A stretch of DNA of 64,000 bases from Selenomonas sp. (GTDB taxonomy: Bacteria; Bacillota; Negativicutes; Selenomonadales; Selenomonadaceae): positions 248,001-312,000 of the forward strand of contig JAKVOG010000002.1 of assembly GCA_022482925.1 (NCBI GenBank). Reading direction: 5' to 3'. Under the pieces are notes generated by a model. That model was not told where the DNA came from and searched no databases. It saw only the letters and a list, made by a program, of their open reading frames with translations. Below, in pieces: positions 1-64,000 of the stretch. Made by a program: the position numbers and the translations under genes. Numbering within the stretch: position 1 is the stretch's first letter; each line of letters starts with the position of its first letter.

Positions 1-1
1 T

Positions 2-628
2 GAGGTCGGTACGCCGATTGAGATCACTTATAACCGTGTGGTCGTAGAGAAAGCACCGGATGATACGGTGGTCTACTATATTTATCCGGATGGTTACGGC
101 TGGCAGACACTGACGGCTGCGGATGTCAATAAATGGCTGACTGGTTATGGTGTAGGCAATTTCGTGTCTGATGAGGACATCGAGGCGAAGATTGCAGCAT
201 CGGATGGCAACCCGACGTATATCGCGAAGGTTTATCCACTCTTTGTCAATGGCACGAAGCTGAAGAACAAGGCGGTTGTCCAGAATGGCATTACGTATCT
301 GCCGGCTATTGATCTGGCTGATGCTGTTAAGGTTAATCTTGGCTGGGATGAGAAGGCGGGGACGCTCACGAGTACACTGGGTAAAGCACCTGGCCTCAAC
401 AAAAAGGATGTCCTGTACTGTAATGCTGATGATGCCAACACGCTGTTCCATTTAACCGGAACGCTGGCTGCAAATAAGACTTACACGATGACGCAGGCTC
501 AGGACGAGACACCGGCAGCTGTTACGACTACGACGCCAGCAGCAGTTACGGCTGCACCGGCAGCTTCGCAGACAGGAACAACGGTTACGACAACGGAGCC
601 GGCCAAAACTGCGGTAAAAGCAAAATAA
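2..628 (+). CDS. C-terminal part of a secreted protein with a copper-amine-oxidase-N-like (stalk) domain and a Thr/Ala/Pro-rich tail; 5' truncated by window edge
   Basis: Open frame runs upstream to the window start; LFVNGTKLKNKAVVQNGITYLPAIDLADAV resembles stalk-domain repeats; low-complexity TTTTPAAVTAAPAAS tail. Confidence 0.5.
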   Translation, partial: EVGTPIEITYNRVVVEKAPDDTVVYYIYPDGYGWQTLTAADVNKWLTGYGVGNFVSDEDIEAKIAASDGNPTYIAKVYPLFVNGTKLKNKAVVQNGITYLPAIDLADAVKVNLGWDEKAGTLTSTLGKAPGLNKKDVLYCNADDANTLFHLTGTLAANKTYTMTQAQDETPAAVTTTTPAAVTAAPAASQTGTTVTTTEPAKTAVKAK

Positions 629-670
629 ACATCGAATCCAACAAACTGAACATATAGAGGAGGAATTCTG

Positions 671-3292
671 TTGAGCCAGCGTTTTGTGATTTTGGACGGC
701 AGCAGCCTGATGTATCGGGCCTTTTATGCGCTGCCGCCGCTGACGGATTCCCAGGGCGAACCTACGAATGCGATCTTTGGCTTCTCCAACATGCTGACGA
801 GGCTGCTGGGAGAGCTGAAGCCGGATCGTCTGGTCCTGGCCTTTGATAAGGGAAGAAAGACATTCCGTACGGAACGTTACCAGGAATACAAGGGAACGCG
901 CGACAAGACACCAGAAGAGCTCCTCGCCCAAATCCCGCTGCTGCATGAATTTGCAGCAGCTTTTGGCATTTCATTCATTGAAAAGGAGCGCTATGAGGCC
1001 GATGATATCATCGGTACTCTGGCGGTCAAAGCAGCTGCCAAGGGACATGATGTCATGGTCGTGACCGGTGACCGTGATGCCCTGCAGCTTGTGCGTCCAA
1101 ACCTTCGGGTCATGCTGACCAAGAAGGGAATATCGGAACTTAAAGCTTATGATGAGACGGTATTTCAGGAAGAATATGGTTTTACGCCAATCCATCTGAT
1201 CGATCTTAAGGGACTCATGGGAGATACGTCTGATAATATCCCGGGGGTTCCGGGAGTCGGTCCAAAGACAGCGACCAAACTCCTGCTGGAGTATGGAACG
1301 CTGGAAAATGTATTGGCTAATATTGACAAAGTAGCCGGTAAGAAGCTGAAAGAGCGCCTGACGGAGAATAAGGAGCAGGCTGTCCTGTCAAAAGAACTGG
1401 CAACGATTGAATTGCAGGTGCCGGATCTGGGACTCATGATGGACAGCTATGCCATCACACCGGATCATGGGAAGATGCAGCAGTTCTGTGAGCGCTATGA
1501 ACTGCGGGCGGTCTGGAAAAACTTCACGAAGCTCTACGGCGAGACGTCCGATGGCGAGCTTACGCTGGATATGGTTTCAGAAGAGCTGGTACCGGCGGAT
1601 CTGTCCTATAAAACCTGGTCAGCTGCTGAGATCAAGGCTTTGCTGCCGGCAATGAAGCAGTTTTCTCTGAGCGGCATCTTTGAGGGTCAGGCACCGTTTG
1701 AACGGCTGTCCGGGATGGCCGTCTATTTGCCGGGCAGGGATAAGGCTGGCTTCGTGTCAGCGGATGGTGAAGGCTGGCAGGCACTGCTGGCCGCCATTGA
1801 AGCTGCAGATTGTGCGGTTGTGTGGGAACTCAAGCCTTATTATCATGCGGGCATTCCCGCTGGCAAACAGTTCTTTGATGCGCAGCTGGCTGATTACCTG
1901 CTGCATCCGGAATTCACGAAATACGAGCTGAGCAATCTCTCACATCAGTATTTTCCTTCAGATGCCGTACCGGAACAGTTTGAGGATATGGTCCAGCAGG
2001 CGGTATGGGAAGCCAGACTGCTGGGCAGACTGCAGGCGAAACTGTCGGCAGAACTTGAGACGCTTGGTATGACCTCGCTCTATCAGGACATCGAGCTGCC
2101 ACTGGTGGAAGTCCTGGCCGTTATCGAGCAGAACGGCGTCTATGTGAACCGTGAGCATCTGGAGGCGAAGACTGCTGAGGTCGGTGCCCGCATCGAGGAG
2201 ATCCAGCGGGATATCTATACGCTGGCCGGAACCGAGTTTAATATCAACTCGCCTAAGCAGCTGGGGGAGGTGTTGTTTGAGCGCCTTGAACTGCCACCAG
2301 TCAAGAAAACCAAGACCGGTTATTCGACGAATGCTGAGGTACTGGAGACTTTGCGCTTCCAGCACCCGGTCGTCGAGCAGGTGCTGGCCTTCCGGCTTTG
2401 GAGCAAATTGAAGTCCACTTATCTCGATGGCATTGGCGAGCTGATCCATCCGGAATCCGGACGTGTCCATACGAGCTTCAACCAGACGGTCACGGCAACG
2501 GGGCGGCTCTCGAGCTCGGATCCGAACCTGCAGAACATCCCGGTGCGCACGGAGGAAGGCAAGACGATCCGTGCTCTGTTTGAGCCGGGTGAGGGCTATG
2601 ACTGCCTGCTTTCAGCGGATTATTCGCAGATCGAGCTGCGCCTGCTGGCGCATATGTCAGGCGATGCCAGCTTCATCGATGCATTCTGTCAGAATCAGGA
2701 TATCCATGCCCGTACGGCTTCTGAGGTATTCGGCGTGCCTTTGGCTGAGGTCACGAGTGACCTGCGCCGCAAGGCCAAGGCTGTTAATTTCGGCATTGTT
2801 TATGGCATCAGTGCCTATGGACTGGCCAAGGATCTGCATATTCCACAGAAAGAAGCGGGCAGCTATATTGAGAGTTATTTTGAGCGCTATCCGGGCGTCA
2901 AGTCGTTTTTGGATGCTACGGTGGCCAAGGCCCATGAGAATGGCGCAGTGACGACGATGTTCGGGCGCCGTCGGGAACTGCCGGCCATCAAGAGCCGGAA
3001 TTTCATGCAGCGTTCCCTGGCTGAGCGCATGGCGATGAATACGCCGATTCAGGGCACGGCAGCAGATATCATCAAACTGGCGATGATATCTGCTTACCGC
3101 AAGCTGAAAGAGGCTGGCGTCAGGAGCCGCATCCTGCTTCAGGTACACGATGAACTGGTGCTGGAAGTCTGCCAGGAGGAAATCGAGCAGGTAAGCGGAA
3201 TCCTGCGTGATGCCATGGAGCATGTGGTCAATCTGGATGTGCCGCTCAGCATCGATATCCATAGTGGGAAAAATTGGGCGGAGGCGAAATGA
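671..3292 (+). CDS. polA: DNA polymerase I
   Basis: 873 aa, TTG start after AGGAGG; 5'-3' exo domain (GDTSDNIPGVPGVGPKTA), polymerase motifs SADYSQIELRLLAH and QVHDELVLE. Confidence 0.97.
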   Translation: MSQRFVILDGSSLMYRAFYALPPLTDSQGEPTNAIFGFSNMLTRLLGELKPDRLVLAFDKGRKTFRTERYQEYKGTRDKTPEELLAQIPLLHEFAAAFGISFIEKERYEADDIIGTLAVKAAAKGHDVMVVTGDRDALQLVRPNLRVMLTKKGISELKAYDETVFQEEYGFTPIHLIDLKGLMGDTSDNIPGVPGVGPKTATKLLLEYGTLENVLANIDKVAGKKLKERLTENKEQAVLSKELATIELQVPDLGLMMDSYAITPDHGKMQQFCERYELRAVWKNFTKLYGETSDGELTLDMVSEELVPADLSYKTWSAAEIKALLPAMKQFSLSGIFEGQAPFERLSGMAVYLPGRDKAGFVSADGEGWQALLAAIEAADCAVVWELKPYYHAGIPAGKQFFDAQLADYLLHPEFTKYELSNLSHQYFPSDAVPEQFEDMVQQAVWEARLLGRLQAKLSAELETLGMTSLYQDIELPLVEVLAVIEQNGVYVNREHLEAKTAEVGARIEEIQRDIYTLAGTEFNINSPKQLGEVLFERLELPPVKKTKTGYSTNAEVLETLRFQHPVVEQVLAFRLWSKLKSTYLDGIGELIHPESGRVHTSFNQTVTATGRLSSSDPNLQNIPVRTEEGKTIRALFEPGEGYDCLLSADYSQIELRLLAHMSGDASFIDAFCQNQDIHARTASEVFGVPLAEVTSDLRRKAKAVNFGIVYGISAYGLAKDLHIPQKEAGSYIESYFERYPGVKSFLDATVAKAHENGAVTTMFGRRRELPAIKSRNFMQRSLAERMAMNTPIQGTAADIIKLAMISAYRKLKEAGVRSRILLQVHDELVLEVCQEEIEQVSGILRDAMEHVVNLDVPLSIDIHSGKNWAEAK

Positions 3293-3293
3293 C

Positions 3294-4127
3294 ATGCCGG
3301 AAATGCCGGAAGTAGAAATCATTCGCCGCTACCTTGACCAGCAGCTGACTGGTCATCGCATCATGAATCTGGAAATCCTGCTGCCCCGTCAGATCAAGTG
3401 GCCGACGCCGGAAGGCTATCGTGCCATGGCCATTGGCCGGGCAGTAGAACATGTGAAGCGCCGGGGCAAATATCTGCTTATGGAACTGGATAATGGCAAC
3501 GAACTGGTCTTTCATCTGCGGATGACCGGCCGGCTGGTCTATGAGCCGGAAGGACAAAGCCATGACAGCTATGCCCGGCTGCTCTTTCAGCTGGATGATG
3601 GCAGCCTGCTGGTGTACGGGGATACCCGTACATTGGGGGCTGTTTATGCGCTGCCGCCGGGCGAGCGCTGGCGGCTGCATGGCCTCAGTGAGATGGGGCC
3701 GGAGCCGCTGTCCGCCGATTTTACGCCAGATTATCTCCTGGAAGCTGTCAGTAAGCGGCGCACGCCAATCAAAACATTGTTGCTCAATCAGAATGTCATT
3801 GGCGGCATCGGAAATATCTATGCTGATGAGTCGCTGTTTTTGGCGGGAATCCATCCCTTGCGATCAGCTATGAGTCTGAGCGCCACAGAGTGTCAGCGCC
3901 TTTTTACGGCCATCAATCGCGTGATTGCAGCTGGTATTGAAGATGGTGGGACGACGTTCCGTGATTATCAGAATGGTGAAGGCAAGCAGGGACATCATCA
4001 GGACCACCTGATGGTCTATAACCGCAAGGGGGAGCTATGCCGAAACTGCGGCACGCCGATCGAAAAGATTACGGTCGGCGGTCGGGGAACTCATTTTTGT
4101 CCGCACTGTCAGGAGGCTGTCCAATGA
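3294..4127 (+). CDS. mutM: Formamidopyrimidine-DNA glycosylase
   Basis: Starts MPEMPEVEIIRRYLDQQ; C-terminal zinc finger CRNCGTPIEKITVGGRGTHFCPHCQ. Confidence 0.96.
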   Translation: MPEMPEVEIIRRYLDQQLTGHRIMNLEILLPRQIKWPTPEGYRAMAIGRAVEHVKRRGKYLLMELDNGNELVFHLRMTGRLVYEPEGQSHDSYARLLFQLDDGSLLVYGDTRTLGAVYALPPGERWRLHGLSEMGPEPLSADFTPDYLLEAVSKRRTPIKTLLLNQNVIGGIGNIYADESLFLAGIHPLRSAMSLSATECQRLFTAINRVIAAGIEDGGTTFRDYQNGEGKQGHHQDHLMVYNRKGELCRNCGTPIEKITVGGRGTHFCPHCQEAVQ

Positions 4128-4732
4128 CGCGGGTAATTGGCCTGACCGGCGGCATTGCGAGTGGTAAAAGCACCGTTTCCGGTTATTTGCAGACCAGAGG
4201 GGCGGTGATCCTTGATGCCGATGCGATAGCCCGGGATCTTTCGCGGCCAGGCGGGACAATCTATACCGCTTATGTAAACCATTTTGGCAGGAAAATCCTG
4301 CAGCCGGATGGCGAACTCGACCGGCGGTCTATCGGTCAGCTGGTCTTTAGTAGCTCCGTAGAAAAAGAATGGATCGACACGGTCACCCATCCGCTCATCC
4401 GGGCTGAAATGCAGCTCCGCCTGCAGCAAAAAAAAGAACAGGGAGCGGCCATAATTTTGCTGGATGTTCCATTGCTCTTTGAGTCCGGATGGGATAAAAT
4501 GGCAGAAGGGACCTGTCTGGTCTATGTAGACGAATCTGTGCAGCTTGCACGCCTTATGGCCCGCAATGGTTATGGACATGAGGAAGCATTGGCACGCATT
4601 CGTGCACAAATGCCATTATCCGAAAAGAAAAAACGGGCGAAGTGGCTCATTGACAATAATGGGGACCGGTCAGCAGTAATTGAACAGGCAGACCGGTTAT
4701 GGAAGGAGTGGACCCATGAAGGACTTTCATGA
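4124..4732 (+). CDS. coaE: Dephospho-CoA kinase
   Basis: MTRVIGLTGGIASGKSTVSGYL P-loop; ATG overlaps mutM stop. Confidence 0.95.
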   Translation: MTRVIGLTGGIASGKSTVSGYLQTRGAVILDADAIARDLSRPGGTIYTAYVNHFGRKILQPDGELDRRSIGQLVFSSSVEKEWIDTVTHPLIRAEMQLRLQQKKEQGAAIILLDVPLLFESGWDKMAEGTCLVYVDESVQLARLMARNGYGHEEALARIRAQMPLSEKKKRAKWLIDNNGDRSAVIEQADRLWKEWTHEGLS

Positions 4733-5324
4733 AAGGGTCCAGGAAGAGCGACGCGTTCAACGGCGCATGGCGACCTGTTTTTGCGTGGCGTTGTATATTT
4801 TTATCGTAAGTCTCAGTGCGTACTTCGTGTTGCAGTTTGAGCCGGTGCAACGGAAGTATTTTTATGTATATCCATATCATGAAACCGTCATGAAGTATGC
4901 GGACATGTATCAGGTGGATAGTAACCTGACGGCAGCCGTTATCAAGAGCGAGAGTAAGTTCAAGCATGAGGCACACTCACACCGTGGGGCGGTGGGACTC
5001 ATGCAGCTCATGCCGGATACGGCAGAGTGGATCGCAAAGCAGCTGGGAGACACAGGCTATAGTATCGAGGCTTTGCATGAGCCCGATCGGAATATACGCT
5101 ATGGGACCTGGTATTTATCCAGTCTGGAGCGGGAGTTCCATGGTAATGATATCTTAGCGTTGGCGGCCTATAATGCAGGCCGTGGCAACGTCCATGACTG
5201 GATGAAAGAGAACAACTGGTCTGATAACTTCAAGGACATTGATGCGATTCCCTATAAGGAAACCCGCGATTATGTCCGCCAGGTTATCGGTGATCAGAAG
5301 AAGTATCGGGAGTTATATCCCTGA
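4716..5324 (+). CDS. Lytic transglycosylase (SLT domain)
   Basis: VIKSESKFKHEAHSHRGAVGLMQLMPDTA and ALAAYNAGRGNV SLT motifs; N-terminal TM segment. Confidence 0.93.
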   Translation: MKDFHERVQEERRVQRRMATCFCVALYIFIVSLSAYFVLQFEPVQRKYFYVYPYHETVMKYADMYQVDSNLTAAVIKSESKFKHEAHSHRGAVGLMQLMPDTAEWIAKQLGDTGYSIEALHEPDRNIRYGTWYLSSLEREFHGNDILALAAYNAGRGNVHDWMKENNWSDNFKDIDAIPYKETRDYVRQVIGDQKKYRELYP

Positions 5325-5338
5325 GGAGCAAATAAGGT

Positions 5339-8300
5339 ATGAAGAAGTTTCGGATTGTACCTAAAAAAGAAAATGCATTCTGGCAGCTGGTCCAGGGCAT
5401 GACACTGGATGATGAACAGAAAGAGCTTCTGAAGTCAGCTGTTATCCGCCATGTCGAAGTCTGCGGCCAGACCAACAGCTGGGAAATCGCACTGATGAGC
5501 CAGACGCTGATACCGGATGCACTGCTGCAGGATGCGGCTGCGCAGATTCGGAAGCAGTGTCAGCTGTCTGAGGTCATTTTCTATCAGGATGTCATCGATA
5601 TCGAGGACGGGATCCAGAAGATCTGGACCAGACTGGTTACGATGGTATCCGAGGGCAATCCGACCGTATTCCAGCTGCTCAAGCGCTCCAAGTACAGCGT
5701 GGATGGCAGCCGGCTTATCGTGGATGTGCCAGGCGAACTGGGCGGCGAAATTATGCGCGCGCATTCCATCACGCATCTGATGAGTCGGGCAATCAAGCAG
5801 CTGCTGGGCTATCGCTGCCCGGTGGAGTGCAATGCCAGTGATGAAGTCCTGCAGAATCTCGAAGTCGATGACAGCTTCAATACACCAGAGTATCAGGCAG
5901 CCCTCCGTAAGGAGCGGGTGGCTGAAGCCAAGGCAGCACCAAAAGTCAGTGCCAAGGAGAAGCCGGCGGATAAGCCGATGGCTATGCCGAAGCATCATGA
6001 AGACTTTGACAAACCGGTCGTTGTCCATGGCGCGGGCAATCTCATCTTTGGCCGTGGCGTCATGGGGGAGCGTAAGCTGATCGACGAGCTGGACGGAGAG
6101 ACGAAGAATGTCATTCTCGAAGGTTTTATCGGGGAAGGGCCGGGCTCGGGTCTCAAGGGCATCGAGTTCAAGACTGGGACGAAGCTTCTGAGCTTCTGCC
6201 TGGCTGATGAGTCAAATGGCATCGCCTGCAAGAAGTTTTTCAAACCGAAACGGGGCAAGAATGGTCTGGAAGAGGACTATGATGACGTTATGGACAAGCT
6301 CAAGGATGGCATGCAGGTCCGTGTCCGTGGTTCCGTCAAATTTGATACCTATATGAATGAATATGTTCTGTTCGTGGATGCGATGGCCAAGCTGGAGAAA
6401 CAGCAGCGGGAGGATAATGCCGAGGTCAAGCGTGTCGAGCTGCATGCCCATACGACGATGAGTGCGATGGACGCAGTAGTATCGGTCAAGGACCTCGTAA
6501 AAACGGCCGCCCGCTGGGGCTGGCCGGCCATTGCGGTCACCGATCATGGTGTTGTGCAGGCATTCCCGGACGCGGCGAAGACCGTCAAGGAAAACAACCT
6601 CGATATCAAGATCATTTACGGGATGGAAGGTTACCTGACTGGCGATGATTATGAACAGAAACGGGCAAACCATATCATTTTTCTGGCGAAGAATCCGAAC
6701 GGGCTGCGCAATCTCTATCAGATGGTTTCACTGGCTCATGTCAAGTACTTTCATCGTCAGCCACGTATTCCCAAGAAGATCGTGCAGGAGTATCGCGAGG
6801 GTATCCTCGTGGGCTCAGCCTGTGAGGCGGGCGAGCTGATCCGTGCAATCGTTGAGGGGCAGGCTGAGGAACAGCTGCTGGAGATTGCGGATTTCTATGA
6901 TTATCTGGAGATCCAGCCAATCCACAACAATGACTTCCTGAAGCGCAGCGACAAATTCCCGGATATCAACACCGATCAGGACCTCATCGATATCAATCTC
7001 AAAGTTGCGGACCTGGCGAAGAAACTCGGAAAGATGCTCGTCGCTACCTGTGATGTGCATTTCCTGAATCCGGAAGACAATATCTATCGTGCCATCCTCA
7101 TGAAGGGCAAAGGATTTGACGACGCTGAAATGCAGCCGCCACTCTATTTGCGCACGACAGATGAGATGCTGAAGGAATTCGACTATCTCGGCGAGGAAGC
7201 CGCCTATGAAGCGGTTGTTACGAATCCGCGCAAGATCAATGAGCTGATCGAGAAATTCAAGCCGATTCCGGATGACTTGTATTCACCGATGATTCCGGGT
7301 GCCGATGAAGAGATCAAGGAGATGTCCTACAATAAGGCCAAATCCATGTATGGTGAAAACCTGCCGGAAATCGTCGAGGCACGCCTGCAGCAGGAACTCA
7401 AGCCGATTATTGGTCATGGGTTCTCGGTGCTCTATCTTATCGCGCAGCGGCTGGTCAAGAAATCAAATGATGACGGTTATCTGGTTGGCTCCCGTGGATC
7501 CGTCGGTTCCTCGTTCATTGCGACGATGACCGGCATCACCGAGGTTAATCCGCTGCCGCCGCATTGGCGCTGCCCGCACTGCCATTACAGCAAGTTTATT
7601 ACGGACGGCTCCTATGGCTGTGGCTATGACCTGCCGGATAAAATCTGCCCGGTCTGCGGGACTCCGCTCATCAAGGACGGACATGATATTCCGTTTGCCG
7701 TATTCCTGGGATTCGATGGCGATAAGGTCCCGGATATCGATCTGAACTTCTCCGGTGCCTATCAGCCGGTAGCTCATAAATATACCGAAATCCTGTTCGG
7801 CAAAGACAATGTTTACCGTGCCGGATCGATTCAGACCGTAGCGGATAAGACCGCTTTCGGTTATGTGAAGAAATTCTTTGAAGAAAAGGGCGTCAAGAAG
7901 CATATCTCCTATATCGACAAGCTGGCGCATGGCTGTATGGGCGTCAAGTCCACGACAGGCCAGCATCCGGCCGGCATCATGGTTGTGCCGCGTAATATGG
8001 ATGTGCATTTCTTTACGCCAATCCAGCATCCGGCCAATGATATGAACTGTGGTACCATTACGACGCATTTCGATTATCACTCCATCAGCAGCCGTCTGGT
8101 CAAGCTGGATATCCTGGGACACGATGATCCGACCGTGATCAAGATGCTGGAGGATCTGACCTGCCGGGATCCGAAGACGATTCCGTTTGATGATAAGGCA
8201 ACCATGTCCATCTTCAACTCAACCGGGGCACTTGGGCTGACACCGGAAGAACTGGGGGCAACCTCAGGCACTTTCGGCATCCCGGAGTTCCGTACGCCGT

Positions 8301-9161
8301 TCACGCGGCAGATGATTGATGATACGCAGCCGGATGTGTTCTCGGATCTTGTGCGTATCTCCGGTTTCTCTCATGGTACGGATGTATGGCTGGGCAATGC
8401 GCAGGATCTGATCCGCAGCGGCCAGTGCACCATCAAGAATGCAATCTCGGCCCGTGATGATATCATGATGTATCTGATTCATCAGGGCATCGATCCATTG
8501 CTTTCATTCAAGACGAATGGAGAAGGTCCGTAAGGGCAAGGGAATTGCTCCGGAAGTCGTAGAGAAACTCCATGACGGCAAGATACCGGAATGGTTCATC
8601 GACTCCTGTCAGAAGATCAAGTACCTGTTCCCGCGTGCACATGCGACAGCCTACGTTATGATGGCGTTCCGTATCGCATTCTGTAAGGTCCATTATCCTT
8701 TGGCGTATTATGCCGCTTATTTCTCCATCCGTGCCGCCGAGTTTGATGCCAATGTCATCGCCCGCGGTCAGGAATATGTAGGCGAGCAGATCCATAAACT
8801 GGAGCAGGCTTCCAAGGAAAAGAAACTGGATGCCAAGCAGAATGCGACACTGATCGTATTGCAACTGGCCTGGGAAATGTATCTGCGCGGTTTCAGCTGC
8901 GAATATGTGGATCTTTATGAGTCTGAAGCGGAGAAATTCGTCATCCACGATCATTCCCTGCTGCCCCCGATCGCCAGCCTCAGTGGTATGGGCTCCAAGG
9001 CATCCCAGAGCATCGTTGAGGCACGCCGGGATGGTATCTTTACCAGCATCGAGGATTTGCGCCGCCGTACGGGTATCTCGAAGACAAATATCGAGATCCT
9101 GCGTGAGCATGGCGCCCTGGATGGCATGGGAGAAAGCGACCAGATCGAGTTGTTCAGTTAA
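5339..9161 (+). CDS. polC: PolC-type DNA polymerase III alpha subunit, interrupted by one +1 frameshift near 8517
   Basis: ORFs 5339..8533 and 8517..9161 are colinear; PHP motif VELHAHTTMSAMDAVVSV, YLVGSRGSVGSSFIATMTGITEVNPLPPH. Dropping one A in acgaatggag gives FKTMEKVRKGKG. Confidence 0.95.
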
Positions 9162-9167
9162 GGTAAT

Positions 9168-9202
9168 AAAAAACTCGCGGTTTTACCACCGCGAGTTTTT
9201 GT
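9168..9202. terminator. Bidirectional intrinsic terminator between convergent polC and the 9183..9527 gene
   Basis: aaaaactcgcggttttaccaccgcgagttttt: A-run, GC-rich stem, T-run. Confidence 0.9.
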
Positions 9203-9527
9203 GTGTCCGGGATTTTTTTCGCAACAAACGTCCTGTGCGCCTGGCATGAAGCTCGGCGCATTTTTCGACAATCAGACGGATAACCCATGAAGCCGGGCGG
9301 GAAGACTTGGTGTGAAACCATTGCTCGACGGTCCGGCTTGGGGCGCCAAGCAGATTTTCGCAGTCCCGTGGCGTGATGCCCCAGAGCTCACGCATCAGCT
9401 TCATTGGTTCGTCTGCGCAGGCAATCCGGTCCAGTTCGGCCGCTTTTTTCAGTTCCTCGACATCTACATCGAAGCCTGTCTGGCGTTGAAACCAGTTGGG
9501 AATATCGTCTCGTGTCACTTTTGGCAT
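9183..9527 (-). CDS. Small putative HTH-type protein
   Basis: MPKVTRDDIPNWF start after a GGAGG-like RBS; RELWGITPRDCENLLGAPSRTVEQWFHTKSSRPASWVIRLI resembles an HTH. Confidence 0.5.
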   Translation of the reverse strand: MPKVTRDDIPNWFQRQTGFDVDVEELKKAAELDRIACADEPMKLMRELWGITPRDCENLLGAPSRTVEQWFHTKSSRPASWVIRLIVEKCAELHARRTGRLLRKKSRTHKNSRW

Positions 9528-9711
9528 GGCGGTCAATTCCTCCTTTGTCCGATTTTTTGTCTTGTTAGTTTCAATATATACCATGCTAAACATGTCGTCA
9601 AGCACGAATTCAGCGGGAATCCATTCCGTTCAGGGCTGGTTTTTCTGTTTTCACCATGTTATACTGGTAAAGATATGTTTTGAACAGAAAAAAGGAGATG
9701 TTCCACCAAAA

Positions 9712-10332
9712 ATGAAGACAACGATTATTGGCATTGCAGGAGGTACAGGTTCGGGTAAATCGACATTTACCAACCGCTTGAAACGCTTTTTTGGTGAAGA
9801 CATAACGGTGATCTATCACGACAATTACTATAAGCCGCATGATGATATCCCGTTCGAGGATCGCAAGGGAATCAACTATGATCACCCGGAGTCGCTGGAG
9901 ACCGAGCTGCTGGTCAAACACCTGCTGGCGTTGAAACAGGGGCAGAGCATCCAGTGTCCGGTCTATGATTTCACCCAGCATACACGTTCAGACAAGACCG
10001 TTGCAGTACATCCCAGCCGTGTGATCGTCGTAGAGGGTATCCTCATCCTGCAGGATGAGCGTCTGCGTGATCTCTTTGACATCAAGATCTTTGTCGAGGC
10101 TGATGCCGACGAACGGATCCTGCGCCGTGTGCTTCGTGATATGAATGAGCGGGGACGCGATCTTGAGAACATCATCGAGCAATATCTGATGACCGTAAAA
10201 CCGATGCATTATCTGTACGTTGAGCCGACAAAGAATCTGGCGGATATTGTCATCAACAGCGGGCTCAACGATGTGGCCTTTGATGTGATCAAACGCAAGA
10301 TAGAAGATCTGCTGGCCGATAAAGAGTCTTGA
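9712..10332 (+). CDS. udk: Uridine kinase
   Basis: MKTTIIGIAGGTGSGKSTFTNRL, YHDNYYKPHDDIPFEDRKGINYDHPES. Confidence 0.95.
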   Translation: MKTTIIGIAGGTGSGKSTFTNRLKRFFGEDITVIYHDNYYKPHDDIPFEDRKGINYDHPESLETELLVKHLLALKQGQSIQCPVYDFTQHTRSDKTVAVHPSRVIVVEGILILQDERLRDLFDIKIFVEADADERILRRVLRDMNERGRDLENIIEQYLMTVKPMHYLYVEPTKNLADIVINSGLNDVAFDVIKRKIEDLLADKES

Positions 10333-10358
10333 CAGCTGATATTTCCGTCTGTTATACT
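10329..10358 (+). promoter_or_regulatory. Sigma-70-type promoter for the riboswitch/terC transcript
   Basis: TTGACA-18-TATACT. Confidence 0.7.
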
Positions 10359-10369
10359 TACGTTACAAT

Positions 10370-10515
10370 CAAATAGCGAAGGGGAGTAACCTCGCGGTTG
10401 TCATCAACAATCATGTCCGCTGGCGGGCTGGTGACAGCGTTGCAGATTGCAATAGGTGAGACTTTCGTATGATACCCGTTTTTTCGGATACCATGCGGAG
10501 GTCTCTTTTGTTTAA
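10370..10515 (+). promoter_or_regulatory. yybP-ykoY (Mn2+) riboswitch with expression-platform terminator
   Basis: ggggagtaacctcgcgg ... gtcatcaaca ... aggtgagact conserved blocks, then GAGAC..GTCTC terminator (10458-10505) plus T-run, directly upstream of a TerC-family gene. Confidence 0.85.
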
Positions 10516-10532
10516 TTAGGAGGAATTTTATA

Positions 10533-11213
10533 ATGGAAATGAGTATCGTATCTATGGATTTTCTGGCTGCGCTGGGATCCCTGATCCTGCTGGACCTGCT
10601 GCTGGGCGGCGATAATGCCGTAGTCATCGCCATGGCCGCCAATAAGCTGTCACCAGAACTGCGTCGCAAGGCAGTATTCATCGGCACGGCAGGTGCTGTG
10701 GTAATCCGTCTGGTCATGACGTTGATTGCGGTATGGCTGCTTACCATACCGTATCTGCAGGCAATCGGCGGACTTATCCTGCTGCCAATTGCGGTGAAAC
10801 TGCTGGTGCCGGCTGATGAGACTGGAGATGTCAAGGCTGCAGATAACCTTGTCAGCGGCAGTCAAGACGATCATTGTTGCCGGATGCGGCCATGGGCGTT
10901 GACAATGTTCTTGCCGTTGCGGGCGCTTCTCATGGAAGCTTCCTGCTGGTTGTCCTGGGGTTCTTGATCAGTATCCCCATCATTGTCGGTGGCAGCACCA
11001 TCATTGGCGGCATCATGGACCGCTATCCGGTCGTCCTCTATGCCGGCTCTGCGATTGCTGGGATGGACGGCCGGCTCTATGATTGCGCACGATAAGATCA
11101 TTGGGACGATGCTTACCAATGCTGCCGGTGACTGGGCGGCTATGCTGATCCAGGCCGGGATGGCTGCTGGTGTGGTGTTGATTGGCTATTGGCGTGCGCA
11201 TAACAGAAAATAA
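10533..11213 (+). CDS. TerC family membrane protein (probable Mn exporter), two +1 frameshifts
   Basis: LDLLLGGDNAVVIAMAA, DAAMGVDNVLAVAGASHGS, GWTAGSMIAHDK spread over three frames; removing one G at gccggatg and one G at attgctggg restores one ORF. Confidence 0.9.
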
Positions 11214-11315
11214 AGAATACAGCCTATTGCGATTCGTGCTAAAATAAGAAGGTATGATTCTGGAGAACAGCTGCAGTGACGGCTGAATGCTTTCATGAGA
11301 ATGGAGAACAAATGC

Positions 11316-12086
11316 ATGAAAAAGATATTGATTATCGAAGATGATCAGGAAATCGCTGAACTGGAACGCGACTACCTGGAAGCATCACAGATGCAGGTAA
11401 CCATCATTAACGATGGCCTTGAAGGCAGGAAAGTGGCTATGTCCGAAGCATTTGACCTGGCGATTCTTGATCTCATGCTGCCGGGGCTCGATGGATTCAA
11501 TCTTTGCCGGGATATCCGGCAGCATTATGATTACCCTATCGTAATCGTATCGGCCAGACAGACTGACATTGATAAGATCCGTACGTTCGGTCTGGGCGCA
11601 GATGACTATATGACGAAGCCCTTCAGTCCCAGTGAAATGGTTGCACGGGTCAAGGCACATCTGGCGCGTTATGAACAGCTCAAGCAAAACGCCGATCAAT
11701 CCGAACTATCGGAGCAGCTGAAGTGTGGTGGTCTTATCGTGGAGCCGGCTAAGCATCGGGTCCTGCTTAACGGCGAAGAGATTATGCTGCCGAACCGCGA
11801 ATTTGAGCTTTTGGTTTTCCTCATGCAGAATCGTGGCATCGTATTCAGCCGGAATAAATTGTTTGAAACGATTTGGGGGCTGGACGCATTGGGGGATACA
11901 GCGACTGTTGCTGTTCATATCAACCGGCTGCGGGAGAAAATTGAAACCGACACAGCCAATCCTTATTATATCGAAACCATTCGTGGCGCTGGTTATCGTT
12001 TCGCAATAAGGAACGGGGGCAGGACAGCGTATGAGCAGGTGGCATCTGGCACACTTATCGGTTCGCAAGCGTCTGTTATTCAATAA
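11316..12086 (+). CDS. OmpR-family response regulator
   Basis: MKKILIIEDDQEIAELERDYLEA receiver, LDLMLPGLDGF, C-terminal winged-helix VHINRLREKIE. Confidence 0.93.
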   Translation: MKKILIIEDDQEIAELERDYLEASQMQVTIINDGLEGRKVAMSEAFDLAILDLMLPGLDGFNLCRDIRQHYDYPIVIVSARQTDIDKIRTFGLGADDYMTKPFSPSEMVARVKAHLARYEQLKQNADQSELSEQLKCGGLIVEPAKHRVLLNGEEIMLPNREFELLVFLMQNRGIVFSRNKLFETIWGLDALGDTATVAVHINRLREKIETDTANPYYIETIRGAGYRFAIRNGGRTAYEQVASGTLIGSQASVIQ

Positions 12087-13542
12087 TTTTATTATGGTAT
12101 TAGTTCCCTGTACTGCTTCTGGTAATCAGTAGTACGGCATTTTTATGGGATTGCGGGCGACAGGTAACTTCCGGGATCGTGAAATTGAGCTTGTATGGCC
12201 GGAGGCTGGTGATTCGGCAGCAATCCAGCTGGGACTCAGTCATCTGCGGGCGCATGTGGATTGGAAATGGAAGGATAACAGTGCAGGAGCAATCCATCGA
12301 CATGTTGCCACATTGGAGCGTGCCGGGATTCAGGTTGCAGTTCTGGATAATGGGCAGGAAGTCTACGAGACGATCCCGGGAACGGCTGACTCCTTACTGG
12401 CAGACTCCTATGAGCTCGCGCCACAGCAGGGAAATGCCCTTGTTTGGGATGAAAAGGGACTGATGTTTCGCTATCTTTCAGAAGATGAGCAGTCGATAGC
12501 GGTAGCAATTGGACCGGTTCCTTTTGAAATCGGGCGAAGTTACTTCCCGGATTCCATTGAAGATATCCTGGCAAATATTGCTGTCGTTGCTATGATTATG
12601 GCAGTCCTGGTGATTGCCATAACTGGGGTATTCCTGGCCAGAAACCTTTCACGTAAAATCCTGGCACCATTGGAGGAACTGCGTCAGTCGGCCAAATGCA
12701 TTGAGCATGGTGATTATGAGAAGCCTGTTCGTGTATATAGTTCTGATGAACTCGGTGAGACCGCAGCTGTATTTGAATCCATGCGGCAGCAGCTGCAGGA
12801 AAACCGGCAACTGCGGCTGGTCTATGAAAAGAACCGTCAGGAACTGTTGGCAGGAATCGCACATGATCTGGCGACCCCGCTGACCAAGATCACCGGCTAT
12901 ACCAGCGGGCTGTTGGAAGGAATAGCAGATACGCCCGAAAAACAGCGTCATTATCTCGAACTGGTCAGGAGAACCAGCCAGTCCATGGCACAGCTGGTGC
13001 AGAACTTGTTCCTGTTCTCGAAACTGGAACTGGGCAAAGTTGTGTTTCAATGGCAGATCGTAGACCTGGCTGAACTGCTCAATGAATTTGTAGACAGTCA
13101 GGCTTATGTTCTGGCTGAGCAGGGATTTCAGTTGACTTGCAGGGTCGATGCATCATTAGTTGAGCCGATACTGGTCCGGATCGATCCTACCCAGTTCCGG
13201 CGCGTACTGGATAATATCCTCAGCAATAGCATTAAATACAAAGAGGAAGGCTCTGATGGCTGGCTGAACATAAACCTGCATATACAGGGTAATGCCTATC
13301 AGATTGAGTTTACAGATGGAGGTCGTGGGGTATCTTCTGAGGAACTTTCGAGGCTGTTTGAGACCTTTTATCGTACCGACAAAGCCAGAAGCGCTGCTGC
13401 CAAGGGCAACGGTCTGGGACTTGCTGTCACCAAGAAAATCATCGAGGGGATGCAAGGCGAAGTATGGGCCGAAGCAGCCCGGCCAAAAGGCCTGAAAATT
13501 TGCATAACCCTTCCCCGATTGTCGCCGGAGATATATCTTTGA
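12031..13542 (+). CDS. Sensor histidine kinase, frameshifted in the N-terminal TM region
   Basis: HAMP, GIAHDLATPLTKITGYTSGLLEG H-box, KGNGLGLAVTKKIIEGM G-box; N-terminus MSRWHLAHLSVRKRLLFNN overlaps the RR gene; frame lost near 12110-12150. Confidence 0.88.
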
Positions 13543-13656
13543 GAGAAGGCAGGACAGGGAAAGAGAATGATGATTTGTTTTGAGCTGAATTGACGTTGTA
13601 AGTATCATCAATGCTTCATCACAGACCGATTCGGACATAGCTGTCGTATGTAAAGC

Positions 13657-13693
13657 AACAAAAGCTCTCCAGTAATATGGGGAGCTTTTTTGA
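13657..13693 (+). terminator. Intrinsic terminator after two-component system
   Basis: aaagctctccagtaatatggggagctttttt. Confidence 0.85.
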
Positions 13694-13905
13694 TGGCGAA
13701 AAGTTGTTGGAGATGGTGTATAATATTATGGTATTGTAAAATTTATAAGGGGGTATGATTTTGCGTGTATTGAAGAGAACCGTAGGACATTTTATACAAT
13801 CTGATAATTCTGATAATTTGATAAAATTGTAAAAGCTGTAGAATAAGGGCTTCCGTGATTTTAATTTGGAGTGCTCTGTAAAAAATAAAGCTAATTTAAT
13901 TGGCT

Positions 13906-15416
13906 CTTCACTAGCATGTGTGGGTAAAACCACCATGCAAAAATCTTTCTAACGCCTTATGCCGTATAGGCTGCCGGGCGATTCGGCAAGGGGATGTTTA
14001 TATTGGAGCAAACCAGCAGTATCATATCGAGCATATTCTGTATATTCCGGAAGCCAAATGAGCGCCGGATTATCAGCTTGATTTTATTGTTGTTTGCCTC
14101 AATTCTGGCATTGCTAATCTGTTGACGGATGGTGTTCAGAATATGCTCGCGGTGCCGCATGATTTTCTTCTGTAGCTCCACGAACTCTGGGATTCGACAG
14201 TGCCGTGCCCATTTAACCCATCCGATAAGCGCTGCATCTGCCTCCTCAACATCCGTCATGTGAAGGATGAGCCGTAAGGCTTCCTTGAGTTTATATGCTC
14301 TGTACAGGCGGTTGTCTGAGAGCTGGATGAGTTCTAACTTGGCCTTCTGAGTCTCAGTTAGGTTCTCTGGCGCCTTGCCTAACGCAAAGGTAGCGCCTTT
14401 GATGGATTTAGCCTTTTCCTTGGCGGCAGCGGCCTCAGCGGCTTGCTGGTCATCTTTCTTGGGGCGGCCAGCCTTCTGACGCTTCGGATAAGATTGGGCA
14501 GCGTCACGAGCTTCGTGCCAACTCTGTTTGCGGACAGCATCCAAAGCCTCCATAGCCCATTCCACCACATGGAATGCGTCTACACAGCGCTCACAATTTG
14601 GCAGATACTTGTTTACGCAGTCCGTAATCCATCTGGCACCGTCAGCACTGACAACCTTGATAGATTCCCGCTGCTCCTTGCTCAGAAGTTCCATGAAGAG
14701 CGTAAGGACAGCCTTACCTTTTCCCTCATGCACCCAGACCACAGTATTGTTCTCATGGTTGACTACCACGGTGAGATACTTATGGCCTTTACGGTAGCTG
14801 GTTTCATCTATGCCGATAACGCGGAGGCCATCTAGGCGCTTGTGCATATCCGGCTCGATGTCCTGATGTACCCGGGAGATGATATTGCCTACAGTATCCC
14901 AGGCAATACGCATGTAGGCAGCTACAGCAGACTTGTTTAGCTGGGTGGCCAGCCAGGCAGTGCTGTACTCAAAATCCTTGGTAAAGCCAGAGTTGTGGAA
15001 AGCCCAGGGGACGCTGGCAACTACGACACCGTGCTGAGGGCAGCAGATACGCGGGCAGGCAGATTCAATCTCAACCAGCACACCGCCGAAGTCCATAGCA
15101 CGCCATCTGCGCGTAATGCCATGATGGTCGTACCCCGGACATTTACAGCCACAGTGAGGGCAGCGATGCTGAAGGCGCTTATGCGGACGGGCCTTGATAA
15201 GAAGGTGCTGGACATTGCTTTCGTCACACCAAACATTGGCATCTTCGACAACGATGCCCTTGACATTTAAAAGATTCTTACATAAAGTAGAAGTAGAGAC
15301 CATCTGTATCCTCCCAGTGAAGAGTTGTGTAGGAACTTCTACTTTACCACGGATACAGGTGGTTTTTCTATATTCAGTTAACTAGCCCGGCTTTCTACCC
15401 ACACATGGTAGTGAAG
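13906..15416 (-). mobile_element. ISL3-family insertion sequence
   Basis: Transposase flanked by inverted ends cttcactagcatgtgtgggtaaaa / ttctacccacacatggtagtgaag (2 mismatches in about 24 bp). Confidence 0.85.
13957..15303 (-). CDS. ISL3-family transposase
   Basis: N-terminal zinc finger CPHCGCKCPGYDHHG; VIGIDETSYRKGHKYLTVV DDE motif; VVSADGARWITDCVNKYLPN. Confidence 0.93.
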   Translation of the reverse strand: MVSTSTLCKNLLNVKGIVVEDANVWCDESNVQHLLIKARPHKRLQHRCPHCGCKCPGYDHHGITRRWRAMDFGGVLVEIESACPRICCPQHGVVVASVPWAFHNSGFTKDFEYSTAWLATQLNKSAVAAYMRIAWDTVGNIISRVHQDIEPDMHKRLDGLRVIGIDETSYRKGHKYLTVVVNHENNTVVWVHEGKGKAVLTLFMELLSKEQRESIKVVSADGARWITDCVNKYLPNCERCVDAFHVVEWAMEALDAVRKQSWHEARDAAQSYPKRQKAGRPKKDDQQAAEAAAAKEKAKSIKGATFALGKAPENLTETQKAKLELIQLSDNRLYRAYKLKEALRLILHMTDVEEADAALIGWVKWARHCRIPEFVELQKKIMRHREHILNTIRQQISNARIEANNNKIKLIIRRSFGFRNIQNMLDMILLVCSNINIPLPNRPAAYTA

Positions 15417-15571
15417 CCTCATAAATATAATTGAAAGACACCTCGAGGATAGATCTGGAAGTTTATCTTCGGGGTGTCGTCTATTTCTGCGCATATATGA
15501 TATAGTATAGATAATGGATGGAAGTTGCTGTCCAATGGCCGTATCGGATGTCCTTATAGGGGGAGATAGAT

Positions 15572-15967
15572 ATGCGTTTATGGCATGTTGATTTAATTGA
15601 ATGTCTGCCACGGCAGCAATTGCTGGGGCAGCATCGCGAGTGCTGCGCATTGCGTGGAAGGGGCTGGGGCCGCCCACATGCTACCGTGAATTATGTATTC
15701 CGCTATTCACCACGAATGCTCTATGACTATCACATCCGGGTCATGGCTGAAATGAAACGACGTGGCTATGATCCAGATCCCTGTTGGCTGGATGCTCGCT
15801 ATCGTGGCAAGGTCCTGCAATATGCACCGTATACTCCAGTCTCTGGGCCTTTGCTGAAAGGATACCCTGAACATGATGCAGAGTATTTGGTTCAATGTCT
15901 GGAAAATCTGCAACGTAAGGGAATTAACTTGAACAAAGAAATAAGATTAAAGGAGACGCTGTCTTGA
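15572..15967 (+). CDS. TIGR02328-type / pyrimidine-dimer glycosylase-like protein
   Basis: MRLWHVDLIECLPRQQLLGQHRECCALRGRGWG ... HATVNYVF. Confidence 0.75.
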   Translation: MRLWHVDLIECLPRQQLLGQHRECCALRGRGWGRPHATVNYVFRYSPRMLYDYHIRVMAEMKRRGYDPDPCWLDARYRGKVLQYAPYTPVSGPLLKGYPEHDAEYLVQCLENLQRKGINLNKEIRLKETLS

Positions 15968-16009
15968 TGGCGAATGAATATATAGGAATAGAAAGCGAGG
16001 AATTATTTT

Positions 16010-16092
16010 ATGTATATTGTGATTGAGAAAAGGCTTACGATGATCCGGGATCATCTGTCAGGCTTCCATCTGCTTTGCCTTGTTGTGGTGCT
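16010..16092 (+). pseudogene. Possible 5' stub of a secreted-protein gene, candidate signal peptide of the disrupted autotransporter
   Basis: RBS then MYIVIEKRLTMIRDHLSGFHLLCLVVVL, basic N-region plus hydrophobic core, then IS3-like sequence. Confidence 0.4.
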
Positions 16093-16166
16093 ATGTCAAG
16101 ATTTAGCACAAATTAAAATGAGAACTTCTTAATATTTTTATGGACAATTGTCCATTTGAGCATTTT

Positions 16167-16413
16167 TTAGTCTTTGCGTAATGATTTTTCATAAAGCTGC
16201 TCAAACTGATTAGGCGATATATAGTTACAATGGCTGTGTATACGCACAGTATTGTAAAATGACTCTATGTATTCAAATACAAGGCGTCGTGCCTGTTCGT
16301 AATCTAATATCTTGAAGCGATTGAGCCATTCACGCTTTATGAGCGCATGAAATGACTCGATGCAAGCATTGTCCCAAGGATAGGCTTTCTTAGAAAAACT
16401 ATGCTTCATGCCA
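16167..16413 (-). pseudogene. IS3-family transposase (integrase) C-terminal remnant, truncated by IS256 element
   Basis: LPGMKHSFSKKAYPWDNACIESFHALIKREWLNRFKILDYEQARRLVFEYIESFYNTVRIHSHCNYISPNQFEQ. Confidence 0.88.
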
Positions 16414-17779
16414 GGGAGTGTATAATAAACTGTGTAAGTAAGACACCAGCAGTTTAGATTATGCTCCCCTGTCGGGGATGTCAAACACATGCGGAGGTAA
16501 TGAATTTATGTCGAAGAAACAACCCACACGTGGCGAGTCCCTGGCTAAGGCTATCATCAGTGAATATAAGCCCAAGACCGTTGAAGATATGCAGAACGCC
16601 CTTAAAGATGTTTTTGGGCCAATGTTTGAGGCCATGCTGAATGGTGAAATGGAAAATCATCTCGGTTATGAGGCTAATGAGCGTAATGAAAAAGAAACGA
16701 CCAATCGCCGCAACGGTTATACGCATAAGACGCTCAAGACGTCCGCAGGAGAAGTCCCAATCGATGTTCCACGTGATCGGGATGGCTCCTTTGAGCCTCA
16801 AGTCGTACAAAAGCGTCAAAAGGACGTCTCTTCCATTGAGGGCAAGGTGCTTGCCATGTATGCCCGTGGTATGAGTCAGAGGGATATCTCGTCGACCATT
16901 GACGACATCTACGGTTTCAAGCTGTCTGCCGGTCAGATCTCCAATATCACGGATTGTGTTTTGGATGAGCTGACCGAGTGGCAAAATCGGCCACTGAAGG
17001 CATTCTATCCTTTTGTGTTTGTTGATTGCATCTACGTTTCCATGCGTACGGAGCAAGGTGTTTCAGACCAGGCTGTGTACGTTATTTTGGGATACGATTT
17101 GAAGGGCAAAAAAGATATCCTTGGTTTGTGGATGGGCGATACAGAAAGCAAGCATCGATGGATGCAGGTGTTTGATGAAATCAAATCCCGCGGAGTTCAG
17201 GATATCGGCTTCATTTCGATGGATGGTGTAAGCGGACTTGAAGATGGAGTGAAGTCCATCTTCAAGAATGTCGTCGTGCAACGCTGCATCGTGCACCTAG
17301 TCCGTAACTCACTGAAATACGTGCCTAGCAAAGATTACAAGGCCTTTACCGCACAGCTCAAGAAGATCTATGGAGCAGTCAATCTGAAAGCAGCCCAGGC
17401 TGAGTTCGAGCGGTTCTGTGATACCTGGAGTAAGTATCCGGGAGCCATCCGTGTGTGGAAGGACAACTTCCGACACGTAGAGCAACTGTTCAATTACGGC
17501 AGCGATGTACGTCGTGTGATGTATACAACCAATGCGATAGAGAGCGTCAACTCGAGCTTCCGTAAAGTTACCAAGAAAGGCTCTTTCAGCAGCGAGACTG
17601 CCGTTTTCAAGGTGTTCTATCTGCGAATCAAGGAACTTTACCAGAAATGGCAAGGGCGCTCGATTCGCAATTGGGCCATGGTGATGAACCAGCTGATTAT
17701 TGACGAACGGGTCGGCGCTATGGTCCAAAAATATCAGGCATCTTTTTAAATTAATTTACACACTTTACTTGACAGTCCC
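16414..17779 (+). mobile_element. IS256-family insertion sequence (copy 1)
   Basis: Imperfect IRs gggagtgtataataaactgtgtaa / ttacacactttacttgacagtccc around a mutator-type transposase; no matching target duplication. Confidence 0.82.
16508..17749 (+). CDS. IS256-family transposase
   Basis: MSKKQPTRGESLAKAI..., VPRDRDGSFEPQVVQKRQKDVSSIEGKVLAMYARGMSQRDI, YTTNAIESVNSSFRK. Confidence 0.95.
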   Translation: MSKKQPTRGESLAKAIISEYKPKTVEDMQNALKDVFGPMFEAMLNGEMENHLGYEANERNEKETTNRRNGYTHKTLKTSAGEVPIDVPRDRDGSFEPQVVQKRQKDVSSIEGKVLAMYARGMSQRDISSTIDDIYGFKLSAGQISNITDCVLDELTEWQNRPLKAFYPFVFVDCIYVSMRTEQGVSDQAVYVILGYDLKGKKDILGLWMGDTESKHRWMQVFDEIKSRGVQDIGFISMDGVSGLEDGVKSIFKNVVVQRCIVHLVRNSLKYVPSKDYKAFTAQLKKIYGAVNLKAAQAEFERFCDTWSKYPGAIRVWKDNFRHVEQLFNYGSDVRRVMYTTNAIESVNSSFRKVTKKGSFSSETAVFKVFYLRIKELYQKWQGRSIRNWAMVMNQLIIDERVGAMVQKYQASF

Positions 17780-18401
17780 GCCTCAAATGAAGGGTATTTA
17801 TCAACATCGCTGTATACCGGAATCAGTACATTCTATGGACTTACGGATAGAAATAGTATCCTGTCTGTTTTGGCATGTTCCCCCTATGATGGCACGAAGC
17901 ATGAAACCTTCAATGGTCCAGCCTATTTCAGCAACCTTGCGATGTTTACAGAGGATATTTCCCTGATAGCGCCAGGATGGGATATTTATTCGACCAAAGC
18001 ATGGTCCCTGGATGCGGCGCAGACGTTATATATGAGCGGTACTTCTATGGCTACGCCAGCGGTGTGTGGTGTACTGGGGCTTGTGCAGCAGGCATATCCT
18101 TATATGAGTGCCAAGCAGCTGGCCGATGTGGTGTTATCTACGACATCGGCATATCCTGTAGATACCTCCCGGCCAACGTATACGATAATGAGTTCAAGCA
18201 ATGTTTTTGGTAAGGTCCTTGATTACGGTATAAATATCATTTGCTATGTCCCGACGGTGAGACCGACAACTCAGGCCGGATGGAAAGCGTTGATCAAGCA
18301 GGTAACGGGATGGGATGAGGAGCTATATACGAAACTGGTCACGGATAATCAGCTTTGTGATCAAGATGGAAATCTGAATTTGAAGCGGATATATTTTTAT
18401 G

Positions 18402-19620
18402 GTCGGTTGTATAATGAAGTTGAACAGTTAATCAAAAAATAAAAATCCATAGTGACTTCCTGTGTTAAAATGGTTTTGCTAAACAACACAAACAAAGGAG
18501 TAATCACTATGGATCAATCCAATTTTAACACAATCGAGGGAAGTCGTAAACAGGGTCACCACCTTACGCTGGATGAGCGTGGCATGATTCAGGCACTCCA
18601 TGAACAGGGCTATTCGCTTCGTGGCATTGCTGCCGCGGTTGGTTGTGCTCACACTACCGTTCATTACGAACTGCGGCGTGGAACACCAGAGCGTAAAGGC
18701 GGCCGTGGCCGAATGCCAAAGTATACGGCTAAGCGCGGCCAGCAGGCGTACAAGGAACATCGCAGGAATGCTAGACGTCCTTGTAAACTTGACAGCGATA
18801 ACTGCGAGCCCTTCATTCAATGGATGGTGGAACATGTCCGCAAGAACCGATGGTCATTGGATACCTGTGTCGGCCATGCCAGGCTGCAAAACTTGTTTCA
18901 GCCGGAGCAGATTCCCTGCACCAAAACGCTCTACAATATGCTCTGGGCTGGCAAGCTGCCGCTTTCTCTTTTTGATGTTCCACAAGCGCTGGGGCGTAAG
19001 CAACACCGAAAATGGAATCGCAAGAACAAGCGCATGAAAGGCCGTAGTATTGAAGATCGCCCGGCTATCGTCAGCGAAGGAACCGAGATCGGTCATTGGG
19101 AAATCGATACGGTCGTTGGACAACGGGAAGGCCGTGAGGCAGTTGCCTTTACTGCTGTGGAAAAGGTAACGCGCAACTACATAGCTATTCGTATCTCCGG
19201 ACGTACCAGTGCCGGTGTTGAGGATGCGATGAATAAGCTGCAGGATCTATACGGCAAAGAGCGTTTTAGTCAGGTATTCAAGACGATGACCGCTGACAAC
19301 GGCCCGGAATTCGAGACATTATCCAAGTTTGAGAGCCTAGGCACCGCCATCTATTTCGCGCATCCTTACAGCTCATGGGAGCGCCCTCAAAACGAGCGTC
19401 ATAATGGTCTGCTGAGGGATTTCATTCCCAAGGGTAAATCGATAGAGCCATTCAGCGATGAAGATGTCTTGAATATGGCCGATATGCTGAACCAGCGTCC
19501 GCGTCGCATTCTTGGCTACCATACGCCAACGGAGCTATTCGACCGTTTTCTCGATGAAGTTTATACTATTGATAATATTTCTTGATTAAATTAGTGTTCA
19601 ATTTGCACTTGCAATTTACC
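18402..19620 (+). mobile_element. IS30-family insertion sequence with 14-bp target duplication
   Basis: gatatatttttatg at 18388..18401 and 19621..19634; loosely matching ends ggtcggttgtataatgaagttgaaca / rc ggtaaattgcaagtgcaaattgaaca. Confidence 0.8.
18509..19585 (+). CDS. IS30-family transposase
   Basis: HHLTLDERGMIQALHEQGYSLRGIAAAVGCAHTTVHYELRR; GHWEIDTVVGQREGREAVAFTAVEK; TADNGPEF; NERHNGLLRDFIPKG. Confidence 0.96.
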   Translation: MDQSNFNTIEGSRKQGHHLTLDERGMIQALHEQGYSLRGIAAAVGCAHTTVHYELRRGTPERKGGRGRMPKYTAKRGQQAYKEHRRNARRPCKLDSDNCEPFIQWMVEHVRKNRWSLDTCVGHARLQNLFQPEQIPCTKTLYNMLWAGKLPLSLFDVPQALGRKQHRKWNRKNKRMKGRSIEDRPAIVSEGTEIGHWEIDTVVGQREGREAVAFTAVEKVTRNYIAIRISGRTSAGVEDAMNKLQDLYGKERFSQVFKTMTADNGPEFETLSKFESLGTAIYFAHPYSSWERPQNERHNGLLRDFIPKGKSIEPFSDEDVLNMADMLNQRPRRILGYHTPTELFDRFLDEVYTIDNIS

Positions 19621-20621
19621 GATATATTTTTATGATAATGTACCGATGAGTGTAGTATTCGGTCAGGGACTCGTCAATGCTGATTTGGCAACAAATGGTC
19701 TGGGTACGCTCAATGCCAAGCGGCTGACCTCGTCAGACCTGGATACGACTTATGCTTCGGCAGCGAATGGCAGCCAGGCACTCTATAAGGTAGATACTGC
19801 GGGTTATGACAGCGTCTCAGGACGAATGGCCATGGCTTTGCCACCTCATTCGGTTTCGATCATTCCGTCAGCTATGACTGGCGTCTGGGCGAATTCTTCA
19901 GCTATGGGGACAATGCCTTTGCAGCTGTGAACAGCAGTCTTAAGAACAAGGATTATCGACTGGGTATCTATGGCATTCGGGAAAAGGGCCCAAGCCAGAT
20001 TTTTCTGTACCTCGATGCCGGTCGCCAGAACAACGACTCGAAGCGTTATATCAATGCTGGAGCAAACTATATGGCCAAAAGCAGCTACAATAGCAATACC
20101 ATTGAGCTCGGCGGCCGCTATACCTATGATACGGACTGCGGAAAAGCCCATGACTGGCATCGCAAGCCTTACGGAGAGGCTCAGGTGGTTCGTTACAGCC
20201 AGGATGGCTACAACGAAAATGGTGCTGGCGTATGGAATCAGAGTGTGGGCAGCGGCAGCAGCACCTACAGTGCTGCCACGGTTGGCTTCGGTCTTGAGAA
20301 GCGGATGAAGGATGAGGAAATAGAGGTGCATGTTGGCTACAAGCGGGTGCTCTCAGGCAGCGATCCAACCTATCCGGTACACTGGATGGACGGAGGCACG
20401 GAGCACATTGCGCGTGGCAGCGGCCTTGACAAGAATCTGCTGGTTGTGGGCGTGCATGCTGAGCAGAAGCAGGAAGACAACTGGAATCTTTTAGGTGATA
20501 TCGAGCTGGAGCAGGGCCATTCTCAGCAGAATGTTCAGGCATCGGTGATGCTTAAGAAGAGCTGGTAATCTTTTTTCGTTATAAGGGTATTCCAGGTGGA
20601 ATTTTGGTAGATCCTGCTTCG

Positions 20622-20650
20622 TTGACAAAACCGTTCGTTGCACGTATACT
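20622..20650 (+). promoter_or_regulatory. Sigma-70-type promoter upstream of MBL-fold hydrolase
   Basis: TTGACA-17-TATACT. Confidence 0.65.
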
Positions 20651-20713
20651 GAAAGCGATTATTAACCCGTTAATAGTAGAGGTTTTGTAAAAACGACCGA
20701 CAAGGAGCAGACT

Positions 20714-21361
20714 ATGATTTTACAGACAACTGTAGCACAATATATCCCAACGAATGCGTATTTTTATAGTGATGACGATACTCACCATAGTTTTCTTATC
20801 GATCCGGGTGCGGAGGCAGACAAGCTGATCCGGGTGGCGAAAGAGAATGAACTGGTTGTGGACAAGATTCTGCTGACGCATGGACATTTCGATCACATGG
20901 GCGCAGTCATTGCGTTACAGCAAAAATGGGGGATCCCGGTTTGCATGCAGGCGAATGGACGGGCTTATGCGGATAATCCGGACTGGAATCTGTCAGCGCA
21001 GACCAATGTACCAATCCGGCTTAAGGATGTGACGTATCTGGAAGATGATACGGATGTCAACCTTGAGGCTGCGCCGGAGCATCGGCTCCATATCGTGCCA
21101 GTGCCAGGACATACGACCGATGGCTGCGTTTATTACAATCTGAAAGATAACGTTGCCTTTGTTGGTGATTCGGTATTCCTGAACAGCTACGGCCGTACGG
21201 ATATGCCAGGTGGCAGTGAAGAAACGCTTTTGTCCAGTATTGCCAAAGAGATTCTGACTCTTCCGGCTGATATGACGCTTCTGAGCGGACATTCAGAGCC
21301 TACGACGGTGGCGGCTGAGCGCAGGATGCCGTGGTATGGTCCATATCTGAATAAAGATTGA
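20714..21361 (+). CDS. MBL-fold metallo-hydrolase (glyoxalase II-like)
   Basis: LLTHGHFDHMGAV, VPGHTTDGCVYY, LLSGHSEPTT. Confidence 0.9.
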   Translation: MILQTTVAQYIPTNAYFYSDDDTHHSFLIDPGAEADKLIRVAKENELVVDKILLTHGHFDHMGAVIALQQKWGIPVCMQANGRAYADNPDWNLSAQTNVPIRLKDVTYLEDDTDVNLEAAPEHRLHIVPVPGHTTDGCVYYNLKDNVAFVGDSVFLNSYGRTDMPGGSEETLLSSIAKEILTLPADMTLLSGHSEPTTVAAERRMPWYGPYLNKD

Positions 21362-21370
21362 TCCGGTACG

Positions 21371-21412
21371 AACAGGCCCCACATCAAATTGTTGATGTGG
21401 GGCCTGTTTATC
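21371..21412. terminator. Intrinsic terminator between convergent genes
   Basis: aacaggccccacatcaaattgttgatgtggggcctgttt. Confidence 0.88.
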
Positions 21413-21426
21413 TTATGGTGATGTAT

Positions 21427-23046
21427 TTATCGTTTTAGTTTGTCCTGGTTTTGATTGATGATTTCGCCCATGAGCATTTTGCCACGGACATCCGGATGGA
21501 GTCCATCGGTGGAGAAGCCGCTGTCCATGACACGATGCGCCGGATCATAGAAATATGGTTCCAGATCGATGTAATAATCCTGCTGGCGGATCCAGCTGTT
21601 GATCTTTAGCAGTTTGAGTTCCCAGTTTGGATCGGTCGGGACATGGAAGGCAAACTGGATATTTGCCGGATTTACAGGCATCAAGGTGAGGAATATCGGG
21701 CGGATGTTATTGACTTCGCATTTCTGTTTGATTGCAGCAAGGTCGTTGATGACAGACTCCGGACTGGTCTCTGTGGCCCGCAGACTGTTGGTCCCGGTAA
21801 GAATCAGCAGGTTCACCGGCTTGAAGGGCAGGACATCCTGATCGAAGCGCTCCAGCGTCATCCTGGAGGTATCACCGCTGCGTCCGAGGTTCAGGCAGGG
21901 AAAATCAAAATAGGTAGTGTAGCTGTATTCCAGTGAAGCCGGTGAGTTGGATACGGCACCGCCGCCATGGGTGATGCTGTCGCCTAATACGGCGACAGGG
22001 ACACGCTCTTCCTGCTGTTTGACGATGAAATGAGCCGTGTCAGACCAGGGGCTGATGCTGTTGCCCTGTTTGTCAACTGCCCGTACGCGCCAATAGTAAT
22101 CGCCGGCGTAGGGACGGGCGTATTCATCATAGCAGGCAGCAGCAGAGTCGACGGTTTTGTTCCAGATACGGTCAGCCGTAGGTTCTGTATCATTTTCCGT
22201 GGCTGGCGGCTGGATCATGAGCTCTACTTCATAACGATTTATGCCGTGCAATGGAATCCATTGGTAAACCGGATAAATCGGCATTTCAAAGTTGGGCATC
22301 TCGTCGAAGTCATTCAGCAACGGATGATCTGGCTGTGGCAGTGATGCATCGATGTATAGCGGCTCCGCTTTGGAGAAGGCTCCAATCGGGTTGTGATGAA
22401 TGTCCAGAGCCCGTACCCGCCAGTAGATGAATTTGCGGGAGGCATATTTCTTAAGGTCTGCCTGCCAGCCGTTGGTAAAGATCTGATTGGTGCTTTCCAA
22501 ATGGTTGGTTTTGGAAAGTGCGACACTGTTCTCCTGATCCGGCAGACCGGACAGCAGTTCCACCTCGTAGCAGACCGCATTTGGTACAGCATGCCAGACC
22601 AGAAATGGCATCAGGCTGGCCGGGTTGTCTTCGGTATAATGATAGATCGTCCATGGAGCCGGTGGCGTTTTCGTATAGATCGGATTTTCTATCGGTTCTG
22701 AAGGCGGTGTCAGAGCACCAAATAGTCCATAGGCAGTTACCCGGTAGCTGGTTGGTATCCCACTGCGTGGTACTTCAATGGATGAACTGGTAGTCAGGCC
22801 ACTGGTAAAGAAATGGTATTCTGGCTCACCATCGACCAGTCCGGTGGTTTTTGAATAAGTGTCGACTTTATAGAAGCAGGGGTAAGGCAATGGATCCCAG
22901 GTCAGGACCATGTGTCCATCATGTTCATCAAAGGAGGTCTCCAGATGCATGCCCTGCAAACCAAACAGATCTGTTTTTTCAGCAACAAAGATAGAGAATA
23001 TGGTAAAACTGATAATAATAATCAAAAAAAGCGAAAATTTCTTCAT
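21427..23046 (-). CDS. Membrane-anchored SGNH/GDSL hydrolase with fibronectin-III-like repeats
   Basis: MKKFSLFLIIIISFTIFSIF signal; VAVLGDSITHGGG, LNLGRSGDTS, LILTGTNSL, STDGLHPDVRGK; YYWRVRAVD-type repeats. Confidence 0.85.
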   Translation of the reverse strand: MKKFSLFLIIIISFTIFSIFVAEKTDLFGLQGMHLETSFDEHDGHMVLTWDPLPYPCFYKVDTYSKTTGLVDGEPEYHFFTSGLTTSSSIEVPRSGIPTSYRVTAYGLFGALTPPSEPIENPIYTKTPPAPWTIYHYTEDNPASLMPFLVWHAVPNAVCYEVELLSGLPDQENSVALSKTNHLESTNQIFTNGWQADLKKYASRKFIYWRVRALDIHHNPIGAFSKAEPLYIDASLPQPDHPLLNDFDEMPNFEMPIYPVYQWIPLHGINRYEVELMIQPPATENDTEPTADRIWNKTVDSAAACYDEYARPYAGDYYWRVRAVDKQGNSISPWSDTAHFIVKQQEERVPVAVLGDSITHGGGAVSNSPASLEYSYTTYFDFPCLNLGRSGDTSRMTLERFDQDVLPFKPVNLLILTGTNSLRATETSPESVINDLAAIKQKCEVNNIRPIFLTLMPVNPANIQFAFHVPTDPNWELKLLKINSWIRQQDYYIDLEPYFYDPAHRVMDSGFSTDGLHPDVRGKMLMGEIINQNQDKLKR

Positions 23047-23083
23047 AAATAACACCAACTAAAGAGGATTTTGTTTTATATTT

Positions 23084-24420
23084 GATAGTGTAAAATCATT
23101 TGTGTAAACTCAAGTGGGGATAGAAAAAGGAACCACTTTTCTTTATAGTGTTAAGTGACCAAACAAAACACAAAGAAAGAAGGTTCCTTTATGTCTTATC
23201 TTACCACAGAACTTCTCACATCTCTACTCCAAGGCGGTGCTGCCGCCAATGAATTCCTTCGCAGCAAAATCGAAGAAGGTGTCAATGCCGTCCTCAAAGC
23301 TGAACTGGCAGGATTTCTCGGCTACGAGAAGCACAGTTCCGCCGGGTGGAATACAGGCAACAGCCGCAACGGTTCATATCAGCGCACCATCGTGACTTCG
23401 TATGGCAAAATCACGGTGGATGTGCCGCGCGACCGCAATGGCGAATTTCAATCGCCATTATTGCCGACGCGAAAACAACGTGTCGATTCGTTGGAGACTA
23501 CAATCATTCAACTGTACCAACGCGGTGTCACGACGCGTCAAATCGCAGAACTTATCGAGCAGATGTATGGCCATTGCTACACGCCAGCTACCATATCCAA
23601 GATTGCAGCTGATGTGTCGGATCAGGTTGAACAGTTTCATAAACGACCAGTTGCCAAGCGATATGCCGTTATCTTTTGTGATGCAATGTATGTCAATCTC
23701 CGTCGCGACAGTGTAGCCAAGGAGTCTATCCATGTCCTGCTCGGCATTACGCCGGAAGGATACAAGGAAATTCTTGACTATGCCATTCTGCCTTCTGAGT
23801 CAGCGCTGAACTACGCCGATATGCTAAAGAGCTTGAAAATGCGGGGGCTGGAACAGGTACTGCTCTTCGTCTCGGATGGCCTTGTTGGTCTCCCAGACGC
23901 AGTACAGAATGAGTTTCCGCGTGCCAAGCACCAGAGTTGCTGGGTTCATCTCATGCGTGCTGTAAGCCGCCTGGTGCGGCCTTCTGACCGGAAGATCGTC
24001 CTGGATGCGCTTAAGCGTGTGTACCGGCAGGAGAATGCCGCACTCGCAAAACAAGAACTGTCAGCCTTTCTCGACTCGTATGGAACAAAGTACAAGCGAC
24101 TTCATAAGCTTTTTCAGAATGAGTCCAGCCTCTTCTCGTTTTACGAATTTCCGAAGAGCATCCAGCAGACAATTTACACGTCAAACCTCATTGAGAACAA
24201 CAACAAAGGATTTCGTCACAAGGCAAAGCTCAAGGAGCAATTCCCCAACGAGGATTCACTGGAACGATTCGCCTGCACGGTCTACTGTGATTATAACCGA
24301 CGTTTTTCCGGGAAAGCGCATCGTGGATTTCAAGAAGCATATCCGGAGTTGTTGGAGATGTTCACGGATTAATCTTTCAGTCTACACTATAAAAGTTTAC
24401 ACATAAGAGTTGACACTACC
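23084..24420 (+). mobile_element. IS256-family insertion sequence (copy 2, different transposase) with 8-bp TSD ttatattt
   Basis: IRs gatagtgtaaaatcatttgtgtaaact / agtttacacataagagttgacactacc; TSD ttatattt at 23076..23083 and 24421..24428. Confidence 0.9.
23191..24372 (+). CDS. IS256-family transposase
   Basis: VPRDRNGEFQSPLLPTRKQRVDSLETTIIQLYQRGVTTRQIAELIEQMYG; IYTSNLIENNNKGFRHKAK. Confidence 0.95.
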   Translation: MSYLTTELLTSLLQGGAAANEFLRSKIEEGVNAVLKAELAGFLGYEKHSSAGWNTGNSRNGSYQRTIVTSYGKITVDVPRDRNGEFQSPLLPTRKQRVDSLETTIIQLYQRGVTTRQIAELIEQMYGHCYTPATISKIAADVSDQVEQFHKRPVAKRYAVIFCDAMYVNLRRDSVAKESIHVLLGITPEGYKEILDYAILPSESALNYADMLKSLKMRGLEQVLLFVSDGLVGLPDAVQNEFPRAKHQSCWVHLMRAVSRLVRPSDRKIVLDALKRVYRQENAALAKQELSAFLDSYGTKYKRLHKLFQNESSLFSFYEFPKSIQQTIYTSNLIENNNKGFRHKAKLKEQFPNEDSLERFACTVYCDYNRRFSGKAHRGFQEAYPELLEMFTD

Positions 24421-24473
24421 TTATATTTCACGTATATAATAACATATATATTTCAGTATAACATAAATCAGGG

Positions 24474-25019
24474 GTGATGTGGATGGAAAAGCACGGTTTA
24501 GTGTTGATTCATACGGGTGAAGGCAAAGGAAAAACAACAGCAGCACTGGGGCTGGCAATGCGGGCCTGGGGGGATGGTATGCGGGTTCTTATCCTGCAAT
24601 TCATCAAAGGCGGCTGGACCTATGGCGAATTAAAGACAATTTCGGTATTGGAACAGGCTGAAGGCCGGATACATGTGGAGCAGTGTGGTCTGGGGTTCAC
24701 ACACAAAGGTGATACCGATGAGGCTGAGCACCGACAGGCAGCAGCCGGGGCGCTAAAACAGGCTGAGCAGGCAATCACGAGTGGGGACTGGGACCTCATC
24801 ATTCTCGATGAGATCAATTATGCAATCAAATTCGGCCTGATCACGGAGGCAGAGGCGCTGCGACTGCTCGATATACGACCAGCTGGTTTGCATCTTGTTC
24901 TGACGGGCCGTGATGCCAGGCCGGCATTAATCGATCGTGCCGATCTGGTAACGGAGATGAAGCTGATTAAGCATCCGTATCAGCAGGGGATCAAAGCTCA
25001 GCAGGGAATCGAATTCTAA
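24474..25019 (+). CDS. cobO: Cob(I)yrinic acid a,c-diamide adenosyltransferase
   Basis: IHTGEGKGKTTAALGLAMRAWGDGMRVLILQFIKG; LIILDEINYAIKFGLI; LVLTGRDA. Confidence 0.93.
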   Translation: MMWMEKHGLVLIHTGEGKGKTTAALGLAMRAWGDGMRVLILQFIKGGWTYGELKTISVLEQAEGRIHVEQCGLGFTHKGDTDEAEHRQAAAGALKQAEQAITSGDWDLIILDEINYAIKFGLITEAEALRLLDIRPAGLHLVLTGRDARPALIDRADLVTEMKLIKHPYQQGIKAQQGIEF

Positions 25020-25163
25020 TAAAATTAACGAATGTCTCTTGTATTCATACACAATATGCGATAGAATTGTAACTATGTATTAAGACTGTATCGTCATATG
25101 TGCTGCTGAAACAGACAATATCATTTTGACGGACGATATCTCTTGGATTAGGAGTGTTGAAAA

Positions 25164-26816
25164 ATGAGAAGTGACATCGTAAAGAAGGGCGCCACTCGCT
25201 GCGCGCATCGTTCCCTGTTCCATGCAAATGGTTATGGACCGGAGGATTTGAAGAAACCGTTGATCGGTATCTGCAATTCATTCAATGAGATTATTCCTGG
25301 ACATATTCATCTGCGTGAGATTGCTGAGGCGGCTAAGCTGGGTGTGGCTGCCGCGGGGGGAACGCCGGTAGAGTTCCCGGCGATCGGTGTCTGCGATGGC
25401 ATTGCCATGGGACATACAGGTATGAAGTATTCGCTGGCCAGCCGTGAGCTGATTGCGGATTCAGTCGAAGCTGTGACGATGGCTTCCGGTTTTGATGGCC
25501 TCGTGCTTATCCCGAACTGCGATAAGATTGTACCGGGGATGCTCATGGCGGCTGCCCGCCTGAATATTCCGGCTGTCGTCGTGTCCGGCGGCCCGATGCT
25601 GCCAGGTCGTTATCATGGTCAGGATGTCAGTGTCAGTCAGGCCTTCGAGGCAGCAGGTAAATTCGCTGCTGGTGATATGACCGAAGCAGAAATGACGGAG
25701 CTTGAGGCGAAATGTTGCCCAGGCTGTGGTTCCTGTGCCGGGCTTTTCACCGCCAATACGATGAATTCCCTGACTGAGGTCCTGGGCATGGCATTGCCGG
25801 GCAACGGGACGATTCCAGCTGCTTACAATGGTGCTCGCCGTCTGCTGGCAAAACGTGCAGGCGCAGTGGTGATGGATCTGATCGAAAAGAATATCAAGCC
25901 GCGTGATATCATGACGCAGAAAGCATTTGAGAATGCAATTACGGTTGATATGGGCATTGGTGGTTCTTCCAATACGGTCCTGCATCTGACGGCGATTGCG
26001 CATGAGGCTGGAATTGAGCTGCCAGCACCGCTCTTCGATAAGATTTCCCGTCGTACGCCTTATATCACGAAACTCAGCCCAGGTGGACATCATCACATGG
26101 TGGATCTGGATGAGGCTGGCGGTATTTCTGCAGTCATGCATGAGCTGTCCCGGAAGGATATCATTCATCTGGATGCCCTGACGGTGAACGGAACGATGGG
26201 CGATCGGATCAAAGATGCCGAGGTCCTGAACCGCGAGGTAATCCATAGTGTGGATGCGCCGTATCGCAAAGAGGGGGGCATTGCCATTCTGAAGGGCAAC
26301 CTTGCACCGGATTATGCGGTAGTCAAGGCTTCGGCGGTAGCTGATGATATGCAGACCTATCAGGGTAAAGCCAAATGCTATGATTCGGAGACAGCAGCCT
26401 GTGAGGCAATCATGGCTGGTGATATCCATGATGGGGACGTTGTAGTCATCCGCTATGAAGGACCAAAAGGTGGCCCGGGCATGCAGGAGATGTTGAATCC
26501 GACAGCAGTTATCACGGGACGCGGACTGAAGGTTGGTCTGATCACGGATGGCCGTTTTAGTGGTGCCAGCCGTGGCGCCTGTGTCGGTCATGTCTCACCA
26601 GAGGCAATGGAAGGCGGGCCAATTGGTCTGATTAAGGATGGCGATGTCATCACGATTGATATTCCCAACCGTAAACTGGAACTGGCAGTCAGTGACGAAG
26701 AACTGGCTAAACGCAAGGCCGCCTGGAAGCAGCCAGAGCCAAAGATCAAGCATGGCTATCTGTCCCGGTATGCAAAGCTGACGACGTCGGCCAGCACGGG
26801 TGCTGTTCTTAAATAA
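25164..26816 (+). CDS. ilvD: Dihydroxy-acid dehydratase
   Basis: [57 protein letters not shown]. Confidence 0.97.
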
Positions 26817-26835
26817 GAAGCGGCTATAAGCAGTT

Positions 26836-26880
26836 AAACAACCCATCAGAGCATAAAGCGGCTCTGATGGGTTGTTTTTA
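26836..26880 (+). terminator. Intrinsic terminator after ilvD
   Basis: aacaacccatcagagcataaagcggctctgatgggttgttttt. Confidence 0.9.
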
Positions 26881-26938
26881 TGCAGGGAATTCGTTATAAT
26901 AAGGAACGTTGAAAAAGAAATTTCGAGGTGTACATCTT

Positions 26939-27430
26939 TTGCATATTGTATTGATTGAACCGGAGATTCCGGGAAATACGGGAAATATCGCGCGTCTCTG
27001 TGCTGCTACGGGTATGGAGCTGCATCTGGTCAAGCCGCTGGGCTTTTCGACTGATGATAAGTATCTGAAGCGGGCTGGACTGGATTACTGGCATTTAGTG
27101 AAAGTCCATTATCATGAAAACTTCGCTGAGGTTCTGGCAATGTACCACGGGCATAACTTTTATTATTGCTCGACCAAGGCGCCACATGCTTATACAGAAG
27201 TTCAGTATGAACCGGATGATATGCTGGTATTTGGTAAGGAGTCGGCAGGGATTCCGGAACAGATCCTTGATGCGCATTGGGATAGCTGTGTGCGGATTCC
27301 GATGATTGCCGAGGCCCGCTCGCTCAACTTATCGAATTCTGTTGCCATCGTTGCCTATGAGGCAATGCGGCAAATGGACTTTGTGCATCTGGCTGAGGCT
27401 GGCCCCGGGCTGCGGATGTGGAAGAAATGA
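26939..27430 (+). CDS. trmL: tRNA (cytidine(34)-2'-O)-methyltransferase
   Basis: LHIVLIEPEIPGNTGNIARLCAATGMELHLVKPLGF; SPOUT knot EARSLNLSNSVAIVAYEAMRQ. Confidence 0.92.
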   Translation: MHIVLIEPEIPGNTGNIARLCAATGMELHLVKPLGFSTDDKYLKRAGLDYWHLVKVHYHENFAEVLAMYHGHNFYYCSTKAPHAYTEVQYEPDDMLVFGKESAGIPEQILDAHWDSCVRIPMIAEARSLNLSNSVAIVAYEAMRQMDFVHLAEAGPGLRMWKK

Positions 27431-27493
27431 TCGGATACTGGTGTGCCGGTCTGAATCATAGTATGATATTTTGACAGATAGGAATGAAAACCA

Positions 27494-28411
27494 TTGAAGA
27501 TAGATATGCGTTTTATTGAGGCTTGTCAGGAGTTCCTGAAGCCGGAGCAGCTGCTTTGTGATGAACCGATGAGCAAGCATACGACTTTTGAGATTGGTGG
27601 TCCGGCGGACTGCCTGATTTTTCCTGCTTCGTTGGCAGAGGTACAGCAGGTCCTGAAGCTGGTTCGGGTGTATGAATTACCGTTGACGATTCTTGGAAAT
27701 GGTTCGAATCTGCTGGTCCGTGATAAGGGAATCCGTGGAGTTGTGCTGGATTTCAGTGCGCCTATGTCTGCTATTCGCTGTGAAGGAACGCGTATCATTG
27801 CCGGAGCTGGTGCACTGCTGAAAGATGTTTCTGAGTGTGCAGCGGCAAATGCGCTTACCGGGCTGGAGTATGCCTGTGGGATTCCGGGTAGCGTCGGTGG
27901 TGCGATCTTCATGAATGCCGGAGCCTATGACGGTGAAACGAAGAATGTGGCTGATGTAGTCCGGGCTGTGACGCTCAATGGCGAGATCCGGACGTATCAG
28001 CGGGATGAACTGGAGCTCGGGTATCGCCATAGTATCTTCCAGACCAATGGGGAAGCCATCTGTGAGGTGGAGCTGCAGCTGCAGCCGGGGAATGAGGCGG
28101 AAATTCGCGCCAAGATCGCAGATTATACTCATCGTCGTGAAAGCAAGCAGCCGCTGGAGATGCCAAGTGCAGGCAGTACATTCAAGCGGCCGGAAGGTTA
28201 CTTTGCCGGGACACTGATTGATCAGACCGGCTTGAAGGGGCTGAAGGTCGGCGGTGCGCAGGTATCGACGAAACATGCCGGATTCGTGGTCAATGCTGGC
28301 GGTGCAACTGCAGCGGATGTGGTCAATCTTATCCATGAAGTGCAGCGTCAGGTCAAGGCGAAACACGGCGTGGAACTTCATCCGGAAGTCCGCATGATCG
28401 GCGAAAAATAA
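27494..28411 (+). CDS. murB: UDP-N-acetylmuramate dehydrogenase
   Basis: TTFEIGGPADCLIFP, ILGNGSNLLVRDKGIRGVVL, GIPGSVGGAIFMNAGAYDGE, AGSTFKRPEGYFAGTLID. Confidence 0.96.
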   Translation: MKIDMRFIEACQEFLKPEQLLCDEPMSKHTTFEIGGPADCLIFPASLAEVQQVLKLVRVYELPLTILGNGSNLLVRDKGIRGVVLDFSAPMSAIRCEGTRIIAGAGALLKDVSECAAANALTGLEYACGIPGSVGGAIFMNAGAYDGETKNVADVVRAVTLNGEIRTYQRDELELGYRHSIFQTNGEAICEVELQLQPGNEAEIRAKIADYTHRRESKQPLEMPSAGSTFKRPEGYFAGTLIDQTGLKGLKVGGAQVSTKHAGFVVNAGGATAADVVNLIHEVQRQVKAKHGVELHPEVRMIGEK

Positions 28412-28426
28412 CAAGGACACATATTG

Positions 28427-28463
28427 AGGACACAGAGCTTTTTACAGCTTTGTGTCTTTTTTT
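28427..28463 (+). terminator. Intrinsic terminator after murB
   Basis: gacacagagctttttacagctttgtgtctttttttatt. Confidence 0.8.
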
Positions 28464-28535
28464 ATTTTATAGGCAGGAATTCACTATGAAAGTCAGAATA
28501 TTAATGATATAGAGGATCGAAAGGAGAGGATTCTT

Positions 28536-30149
28536 ATGCGGCTAGAATTTTTAGGAGCAGCCCATACAGTGACTGGGTCGTGCTATCTGCTGGAAACGCA
28601 GGAAAAAAATTATCTGATTGATTGTGGTATGTTTCAGGGCGCACGGCGTATCCGTGAGCTGAATTATGAGGAGTTTTCCTTTAACCCGGCTGATATCGAT
28701 GCGGTTTTACTGACGCATGCACATGTCGACCATTGCGGATTGATTCCAAAGCTGGTAAAGGAGGGATTCCAGGGCACCGTCTATGGTACACATGCGACCT
28801 GTGATCTGGTTCGGATTATGCTGCCTGATTCAGCACATATCCAGGAAGCCGATGCGGAACTTTCATCACGTAAAAACCGGCGTCGTGGTGAAGAGCCAGT
28901 CCAGCCCATCTATACACTGGAAGATGCGGCGGCAGCGCTTGAGCACTTTATTTCCATGCCGTATGAAAATGCCTTTATGCTAGGGGATAATGTTCGGGTC
29001 ATCTTCCATGATGCCGGTCACATTCTTGGGTCGGCTATTGTTGAGCTTTATGTGACAGAAGGCGACAAGACAACCAAACTGGTTTTCTCGGGGGATCTTG
29101 GGCAGCCAAATCAGCCAATTATCAAGGATCCGACTATTGTCCGGGGGGCAGACTTCCTGGTGGTCGAGTCCACCTATGGCGACCGGCTTCATCAGATCTA
29201 CGATAAGGAGACTGCATTGCTGGAAATCATCAACGATACAATGGATCGTGGTGGCAATCTGATCATCCCATCCTTTGCGGTAGGACGTACCCAGACTTTG
29301 CTCTATTATTTCTATAATATGTGGAAGGCCGGGCGGCTGGATGGTGACATTCCGATTATCCTGGATAGTCCGCTGGCAATTAATGCAACCCGTATCTTCA
29401 TGAAGAATTTTGAGGACTTCGATGAGGATGCGATCAAGCTCTTTAAAGCGCGTGGCAAGATAATCGAGTTCCCACAGGTCCGTGTCTGTGAAACGGCTGA
29501 GGAATCCCGGGCGCTGAATAGCTCAGAGGGCTCCGCTATCATCATCTCGGCTTCTGGCATGGCAGATGCCGGCCGTATCCTGCATCATCTGAAACATAAC
29601 CTTTGGCGGCCGGAGTCGACCATTCTGTTTGTTGGCTATCAGGCTGAGGGCAGCCTGGGCCGTCGACTGGTTGAGGGAATGAAACGTGTCCGGGTTCTGG
29701 GTGAAGAAGTAGCGGTCAAAGCTCAGATCCAGATGCTGGATGGTTTCTCAGCACATGCGGATGCAAACCAGCTGATGGACTGGATCAGTAATTTTCAGGA
29801 TCCAAAGCCAGCCAAGGTCTTTGTGGTTCATGGTGAGGCACAGTCTCAGGAAGCGCTCAAAGCCCGTATCCAGAAGGAATGTGGCGAAGAAGTCTATGTA
29901 CCATTCCGTGGCGATGTCGTGAAAATCAATGGCCGGGCATCGGAGGTACAGCCATCCAATATCCCGTCGGTATCGGTGGAGATGGAAATGGAAGAGCAGC
30001 TGCGTGAATTCGATGCCGAATATCGTTCACTTCGGCATAAAGTCCTGCAGTTGGCCGTTCGCCAGCCGAAGACGATGGAACCACTTATCAAGTCTATCAA
30101 TAAAGGCTTCAATTATATGAAGAAGCTTTTTGCACCGTTCAATATTTAA
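28536..30149 (+). CDS. Beta-CASP MBL-fold RNA hydrolase-like protein
   Basis: LTHAHVDHCGLIPKL, FHDAGHILGSAIVELY, IIISASGMADAGRILHHLKHNLW, DGFSAHADANQLMDWI. Confidence 0.9.
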   Translation: MRLEFLGAAHTVTGSCYLLETQEKNYLIDCGMFQGARRIRELNYEEFSFNPADIDAVLLTHAHVDHCGLIPKLVKEGFQGTVYGTHATCDLVRIMLPDSAHIQEADAELSSRKNRRRGEEPVQPIYTLEDAAAALEHFISMPYENAFMLGDNVRVIFHDAGHILGSAIVELYVTEGDKTTKLVFSGDLGQPNQPIIKDPTIVRGADFLVVESTYGDRLHQIYDKETALLEIINDTMDRGGNLIIPSFAVGRTQTLLYYFYNMWKAGRLDGDIPIILDSPLAINATRIFMKNFEDFDEDAIKLFKARGKIIEFPQVRVCETAEESRALNSSEGSAIIISASGMADAGRILHHLKHNLWRPESTILFVGYQAEGSLGRRLVEGMKRVRVLGEEVAVKAQIQMLDGFSAHADANQLMDWISNFQDPKPAKVFVVHGEAQSQEALKARIQKECGEEVYVPFRGDVVKINGRASEVQPSNIPSVSVEMEMEEQLREFDAEYRSLRHKVLQLAVRQPKTMEPLIKSINKGFNYMKKLFAPFNI

Positions 30150-30271
30150 GATAATCAGGCACGCAATTAGGAAAAAAGTCCTTGACGTCGATTTTATGAA
30201 CTGTTATGATATGGACTGAGAGAATTAACAGATTTAATATAGTTCATATAGACAGGGGTTATGGAATCAGC

Positions 30272-30589
30272 ATGGAACAGATTGAGCGTGTCAAGAAAAT
30301 CACAAATGCCTGGGAACCGGAACTTTGCCGTCGTTCGGTCAATCGTGACGAAAAGGTTTGTATGGATATCTATCATGCAGGTGCTATCGAGCCGGAACGT
30401 CATAAGGTAACGATGGCCCGTGCGGTTGATTACATCAGCAGCATGGCAGCCGTCATGGATATCAAGTCCATGCTGCGTGATCTTGACCATATCACGATCC
30501 GTGGGGCGATAGACGATCATCTGATTTACCGGGTTACTGCCCGTTATGGTTACGCCGAGGAAGAATTTGTCCTGGCTGATGAAGCCTGA
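30272..30589 (+). CDS. Conserved hypothetical protein
   Basis: MEQIERVKKITNAWEPELCRRSVNRDEKVCMDIYHAG... ; followed by terminator ctgccgcaggatggggtcctgcggcag. Confidence 0.6.
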   Translation: MEQIERVKKITNAWEPELCRRSVNRDEKVCMDIYHAGAIEPERHKVTMARAVDYISSMAAVMDIKSMLRDLDHITIRGAIDDHLIYRVTARYGYAEEEFVLADEA

Positions 30590-30691
30590 TTGGTTAATTG
30601 AACAGTATTGCTGCCGCAGGATGGGGTCCTGCGGCAGTTATTTTTATTGGAAGATGCCCTTGCCAAAAAAAGACGATTTGTTTATAATAGA

Positions 30692-30707
30692 GTTGAACGT
30701 GTTCAAC
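30692..30707. promoter_or_regulatory. Palindromic operator at the TetR gene promoter
   Basis: gttgaacgtgttcaac, 4 nt downstream of the -10 box tataat (30683-30688). Confidence 0.8.
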
Positions 30708-30733
30708 CATACGACTTGGAGGTTGTCGATGTG

Positions 30734-31408
30734 ATGAAAAATAAGAATCTGCCGCTGGAGCATACCGAAGAGGTACGTCGACGGATATTGGAAAGCGCGA
30801 AGACACTGCTGCTGAAGTACGGATATGCCAAGACGACAATTCGGATGATCGTGGAGCATTCCGGCATCCTGACGGGGAGTATCTACTACCTGTTCCGGAA
30901 TAAAGAAGACATTTTCCAGTCTTTGTACCTGTCGATTACCAAGAATTGTATTACACGCATTGATCATTATTGCGCAGGAGAATCTCCGGTATTCAAATAT
31001 GCTGCAGTTTGTGAAGTGGAGCTTAAGAAAATGGAAGAAGATGAGCTGATCCGTGACGCGTATTTCACGGGCTATAGTTCCAAGCAGATATTTGAGCAAA
31101 TGGTTGAGCAGTTCATGCTGCTGGCGCATCATCTGTTTGATGGTACTGCCTATGAGATGGATCGTGATACCTGTTATCGTAAGTCTTTGCTCATCAAGGG
31201 AGCCATGAGGGCCTGTATTGCCGAGCTGTATTTTCAGCGTGATATATCGCCGGGGGCCAGCCGTAAGGCATTGATTGAGATGGCCTTGACGCTCTTCGGT
31301 GTGGATCCGAAACAGATTCAGGCAATCCAGGTCCGGATACTGGAGCAGGAAGATCTTTGGGAGACGATTGCCCAGCAATTGGTTGAGGCGCCAATTCAGG
31401 ATATTTGA
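30734..31408 (+). CDS. TetR/AcrR-family transcriptional regulator
   Basis: VRRRILESAKTLLLKYGYAKTTIRMIVEHSGILTGSIYYLFRNKEDIF HTH. Confidence 0.93.
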   Translation: MKNKNLPLEHTEEVRRRILESAKTLLLKYGYAKTTIRMIVEHSGILTGSIYYLFRNKEDIFQSLYLSITKNCITRIDHYCAGESPVFKYAAVCEVELKKMEEDELIRDAYFTGYSSKQIFEQMVEQFMLLAHHLFDGTAYEMDRDTCYRKSLLIKGAMRACIAELYFQRDISPGASRKALIEMALTLFGVDPKQIQAIQVRILEQEDLWETIAQQLVEAPIQDI

Positions 31409-31469
31409 TCAGAAAAATAGTTTAAACCCTGGCAGAAACAGTTGCCCGGGGATAAATTTTACCATAATT

Positions 31470-31483
31470 TTGAACGTGTTCAA
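31470..31483. promoter_or_regulatory. Second copy of TetR operator in front of the efflux operon
   Basis: ttgaacgtgttcaa, core identical to the 30692 site. Confidence 0.8.
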
Positions 31484-31499
31484 TGAGAGGGTGGCATAA

Positions 31500-32531
31500 A
31501 TGAAAGAAATGAGTTTAAGCAAAAAAGGAAAATGGTGGGCGGCAATGTTTTGTCTGGCAGCGTTGCTGTTGTCTGTGGCAGGCTGTGGCTCTAAATCATC
31601 GGGCAAAGATGACAACGTGACCTGGGGGCGGGCTGACGCCAAGGAAATTGATATTAATTCAAAGATTTCCGGCCGTGTGGTTGAGCTGCTGGTCAAGGAA
31701 GGCGATCATGTCAAAGCCGGGCAGGTCATTGCCCACATTGATAAGCGCGATCTGGAAGCACAGAAGGATCAGCTGAATGCAGCGATCGAGGCCTTGCAGG
31801 CACAGCAGACTCAGGCTTCGGCTACGACCTCGATGCAGTCCGGGACATCGTCTTCGGCACTGAGCCAGGCACAGGCTGCCCGGGATAAAGCACGGGCGGA
31901 TCTGGCCTTGTGCGAATCCGACTATCAGCGCTATTCGGATCTGGTAGAAAGTGGTGCCGTATCCCGTCAGGTCTATGAGCAGTATGCAACGAAATATAAC
32001 GTTGCCCAGGCTGCTTATGCTCAGGCGGACAGTGCAGTTGCCCAGGCGTCCTCCGGCCTGATGGTCACCAGCGTAAACCAGGCTGGCGAGTCGGCTGTGG
32101 CCAAGAAGATTGCCCAGGCAGAAGCTCAGCTGGAACAGCTGGAGGTTTCACTGGACGAGACCGAGATCAAGGCGCCTTTTGATGGTGTGATCACGAAGAA
32201 GTATATCGAAGAAGGTTCGATGATCTCAACTGGTACGCCACTGGTTGCTGTACAGGATCCGGAAGACAACTGGGTGGATATCAAAGTACCGGAAACGCAG
32301 CTGGGAGATTTCAAGGTCGATCAGGATGTCGAACTGCTCGCACGCGATGGCAAGACCAAAGTGACCGGCACAATCACAGATATCAGCAAGAAAGCCGAGT
32401 ACGCGACGCAGCGGGCAACCAGTGAGCGTGGCGATGAATCGGATATCGTGAGCTTCAATGTGAAGATTCAGGTGAATGCGCCGGAACTGCGTCCGGGCAT
32501 GCGATTCCGTCTGGTGGGTGAGGCAAAATGA
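31500..32531 (+). CDS. HlyD-family periplasmic adaptor (lipoprotein-like)
   Basis: LLLSVAGCGSK lipobox; ISGRVVELLVKEGDHVKAGQVIAHID; APFDGVITKKYIEEGSMISTGTPLVAV. Confidence 0.92.
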   Translation: MKEMSLSKKGKWWAAMFCLAALLLSVAGCGSKSSGKDDNVTWGRADAKEIDINSKISGRVVELLVKEGDHVKAGQVIAHIDKRDLEAQKDQLNAAIEALQAQQTQASATTSMQSGTSSSALSQAQAARDKARADLALCESDYQRYSDLVESGAVSRQVYEQYATKYNVAQAAYAQADSAVAQASSGLMVTSVNQAGESAVAKKIAQAEAQLEQLEVSLDETEIKAPFDGVITKKYIEEGSMISTGTPLVAVQDPEDNWVDIKVPETQLGDFKVDQDVELLARDGKTKVTGTITDISKKAEYATQRATSERGDESDIVSFNVKIQVNAPELRPGMRFRLVGEAK

Positions 32532-33697
32532 CCGGGCTGAACAAAGCATGGCATTTGTTCCGCGATGAAGTGAAATACCTGCTGGGCGGGCGGGTTCCGC
32601 TGGCAGCCATACTGATTGGTCTGCCACTGGCCTTTACCCTGCTCTTTGGCATGGTCTATCATGACAATGTCGTCAATACGATATCCATGGTGGTTCATGA
32701 TGAGGACCAGAGCAGTATGAGCCGGCAGTTGATCCAGATGTATGCGGATTCGGAGCGGTTCAATATCGTGGCCTATGCAGACTCAGAAGAAGAGATGGAG
32801 CACTCAATCAATTCCGGGCAGGCGAAAGTCGCACTGGGGATTCCAAAGGACTTTTCCAGAGATGCCAAGCTGGGGCGGGGGGCAGATCTGCTGCTCATGG
32901 TCAATTCGGCCAATAATATGTTTGCCAATGCAGCGATGACAGCTTCCCAGGAAATTGCCCGTACCTATACGGTCGCTATTGGTCAGAAGATGCTGGAAAG
33001 TGCCGGTCTCTTGCCACAGCAGGCTATGGATTCCGTATATCCGATTCGTCTGGGCGTCCGTATCCTCGGCAACCCAACGAATGGTTATACACCATTCATG
33101 TTATCCGGTCTGATGATGAATGGACTGCAGATTGGCATCATGCTGACGATTGCTCCATTGCTGATCACGGAGCTTCTGCGGCGCCGTTATGACTGGAACT
33201 ACGCAGCCTGGCTTCATCTGGCCGTGCGCTGGATTCCATACTGGCTGCTGGCCATGGCAGGCTACCTGATCTCATTGTTTGTTGCGATACACTGCTTTGC
33301 GGTACCGATGGCTGGCAGTTGGCTGGATGCTGCTGCTCTTGGTGGTGCATTCTGTTTCTTCGTCTGTGGGGTGTTGCTGCTTTTTTCCGCCTGCAGCCCC
33401 ACGCAGGTACTCTCGTTCCAGGCACCGATGCTGTACATCATGCCTGGCCTTCTGTACAGTGGCCTTTCCTGGCCGTCTTTTGACATGAGCGAGTATGCGG
33501 CCATCTTTGGCGCATTGATGCCGATGACTTATGGCGGTGATACCTTGCGGGATATCCTGCTGATGGGGTATGCACCGTCATTGACCGCGAACTGCGGGAA
33601 AATGATACTGGGCGGACTCCTATGTGGGCTGCTGGCCTGGGGGATATTTGTCCTGCGCCGGCATTTCAGCTGGAAGAAAGTGGGGGATCCGACATGA
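32528..33697 (+). CDS. ABC-2 type permease
   Basis: N-terminal TM, large extracytoplasmic loop, cluster of TM helices, YIMPGLLYSGLSWPSFDM. Confidence 0.87.
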   Translation: MTGLNKAWHLFRDEVKYLLGGRVPLAAILIGLPLAFTLLFGMVYHDNVVNTISMVVHDEDQSSMSRQLIQMYADSERFNIVAYADSEEEMEHSINSGQAKVALGIPKDFSRDAKLGRGADLLLMVNSANNMFANAAMTASQEIARTYTVAIGQKMLESAGLLPQQAMDSVYPIRLGVRILGNPTNGYTPFMLSGLMMNGLQIGIMLTIAPLLITELLRRRYDWNYAAWLHLAVRWIPYWLLAMAGYLISLFVAIHCFAVPMAGSWLDAAALGGAFCFFVCGVLLLFSACSPTQVLSFQAPMLYIMPGLLYSGLSWPSFDMSEYAAIFGALMPMTYGGDTLRDILLMGYAPSLTANCGKMILGGLLCGLLAWGIFVLRRHFSWKKVGDPT

Positions 33698-34848
33698 AAT
33701 TGCAATCGTGGCTGGAGTTGTTTCAACGGGAATTTCGCCAGACCCTGCATGATGCGCGCCGCCCGTCCTTCCTGTTTGGTGCGGCCCTGGCCTATCTGCT
33801 GGTTTTCGGCATGCTTTACCTGCCAAATCTGGTCAAGGCTGTGCCCTGTGTCATCTATGATGCGGACCAGACGAAACTGAGCCGTCAGCTGGTTACCGCG
33901 GTAGAGGACAGTGACAGTTTCCGTGTCACGCGCTATGTACGCACGCAGGAAGAAATGCAGGAAGCATTGAAGAATAAAGAGGCGTTTGCTGCCATTGGTA
34001 TACCGGCTGATTTTTCCAGGAAAGCCAAGACCGGTAACTATGGTACGGTGCTCTTCATGGTCAATGGTTCCAATATCATCATGACAAATGTGACCAGCTC
34101 TGCCATACAGGATATCGTGGCGCAGCTATCGGATGAGACGGCTGCCAGACAGACGGCACTGCGGACCGGTGGAAACGAGACTACGCTGGCCAAGCGGATA
34201 GCAGCGGTACAGGTCCACTTGCGTGTACTCTATAATGCAACGCAGGGATATTTATTCTTTTTCCTGCTTGGACTGGCTATGGTCGCGTTCCAGCAGGGCA
34301 TATTCTTTGCGGTTGGGGCTTCCGTGCTCTATGAATATGAGCATCCGGATGCGCTGAGTCCGCGGAAGAAACTCATCGTCAAGGGCGTTTTCTATTGGTG
34401 CCTGGCGATGGTTTCCTATGGACTGGTCGTCTTTGTGACGCAGTATGTCATGGGGATTCCGCTGAAGGCATCGCTGGGAACACTGATGGGGCTGGCAGCG
34501 GTATTCATCTTTGCCGCCATGACATTCGTGATGCTGTTTGCCTCATTGTTCCAGACGGAAGTTCAGTTTATCCGGGGCATCATCATGTATCCGGTACCGG
34601 CCTTTATCCTGTCCGGCTATACCTGGCCGATGGAATCGATGGGACCGGGACTGCAGGCACTGGCTCACTTGTTCCCCCTGACGTATTTTTCCAATGTGGT
34701 ACGTGATCTGTTTTTGTCCGGAGCGTCGCCGCAGTATGCGGCAAGTATCCGCGGATTGCTGATCATCGGAGTGGTCTGCCTGGCGGCAGCTATGTGGACT
34801 TTTCCGCGTGGCTGTCGCCATCAGCTGCAGGAAAAGGCAGAGGCCTGA
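33694..34848 (+). CDS. ABC-2 type permease (paralogue of the preceding gene)
   Basis: MKLQSWLELFQREFRQTLHDARRPSFLFGAALAYLLVFGMLYLPN; AFILSGYTWPMESM. Confidence 0.87.
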   Translation: MKLQSWLELFQREFRQTLHDARRPSFLFGAALAYLLVFGMLYLPNLVKAVPCVIYDADQTKLSRQLVTAVEDSDSFRVTRYVRTQEEMQEALKNKEAFAAIGIPADFSRKAKTGNYGTVLFMVNGSNIIMTNVTSSAIQDIVAQLSDETAARQTALRTGGNETTLAKRIAAVQVHLRVLYNATQGYLFFFLLGLAMVAFQQGIFFAVGASVLYEYEHPDALSPRKKLIVKGVFYWCLAMVSYGLVVFVTQYVMGIPLKASLGTLMGLAAVFIFAAMTFVMLFASLFQTEVQFIRGIIMYPVPAFILSGYTWPMESMGPGLQALAHLFPLTYFSNVVRDLFLSGASPQYAASIRGLLIIGVVCLAAAMWTFPRGCRHQLQEKAEA

Positions 34849-34899
34849 CCCGAGCAGGACAGGTGTCCTTGCTTATTTTGAAATAAACTGTTTTAATGC

Positions 34900-35086
34900 T
34901 TGCTTTTCCCTGATGGACAGGCTATAATAAAACACAAAGCAGACGAGAGCTGCTCAAGGACAAAAGAATACATTGCCTTTTTAAGATGCGTACTGTGATG
35001 CGCATAAGAGGAGCTAGAGATTACGCTATAAGTTTATTGTAAAGCCAGAGCTTTCTTATGCATACGCATAGGAAAGCTCTTTTTTA
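34900..35086 (+). ncRNA. Candidate small RNA or autonomous leader: sigma-70 promoter, about 150 nt without an ORF, strong terminator
   Basis: TTGCTT(34900)-17-TATAAT(34923); hairpin atgcgtactgtgatgcgcat; terminator agagctttcttatgc atac gcataggaaagctcttttttt. Confidence 0.5.
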
Positions 35087-35285
35087 GTGTACTATCGCGC
35101 TCGGATTCAAGTTAACAAATGATTCGATATTCTGCCAGATGCTAGGAAGAGGATGGCGGCATAGCGGTGGCTATGCCAACTGACGATGACAACGCAGATG
35201 GCGGGATAGCGGATCATTTGTCTGAAGATGAGCGCGACAGTACACTGGCTGAAACAGTAGATTTTAAAAGACAATGGATTTCTCC

Positions 35286-35315
35286 TTGAAAGTTTATGCA
35301 CGTTTAATGTATAAT
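35286..35315 (+). promoter_or_regulatory. Promoter of pyr operon
   Basis: TTGAAA-18-TATAAT, about 33 nt upstream of the pyrB start. Confidence 0.65.
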
Positions 35316-35347
35316 TATGATTGTCAACATGTTAAGGAGTGATTGAC

Positions 35348-36295
35348 TTGGAGAAAAACAATGTATCCTTGCGAGGCAAGAACATCCTGGGTCTGGAAGA
35401 TTTCAGCCCGGAGGAGATCCGCCTTCTACTTGAAACCGCAAAGGAAATGAAGAACATCATTCATCGGGACATCAAAAAGGTACCGACACTGCGCGGTAAA
35501 TCCATTGTCACGTTGTTCTATGAGCCAAGCACGCGTACCCGTACATCGTTTGAGTTGGCCGGCAAGTACCTGGGCGCTGATGTGGTCAACATCACATCGG
35601 GATCCAGCAGCATCGTCAAGGGCGAGAGCCTGCGCGATACGCTCTACACGATCGAGGCCATGGGCGTGGATGCCATCGTCATGCGCCACAAGGCAGAAGG
35701 CGCAGCTGAATACGCTTCCCGCGTCGTCAGCCCGGTTATCCTGAACGCCGGTGATGGCGCGCATGCCCATCCATCACAGGGTCTCCTGAATCTCTTCACG
35801 ATCCAGGAACACAAGGGGCATCTGGAGGGGCTGAAGGTTGCCATCATCGGGGATGTGCTGCACAGCCGTGTAGCCCGCTCAGATATCTACGGCATGCGCA
35901 AGATGGGCATCGAAGTCCACATCGCTGGTCCGAAGACACTGCTGCCGCGTTTCCTTTATGAGGAGCCGGGCATTGTGATCCATGAGCGCATCGAGGATGC
36001 CATCGCCAATGCGGATGTCATCGAAGTCCTGCGTATCCAGCTGGAGCGCATGAAGGGCGGTTTGTTCCCGACAACCCGCGAGTATGCCCGCATCTTTGGT
36101 CTCAATGACACGCGGCTGAAGCTGGCGAAGGATGATGTGCTGATTCTCCATCCGGGGCCAATGAATAAGGGCTGGGAGATTTCTCCGTTTACGGCCTACG
36201 GCAAGAACTCTGCGATCCAGGAAGAAGTACAGAATGGCGTAGCAGTCCGTATGGCACTCTTTACCTTGGTTCTGACGGGAGGAAAACAGGAATGA
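35348..36295 (+). CDS. pyrB: Aspartate carbamoyltransferase catalytic subunit
   Basis: [52 protein letters not shown]. Confidence 0.96.
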
Positions 36296-37581
36296 GACTT
36301 GTAATCAAGAATGGCCGGGTCATCAATCCGGCAACGAAATTCGATGAGATCGCTGATGTGTTGATTGAAGACGGCAAGATCAAGGAAATTGGTGCGAATC
36401 TTGATGCTGGCGACGCAAGTGTATATGATGCTGCTGGCAAGATCGTGACGCCGGGCCTTATTGACCTGCATGTGCATTTCCGTGAGCCGGGGCAGGAAGC
36501 GAAGGAAGACTTCGAGTCGGGTTCTAAAGCTGCTGCTGCCGGTGGTTTCACTACGGTCTGCACGATGCCAAATACGAAACCGGTCATTCGATAGTGCCGC
36601 GCTGGTCCGCAGTCTGGAGAAACGGGCTGAGGATGTTGCCTGCGTCCATGTGAAGATCATCGGAGCAGTCACGAAGAATCAGGAAGGCAAGGAACTGGCT
36701 GAGCTGGGTGATATGATCCAGGCTGGTGCGGTAGCTTTCTCGGATGATGGTCATTTCGATCCGACCGCGAAAGTGCTGCTCAATGCCTATGACTATCTCC
36801 ATACGTTCGACAAGGTCATCATCAACCACGATGAGGAATCATCGCTGGTGGAAGAAGGCGTCATGAATGAGAGCCATCGCAGTGCGATGCTCGGACTCAA
36901 GGGCCGCCCGACCGTCGCTGAGGATATTGCGGTAGCCCGTGATGTCCTGCTGGCTGAGTATGCCGGTGCCCGCGTTCATGTCGCGCATATCAGCTCGGCC
37001 CGGGCGGTGGATATCGTCCGTCAGGCCAAGAAACGCGGCGTGCGTGTTACGGCTGAAGCAACGCCGCAGCACATGACGATGACGGATGAATGTGTCAATC
37101 TCTTTGACACGTCGACGAAGATCAACCCGCCACTGCGCAGCCAGGCTGATTGTGAGGCCATACTGGCAGGGCTCAAGGATGGTACGATTGATGCCATCGT
37201 CACGGACCATTCCCCGCATGCACAGGAGGAGAAGGACCGTGAATATGTTTACGCACCGAGCGGGTTCCCGGGACTGGAGACTTCCCTGGGAATCATGCTG
37301 ACGGATCTCTATCATAAGGATAAGCTGGACCTGCCGCTGATCATCTCCAAGATGACCTGGGAGCCGGCGAAAGGTTCTTGGTCTGGACGGCGGTACACTG
37401 GCAGCGGGCGCGAAAGGCCGATGTCACGGTTATCGATCCGGAACTCGACTGGACGGTCGATGCGGCGAAATTCTACACGAAGGGCAGCCACTCACCGTTT
37501 ATAGGACGTACGCTCAAAGGTAAAGCAATCCTGACTGTAGTCGATGGCGAGATCGTCATGAAGGATGGCAAAGTACTTTAA
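36292..37581 (+). CDS. pyrC: Dihydroorotase, three +1 frameshifts
   Basis: [42 protein letters not shown] / [31 protein letters not shown] / [14 protein letters not shown]; one extra base at cattcgat and at two gcgaaagg sites. Confidence 0.94.
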
Positions 37582-37603
37582 CACAGATAAATGAGGTGTT
37601 TAC

Positions 37604-38674
37604 ATGAAGGGTAAATTGATTCTGGAAGACGGCAGCGTCTTTTCCGGTGAATTATTGAACAACATCAAGGCAACCGGTGAGGTTGTCTTCAATACCAGCA
37701 TGACCGGGTATCAGGAAAGCCTGACGGACCCGTCTTACTGCCGTCAGATCCTGACGCTGACCTATCCGATGGTGGGCAATTATGGCATTGCGGACATTTT
37801 CATGCAGTCCCGCAAGTCGTTCGTCAACGGTTTTGTCATCGGCGAGCTCTGCGAGGAAGGCAGCAACTGGCATTATGAGACAAGCCTGGCCGATTTCCTG
37901 ACCAAGCAGGGGATTCCCTGCCTCTACAATGTGGACACCCGCGCCGTAACGCGCAAGATCCGTTCCGCTGGTACGATGAAAGGGATCATCGTGCCGGATG
38001 ATGCGGCCAAGACGGAAATCGATGAGCTTTTCGCGGTTCCTATCAAGAAGGATGTGGTCATGGAGGTCACGACACCGGAAGCTTATACGATGGAAGCCGA
38101 GCAGGCTGACGCTCCCTTCGTGGTGGCTATGGACTTCGGCGTCAAGCAGAACATCCTGAAATCCCTGCACAATCTGGGCTGCCGGCTCGAAGTAGTGCCG
38201 GCTGATACGAAAGCAGAAGATATCCTCGCCATGAACCCGGATGGGATTTTCCTGTCCAATGGTCCCGGGGATCCGGCTGACGTACCGGAGATTGTCGAGG
38301 AGATCAAGAAGCTCTTGGGCAAGAAGCCGATTTTCGGTATCTGCCTCGGACATCAGCTGCTGGCCAGAGCACTGGGCGCAAAAACCTATAAACTGAAATT
38401 CGGACACCGTGGTTCCAATCAGCCGGTCAAGAACCTGCTGACCGGACGGGTACAGATTTCCTCCCAGAACCACGGTTTCGCGGTGGATGAGGATTCCCTG
38501 AAGGACCTGCCGCTGGAAGTCACACATATCAATGTCAATGATGGCACGGTCGAGGGCATACGCCACACCGGCATGCCGATTTTCTCCGTACAGTATCACC
38601 CGGAAGCATCGCCGGGCCCGGATGACAATATGTATCTTTTCGATGAATTCTGGACGATGCTGAAGGGGGAATAA
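37604..38674 (+). CDS. carA: Carbamoyl-phosphate synthase small subunit
   Basis: [49 protein letters not shown]. Confidence 0.97.
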
Positions 38675-38677
38675 GCT

Positions 38678-41600
38678 GTGCCAAAGAAAAAGAATCTTAA
38701 AAAGGTAATGGTTATCGGCTCTGGTCCGATCATCATCGGTCAGGCAGCAGAATTTGACTACGCAGGCTCACAGGCTTGCCGTTCGCTGAAAGAAGAAGGG
38801 TCTGGAAGTCGTTCTGGTCAATTCCAATCCGGCTACGATCATGACCGATACCCATATTGCTGACCGGGTCTATATCGAACCGCTGACGCCGGAGTTCCTG
38901 GAAGAGATCATCGCCAAGGAGAAACCGGATGGCCTGCTGGCAACCCTGGGCGGACAGGCTGGCCTGAATCTGGCTGTACAGCTCTCCGAGCGCGGCATCC
39001 TGGAAAAGCATGAGGTAGAACTGCTGGGCACTTCGCTCACTGCTATCAAGAAAGCGGAGGACCGCGAGCTGTTCAAGGAAACCATGCAGAAACTCGGTGA
39101 GCCAATTCCTGAAAGCACGATTGTTGAGGATGTCCCGGCTGCTGTCGAGTTTGCCAACTCCATCGGTTATCCGGTCATCGTGCGTCCGGCCTACACGATG
39201 GGCGGAACGGGCGGCGGTATCGCGGATAATGAGGAAGAACTCATCGATATTGTCATCAAGGGTCTCAACTACTCCATGATTGGCCAGGTGCTCATCGAGC
39301 GCAGTGTGGCCGGCTGGAAAGAGATTGAGTATGAAGTCATGCGTGACGGCAATGATAACTGCATCACGGTCTGCAACATGGAGAACTTCGATCCGGTTGG
39401 TGTACACACGGGCGATTCCATCGTTGTGGCTCCTTCGCAGACGCTGACGGACCATGAATATCAGATGCTCCGCAGCGCCAGTCTGCGCATTATCCGCGAG
39501 CTCGGCATCGAGGGCGGCTGCAATGCGCAGTATGCACTGGATCCGGACAGCAACCGCTACTATGTCATTGAGGTCAACCCGCGTGTCAGCCGTTCTTCGG
39601 CACTGGCTTCCAAGGCTACCGGCTATCCGATTGCCAAGGTCTCGGCCAAGATTGCCATCGGCTATTCCCTCGATGAGATCACCAATGCCGTTACCCAGAA
39701 GACGAAAGCCTGCTTCGAGCCGGCACTTGATTACTGTGTCGTCAAATTCCCGCGCTGGCCGTTCGACAAGTTTGTCTATGCTGACCGTACGCTCGGCACG
39801 CAGATGAAGGCTACGGGCGAGGTCATGAGCATTGACCGTCATTTCGAAGGAGCAATCCTCAAGGCCGCCCGCTCGCTGGAGATCGGCGTGCACCGCCTGC
39901 ATATGGAAAAGATGGACGAGTGGGATGATGCCCGCGTCAAGAAGAACCTTGCGCGCATCAACGATGAACGCATCTTCGTGATTGCCGAAGCCCTGCGCCG
40001 CGGCATCGCGAGCGTTGACGAGATCCATGAGATCACGAAGGTTGACAAGTGGTTCATCAATAAGATCAAGAACATCACGGATGTAGAAGTCCTGCTGGCC
40101 AGGGAGCCGCTGACTCCGAAACACATGCTGGCAGCCAAGAATGTCGGTCTGGCCGATGTCTCGATCGCTGAGATCACGGGCAAGTCTGCCGATGAGATCC
40201 GGACGATCCGCAAGAGCATGAATATCCTGCCCTGCTACAAGATGGTCGATACCTGCGCAGCCGAATTTGAGGCGGCTACGCCGTACTACTACTCGACATT
40301 CCATGCGCAGCAGGATGAGGTCGAGACTTCAACGGCCCGCAAGGTGGTTGTGCTTGGTTCCGGCCCGATCCGCATCGGACAGGGTGTCGAGTTCGATTAC
40401 TGCTCGGTTCACTCGGTCTGGGCGCTCAAAGAGATGGGCATTGAGGCTATCATCATCAACAACAACCCGGAGACCGTCTCCACGGACTTCGATATCTCAG
40501 ACCGGCTGTATTTCGAGCCGCTGACGACCGAGGATGTACTCAACATCATCGATAAGGAGAAGCCGGAGGGCGTCATCGTCCAGTTTGGCGGCCAGACGGC
40601 CATCAATCTCGCGGCTTCCCTGCAGAAAGCCGGGGTCAAGGTATTCGGGACATCGGTCGATGATATCGACCGGGCCGAGGACCGTGAGCGCTTCGATGAA
40701 GTGCTTACCCAGACGAAGATTCCGCGCCCGCTGGGCATCAGCGTTACGAATCTGGATGACGCGATTGTCGGTGCAGCCAATATCGGTTATCCGGTCATGG
40801 TCCGTCCTTCCTACGTACTGGGCGGCCGTGCGATGGAAATCGTCTATAACGAAGACGAGCTGCGCGACTACATGAGCCGTGCGGTAAAGGTCACGCCGGA
40901 TCATCCGGTACTGGTTGACCGTTACATGCAGGGTACTGAGGTCGAGGTCGATGGCATCTCCGATGGCGTCGATGTGGTGATCCCGGGAATCATGGAGCAT
41001 GTCGAGCGCGCCGGCGTCCATTCAGGCGACAGCATCGCGGTCTATCCGCCGCGGACGCTTTCCTCCAAGGTCATCTACACGATCATCGATTATACGAAAC
41101 GTTTGGCAGTAGCCCTGCATGTCAAGGGTCTGCTGAATATCCAGTTTGTTGTCGTCAATGACGAAGTATTCATCATCGAGGTAAATCCGCGCTCAAGCCG
41201 CACGGTTCCGTTCCTGTCCAAGGTAACGGATATCAAGATGGTCAACCTGGCAACGCAGATCGCGCTGGGGTCGACGCTCAAGGAGCTCGGCTACCGTTCG
41301 GGTCTGGTACCGCCAAAACCGTATGTAGCGGTCAAGGCTCCGGTATTCTCCTTTGCGAAGATGACGGATGTCGACATTGCCCTCGGACCTGAGATGAAGT
41401 CCACAGGTGAAGTCATGGGCATCGATTATCACTATGCCCGCGCCCTCTACAAGGCAATCATCGGCTCCGGCATCAATGTGCCGACCAAGGGCTGTGTGCT
41501 CTTCACGGTTGCCGACAAGGATAAAGAAGAGATGATGCAGCTGGCCAAGGCCTTCTCGGAGCTGGATTTCAAGATTGCAGCCACCGAAGGAACGGCAAAA

Positions 41601-41906
41601 GCCATCATGTCGATGGGTATCGATGTCGAGATCGTCGGCAAGGTCCACGAGCGCAGCACCGATATCATCGAGAAGATCAAGAATGGCAATATCGATATGG
41701 TTATCAATACGCTGACGCAGGGCAAGCATTCCCTGAAAGATGGATTCAAGATCCGCCGCGCTACGGTCGAGCATGGTATTGCCTGCCTGACCTCGCTGGA
41801 TACGGCCTGGGAAGTCCTGCGCGTCCTGTCCTTCATGCGTGAGCGCCGGCTGGTCTACTCGCTGGCTATCCAGGACTATGTAGGTGGCGGTGATGATCTT
41901 GCCTAA
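38678..41906 (+). CDS. carB: Carbamoyl-phosphate synthase large subunit, one +1 frameshift near 38800
   Basis: [31 protein letters not shown] then [32 protein letters not shown]; removal of one G in gaagggtctgg restores frame. Confidence 0.96.
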
Positions 41907-42660
41907 GCTGGCTGTTGATGCTGTGATTCTCTCACAGCAGGAACTGGCTGCGGATGTATTCCGCATGGTCGTTGAAGCGCCAGCTATCGCCAGTCAGGCG
42001 GAGCCCGGACAGTTTGTCCAGCTCCGTCTGCTGACGGGCAGCTTCGTCCTGCGCCGTCCGGTCGGCATCGCCGAGGTCGACGAGAAGAAAGGCACGATCT
42101 CCTTCATCTACCGGGTGGTAGGGAAGGGGACGAAAGCCTTTTCGGAGCTCGTCAACGGCGAAGTTGTCAATGTGCTTGGACCGCTCGGACATGGCTTTGA
42201 TATGACCGCTCACCATCCGCTGATCGTCGGCGGTGGCATGGGACTTTCACCGGTACTCCTTTATGCGGCAGCTATGCAGGGCCGGGCCGATGTGCTGATG
42301 GGCGGCAAGACTGCCGATGAGCTGTTCTGGGAAAAGCTGTATCAGCCGGTCACCGGGCAGATCTTTTGCACGACGGATGATGGCTCGCGGGGCACGAAAG
42401 GCTTCACGACCACACTTTTGCCGAAGCTTCTGCAGGATAATGCCTATGATCTGATCGTCGCCTGCGGGCCGGAGATCATGATGAAAGGCATTGCCAGGAT
42501 TGCCCGGGAACACGGCATCCGCTGTCAGGTTTCGCTGGAAAAGCGTATGGGCTGCGGTCTTGGTGCCTGCCTGTCCTGCTCGATCGATACGACGAACGGG
42601 CAGCGTAAAAAAGTCTGCAAGGATGGTCCGGTATTTGAGTCCGGGGAGGTGTTCGCATGA
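41884..42660 (+). CDS. pyrK: Dihydroorotate dehydrogenase electron-transfer subunit
   Basis: [30 protein letters not shown]; Fe-S cluster [13 protein letters not shown]...VCKDGPVF. Confidence 0.94.
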
Positions 42661-43594
42661 GCAGAACTGTTGATTTTGCGGATAGCCGCCTGCAGACAAA
42701 CCTGGCTGGTATAGCCATGAATACACCGGTACTTACGGCTTCCGGTACCTTCGGCTTTGGTGAGGAATTTGCCGATTTTGTCGATCTGCACCGCCTGGGC
42801 GGCGTCATGGTCAAGGGCACGACGCTCAAGCCGCGCCGTGGCAATGATGGCGTGCGCATCACCGAAACGCCGATGGGCATGATGAACTGCATCGGTCTGG
42901 AGAATCCCGGGGTGGAGATTTTCCTCAAGGAAACGCTGCCGCGTCTTCAGGCTTATGATATGAATGTCATCGTGAATATCTCCGGCAGTACCTGCGGAAG
43001 AATACGGCATCCTGGCAGAAATGCTGGATGTGCCCCGGCGTAGCGGCTCTTGAGCTCAACGTATCCTGTCCGAATGTCCGGGAGGGCGGTATCGTATTCG
43101 GAACCGATCCAAAGGCAGCTGCGGCTGTGGTACGGGAAGCGAAGAGCCATACGAAAAAGCCGGTTATCCTGAAATTGTCGCCGAATGTGACGGACATCGT
43201 GACGATGGCCAAAGCCGTCGAAGCTGCCGGCGCTGATGTGATCTCGCTGATCAATACGCTGATGGGCATGGAAATCAATATCCGTACCCGTAAACCGACA
43301 CTGGGCAATATCACGGGCGGCCTTTCGGGCCCCTGTGTAAAACCGGTGGCGCTGCGTATGGTCTGGCAGGTTGCACAGGCCGTCCAGGTGCCAATCATCG
43401 GTATGGGCGGTATTACCAGCTGGGAGGATGCAGTAGAATTCTTCCTGGCCGGTGCCAGTGCAATCGCTGTCGGAACCGCGAATTTCATGGATCCGGCCGT
43501 TACGATGAAGATCTGTGATGGACTCAATGACTATCTGGTGCAAAACCATATCGATCATATCCAGGATCTCGTAGGTAAAATTGAACTTGGCTGA
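42657..43594 (+). CDS. pyrD: Dihydroorotate dehydrogenase B catalytic subunit, two +1 frameshifts near 42995 and 43033
   Basis: [70 protein letters not shown]. Confidence 0.95.
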
Positions 43595-43621
43595 GCCAAT
43601 GGAATAAGAAAGGAGCCGGTT

Positions 43622-44338
43622 ATGGCAGATGAACGACTGATCGCCGCTCTGGACTTCCACACGATGGAAGACGTGCGTGCGCTTGTCAATAAGTTGGGCG
43701 ATAGTGTCTCCTATTATAAAGTCGGTATGGAGCTTTTCTATAGTGTCGGCGGTGAGGTGGTTACCTGGCTGCGGGCTCAGGGCAAGGATGTATTCCTTGA
43801 CCTGAAGCTCCATGATATCCCGAATACCGTAGCGGGGGGGCTCTGTTCCCTTATGGGACTGGGGGCTTCAATGCTCAATGTCCATGCCAGCGGTGGTTAT
43901 ACGATGATGCAGACGGCGGCAGATCGTCTGCATGAGGAAGCGGCAAGACGGAATGTTCCCTGCCCGAAGCTGATTGCCGTTACGGTCCTGACCAGTATCG
44001 ATCAGGATGACTGGGACGGGATTGGTCAGGCCTTGCCGATAAAATCTGCAGTCGTGCGCTGGGCAAAACTGGCCCGCAAGGCAGGACTGGATGGTGTCGT
44101 AGCCTCGCCACAGGAAGCAGCGCTCATTCGCGAGGCCTGCGGTCCGGATTTCCTGATCGTGACACCGGGCGTACGTCCGGCCGGCTCAGCCGTGAACGAT
44201 CAGAGCCGCATCGCCACACCAGCTGCAGCCCTGCAGCGCGGTGCCAGTCATCTGGTCATCGGCCGCCCAATCCGCGCCGCTGAAGATCCGCGGCAAGCTG
44301 CTTTAGCGATTTTAAAAGAAATGGAGACAATGAAATAA
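43622..44338 (+). CDS. pyrF: Orotidine-5'-phosphate decarboxylase
   Basis: LIAALDFHTMEDVRALVNKLG; DVFLDLKLHDIPNTVAGG; TPGVRP. Confidence 0.96.
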   Translation: MADERLIAALDFHTMEDVRALVNKLGDSVSYYKVGMELFYSVGGEVVTWLRAQGKDVFLDLKLHDIPNTVAGGLCSLMGLGASMLNVHASGGYTMMQTAADRLHEEAARRNVPCPKLIAVTVLTSIDQDDWDGIGQALPIKSAVVRWAKLARKAGLDGVVASPQEAALIREACGPDFLIVTPGVRPAGSAVNDQSRIATPAAALQRGASHLVIGRPIRAAEDPRQAALAILKEMETMK

Positions 44339-44917
44339 ATGACGGAACAGGAAGTAAAAGATTTACTGATCAAGACGAATGCCATCATGAATGGACATTT
44401 CCTGCTGACCTCCGGTCTGCACAGTCCGCATTATGTGGAGAAGTTCAATGTGCTGCAGCATCCGAAATATACTCAGCAGCTTTGTGAAGCCATGGCAGAG
44501 AAATTCAAGGATGCCGGGATTGAGACGGTCGTCGGTCCGGTGACCGGCGGCATCCTGCTGGCTCATGAGACGGGCAAGGCTCTCGGAACACGTGCAATCT
44601 TCACGGAGCGCGTGGACGGCAAGATGACCTTTCGCCGCGGATTCTCCCTGCATGAGGGCGAGCGCGTGCTTATCGTTGAGGATATCGTCACCACGGGCGG
44701 TTCCATCAAGGAAGTCATCGATGTAGTCAAGGCTCATGGCGGCATCCCGGTAGCGGTCAGCATGCTGGTTGACCGCAGTGGTGGCAAGGTCAGCTTCGGG
44801 GATGTTCCCTGCACGGCTCTGCTCCATCTGAACGTTGAAACGTACCAGCCATCCGAATGCCCACTCTGCAAACAGGGCGTTCCCATGACAAAACGTGGCA
44901 GCACAGGAAAACACTGA
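44339..44917 (+). CDS. pyrE: Orotate phosphoribosyltransferase
   Basis: HFLLTSGLHSPHYVEKF; GPVTGGILLAHE; VLIVEDIVTTGGSIKEVID. Confidence 0.96.
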   Translation: MTEQEVKDLLIKTNAIMNGHFLLTSGLHSPHYVEKFNVLQHPKYTQQLCEAMAEKFKDAGIETVVGPVTGGILLAHETGKALGTRAIFTERVDGKMTFRRGFSLHEGERVLIVEDIVTTGGSIKEVIDVVKAHGGIPVAVSMLVDRSGGKVSFGDVPCTALLHLNVETYQPSECPLCKQGVPMTKRGSTGKH

Positions 44918-44945
44918 GCCTGTACGCTGTACTATTCTGATCAAA

Positions 44946-44980
44946 CCGATGCCGCTTGAATGGCATCGGTTTTTGTCGTA
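44946..44980 (+). terminator. Intrinsic terminator after pyr operon
   Basis: ccgatgccgcttgaatggcatcggtttttgt. Confidence 0.8.
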
Positions 44981-45024
44981 TAATTTAAGAGTTACGAATA
45001 ACAGGATCGAGGCAGGTGAGCAGC

Positions 45025-45753
45025 ATGAAAGATGAGACGATTGAACGGGTCCGGCAGGAGACCGGTGACTGGCAGTATATGCAGGATCTCCCCGAGGAAT
45101 GGCATGGGTTCTCACTGGACAGGACGGCTGCCATCGGCAAGGATATGTATACGCTGTACCGCTATTTCAATGAGGAACTGCATAAGAGCGTGACGGTCTA
45201 TTTTCACGAGGAAACCAATGAATACAAGGTCTGTCTGAAGATTGGCCTGATCGAGTTCTGCCGGATCGAGTTCATTACTCCCAGCCTGTCCGTGTTCGAA
45301 GATCTGCTGAACAAGCAGTTCGATCAGCTGCTGCTGGATATGGTGGAATTCAATCCGAAGACACTCAGCAGCATTGCCCATGATAAGGGAATCACGACCT
45401 GGGAGGTCGGAAAGAAGCTGCCGGAAACACTGGAAGGTTTTACGCTCTATATCCATCCGGCTCAGCCAGTGAAGATCAATAACGGTTCGTATATCATCAT
45501 TGATTATGTGGACTTTTCGCTCGAAAGCAGCTTTACGGTCTATTACAATATCTACCGGGATGAATTCTTCGCGGAGGCACGTATCTGGAATATCCCGGAC
45601 GTAAATTATGATTTTGATTCCAATGAACTGACGGAATTGGAAGAGAAGCTCCATGACCGGATGATTCCCCGCCTGAAGCAGGTCCGCAGCTGGGCTGAGC
45701 AGCAGGCTGCGGAACGGAAACAGAAGGAAGCAAAGGAGAAGGAAAACGCGTGA
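45025..45753 (+). CDS. Conserved hypothetical protein, translationally coupled to the next gene
   Basis: No recognised motif; 242 aa acidic soluble protein; stop overlaps start of 45750. Confidence 0.6.
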   Translation: MKDETIERVRQETGDWQYMQDLPEEWHGFSLDRTAAIGKDMYTLYRYFNEELHKSVTVYFHEETNEYKVCLKIGLIEFCRIEFITPSLSVFEDLLNKQFDQLLLDMVEFNPKTLSSIAHDKGITTWEVGKKLPETLEGFTLYIHPAQPVKINNGSYIIIDYVDFSLESSFTVYYNIYRDEFFAEARIWNIPDVNYDFDSNELTELEEKLHDRMIPRLKQVRSWAEQQAAERKQKEAKEKENA

Positions 45754-46751
45754 TTATTATCGATAAGGCAATTCTGCACATTTTGGATTTCAATTCAGGG
45801 ATGACCGTCTACTCAGATGAGGAGCTGACCATACAGGACAGCATCGAGACCTTCCTCCTGAAGCACATCGAGAAATCCTGGGGCAGTCAGGAAGCCAAAC
45901 CGGGAACGTTCTATGATGACAGTTCCTTCCAGAAGATGATGGGCGAATATCTCGCCGGTGATATGAGTTTTGTCCCGTTCTCCAAAGCCGTTACGCATAT
46001 GCTCGAAGATGCCTTCACCCATGCCGAAGAGATGGCATCGGCAGATGTTATCGTGGCCGATGTGCGCATCGATGACCAGCGCCAGATTGCGGTGTTCAAA
46101 TCGAACAGCCATATCGGCTATACGCATCAGGTCAACCAGACCGAAAACGGCATCAAGAACGAGATCATCAATCATTATTCCATCATGCCGAACCTGACCC
46201 AGAAGATGGATGAATTCGCGTTCATCAATACCGAAACAAAGGCGATCTCGGTCAATTCGAAGAAGTATACCATCGATGGCAACTCCATCTACGTGTTCCC
46301 GGAGATCCTGCTGGAATGCAGTCTCGCGCCTTCACCGAAGGAGGCCATCAAGAATCTGAGCAAGACGGCTGCCAAGGTGGCCGAAGCCTATGGGCAGGAC
46401 AAGGTAAGCACGGAAGCGGCGGTCAAGAGCTATGTGGCCGAAAACATGCAGGAAAGCGATGAACTTGACCTGGTGGATGCCGGCAAGGAGATTTTTCGGG
46501 AGAATCCGGCCATGCAGGCTGATTTCGACAACGCCATCAAGGATGCCGGTTTTACGGAACCGGTCAAGATGGACCAGGAAGCCACCATCAAGAAAGTATG
46601 CAAGCATAAGCTCAAGACCGATACCGGCATTGAGCTGACCATACCGACGGATTACTTCGATAACACGGAATATGTGGAGTTCAATAACAATGATGACGGC
46701 ACACTGTCCATCACGCTCAAGCATATCGCCAATATTGTCAATCGCGGGTAA
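45750..46751 (+). CDS. Nucleoid-associated protein (NdpA/YejK-like)
   Basis: IDKAILHILDFNSGMTVYSDEEL... FVPFSKAVTHMLEDAFTHAEEMASADVIVADVRIDDQRQIAVFKSNSHIGYTHQV. Confidence 0.75.
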   Translation: MIIIDKAILHILDFNSGMTVYSDEELTIQDSIETFLLKHIEKSWGSQEAKPGTFYDDSSFQKMMGEYLAGDMSFVPFSKAVTHMLEDAFTHAEEMASADVIVADVRIDDQRQIAVFKSNSHIGYTHQVNQTENGIKNEIINHYSIMPNLTQKMDEFAFINTETKAISVNSKKYTIDGNSIYVFPEILLECSLAPSPKEAIKNLSKTAAKVAEAYGQDKVSTEAAVKSYVAENMQESDELDLVDAGKEIFRENPAMQADFDNAIKDAGFTEPVKMDQEATIKKVCKHKLKTDTGIELTIPTDYFDNTEYVEFNNNDDGTLSITLKHIANIVNRG

Positions 46752-46778
46752 TGACTCCGTCAAAGAAAAGGAGAATCT

Positions 46779-48585
46779 ATGCAGGTCAATGGTGATTTAG
46801 GAAACATCAAAACCTACCTATTGAAGGAACTCGAGGACCTCTATACACTCAGCGTTCCGATTGGTCAGCTGTCGACGCATGAGCTGAATGAACGCATGCT
46901 GGCAATCACGGATATACTGGACCGCGAAGTAGCGGTCTATATGAATCGTCAGGGCAAGATCGTACAGGTGTCACTCGGTGATGCGGATACCGTCGATCTG
47001 CCGGAAGTCCAGCGCCAGGCGCGCTCGGAGCACAGTCTGTCGGGCATCCGCTGCGTACACACACATCCCAGCGGGGATGTACGCCTGAGCGAGCCGGATC
47101 TTTCCTCGCTGCGCCGGCTGCGTTTTGACTGCATGGCCGCGATTGGACGACAGGATGGCAAGATCATCGGCAGTATGGGCTTCTTTACCGGCGACCTGCA
47201 GGAAGACGGGACGCCGGTGCTCTCGGTCTATGGTCCGGCCACAGAAAAGATACTTGACCAGATCAACCTCAATATGCTGATCACGGTCGTCAACAAGAAG
47301 CTCAATGCCCTGACCACCAAAAGTACGGCGGACTGATGAGGAACGTGCAATCCTGGCCGGGGTGGAGCGTACGGGCATGCGCTCTGGCCCTATCGAGGAA
47401 TCCATGGCCGAGCTGGAACGTCTGGCGGATACGGCTGGTGCGGTCATTGTTGGCCGATTCACGCAGCGCAAGGAAAAACCGGATGCCGCCCTTTTTCTGG
47501 GCAAAGGCAAGGTTTCCGAGATTGCGATGGAAATCCAGAATACGGGATGCCACGCTGCTGATCCTCGATGATGAGCTGACGCCGTCCCAGCAGCATAATC
47601 TGGAACAGATCCTCGGCATCAAGGTCATTGACCGTACGGCTCTGATCCTGGATATCTTTGCGCAGCGGGCTCGCTCGCGTGAAGGCAAACTGCAGGTCGA
47701 GCTGGCACAGCTCAAGTACAACCTGCCACGTCTGGGCGGGCAGGGCCTGGTCCTGTCCCGCCTTGGCGGCGGCATCGGTACGCGCGGACCGGGTGAGACC
47801 AAGCTGGAGGTAGACCGTCGCCGTATCTATACGAAGATACATGACATCGAGCGCCAGATCGAGGGCCTGCGCAAGAACCGCAGCCTGCACCGGACCCGGC
47901 GCAAGGAATCACGCATTCCGCTCGTGGCCCTGGTAGGCTATACCAATGCCGGAAAGTCAACGCTGCTCAATAAGCTCACGGATTCGGCCGTATTTGCAGA
48001 AGATAAGCTGTTTGCCACGCTGGATCCGACGACGCGGCATCTGGTCCTGCCGGAAAAGCAGGAGATCCTGCTGACAGACACGGTCGGTTTCATCCAGAAA
48101 CTGCCCCATACGCTGGTTACGGCGTTCTGGGCTACGCTGGAAGAAGTCCAGGAAGCCGACCTGCTGCTGCATGTCGTGGACTGCAGCAATGAGAATTACG
48201 AGCAGCAGATCGAGGCCGTCATCGAAGTTCTCAAGGAACTGAAAGCAGAAGACAAACCAACGCTGTTCGTATTCAACAAGGTGGACCGTATCGCCAGTCC
48301 CCATCTGCGTGAGCAGATGATGCATGACCGGGAAGCGGTCTGCATTTCAGCTGCTACCGGGGAGAATCTGGATGAGCTTCAGCAGAAGATCGAAAGTTTC
48401 TTCCAGGAAAGCCAGGTCCAGATGACCCTGCTGGTTCCGTTTCCAGGATGGTGGTGTCATCACGAAACTGCATGCGCTCAACGCTGTTCGGGAGACCGAA
48501 TATGTCGCCGAAGGGACTCAGGCTGCTCGTCAGCCTGCCGCTCTCAGAGAAAGATCGTTTCATTCCCTATCAGATAAAGGAGTAA
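46779..48585 (+). CDS. hflX: GTPase HflX with N-terminal JAMM/RadC-like extension; four +1 frameshifts
   Basis: N-domain SGIRCVHTHPSGDVRLSEPDLSSL; VERTGMRSGPIEESMAELERLADTAGA; GGIGTRGPGETKLEVDRRRI; LVGYTNAGKSTLLNKL; extra bases at ccaaaagt, acgggatg, cgtttcc, gactcagg. Confidence 0.88.
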
Positions 48586-48592
48586 GTATAAA

Positions 48593-49837
48593 TTGCCATT
48601 TTCTAAGAAGATCATGGACCTCAAGCAAGTGGTCCTGAAAGAATCCCAGCCGTTGTTCAATCACGTGGATGAAGTCGCCGAAGTCAATACGCTCAAGGTG
48701 CTTGACGCCATGCGTGAATGCAAGGTTTCAGAAGCGCATTTCAATACGACATCCGGCTATGCCTATGATGATATCGGTCGCAGCAAGCTCGAGGAGCTCT
48801 ATGCGAAGATCTTCGGCGCTGAGCGTGCGCTGGTACGGACGCAGTTCGTCTCAGGGACGCACGCGCTGGCTACGGTGCTTTTCGGCATCCTGCGTCCGGG
48901 CGATGAGCTCGTTTCGCTGACGGGCAAACCGTATGATACCATGCAGACGGTCATCGGCTACGACAACCCGAGCCCGGGTTCCCTCAAAGAGTTCGGTGTG
49001 CTCTATAATGAGCTGCCGATGGTTGATGGCAAGGTGGATATGGCGGGCATTAAGTCGGTCATCACGGAGCATACGAAAATGGTAGAGATCCAGCGTTCCC
49101 GTGGCTACAGCATGCGGAATCCGCTGTCCATCGAGGATATCCGGTCCATCACGGCTGAAGTTCACCGGATCAAACCGGACTGTGTCTGCTTTGTCGATAA
49201 CTGCTATGGTGAGTTTGTCGACACGCTGGAGCCGACGCAGGTGGGAGCCGATATCATGGCGGGATCGCTCATCAAAAATCCAGGCGGTGGACTGGCACCA
49301 ACTGGCGGCTATATCGTCGGCCGGGACAAGCTGGTCGAACTGGCTTCCTATCGCCTGACGGCACCGGGAATGGGGGATGAGCTGGGTGCGAGCCTGGCCA
49401 ATAACCGTCTGCTCTTCCAGGGGCTTTTCCTTGCGCCGCATGTCGTTGCGCAGGCAATCAAAGGCGCCTTGTTCGCTGCTGGTATGTTTGCTAACCTGGG
49501 TTACAAGACGCTGCCGCTGCCGACAGATGTCCGGGGCGATATCATCCAGGCCATTGAGCTCGGTACGGCAGAGAAAATGGTGGCATTCTGTGGCGGCATT
49601 CAGAAATATTCGCCGGTGGATTCGTATGCGGCACCGGAGCCATGGGATATGCCGGGCTATGCGGATAAGATCATCATGGCTGCCGGTACGTTCGTCCAGG
49701 GAGCTTCGATTGAGTTCAGTGCTGATGGACCGATGCGGGCACCATACAATGTCTACCTTCAGGGTGGACTGACGATGGAACATGCCATGATTGGGATCAT
49801 GGGAGCAGCACAGGCCATCGAAGATCTGGATCAATAA
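48593..49837 (+). CDS. Methionine gamma-lyase family (aluminium-resistance/YnbB-like) PLP protein
   Basis: TTSGYAYDDIGRSKLEELYAKIFGAERALVRTQFVSGTHALATVLFGILRPGDEL; CFVDNCYGEFVDTLEPTQVGADIMAGSLIKNPGGGLAPTGGYI. Confidence 0.92.
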   Translation: MPFSKKIMDLKQVVLKESQPLFNHVDEVAEVNTLKVLDAMRECKVSEAHFNTTSGYAYDDIGRSKLEELYAKIFGAERALVRTQFVSGTHALATVLFGILRPGDELVSLTGKPYDTMQTVIGYDNPSPGSLKEFGVLYNELPMVDGKVDMAGIKSVITEHTKMVEIQRSRGYSMRNPLSIEDIRSITAEVHRIKPDCVCFVDNCYGEFVDTLEPTQVGADIMAGSLIKNPGGGLAPTGGYIVGRDKLVELASYRLTAPGMGDELGASLANNRLLFQGLFLAPHVVAQAIKGALFAAGMFANLGYKTLPLPTDVRGDIIQAIELGTAEKMVAFCGGIQKYSPVDSYAAPEPWDMPGYADKIIMAAGTFVQGASIEFSADGPMRAPYNVYLQGGLTMEHAMIGIMGAAQAIEDLDQ

Positions 49838-49864
49838 CGCATATTGAATAATTATACCCATAGA

Positions 49865-49902
49865 AAAAGCCCATCAACCGGGAAAGTTGATGGGCTTTTG
49901 TA
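49865..49902. terminator. Terminator between convergent YnbB-like gene and lexA
   Basis: aaaagcccatcaaccgggaaagttgatgggctttt. Confidence 0.9.
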
Positions 49903-49913
49903 TCCGATATATC

Positions 49914-50534
49914 TTACATCTGACGATAGATGCCGATTACCTTGCCAAGGACATTGACATTCTTTTCATAGAATGGCTTCATGTGGTCGTTTTCCGGCTG
50001 TAGACGGATGCAGTCTTTTTCGTGATAGATGCGTTTGACCGTAGCGCCTTCTTCATCGACGAGGGCAACAACGATCTCGCCGTCATTGGCGGAGTCCTGA
50101 TGTTTGACCATGACATAGTCGCCATCGTAGATGCCGGCATTGATCATGCTCTCACCGGAAACCTTCAGCATGAAAGTCTCATCCGTCGTTCCGAGCAGAC
50201 CCTGCGGGAACGAATAGACATCCTGAACGTTCTGTTCGGCGAGGATTGGCTGTCCGGCAGTAACGGTACCAACAAGAGGTACCGGGATATTCTTACCCCA
50301 TGGTTTCTCGTCAAGGATATCGATGGCACGGGGCTTGGTAGGATCGCGTTTGATCAGCCCGTTCTCTTCCAGACGGGAGAGATATCCGTGGACTGTCGAG
50401 CTGGACTTCAGACCAACCGCCTTGCCAATTTCACGAACCGATGGCGGATAGCCTTTTTCAAGCAGAAAGGCTTTGATATATTGAAAGATCTCTTTCTGGC
50501 GTTCACCGGAAGTCTGCGTTTTACGCATATTCAC
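49914..50534 (-). CDS. lexA: LexA repressor
   Basis: SGERQKEIFQYIKAFLLEKGYPPSVREIGKAVGLKSSSTVHGYLSRLEENGLI; GTVTAGQPILAEQN; KVSGESMINAGIYDGDYVMVK. Confidence 0.97.
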   Translation of the reverse strand: MNMRKTQTSGERQKEIFQYIKAFLLEKGYPPSVREIGKAVGLKSSSTVHGYLSRLEENGLIKRDPTKPRAIDILDEKPWGKNIPVPLVGTVTAGQPILAEQNVQDVYSFPQGLLGTTDETFMLKVSGESMINAGIYDGDYVMVKHQDSANDGEIVVALVDEEGATVKRIYHEKDCIRLQPENDHMKPFYEKNVNVLGKVIGIYRQM

Positions 50535-50777
50535 TGCCCCCTAACAACGTAATTAATCTACTATGGCTGTATTATACCACATGTATGTTCTCTATAAAAT
50601 ATATTTTCGAAAATTTGTTTGATTTTTTTGCTTTTATTGACGTTATGTGGTATTCGATAATTATCCATAAAGTCAAAGCAGGATTTTTCCTATATGTGAC
50701 GAATTAAATAAATGTGTATGTAAAATCTGTGCAAAATAGGAAATTCACTAAATTTATTATAGGAGTGATTAACCATC

Positions 50778-51938
50778 ATGATGTCATTGAAGACCAATCA
50801 GCGATTGGTGGCACTGGATGTTTTTCGCGGTCTGGCTATTGTTTGTATGATCCTGGTCAATGGGCTGCCGGAGTTTGAGCATGCCTATCCACAGTTGCTC
50901 CATTCTGAATGGTCTGGTCTGACGGTAGCAGACCTGGCCTTCCCGGGGTTTGTATTTGCTATGGGGGCAGCCGGAGCACTTTGGTTTCCACGTCATCAGC
51001 GTGATCGTGTGGCAGCCAGGTTTGGCATAATTTTCAGGCGTTCTCTGTTACTGTTCCTGCTGGGATTGGTGCTGAATCAGCTGCCAATCCTGTTCAGTCA
51101 CTTATTGACTCCGGAGCTGGTCACAGCACCATTAGGGCAGGAAATAATGGAACACGGTCGTGTCCTGGGCGTGCTGCAGCGTCTGGGATTGGTTTATTTT
51201 TTTGGTATGCTGCTCTGCTGGTGGCTGGAAAGTGAACGCATGATTGCTGCGATGGCTTTTGCCCTGCTGGCGGTATACTCGTTATGTTTCCATTTATATG
51301 CAGTGGAAGCACCGTTTAGTCCTGATATGAACATCAGCATGTTGATTGATGGTCTATTCCCCGGACCAGCACATTGCTATCTGAATGCGCATTTCGATCC
51401 TGAGGGGCTGTATGGTACGATTTCTGCAACTGCTTCGATGATGTTCGGACAACTGGCAGGCCGACGGCTGAGCACGACTAATGCGCCAACATTTGAGCGG
51501 GTGGCAGGACTGTTTGTCTATGGAGCGATTTTTCTGGCAGCTGGCTGGCTCTGGAGTACGGTGGACCTCATCAGTAAACCGCTTTGGACGGCTCCCTATG
51601 TATTGCTTACCAGCGGAATCTTCATGTTCCTGATCGGATTCCTGCAGATTGGATTCAGTCTGATGCCAGGCCTTATGGGGGGGCTGCTCAGCCCGTGCAA
51701 GGCATTTGGTATGAATGCCTTGTTCATGTTTGTCATCCCCGATCGGGTGCTTGTATTCTTATGGACAATTCCTTATCCATCTGTAGAGCATCCATTTTAT
51801 CCCTGGGTATGGGAATGTACGGTAAAAGGAATCGTTGACCTGCCGTTCAGCATCTTGTTATTCGACATTTTATGGCTGCTTTGCTGGCTGCCAATCGTGC
51901 AGTTCCTGAATAACCGTCATATTTTCATCAAAGTTTGA
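50778..51938 (+). CDS. Multi-TM acyltransferase of the COG4299 / heparan-alpha-glucosaminide N-acetyltransferase type
   Basis: RLVALDVFRGLAIVCMILVN, LTVADLAFPGFVFAMGAA, GLLSPCKAFGMNALFMFV. Confidence 0.85.
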   Translation: MMSLKTNQRLVALDVFRGLAIVCMILVNGLPEFEHAYPQLLHSEWSGLTVADLAFPGFVFAMGAAGALWFPRHQRDRVAARFGIIFRRSLLLFLLGLVLNQLPILFSHLLTPELVTAPLGQEIMEHGRVLGVLQRLGLVYFFGMLLCWWLESERMIAAMAFALLAVYSLCFHLYAVEAPFSPDMNISMLIDGLFPGPAHCYLNAHFDPEGLYGTISATASMMFGQLAGRRLSTTNAPTFERVAGLFVYGAIFLAAGWLWSTVDLISKPLWTAPYVLLTSGIFMFLIGFLQIGFSLMPGLMGGLLSPCKAFGMNALFMFVIPDRVLVFLWTIPYPSVEHPFYPWVWECTVKGIVDLPFSILLFDILWLLCWLPIVQFLNNRHIFIKV

Positions 51939-51998
51939 TTTTTGGCTGTTATGATAGTATCTATACGTTAGGGATTAATGGAATCAGGGGAGTATTTT

Positions 51999-53435
51999 AT
52001 GACTTATACGGTATCGAAGATCCGCCGGCAGTTATTGCTTGGCATGCTGGGCGGTTTAACTATGATCATGGCAGGTGGCATACCGGCTGTAGTATCAGCG
52101 GCGCCGATTCCTTTGCGGGGCGTCGTGGAAGGATTTTATGGAACACCGTGGCAGCAGACGGAGCGGTTGGATATTTTGGCATTTTGTGGCAAACACCAGC
52201 TGAATGCCTATATCTATGCGCCTAAAGACGATCCTTATCATCGGGCAAAATGGCGTGAGCCGTATCCGGCGGATAAGATGGCGGAACTGAGCAGTCTGGT
52301 GCAGGCTGCAAAATCACAGAACGTGCGCTTCGTTTTTGCTGTATCGCCGGGCCTGGATGTTCATTTCTCCGGTTTAGCCGGTTATAAAGACAAGCTGGCT
52401 ATGGAGACGAAACTTTCGGCTATGTACGATCTTGGCGTCCGTGATTTTGCAATTTTCTTTGATGATATCAAAGAAAAGGATGGCAAAGGACAGGCGAAGT
52501 TCCTGAATTGGCTGGATGAGCATTTCATCAAGACACATCCGGGGACGGCATCGCTTATCACGGTTCCGACAGAGTATTTTTTTCAGGATATGCAGCAGAA
52601 TGGGACAATGAAATCCTATAGCTATGATTTTTCCACGACTTTATCACCGGATATTTTGGTCCTTTATACGGGTGAACAGGTAGTTGGCGAAGGCATCATG
52701 GATACGCAGCTGTCGGCTGCGGACCAGCTTTATGGCCGGAAGCTTGGCATCTGGTGGAATTATCCGGTTACCGATTACATGAAGAATAAGCTGGCACTGG
52801 GGCCAATCGAAAAATTGCCACGACAGGGAAACATTCCGGCTATTTTCTTTAATCCTATGGAACACGAGCAGCTGTCAAAGATTGCATTGGCTACCGGTGC
52901 CGATTATGCACTGGATCCGGCTGGCTATCAGCCGCAGCAGTCCTGGGAAAAAGCCATTCGTGAACAATATGGTGTGCTGGCACCAGCTATGCAGCAGGTA
53001 GCCGGGCAGTCTCAGCATCTTGAGAATAACTGGGCGAAGGTAGGACGCCCCGATGGGGCAGCTTTACGCAAATGCATGGATGCCTATTGGCAGGCTGCTG
53101 GTGACTCTCAGAAACAGCAAAAAGCCGCCCAGGAAGTCCGGCAGCAGCTGGAAAGTTTATCACAGTCCGTACAGCAGCTGCAGTCGGCATTGCCGGCGGC
53201 AACCCTGAAAGAATGCCAGCCACAGCTGCAGCAGCTGCTGCGGATCATTGCAGCGGATCAGAGCGGATTGGCATTGCTGAGTACCCACTCCCATAAGGCT
53301 GCTTCGTCAGACTTGCGTCAGACTTTTGAGAGCCAGCTGAGTGATGTCCGGGCACATGATAAAGAAGCAGTGATATCAGAAACTGCAGCGCGAGCCTTTC
53401 TGAATGAATTGGCGGCGGCTGCAGGTGTACAATAA
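51999..53435 (+). CDS. GH84-type beta-N-acetylglucosaminidase (secreted)
   Basis: Signal peptide; PLRGVVEGFYGTPWQQTERLDILAFCGKHQLNAYIYAPKDDPYHRAKWREPYP; FAIFFDDIKEKDG catalytic Asp pair. Confidence 0.92.
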   Translation: MTYTVSKIRRQLLLGMLGGLTMIMAGGIPAVVSAAPIPLRGVVEGFYGTPWQQTERLDILAFCGKHQLNAYIYAPKDDPYHRAKWREPYPADKMAELSSLVQAAKSQNVRFVFAVSPGLDVHFSGLAGYKDKLAMETKLSAMYDLGVRDFAIFFDDIKEKDGKGQAKFLNWLDEHFIKTHPGTASLITVPTEYFFQDMQQNGTMKSYSYDFSTTLSPDILVLYTGEQVVGEGIMDTQLSAADQLYGRKLGIWWNYPVTDYMKNKLALGPIEKLPRQGNIPAIFFNPMEHEQLSKIALATGADYALDPAGYQPQQSWEKAIREQYGVLAPAMQQVAGQSQHLENNWAKVGRPDGAALRKCMDAYWQAAGDSQKQQKAAQEVRQQLESLSQSVQQLQSALPAATLKECQPQLQQLLRIIAADQSGLALLSTHSHKAASSDLRQTFESQLSDVRAHDKEAVISETAARAFLNELAAAAGVQ

Positions 53436-53451
53436 GGAGAACCCAAAAACA

Positions 53452-54679
53452 ATGAACCCAATCAGGATCATGGGCGCATTCGGCCTCATTTGTGGCCTGT
53501 CCTTGCTGCCTGTGACAGGCGGCCTGGCACAGGCAGGACCTATGTCGACGCCTGAATACTGGCAGAAGACTGCGCAGATACATGACGGAACCAATACTAT
53601 GGCTCCGGAACAGGTACGGCAAATCAATGAATCAATCCAGCAGCGTTCTTCCTCCCTGCGTGATCTGGTCAGCTATCCGGCGGTGCTGACCGGACAGCAG
53701 GTGCAGCAGCGTGTCTACGCGGCGATGCAGGATTACTGGCGTGGAGAGCGGCCATCGGTTTATACAGAGGGCCATTCTCTGACCAATGAGGAATGGATGG
53801 CTGTTCGGGATAACTGTAATGTCGACCAGCTGCCGGTACAGATCAATACCCGCTATGCTGTGACGACACAGCGGGGAAATATCCGTCTGCTGCCGTCTGC
53901 TGCTGTCTGGACGAACTCTCCGGACAGCAGCCTTGACCGGTTGCAGGGAACGGCAATCGATCCGGCCCAGCCGGTGGTTGTCCTGGCCGATAGTAAGGAC
54001 GGAAATTTCTCATACGTAGAATCCAGTGATTATCAGGGATGGATTGATCGTGATAAACTTGCGTTTACCGACAACAATACCTGGCTTAGTTATGCAAAAC
54101 CGGCTGATTTTGCGGTGGTGACCTGATCATAAGAAAACCATTGCAGATGCAGACGGACGACAGGCCCTCTATCAGATGGGAGCTGTGATTCCCTGTATCA
54201 TGGACCATAATGGGCGTATTGCCCTGAAACTGCCGGTTCGTACGGCTGATGGTACATTGGCAATCCATAACACACCAGCGCAATTCGATCGTACGCTCCA
54301 TATTGGCTATCTGCCATACAGTACTAATACGGTTATCCAGCAGGCCTTTTTATTCATGGGCGATGTTTATGGCTGGGGGGGCCTGGAGGACAGTGTTGAC
54401 TGTTCTGCTTTTGTGCAGGATGTCTATCGCAGCATGGGAATCCATATCCCGCGTGATGCCGATCAGCAGGAACTGGCCATGCCTGTTCAGACTGATAATC
54501 CGGCGAAAGCACGTTCTGGAGCTTTGATTTTCAAGCCTGGACATGTCATGCTGTATCTTGGGCTTGATCCGAATGGGAATCCGATGGTTATCCATGCATC
54601 GAGTGCATATCAGCAGGTCATGGTAGCCAGACTATCCGATGTTACTTCGCAGATCAGCAGCGTAGGAAGCCTGCGCTGA
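53452..54679 (+). CDS. Secreted SH3 / NlpC-P60 cell-wall endopeptidase, one +1 frameshift near 54124
   Basis: GDVYGWGGLEDSVDCSAFVQDVYRSMGIHIPRDADQQ (Cys), SGALIFKPGHVMLYLG (His); extra T in gacctgatcat. Confidence 0.9.
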
Positions 54680-54737
54680 GTGGATCTGTTCGATTATATG
54701 ATATAAAGATGCTTAATTTGAAAGGACGTGCAAGTCT

Positions 54738-55352
54738 ATGTTGTTATTAATCGGAGTGATGATCCTTAATCTGGTCATCAGTTTCCTGAATGCCCGTAAT
54801 GTCGGCCGTGTCTGGGCAGAGTCGAAAGCAGTTGGTGGCTGGGTTCGTATCCTGGCATGGTGTGGTGCGATCCAGTCAGCTGTCGGTTTTACGTTTGTCT
54901 ATGCAATCGTTGTAGCCTATATTGCTGTGTCTACAGGTTATCTTCCGCCGCAAATGCTGTCTGTACTGATGAGCCTGATCTATCTGCTGATCATTATTCC
55001 GGCCATTGGTTCGGGAATCTTCATCACGATCCAGTCCTGGATCAATTTTGCCCGGGATAAATCTCTGATGAATCTTGGATTGGCCGGCTGGAATACTTTT
55101 GCACAGGCCTATAATACCTACAATGCCATTCAGAGCTTTGGCCCGGCATTGGATACCGTACAGCAAGGACTGGGGGGGCTGTTCGATGGCGATGAGGATT
55201 CGGATAATTCCTCGATGCGCGTCATCCTGCTCGCAGCTATCGTGCTGCTGGCTGGTGTCATGACGACCACTGTTGTTATTCGCCGTTATGAAGCAAGCCT
55301 GCCAGTATCCGAAGAAGTGCGCCGCGGCAATCGCGACCTGCAGTACCGCTGA
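54738..55352 (+). CDS. Conserved multi-TM membrane protein
   Basis: At least four hydrophobic segments; no motif recognised. Confidence 0.6.
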   Translation: MLLLIGVMILNLVISFLNARNVGRVWAESKAVGGWVRILAWCGAIQSAVGFTFVYAIVVAYIAVSTGYLPPQMLSVLMSLIYLLIIIPAIGSGIFITIQSWINFARDKSLMNLGLAGWNTFAQAYNTYNAIQSFGPALDTVQQGLGGLFDGDEDSDNSSMRVILLAAIVLLAGVMTTTVVIRRYEASLPVSEEVRRGNRDLQYR

Positions 55353-55390
55353 TCGGTAATGGCTTGATACTGAAAATTGTATAAAATAAG

Positions 55391-55428
55391 ACCCGGAATC
55401 GCTTGGATAGGCGGTTCCGGGTTCTTTT
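55391..55428 (+). terminator. Intrinsic terminator
   Basis: acccggaatcgcttggataggcggttccgggttctttt. Confidence 0.85.
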
Positions 55429-55444
55429 GATATCAAATATCCGG

Positions 55445-57031
55445 TTATTCTGTTACGGGCTGTCCATCAGGCGAACAATTTTCTTTAGGAAGATTCTCAT
55501 TGGAATCCCACCAAAGGGCTCCGCTCTTCCAGCCAATGACAGTGGAAGTGAACGGCGAGCCATCTGCGGCTTTGAAGTGTCGGGTGGCTCGCAGGATATA
55601 CTTGCTGCCAATCATGAGCAGCGGTACGTTCGTGAAGACAATCAGGATATTGCCCAGATCAGAGATCGACCAAAGGTTGCCCAGATCGATACCTGCCAGG
55701 GAACAGCAGATGCCGAAAGCGGCAATAAAGACGCCTGTCAGACGAACGGTGTTGATGACCGATGCCTTACGGCTGATCCGGTTCGCGGCAATCTCTGAGA
55801 AGCTGATCATACCGACCAGACAGGTAAAGGCGAACAGGCAGAAACAGAAACAGATCAGCAAAGCTACGATCGTTTCCAATGAAGCCGCTGGTGTCAGCTG
55901 TCTTGCCGAGGCCAGAAATTTCGGCAGCTTGTCCAGTGCCATCCAGGCAGTACCGTCTGCACCGGCCCATGGATGCGCCATGATGACTACGAACCCTGTG
56001 CAGCTGCAGATGACCCAGGTATCCAGGAATACACCAATGGACTGGACCAGGCCCTGCTCGCAGGGATGCTGGTTGTCAGCGCAGGCTGCAGCCATCGTGA
56101 TCGTGCCCTGACCAGCTTCGTTCGACATAAGGCCACGCTTTACACCTTGTACCAGTACCGTTCCGAAGAGACCGCCAAAGATGGCATCCGGAGAGAAAGC
56201 TCCACCAAACACTGCCGAGAAGAAGTAAGGCAGCTGATCGAGATTGGTCAGAGTAAGCAACAGTACTGTCAGCAGATAAAGGATGGCCATAACGGGAACC
56301 ATACCGTTAGTGACCCGGGTAACCATCCGGATGCCGCCGAATGCAATCCAGGCAGTCATCGCAATCATAAGGATGGAAATCACGATAGCCTGCACTGCCG
56401 GCAGGTTGGCAATGTCGTTCCCAGCATGAGACTGCCCATCTGGACAATCGAAGAAACGACATTGTAGCCCTGGGCCGGAATGCAGCACATCGCATAGATG
56501 ATGTACATGAGAGAAAGCCAGATACCAACCGCCTTTGCGGTCCTGCAGCAGCTTGCGGCCGTAAAATGGCAGACCGCCGACGAATTCTTCATCTTTACGC
56601 TCTTTAAAGATCTGGGCCAGCACGGCCTCGCCATAAGCTGTTGCCATACCAACGGTAGCAGATACCCACATCCAGAACAGGGCACCAGGACCACCAACCG
56701 ATATTGCACCGGTTACACCGAGAATGTTGCCAGGACCGACACGCATGGCTGAGCTGAGCAGGAAAGCTGATAATGCGGAGATGCCCGCTTCATGGCTTTT
56801 ACGCTGAGCCAGCAGACGAACGCCCGAGGCAAAATGGGTAATCTGGATTGCCCCTGTGCGACAGGTAAAGAACAGACCTGCGCCAAACAGGCAGATAACG
56901 GCCAGTGAGAAATTCCCCAGTACCGGTATCGACTTATACCAACTGATATTGGTTGGAAATTCCCAAAAGAAATCCGATAAAGGGATGACAAAAGAAAAAA
57001 TGTGGTTGAGTTCAGCAAATAATTGCTCCAT
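55445..57031 (-). CDS. AGCS-family amino acid:sodium symporter with an internal out-of-frame segment (about 56415-56535)
   Basis: SSAMRVGPGNILGVTGAISVGGPGALFWMWVSATVGMATAYGEAVLAQ; GVKRGLMSNEAGQGTITMAAA; internal WYLAFSHVHHLCDVLHSGPG is the shifted form of IWLSLMYIIYAMCCIPAQGYNVVSSIVQMGSLM. Confidence 0.93.
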   Translation of the reverse strand: MEQLFAELNHIFSFVIPLSDFFWEFPTNISWYKSIPVLGNFSLAVICLFGAGLFFTCRTGAIQITHFASGVRLLAQRKSHEAGISALSAFLLSSAMRVGPGNILGVTGAISVGGPGALFWMWVSATVGMATAYGEAVLAQIFKERKDEEFVGGLPFYGRKLLQDRKGGWYLAFSHVHHLCDVLHSGPGLQCRFFDCPDGQSHAGNDIANLPAVQAIVISILMIAMTAWIAFGGIRMVTRVTNGMVPVMAILYLLTVLLLTLTNLDQLPYFFSAVFGGAFSPDAIFGGLFGTVLVQGVKRGLMSNEAGQGTITMAAACADNQHPCEQGLVQSIGVFLDTWVICSCTGFVVIMAHPWAGADGTAWMALDKLPKFLASARQLTPAASLETIVALLICFCFCLFAFTCLVGMISFSEIAANRISRKASVINTVRLTGVFIAAFGICCSLAGIDLGNLWSISDLGNILIVFTNVPLLMIGSKYILRATRHFKAADGSPFTSTVIGWKSGALWWDSNENLPKENCSPDGQPVTE

Positions 57032-57174
57032 AATAAATGACCTCCTTCGTCAGGATGGATAATTCCTATAGAGAACATTATAGACGGTTTCAACGATTGG
57101 CGCTAGGAAAGTCCTGCGATATATGTGGACAAAATTGCAAACTGTCTTATTCGGCAGTTCGCTGCTGAACTCAC

Positions 57175-58803
57175 TCACGTGAGTGAGATGACCTGGGCTA
57201 GCTGATCGGCCAGCGGCAGGTCGTGGGTAATGATAAGCAGGGTTCTTCCAGTACTGTCTAGTTCCTGAATGATACCTGCCATCATAGCCTGGGCAGTTTT
57301 CTGATTCAGACCGGCAGTCGGTTCATCCAGCAACAGGATTGGAGCCTGGCTGGTCAGGGCGAGTGCAGTGAGCAGCCGGCTGCGCTGACCTCCGGAGAGA
57401 CGGCAGGCATCCAGGCCGAGTGGCGTATCGAGTTGCTGCGGCAGCTGCCGGACAAAATCAGCCAGTTGGGCAAGCTCCAGACTATGCCAAATGGTGGATT
57501 CCTGGCAGTCAGGATGAAGTCTCAGGAAATTGTCCCGCAAGGAAGTGCTGAATAAACTGCAGCCTTGCAGTGAGGCTGCAAACTTTGCCCGTATCGTTTC
57601 TGGACACTGCTCCGCATAATCCTGTCCCCGCAGGGAAATCGTTCCCTGATCCGGCAGCCAGAAGCGTAATAGCAGACAGGCAAGTGTGGTCTTTCCGGAT
57701 CCGCTTTCACCAAGAATAGCGGTATGCTGCCCCTGGCACAGGGTAAAACTCAGATCCTTCAGGACGGGGACGCCGGGCTGATAGGCGAAGGAAAGATGTC
57801 TTACAGCCAGCAGCGGAAGCTTTTCATTACCAGCCGGAATATATGGGTGAGAGTCCTCGGCTGACTGCCCGTTGTCGGCAGGAGATTGCAGCATATCAGC
57901 TGCGCTAAGAGACTCTCTCCAGACACGTGTAGCAACCGACAAGGGCTGGTATTCCTGAAACAAGGCCAGGATCACCAGCAGCCAGACACCCAGCTCAATG
58001 CCGTTTATTGTCTGTTGCAGCATGGCTGAAGACAATACGTAGAAAAGAAAAACAAAAGAAAGATGACGGCCGGCTTCAAGAATGGAGTCTGTACGGTCCT
58101 GGCGGCTGGTTTGTTGACATTGATCTTGCTGGAATCTCGCAGCTGGTTGATCCAGCAACGGAAAGAGCGGTTCGAGGTTATCGGTCTGCAGAAGTTCGGC
58201 TCCGCCACTGCCAATCTCCATGATTGCCGAGCGATAATCCTGTTTTGACGCAGCAACTGCCGGAACAGCTGGCTCCAGCCATGCCGGCAGGAACAGATGC
58301 AGCAGCCAGAGAATGCCGAGCACCAGCGTACCGACAGGTGTTCGGTTATATAACGCCAGCAGGCATAGAAGCGTCAACAGACTGGTCACTCCAAATGGCA
58401 GCAATGCCCGCAGATAGAAATCACGCAAAGTCTCGCAGCTGTCCAAAAGCTGATGCAGGAATTCGCCCTGATGAAGAGCACCATCCCGCAACGGGATAAC
58501 CGTTTCTGCCTGATCGTAGAGCCTGAGCTGCAGCTTGGCATAGCAGCGAAATGCCAGACTATGGGAGAACCAGCGATCCAGATAACGGAATGATGCCCGC
58601 CCGATGCCGCAGGCCCGAACCATCGTGATTCCCAGCGTAAGAGCATAAAGCGGCGGCTGCAGAGCCGCTTTTGAGATCAGCCAGGCGGCAGTCCCCATAA
58701 GACCAATGCTGCAGCCTGCGGACAGAAAACCGGCCAGCAGAGCAGCCAGCAGATCTGTTTTTGTTGTAAGCGCCAGTAAAGGGCGGAGTAAAGACCGGTT
58801 CAT
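57175..58803 (-). CDS. cydC: ABC transporter CydC
   Basis: N-terminal TMD; GESGSGKTTLACLLLRFWLPDQGTISLRGQDYAEQ; LSGGQRSRLLTALAL; partner of CydD. Confidence 0.9.
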   Translation of the reverse strand: MNRSLLRPLLALTTKTDLLAALLAGFLSAGCSIGLMGTAAWLISKAALQPPLYALTLGITMVRACGIGRASFRYLDRWFSHSLAFRCYAKLQLRLYDQAETVIPLRDGALHQGEFLHQLLDSCETLRDFYLRALLPFGVTSLLTLLCLLALYNRTPVGTLVLGILWLLHLFLPAWLEPAVPAVAASKQDYRSAIMEIGSGGAELLQTDNLEPLFPLLDQPAARFQQDQCQQTSRQDRTDSILEAGRHLSFVFLFYVLSSAMLQQTINGIELGVWLLVILALFQEYQPLSVATRVWRESLSAADMLQSPADNGQSAEDSHPYIPAGNEKLPLLAVRHLSFAYQPGVPVLKDLSFTLCQGQHTAILGESGSGKTTLACLLLRFWLPDQGTISLRGQDYAEQCPETIRAKFAASLQGCSLFSTSLRDNFLRLHPDCQESTIWHSLELAQLADFVRQLPQQLDTPLGLDACRLSGGQRSRLLTALALTSQAPILLLDEPTAGLNQKTAQAMMAGIIQELDSTGRTLLIITHDLPLADQLAQVISLT

Positions 58804-60437
58804 AATTGCTCCTCCTTTGCGCAGCTGAGTTCAATCTGATGGTCAGCCCAGGCCATGACTGCCGGCCGGTGTGAGACCAGAATCATAGTCCGATGACGGC
58901 AGAACGCCGACAGGGCCAGCAGAACCTGCTGCTCGGTTGCTTCATCCAGACCGGCCGTCGGCTCATCCATCAACACGATTGGCCGGTTCTGGATGATGGC
59001 TCGCGCCAGTCCCAACCGATGGCACTGGCCATTGGAAATCGATACTCCATCTGTTCCCAGGCGGGTATCGAGTCCCGCTGGCAGGTGACTGACCCACTCT
59101 TCAAGCGAGGACAGACGTAAAGCCTGCCGGATGCGCTCATGGGGCACAGGCTGGAACAGGCTGACATTGTCTGCCAGCGAGGCCGTGAAGAGATGCGGTT
59201 CCTGCGGAACATAGCTGACCAGCTTATGGCAGCTATCCGGAGCCAGCTGATCGAGCGGCACTTCATTCAGCAGGACATGTCCGGCCGTCGGTTGAGAGAG
59301 GCCTGCCAGCAAGCGCAATAAGGTCGTTTTGCCGGCACCGCTGGTCCCCGTAAGCACTGTCGTATGATTTGCCGGAAATGTGAGGTCGAGGTCTTGCAGG
59401 ACAAGCGCCTGGGTGTCTGGATAGTGAAAAGATAAGGCGACCGTCCGGATCGTGGGCGGAACCTGCAGCTGCTTATGCTGTCCATCCAGCTGGGAATCGC
59501 AGCTGTTCAAAAAATGATGCAGCGATTTTTCGGCGGTATACGTCGTCATTGCCGAATGGAATGCACTGCCTCCCTGCCTGAGCGGCTGATAGAATTCGGG
59601 GGCCAGCAGCAGCAGGAAGAACGCGGTAGGAAAAGTCAGGGCACCATTCAATAGCCGCAGGCCAATATTGACCGCAATGAGCGCAATCGACAGTGTCGTG
59701 ATCAGCTCCAGAGCAAACGATGAAACAAATGCCAGTCTCAGGACCTGAAGCGAGGCCTGACAGAATGACTGGCTGAGCTCACGTAACCGTTCCTGCTGGG
59801 CTTTGCTTTGAAGGAATAGTTTCAGCGTGAGCATGCCATGCAGCAATTCCTGAAAACCGCCGGATAGCTGCTGCAGCTCATGCCATTGTCGCTCGCTCGC
59901 TGAATGAGTCAGCTGCCCGATCAGGTACAGCAGGAATGGCGCAATCGGAACGGTTACCATGAAAATCAGCGCCGTCAATGGATCCTGGACAACTGCCGCC
60001 ACCAGGATCATGGGCACCAGGATGACCAGGGACAAGATGCAGGGAAGAACAACCGTAAACCAGCTGTCAAGTGCATCAATGGTCTCCAGAGCCACTGGCA
60101 GGAACGTCAATGGATCCTGTTCCTGTGTCAGTAAACTGGTATGCAGCTTGTGACGACAGTCCGAACGGACCTGATCAGACAGGCTCCGCTGACGGTTTCG
60201 CTGCTGATGATGGACCAGCGTGATTGCCAGCAACACAAAAGCCAGCATCAGAAAATCTGATGCTGGTTCCTGCGTATAATTCATTTCAGGAATCCATCGG
60301 GCAAGAATATGGGTAACGGACCAGGCTGCGACAAGAATCAGCAGCCCATGAACCAGCTCCAACACGCAGAGTGATAAGAATATCCGTTTGTGTAATTGAA
60401 GTGACTGGTATAAGATTCCGTTTCGCATAAGCCTCAA
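58800..60437 (-). CDS. cydD: ABC transporter CydD
   Basis: TGTSGAGKTTLLRLLAGLSQPTAGHVLLNEVPL; SNGQCHRLGLARAIIQNRPIVLMDEPTAGLDE; gene order. Confidence 0.9.
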   Translation of the reverse strand: MRLMRNGILYQSLQLHKRIFLSLCVLELVHGLLILVAAWSVTHILARWIPEMNYTQEPASDFLMLAFVLLAITLVHHQQRNRQRSLSDQVRSDCRHKLHTSLLTQEQDPLTFLPVALETIDALDSWFTVVLPCILSLVILVPMILVAAVVQDPLTALIFMVTVPIAPFLLYLIGQLTHSASERQWHELQQLSGGFQELLHGMLTLKLFLQSKAQQERLRELSQSFCQASLQVLRLAFVSSFALELITTLSIALIAVNIGLRLLNGALTFPTAFFLLLLAPEFYQPLRQGGSAFHSAMTTYTAEKSLHHFLNSCDSQLDGQHKQLQVPPTIRTVALSFHYPDTQALVLQDLDLTFPANHTTVLTGTSGAGKTTLLRLLAGLSQPTAGHVLLNEVPLDQLAPDSCHKLVSYVPQEPHLFTASLADNVSLFQPVPHERIRQALRLSSLEEWVSHLPAGLDTRLGTDGVSISNGQCHRLGLARAIIQNRPIVLMDEPTAGLDEATEQQVLLALSAFCRHRTMILVSHRPAVMAWADHQIELSCAKEEQL

Positions 60438-60469
60438 ATTCCTGTGTCAAAATAAGTCGATAGAAACGA

Positions 60470-61480
60470 TCAATGATACTCGGTATCCTCTGAACCAACC
60501 CGTTTACGGAAGATCCAGTAGGTCCAGATCTGGTAGATCAGAACAACCGGTACCAGACAAAGCGCCGCAACCGTCATGATCGACAGCGTGTATGGCGTCG
60601 AGGATGCATTGGTGATCGTCAGGCTCCAGGCCGGATTCAGGCTCGATACCATAAGCCGTGGGAATAATCCACTGAAGAATGCTACCGTCGTGCAGACGAT
60701 GGTCAGTGAACTGAGCACGAAGCTCTGACGGAAATGCAGCTGGAACAAGCGGAGATAGGCCAGGATGAAAAGCACTCCAGCCCCCAGCAGCAGCACTGCT
60801 GCCAGCGGGCTATGGAACAGATCCGTCTGGATCATTGTCAGAATCAGGCAGACAAGATAGCAGATGATTGCCATGGCGCCACAGCGGATGGCTGCTTTTC
60901 TGGCCTGAAGCATCAGCCCATAAGACTGAAGACGCTGGGTAAGGAAAGCTGCACCATGGAATGCAAAAACAAACAAGAACGTCAACCCACCGAAGATGGA
61001 ATACGGAGAAAGCAGGTCCAGAAAACCACCCTGATAGATCATATGCTCATTGATAGGCAGACCACGCAGAAGATCCGTGACCGCTATCCCCCAGAGGATT
61101 GCCGGAACGGCACTGCCAAAACAGATTGCGCCTTCCCAGAAATGCCGCCAGCAGGGTGATTCATCACGACTACGCAGCTCAAAAGCGACACCACGCAGGA
61201 TCAGGGCAACCAGCATCAGGAAGAGTGCCAGATAGAACGTGCTGAACATCGTCGCATAGACATGTGGGAACGCGGCGAATAATGCACCACCGGCAGTGAT
61301 CATCCAGACTTCGTTGCCATCCCATACCGGTGCAATGGTCCGGATAATCTGTGAACGCTCTTTGTCATGAGGAGTGAGGAACGGCAAGAGCGTGCCGACA
61401 CCGTAGTCGAATCCTTCAAGGAAGAAGAATCCGGTAAATAAGACGGTAATCAGGATAAACCAGATAATTTGGAGATCCAT
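60470..61480 (-). CDS. cydB: Cytochrome bd ubiquinol oxidase subunit II
   Basis: MDLQIIWFILITVLFTGFFFLEGFDYGVGTLLPFL; APVWDGNEVWMITAGGALFAAFP. Confidence 0.96.
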   Translation of the reverse strand: MDLQIIWFILITVLFTGFFFLEGFDYGVGTLLPFLTPHDKERSQIIRTIAPVWDGNEVWMITAGGALFAAFPHVYATMFSTFYLALFLMLVALILRGVAFELRSRDESPCWRHFWEGAICFGSAVPAILWGIAVTDLLRGLPINEHMIYQGGFLDLLSPYSIFGGLTFLFVFAFHGAAFLTQRLQSYGLMLQARKAAIRCGAMAIICYLVCLILTMIQTDLFHSPLAAVLLLGAGVLFILAYLRLFQLHFRQSFVLSSLTIVCTTVAFFSGLFPRLMVSSLNPAWSLTITNASSTPYTLSIMTVAALCLVPVVLIYQIWTYWIFRKRVGSEDTEYH

Positions 61481-62851
61481 CAGATATCACTCCCTTCCTC
61501 GGAACGGACGGACGTATGACGGATGAACCGAACGGCGATATACAGCGCGGCAATCGCCAGCAGCAGATAAATCACCGTGAAGCCGATCATCGTCAGCCAG
61601 ACATCCGTGCTGGTCAGATTTGGCGAAACAGCATCAGCCGTCCGCTGCAATCCGACCACAATCCAGGGCTGACGTCCAGCCTCGGCAATGAACCAGCCGA
61701 CCGAGTTTGCAATGAATGGCAACGGAAGCAGCCAGGGCAGTACATGCAGGAATGATGGAATCGCCAGTGGGCGGTCCGTCCAGGCCAGGAAACCAGCAAT
61801 CAGGACAGCCAGCATCATCAGTCCACCGGCAGCCAGCATAATGCGAAAACTCCAGAACAGCCCTGTGACATCCGGCCGATACTCGCCCGGCCCATACATC
61901 TTAGATTCTTCCTGTTGCAACGTATTGATACCCTTGACCTCACCAGTCGGTTTATTATAAAGCATGAAGGAAAATGCGTTTGGAATCAGGAATTCGGACG
62001 TATTCTGATGCTTTTCCTGATCGATATTGGCAAACACAGCAAACGGTGCCGGATCGGCATTCTCCCACAAAGCTTCCATAGAAGAGAGTTTCATCGGATT
62101 GGCTTGAGCCAGATACTGTGCATGCAGATGCCCACTGCCCATTACTCCAATAATGCCAATGAAAGTAAAGAGCGTGCCAGCCTTCAATACCTGAGTAAAG
62201 GCATGGCGGGAAGCCTCATCATGCAGGATCTTCCAGGCACAGACAGCCAGAACCAGGAAGCCTGCGGTAGCAATGCCGGAAAACAGCGTATGAGAAAATT
62301 CACCAATCACATACGGATTCGTCACGAGGGCAGGGAAGTCCGTCATCTCGGCCCGGCCATTATTAATGACGAAGCCTACCGGGTGTTGCATGAACGAATT
62401 GGCAACCAGGATCCAGAACGCCGACAGATTACTGCCGATGGCCACGATCCAGATGCAGGCACAATGAAGCTTTGGTGACAACTTATCCCAGCCAAAGACC
62501 CAAATCCCCAGGAAAGTAGATTCCAGGAAAAAGGCGGTCAGTGCTTCAAGTGCCAGCGGCGCACCGAATATATCGCCCATAAAACGGGAATACTCCGACC
62601 AGTTCATTCCAAAGTGAAATTCCTGGACGATACCAGTCACAACGCCCATGGCAAAATTGATCAGGAATAGCGTACCAAAGAATTTCACCAGTTGCCGACA
62701 GGTCTCCTTCCAATGCGGTCTGTTGGTTCGGATATAGCAAGTCTCCAACAAGGCCACGAAGATTGAGAGTCCCTAGTGTAAGTGGAACAAACAAGAAATG
62801 ATACGTTGTTGTAATGGCAAATTGCCATCTGGATAATAGCAAAGCATCCAT
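61480..62851 (-). CDS. cydA: Cytochrome bd ubiquinol oxidase subunit I, one +1 frameshift near 62777
   Basis: MDALLLSRWQFAITTTYHFLFVPLTLG then (shifted) LSIFVALLETCYIRTNRPHWKETC; INFAMGVVTGIVQEFHFGMNWSEYSRF; AGRQPWIV. Confidence 0.95.
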
Positions 62852-62885
62852 AGGAATAATCCCTCCTTCTTGTAATTGATTATCC

Positions 62886-62915
62886 TTATTATAAATCAGA
62901 AAATTAAGAAAAGCA
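62886..62915 (-). promoter_or_regulatory. Promoter of cyd operon
   Basis: On the minus strand TTGCTT-17-TATAAT just upstream of aaggaggg RBS and cydA start. Confidence 0.6.
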
Positions 62916-63289
62916 ACCAATATGGGCAAGGAGGGGAATGTATTCATAAGATACAGATATTCAGCTGTGTGGTTGAATTAAGCAACTAAATAAGAGGCGA
63001 TATAAGCGTTTTAAAATAAGCAACGCATACAAGTTTATGCAGAACTCGTCTATACGCCTTAAAACGAGCGTCAGGAAGCCTACAGCAAAAACAGCATGAT
63101 AAGCCTGTTTTTGAGACACATAATAGGCCTATGATCTACAAAATAGAGTAAAAAGACAACCAAAGATGACATATTGGCGTCCTGGAACAGATACTGTAGT
63201 TAAAAGTAAAGATCTCCAGGAAAACCTGATGCTGATTTTATAGCGGATATATACCGGGCAGCTTTTAAGCCTTTTGCTCGCTTTCAACG

Positions 63290-63326
63290 CATTACTTCCG
63301 ATAAGTATAAATTATCGGAAGTAATG
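63290..63326. repeat. 15-bp perfect inverted repeat with 7-nt spacer
   Basis: cattacttccgataa gtataaa ttatcggaagtaatg; no downstream T-run typical of a terminator. Confidence 0.8.
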
Positions 63327-63368
63327 TTGCATGCCTTTTTATCGTGGGCCTGACCTATAAAAGATGAT

Positions 63369-63757
63369 TTACATTTTCACGGAGAGAATATACTCTGCAT
63401 CCTTCTTGTATATCCCGTCCTGTTCACGTTCAAAGCCGCCAAATAAGCTATCATGGGAAGCCGCAAGATACAGGTGGCACAGGGCTATACCTATATCCAT
63501 TACATGGAGTTTTGGATACGCATCACATTGGCCATAGCGTTTTCCTGATCCGGTGTCATCATATGCAGCCAGCATGCGCCAATCCCATGCGCGGAAAGCC
63601 ATAAATCCATTTGCTGAAGCTTAAATCCTGCATTCACCAGCCCCTTTTCCCTATTGGCGGCATATACCGCAATATGTGCATTGAAATCCAGACAGCATTC
63701 GTGATAAAATAAAAGCATTATGTTTCGTTGTTCGTTTGCAAATCCAGCCTGTAACAT
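63369..63757 (-). pseudogene. Nitroreductase-family C-terminal fragment, frameshifted
   Basis: NREKGLVNAGFKLQQMDLWLSAHGIGACWLHMMTPDQENAMANVM then other frame YPKLHVMDIGIALCHLYLAASHDSLFGGFEREQDG. Confidence 0.6.
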
Positions 63758-63771
63758 GGAGTCAAATCACT

Positions 63772-64000
63772 ATGCCTTATCTGAAAACCGTGATGATCGC
63801 TATCATTGGCGGTATTATCATGTCAAAAATTCATGCCCCGCTGCCCTGGACCCTGGGACCGATTGCTGCGGTTTCTATTGCAGGGCTGGTGCAGAAACAT
63901 CCGCTTCGCTGGTCATTGCGGATCCGCAACATTGCTCTGATTCTGCTTGGCTATGCCATGGGACGGCCGTTTACAGCGGCTACGCTGCAGGCGATTGTCG
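63772..64000 (+). CDS. AbrB / PF05145-type membrane protein, truncated by window end
   Basis: MPYLKTVMIAIIGGIIMSKIHAPLPWTLGPIAAVSIAGLVQKHPLRWSLRIRNIALILLGYAMGRPFT; open to window end so absent from the ORF track. Confidence 0.8.
   Translation, partial: MPYLKTVMIAIIGGIIMSKIHAPLPWTLGPIAAVSIAGLVQKHPLRWSLRIRNIALILLGYAMGRPFTAATLQAIV

Follow-up and report, generated by a model that had tools for sequence, protein, structure and literature searches.

In the 64,000-nucleotide stretch of Selenomonas sp. DNA analysed here (hereafter, the window), the GTPase HflX is preceded by an extension of about 185 residues that is very probably a JAMM/MPN domain and that, by sequence comparison and predicted fold, is closest to the MPN domain of RadC. 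The best overall explanation of the observations is probably that of a JAMM (MPN+) metallohydrolase carried on the HflX N terminus and acting at the ribosome interface. HflX is a rescue factor for stalled ribosomes and has a part in resistance to macrolides and lincosamides. HflX and JAMM domains are each already known, and what appears new is the joined protein, with its conserved intact site, its wide distribution and its repeated loss of that site, all of which were absent from the open-access papers searched. This literature held no paper linking HflX with a JAB domain or JAMM, the lone paper on HflX and RadC being an S-layer study, and a 2025 review of HflX mentions N-terminal extensions in ‘several Clostridium spp. 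and Paenibacilli’ with no domain identified. An earlier mention may exist outside the open-access literature, and some members may already carry automated Pfam matches to RadC.

The open reading frame at positions 46779–47336 (+) encodes REVAVYMNRQGKIVQVSLG...SGIRCVHTHPSGDVRLSEPDLSSL; both the JAMM-like zinc-site pattern that the original prediction had read in it and a candidate upstream Glu are present, the latter being E50. The features of the extension are as follows:

46779..47333, + strand: N-terminal extension of HflX, predicted JAMM/MPN+ (RadC-like) domain of ~185 aa (Pfam RadC match, fold match to RadC 2qlc, HflX fusion in relatives)
46926..46928, + strand: codon of Glu50, predicted general acid/base of the JAMM site (invariant in 42/42 sequences, also in A2; motif definition in PMC300881)
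47058..47069, + strand: codons of His94-Thr95-His96-Pro97 (HTHP), two predicted metal ligands (invariant in 42/42; model strand 90–95)
47088..47099, + strand: codons of Ser104 to Asp107 (SxxD), predicted oxyanion Ser and third metal ligand Asp (S104 and D107 invariant in 42/42; model helix 105–114)

The full signature, E50-x43-H94-T-H96-P-x6-S104-x2-D107 (residue string E50...H94-T-H96-P-SGDVRL-S104-EP-D107), is an exact match to the JAMM signature EXnHS/THX7SXXD, where the zinc ligands are His and Asp, Glu holds the water, and stabilisation of the intermediate falls to the second Ser (PMC300881). Translated in six frames, the 64 kb contain the pattern H[STN]HPx6SxxD once, and none of 30 Markov-resampled windows contains it.

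Comparison of the bare extension with Pfam gave RadC (E = 1.7 × 10−4) and then Prok-JAB (E = 0.004) as the top matches. Against PF04002 (RadC) the extension scored 21.9 bits as a protein, for a cut-off of 22.1, and 22.3 bits, above the cut-off, in a whole-genome scan that returned two loci, the extension and a canonical RadC on another contig. Against PF14464 (Prok-JAB) it scored 17.5 bits, below the gathering cut-off of 25, and the NCBIfam RadC match stood at 0.004. At E = 0.01, PF04002 matches 15 of 35 extension members, and at E = 0.001 six full-length relatives have no Pfam match within their first 180 residues. A profile built from the extension retrieves RadC-like proteins of 230–251 aa (E = 7 × 10−7 to 8 × 10−4), and profile-profile comparison with RadC (E = 5.4 × 10−5, with an hhalign probability of 67% only) places the metal sites in register, HTHPSGD..S..D on HNHPSGD..S..D. 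RadC is thus the best profile and fold match, with an HxHPSGD-x3-SxxD site and a preceding helix/strand with Glu; it differs in being a free-standing protein of 230–250 aa, whereas the extension is fused to HflX. We rejected the reading of the extension as RadC itself or as a RadC duplication, because canonical RadC is encoded elsewhere in the genome and the full-length RadC models TIGR00608 and NF000642 fail on the extension (12.2 and 16.8 bits vs. cut-offs of 133.85 and 180).

An AlphaFold2 model of the extension, for which the input was 35 window and relative sequences (pLDDT 88, pTM 0.86), resembles the JAB/MPN fold, with RadC nearest. E50 lies just ahead of a strand, H94 inside strand 90–95 with H96 just past it, and D107 in the next helix (105–114). 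In a Foldseek search with this model, the only PDB matches at E < 0.001 were three RadC MPN chains (2qlc, E = 1.9 × 10−4), to which the TM-scores are modest (0.35/0.47), and the next matches below RadC include CSN5, P. furiosus JAMM1 and COP9. The assignment to the MPN fold is therefore one made on a predicted structure. A PDB search by sequence gave nothing at E < 0.1 (best E = 0.17), the weak matches to AMSH-LP and Sst2 (E = 0.64–0.91) being aligned on the same HTHP..S..D stretch. Besides these matches, the extension has in common with the JAMM/MPN+ isopeptidases (AfJAMM, CSN5, Rpn11, AMSH, P. furiosus JAMM1) the exact EXnH[ST]Hx7SxxD motif, and it differs from them in lacking a ubiquitin-like partner nearby and in its fusion to a ribosomal GTPase. 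The modest TM-scores and the lack of a PDB sequence match at E < 0.1 are what favours a coincidental motif on an unrelated fold, but we find this scarcely credible, given that four comparisons converge on RadC/JAMM and that the conserved motif has the correct strand and helix placement; coincidence was rejected on conservation, on the fold match and on the absence of the motif in resampled windows. The profile, profile-profile and AlphaFold/Foldseek comparisons all agree on a JAMM/MPN fold, with RadC first.

All 42 of 42 Negativicutes sequences share the five site residues E50, H94, H96, S104 and D107. Neither the predicted fold nor the conservation refuted the original prediction. Among 53 Firmicutes domain representatives (<60% identical; a 54th, L275, was left out as a doubtful match without the full domain), 47 have intact E/H/H/S/D and the other 6 are degenerate. 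This ratio is the honest figure, since the intact representatives were defined by the motif and its invariance inside that set is partly circular. T95, P97, L103, G59 and G67 are outside the motif definition, yet are invariant too among the intact representatives, between which pairwise identity is as low as 17%. Distances in the extension and in the HflX core are correlated (Mantel r = 0.80, 0/2000 permutations), which indicates that the two parts are inherited together.

A front domain without the HxH metal site was found in three groups, apparently representing at least three lineages: L185/186/188/189 together with L190, in which HTHP is replaced by IY-TF and similar; L191/192/193/195, in which HTH is replaced by FTR/FTK; and L208 alone. 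Catalysis is dispensable in lineages that have the domain but no metal site, and retention of the domain after loss of the site in three lineages points to an additional structural role, in which the front domain probably contacts the ribosome. The same retention favours the view that the whole domain is an MPN-fold contact module for the ribosome, its metal site only structural or a relic, in the manner of the mycobacterial HflX extension, which disorders H68-H71 and whose role is purely structural (PMC12493154). We consider this unlikely, if deserving of weight, because all five catalytic residues are kept together in the intact representatives down to the lowest identities, which exceeds the needs of a structural zinc site, and because Glu and Ser are kept though they are not metal ligands. 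Furthermore, the mycobacterial extension, added at the same end of HflX, has just 39–58 aa and no JAMM domain, and acts by rRNA disordering (PMC12493154), whereas here a folded JAMM domain of 185 residues falls outside that short type. In a second alternative, the metal site would not be that of a hydrolase but would sense zinc, tying HflX activity to zinc supply. The ligand set could hold exchangeable zinc, and mycobacterial ribosomes are remodelled under zinc starvation (PMC12493154); this reading is nevertheless highly improbable, as the invariant Glu50 and Ser104 correspond to catalytic, non-ligand positions of JAMM enzymes (PMC300881) and no zinc-uptake gene was found among the neighbours scanned. 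The domain is more probably than otherwise a catalytically active hydrolase.

In the window, HflX directly follows the extension. The next frame starts DEERAILAGVERT, with GTP-bdg_N, GTP-bdg_M and MMR_HSR1 downstream, and the gene is read in the following pieces:

47333, + strand: extra base vs. the closest relative, separating the extension from HflX and probably a sequence error (alignment to L104; other housekeeping genes frame-broken)
47335..47544, + strand: HflX N-terminal (ND1, GTP-bdg_N) segment, first frame piece (Pfam PF13167, E = 5.9 × 10−13)
47546..48433, + strand: HflX core with ND1 end, helical domain and GTPase domain (GYTNAGKS), second frame piece (TIGR03156, PF16360, PF01926, coding-frame scan)
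48435..48533, + strand: HflX C-terminal piece, third frame (coding-frame scan, alignment to L104)

From one frame piece (ORF 47336–48577), HflX scored 440.9 bits with TIGR03156 (cut-off 216.75), and the N, M and G domains were all found (PF13167, PF16360 and PF01926). A full-length AlphaFold model matches ribosome-bound (50S) HflX over the core (E = 7 × 10−42), with a pTM of 0.66 that leaves the placement of the JAMM domain relative to the core poorly fixed. The protein thus resembles HflX, HflXr and GTPBP6 in having the complete HflX core and in matching ribosome-bound HflXr and HflX; it differs from canonical HflX, which has ~420–440 aa and no front domain of 185 residues. From the family, the HflX of the window would split 70S ribosomes with GTP.

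In 41/41 Negativicutes loci sampled besides the window (drawn from its genus, family and class, the collection holding 432 close relatives), the extension runs into HflX in one open frame of ~600 aa, the frames of L014 and L019 ending early at contig ends. These relatives include Selenomonas, Mitsuokella, Schwartzia, Anaerovibrio, Propionispira, Sporomusa and Pelosinus. The frame of the window was compared with that of L104, the closest relative, also a Selenomonas sp., in which the extension is 91% identical. The original prediction that loss of one base rejoins the extension to HflX holds, but the base differs: the alignment to L104 puts it at ~47333, and its removal gives ...TKSTAD-DEERAILAG..., whereas the proposed loss of an A from ccaaaagt, which would yield TKVRRTDEER, was rejected. 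Relative to L104, hflX contains more small indels, at 47373/47391, 47544, 48442/48446 and 48518.

These breaks, with the stop between extension and HflX in the assembly and the clustering of several frame-breaking indels in hflX and none in the two flanking genes (vs. L104), favour a separate extension protein, or an hflX that is a decaying pseudogene, in the organism of the window, a question apart from the identity of the domain. Such a genuine split or pseudogene is quite unlikely and was judged less likely than sequence error. In the same window, terC (10533–11201), pyrC (36292–37572), carB (38684–41900) and pyrD (42672–43591) are each split by apparent frameshifts, the assembly is 89% complete in 22 contigs where most relatives reach 99%, and the relatives have a single fused frame. 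Codon changes in hflX relative to the relative are mostly synonymous (74 vs. 16), with differences nearly all in the third position. Because the other genes are also broken and codon constraint is intact, the frame breaks in hflX are probably sequence errors.

Within the class, the domain was found in 107 of 151 genomes. When 21 class genomes without it were checked, 17 had no HflX above the family cut-off, 1 had a contig-end fragment and 3 had an HflX of 442–460 aa. In a phylum sample of 399 genomes, HflX was present in 305 and the extension profile matched in 81; 8 of these matches were RadC-sized frames (230–251 aa) only, leaving 73, about a quarter of the HflX-bearing genomes. The domain is also present in HflX of Fusobacterium animalis, with an intact site, HTHPGGNPHLSSVD, in a protein whose record names it just ‘GTPase HflX’. 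Viral and plasmid collections returned one contig and two Fusobacterium records, and no stand-alone form of the domain. In one record labelled as a Fusobacterium animalis plasmid (L289, NZ_CP077186.1; 219 kb, typed as non-mobilizable), the JAMM-domain hflX adjoins shikimate kinase, and this record may be a chromosomal piece. The contig, L290 of IMG/VR (15 kb, classed there as viral), has a coding sequence related to the extension (33% identity over residues 2–175) and is probably a misfiled bacterial contig. In L206 and L207, of one genus (and, by frame length, also in G252, G366 and G538), a single open frame of 700–830 aa runs from HflX into a C-terminal tRNA-dihydrouridine synthase-like domain.

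A tree of the HflX core (quick search, 110 rows) leaves 42 forks open and calls for 14 gains or losses of the domain; intact, degenerate and absent states are mixed over deep branches, with 15 changes in all vs. 43 in shuffles. A single early gain followed by many losses is plausible, and the core tree fits repeated transfer as well, the two being indistinguishable because many forks are unresolved.

The genes flanking the fusion are as follows:

45750..46751, + strand: 37-kD nucleoid-associated protein (NA37), neighbour (Pfam PF04245, E = 2.1 × 10−42)
48593..49837, + strand: methionine gamma-lyase-like PLP enzyme, a common hflX neighbour (Pfam PF06838, E = 3.2 × 10−181)

The methionine gamma-lyase-like gene also lies near JAMM-HflX in L167, L285 and L286. 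Upstream of NA37, positions 45016–45753 hold a 245 aa ORF with no Pfam match at E = 0.001, which has a 242 aa frame in L104. The scanned flanks, with genes for methionine gamma-lyase, AAA ATPase, IPP transferase, NA37 and LexA among others, contained no ubiquitin-like or E1-like gene, and the label ‘deubiquitinase’ is therefore unsupported beyond the type of the active site.

HflX ND1 displaces helix 69 of 23S rRNA, a loop of the helical domain extends to the peptidyl transferase centre, and the mycobacterial extension touches uL16, helix 38 and the H69-71 junction (PMC12493154); a domain ahead of ND1 should thus sit at the 50S intersubunit face. An intact JAMM motif on the HflX of many anaerobic, Clostridia-type bacteria suggests that ribosome splitting is coupled to peptide-bond cleavage. 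In the mechanism that we propose, H94, H96 and D107 would bind one zinc, Glu50 would activate water and Ser104 would stabilise the intermediate, so that the domain could hydrolyse a peptide or isopeptide bond. HflX in its GTP state would carry the domain to the 50S intersubunit face, where the target may be one of the proteins on the stalled ribosome, whether the tail of a ribosomal protein, a bound factor, or a chain that is modified or arrested, and hydrolysis would form part of rescue or remodelling. That the domain is a peptidase acting at the ribosome is a tentative proposal, to which we give slightly under an even chance. We put forward with similar reserve, as a possibility short of an expectation, a dual enzyme: a ribosome splitter powered by GTP that has its own JAMM peptidase and links rescue to a specific event at the 50S interface, either proteolysis or deconjugation.

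To our knowledge, substrates are largely lacking for bacterial JAMM domains, RadC included, and the HflX partner shows where to seek one. The natural losses of the metal site in three lineages provide proteins for comparison. A JAMM enzyme in HflX, with a site intact across Clostridia, Negativicutes and at least some Fusobacteria, would imply an unstudied hydrolytic step at the ribosome, and the dual enzyme, if true, would constitute an unrecognised branch of bacterial ribosome quality control in many Clostridia, Negativicutes and Fusobacteria.
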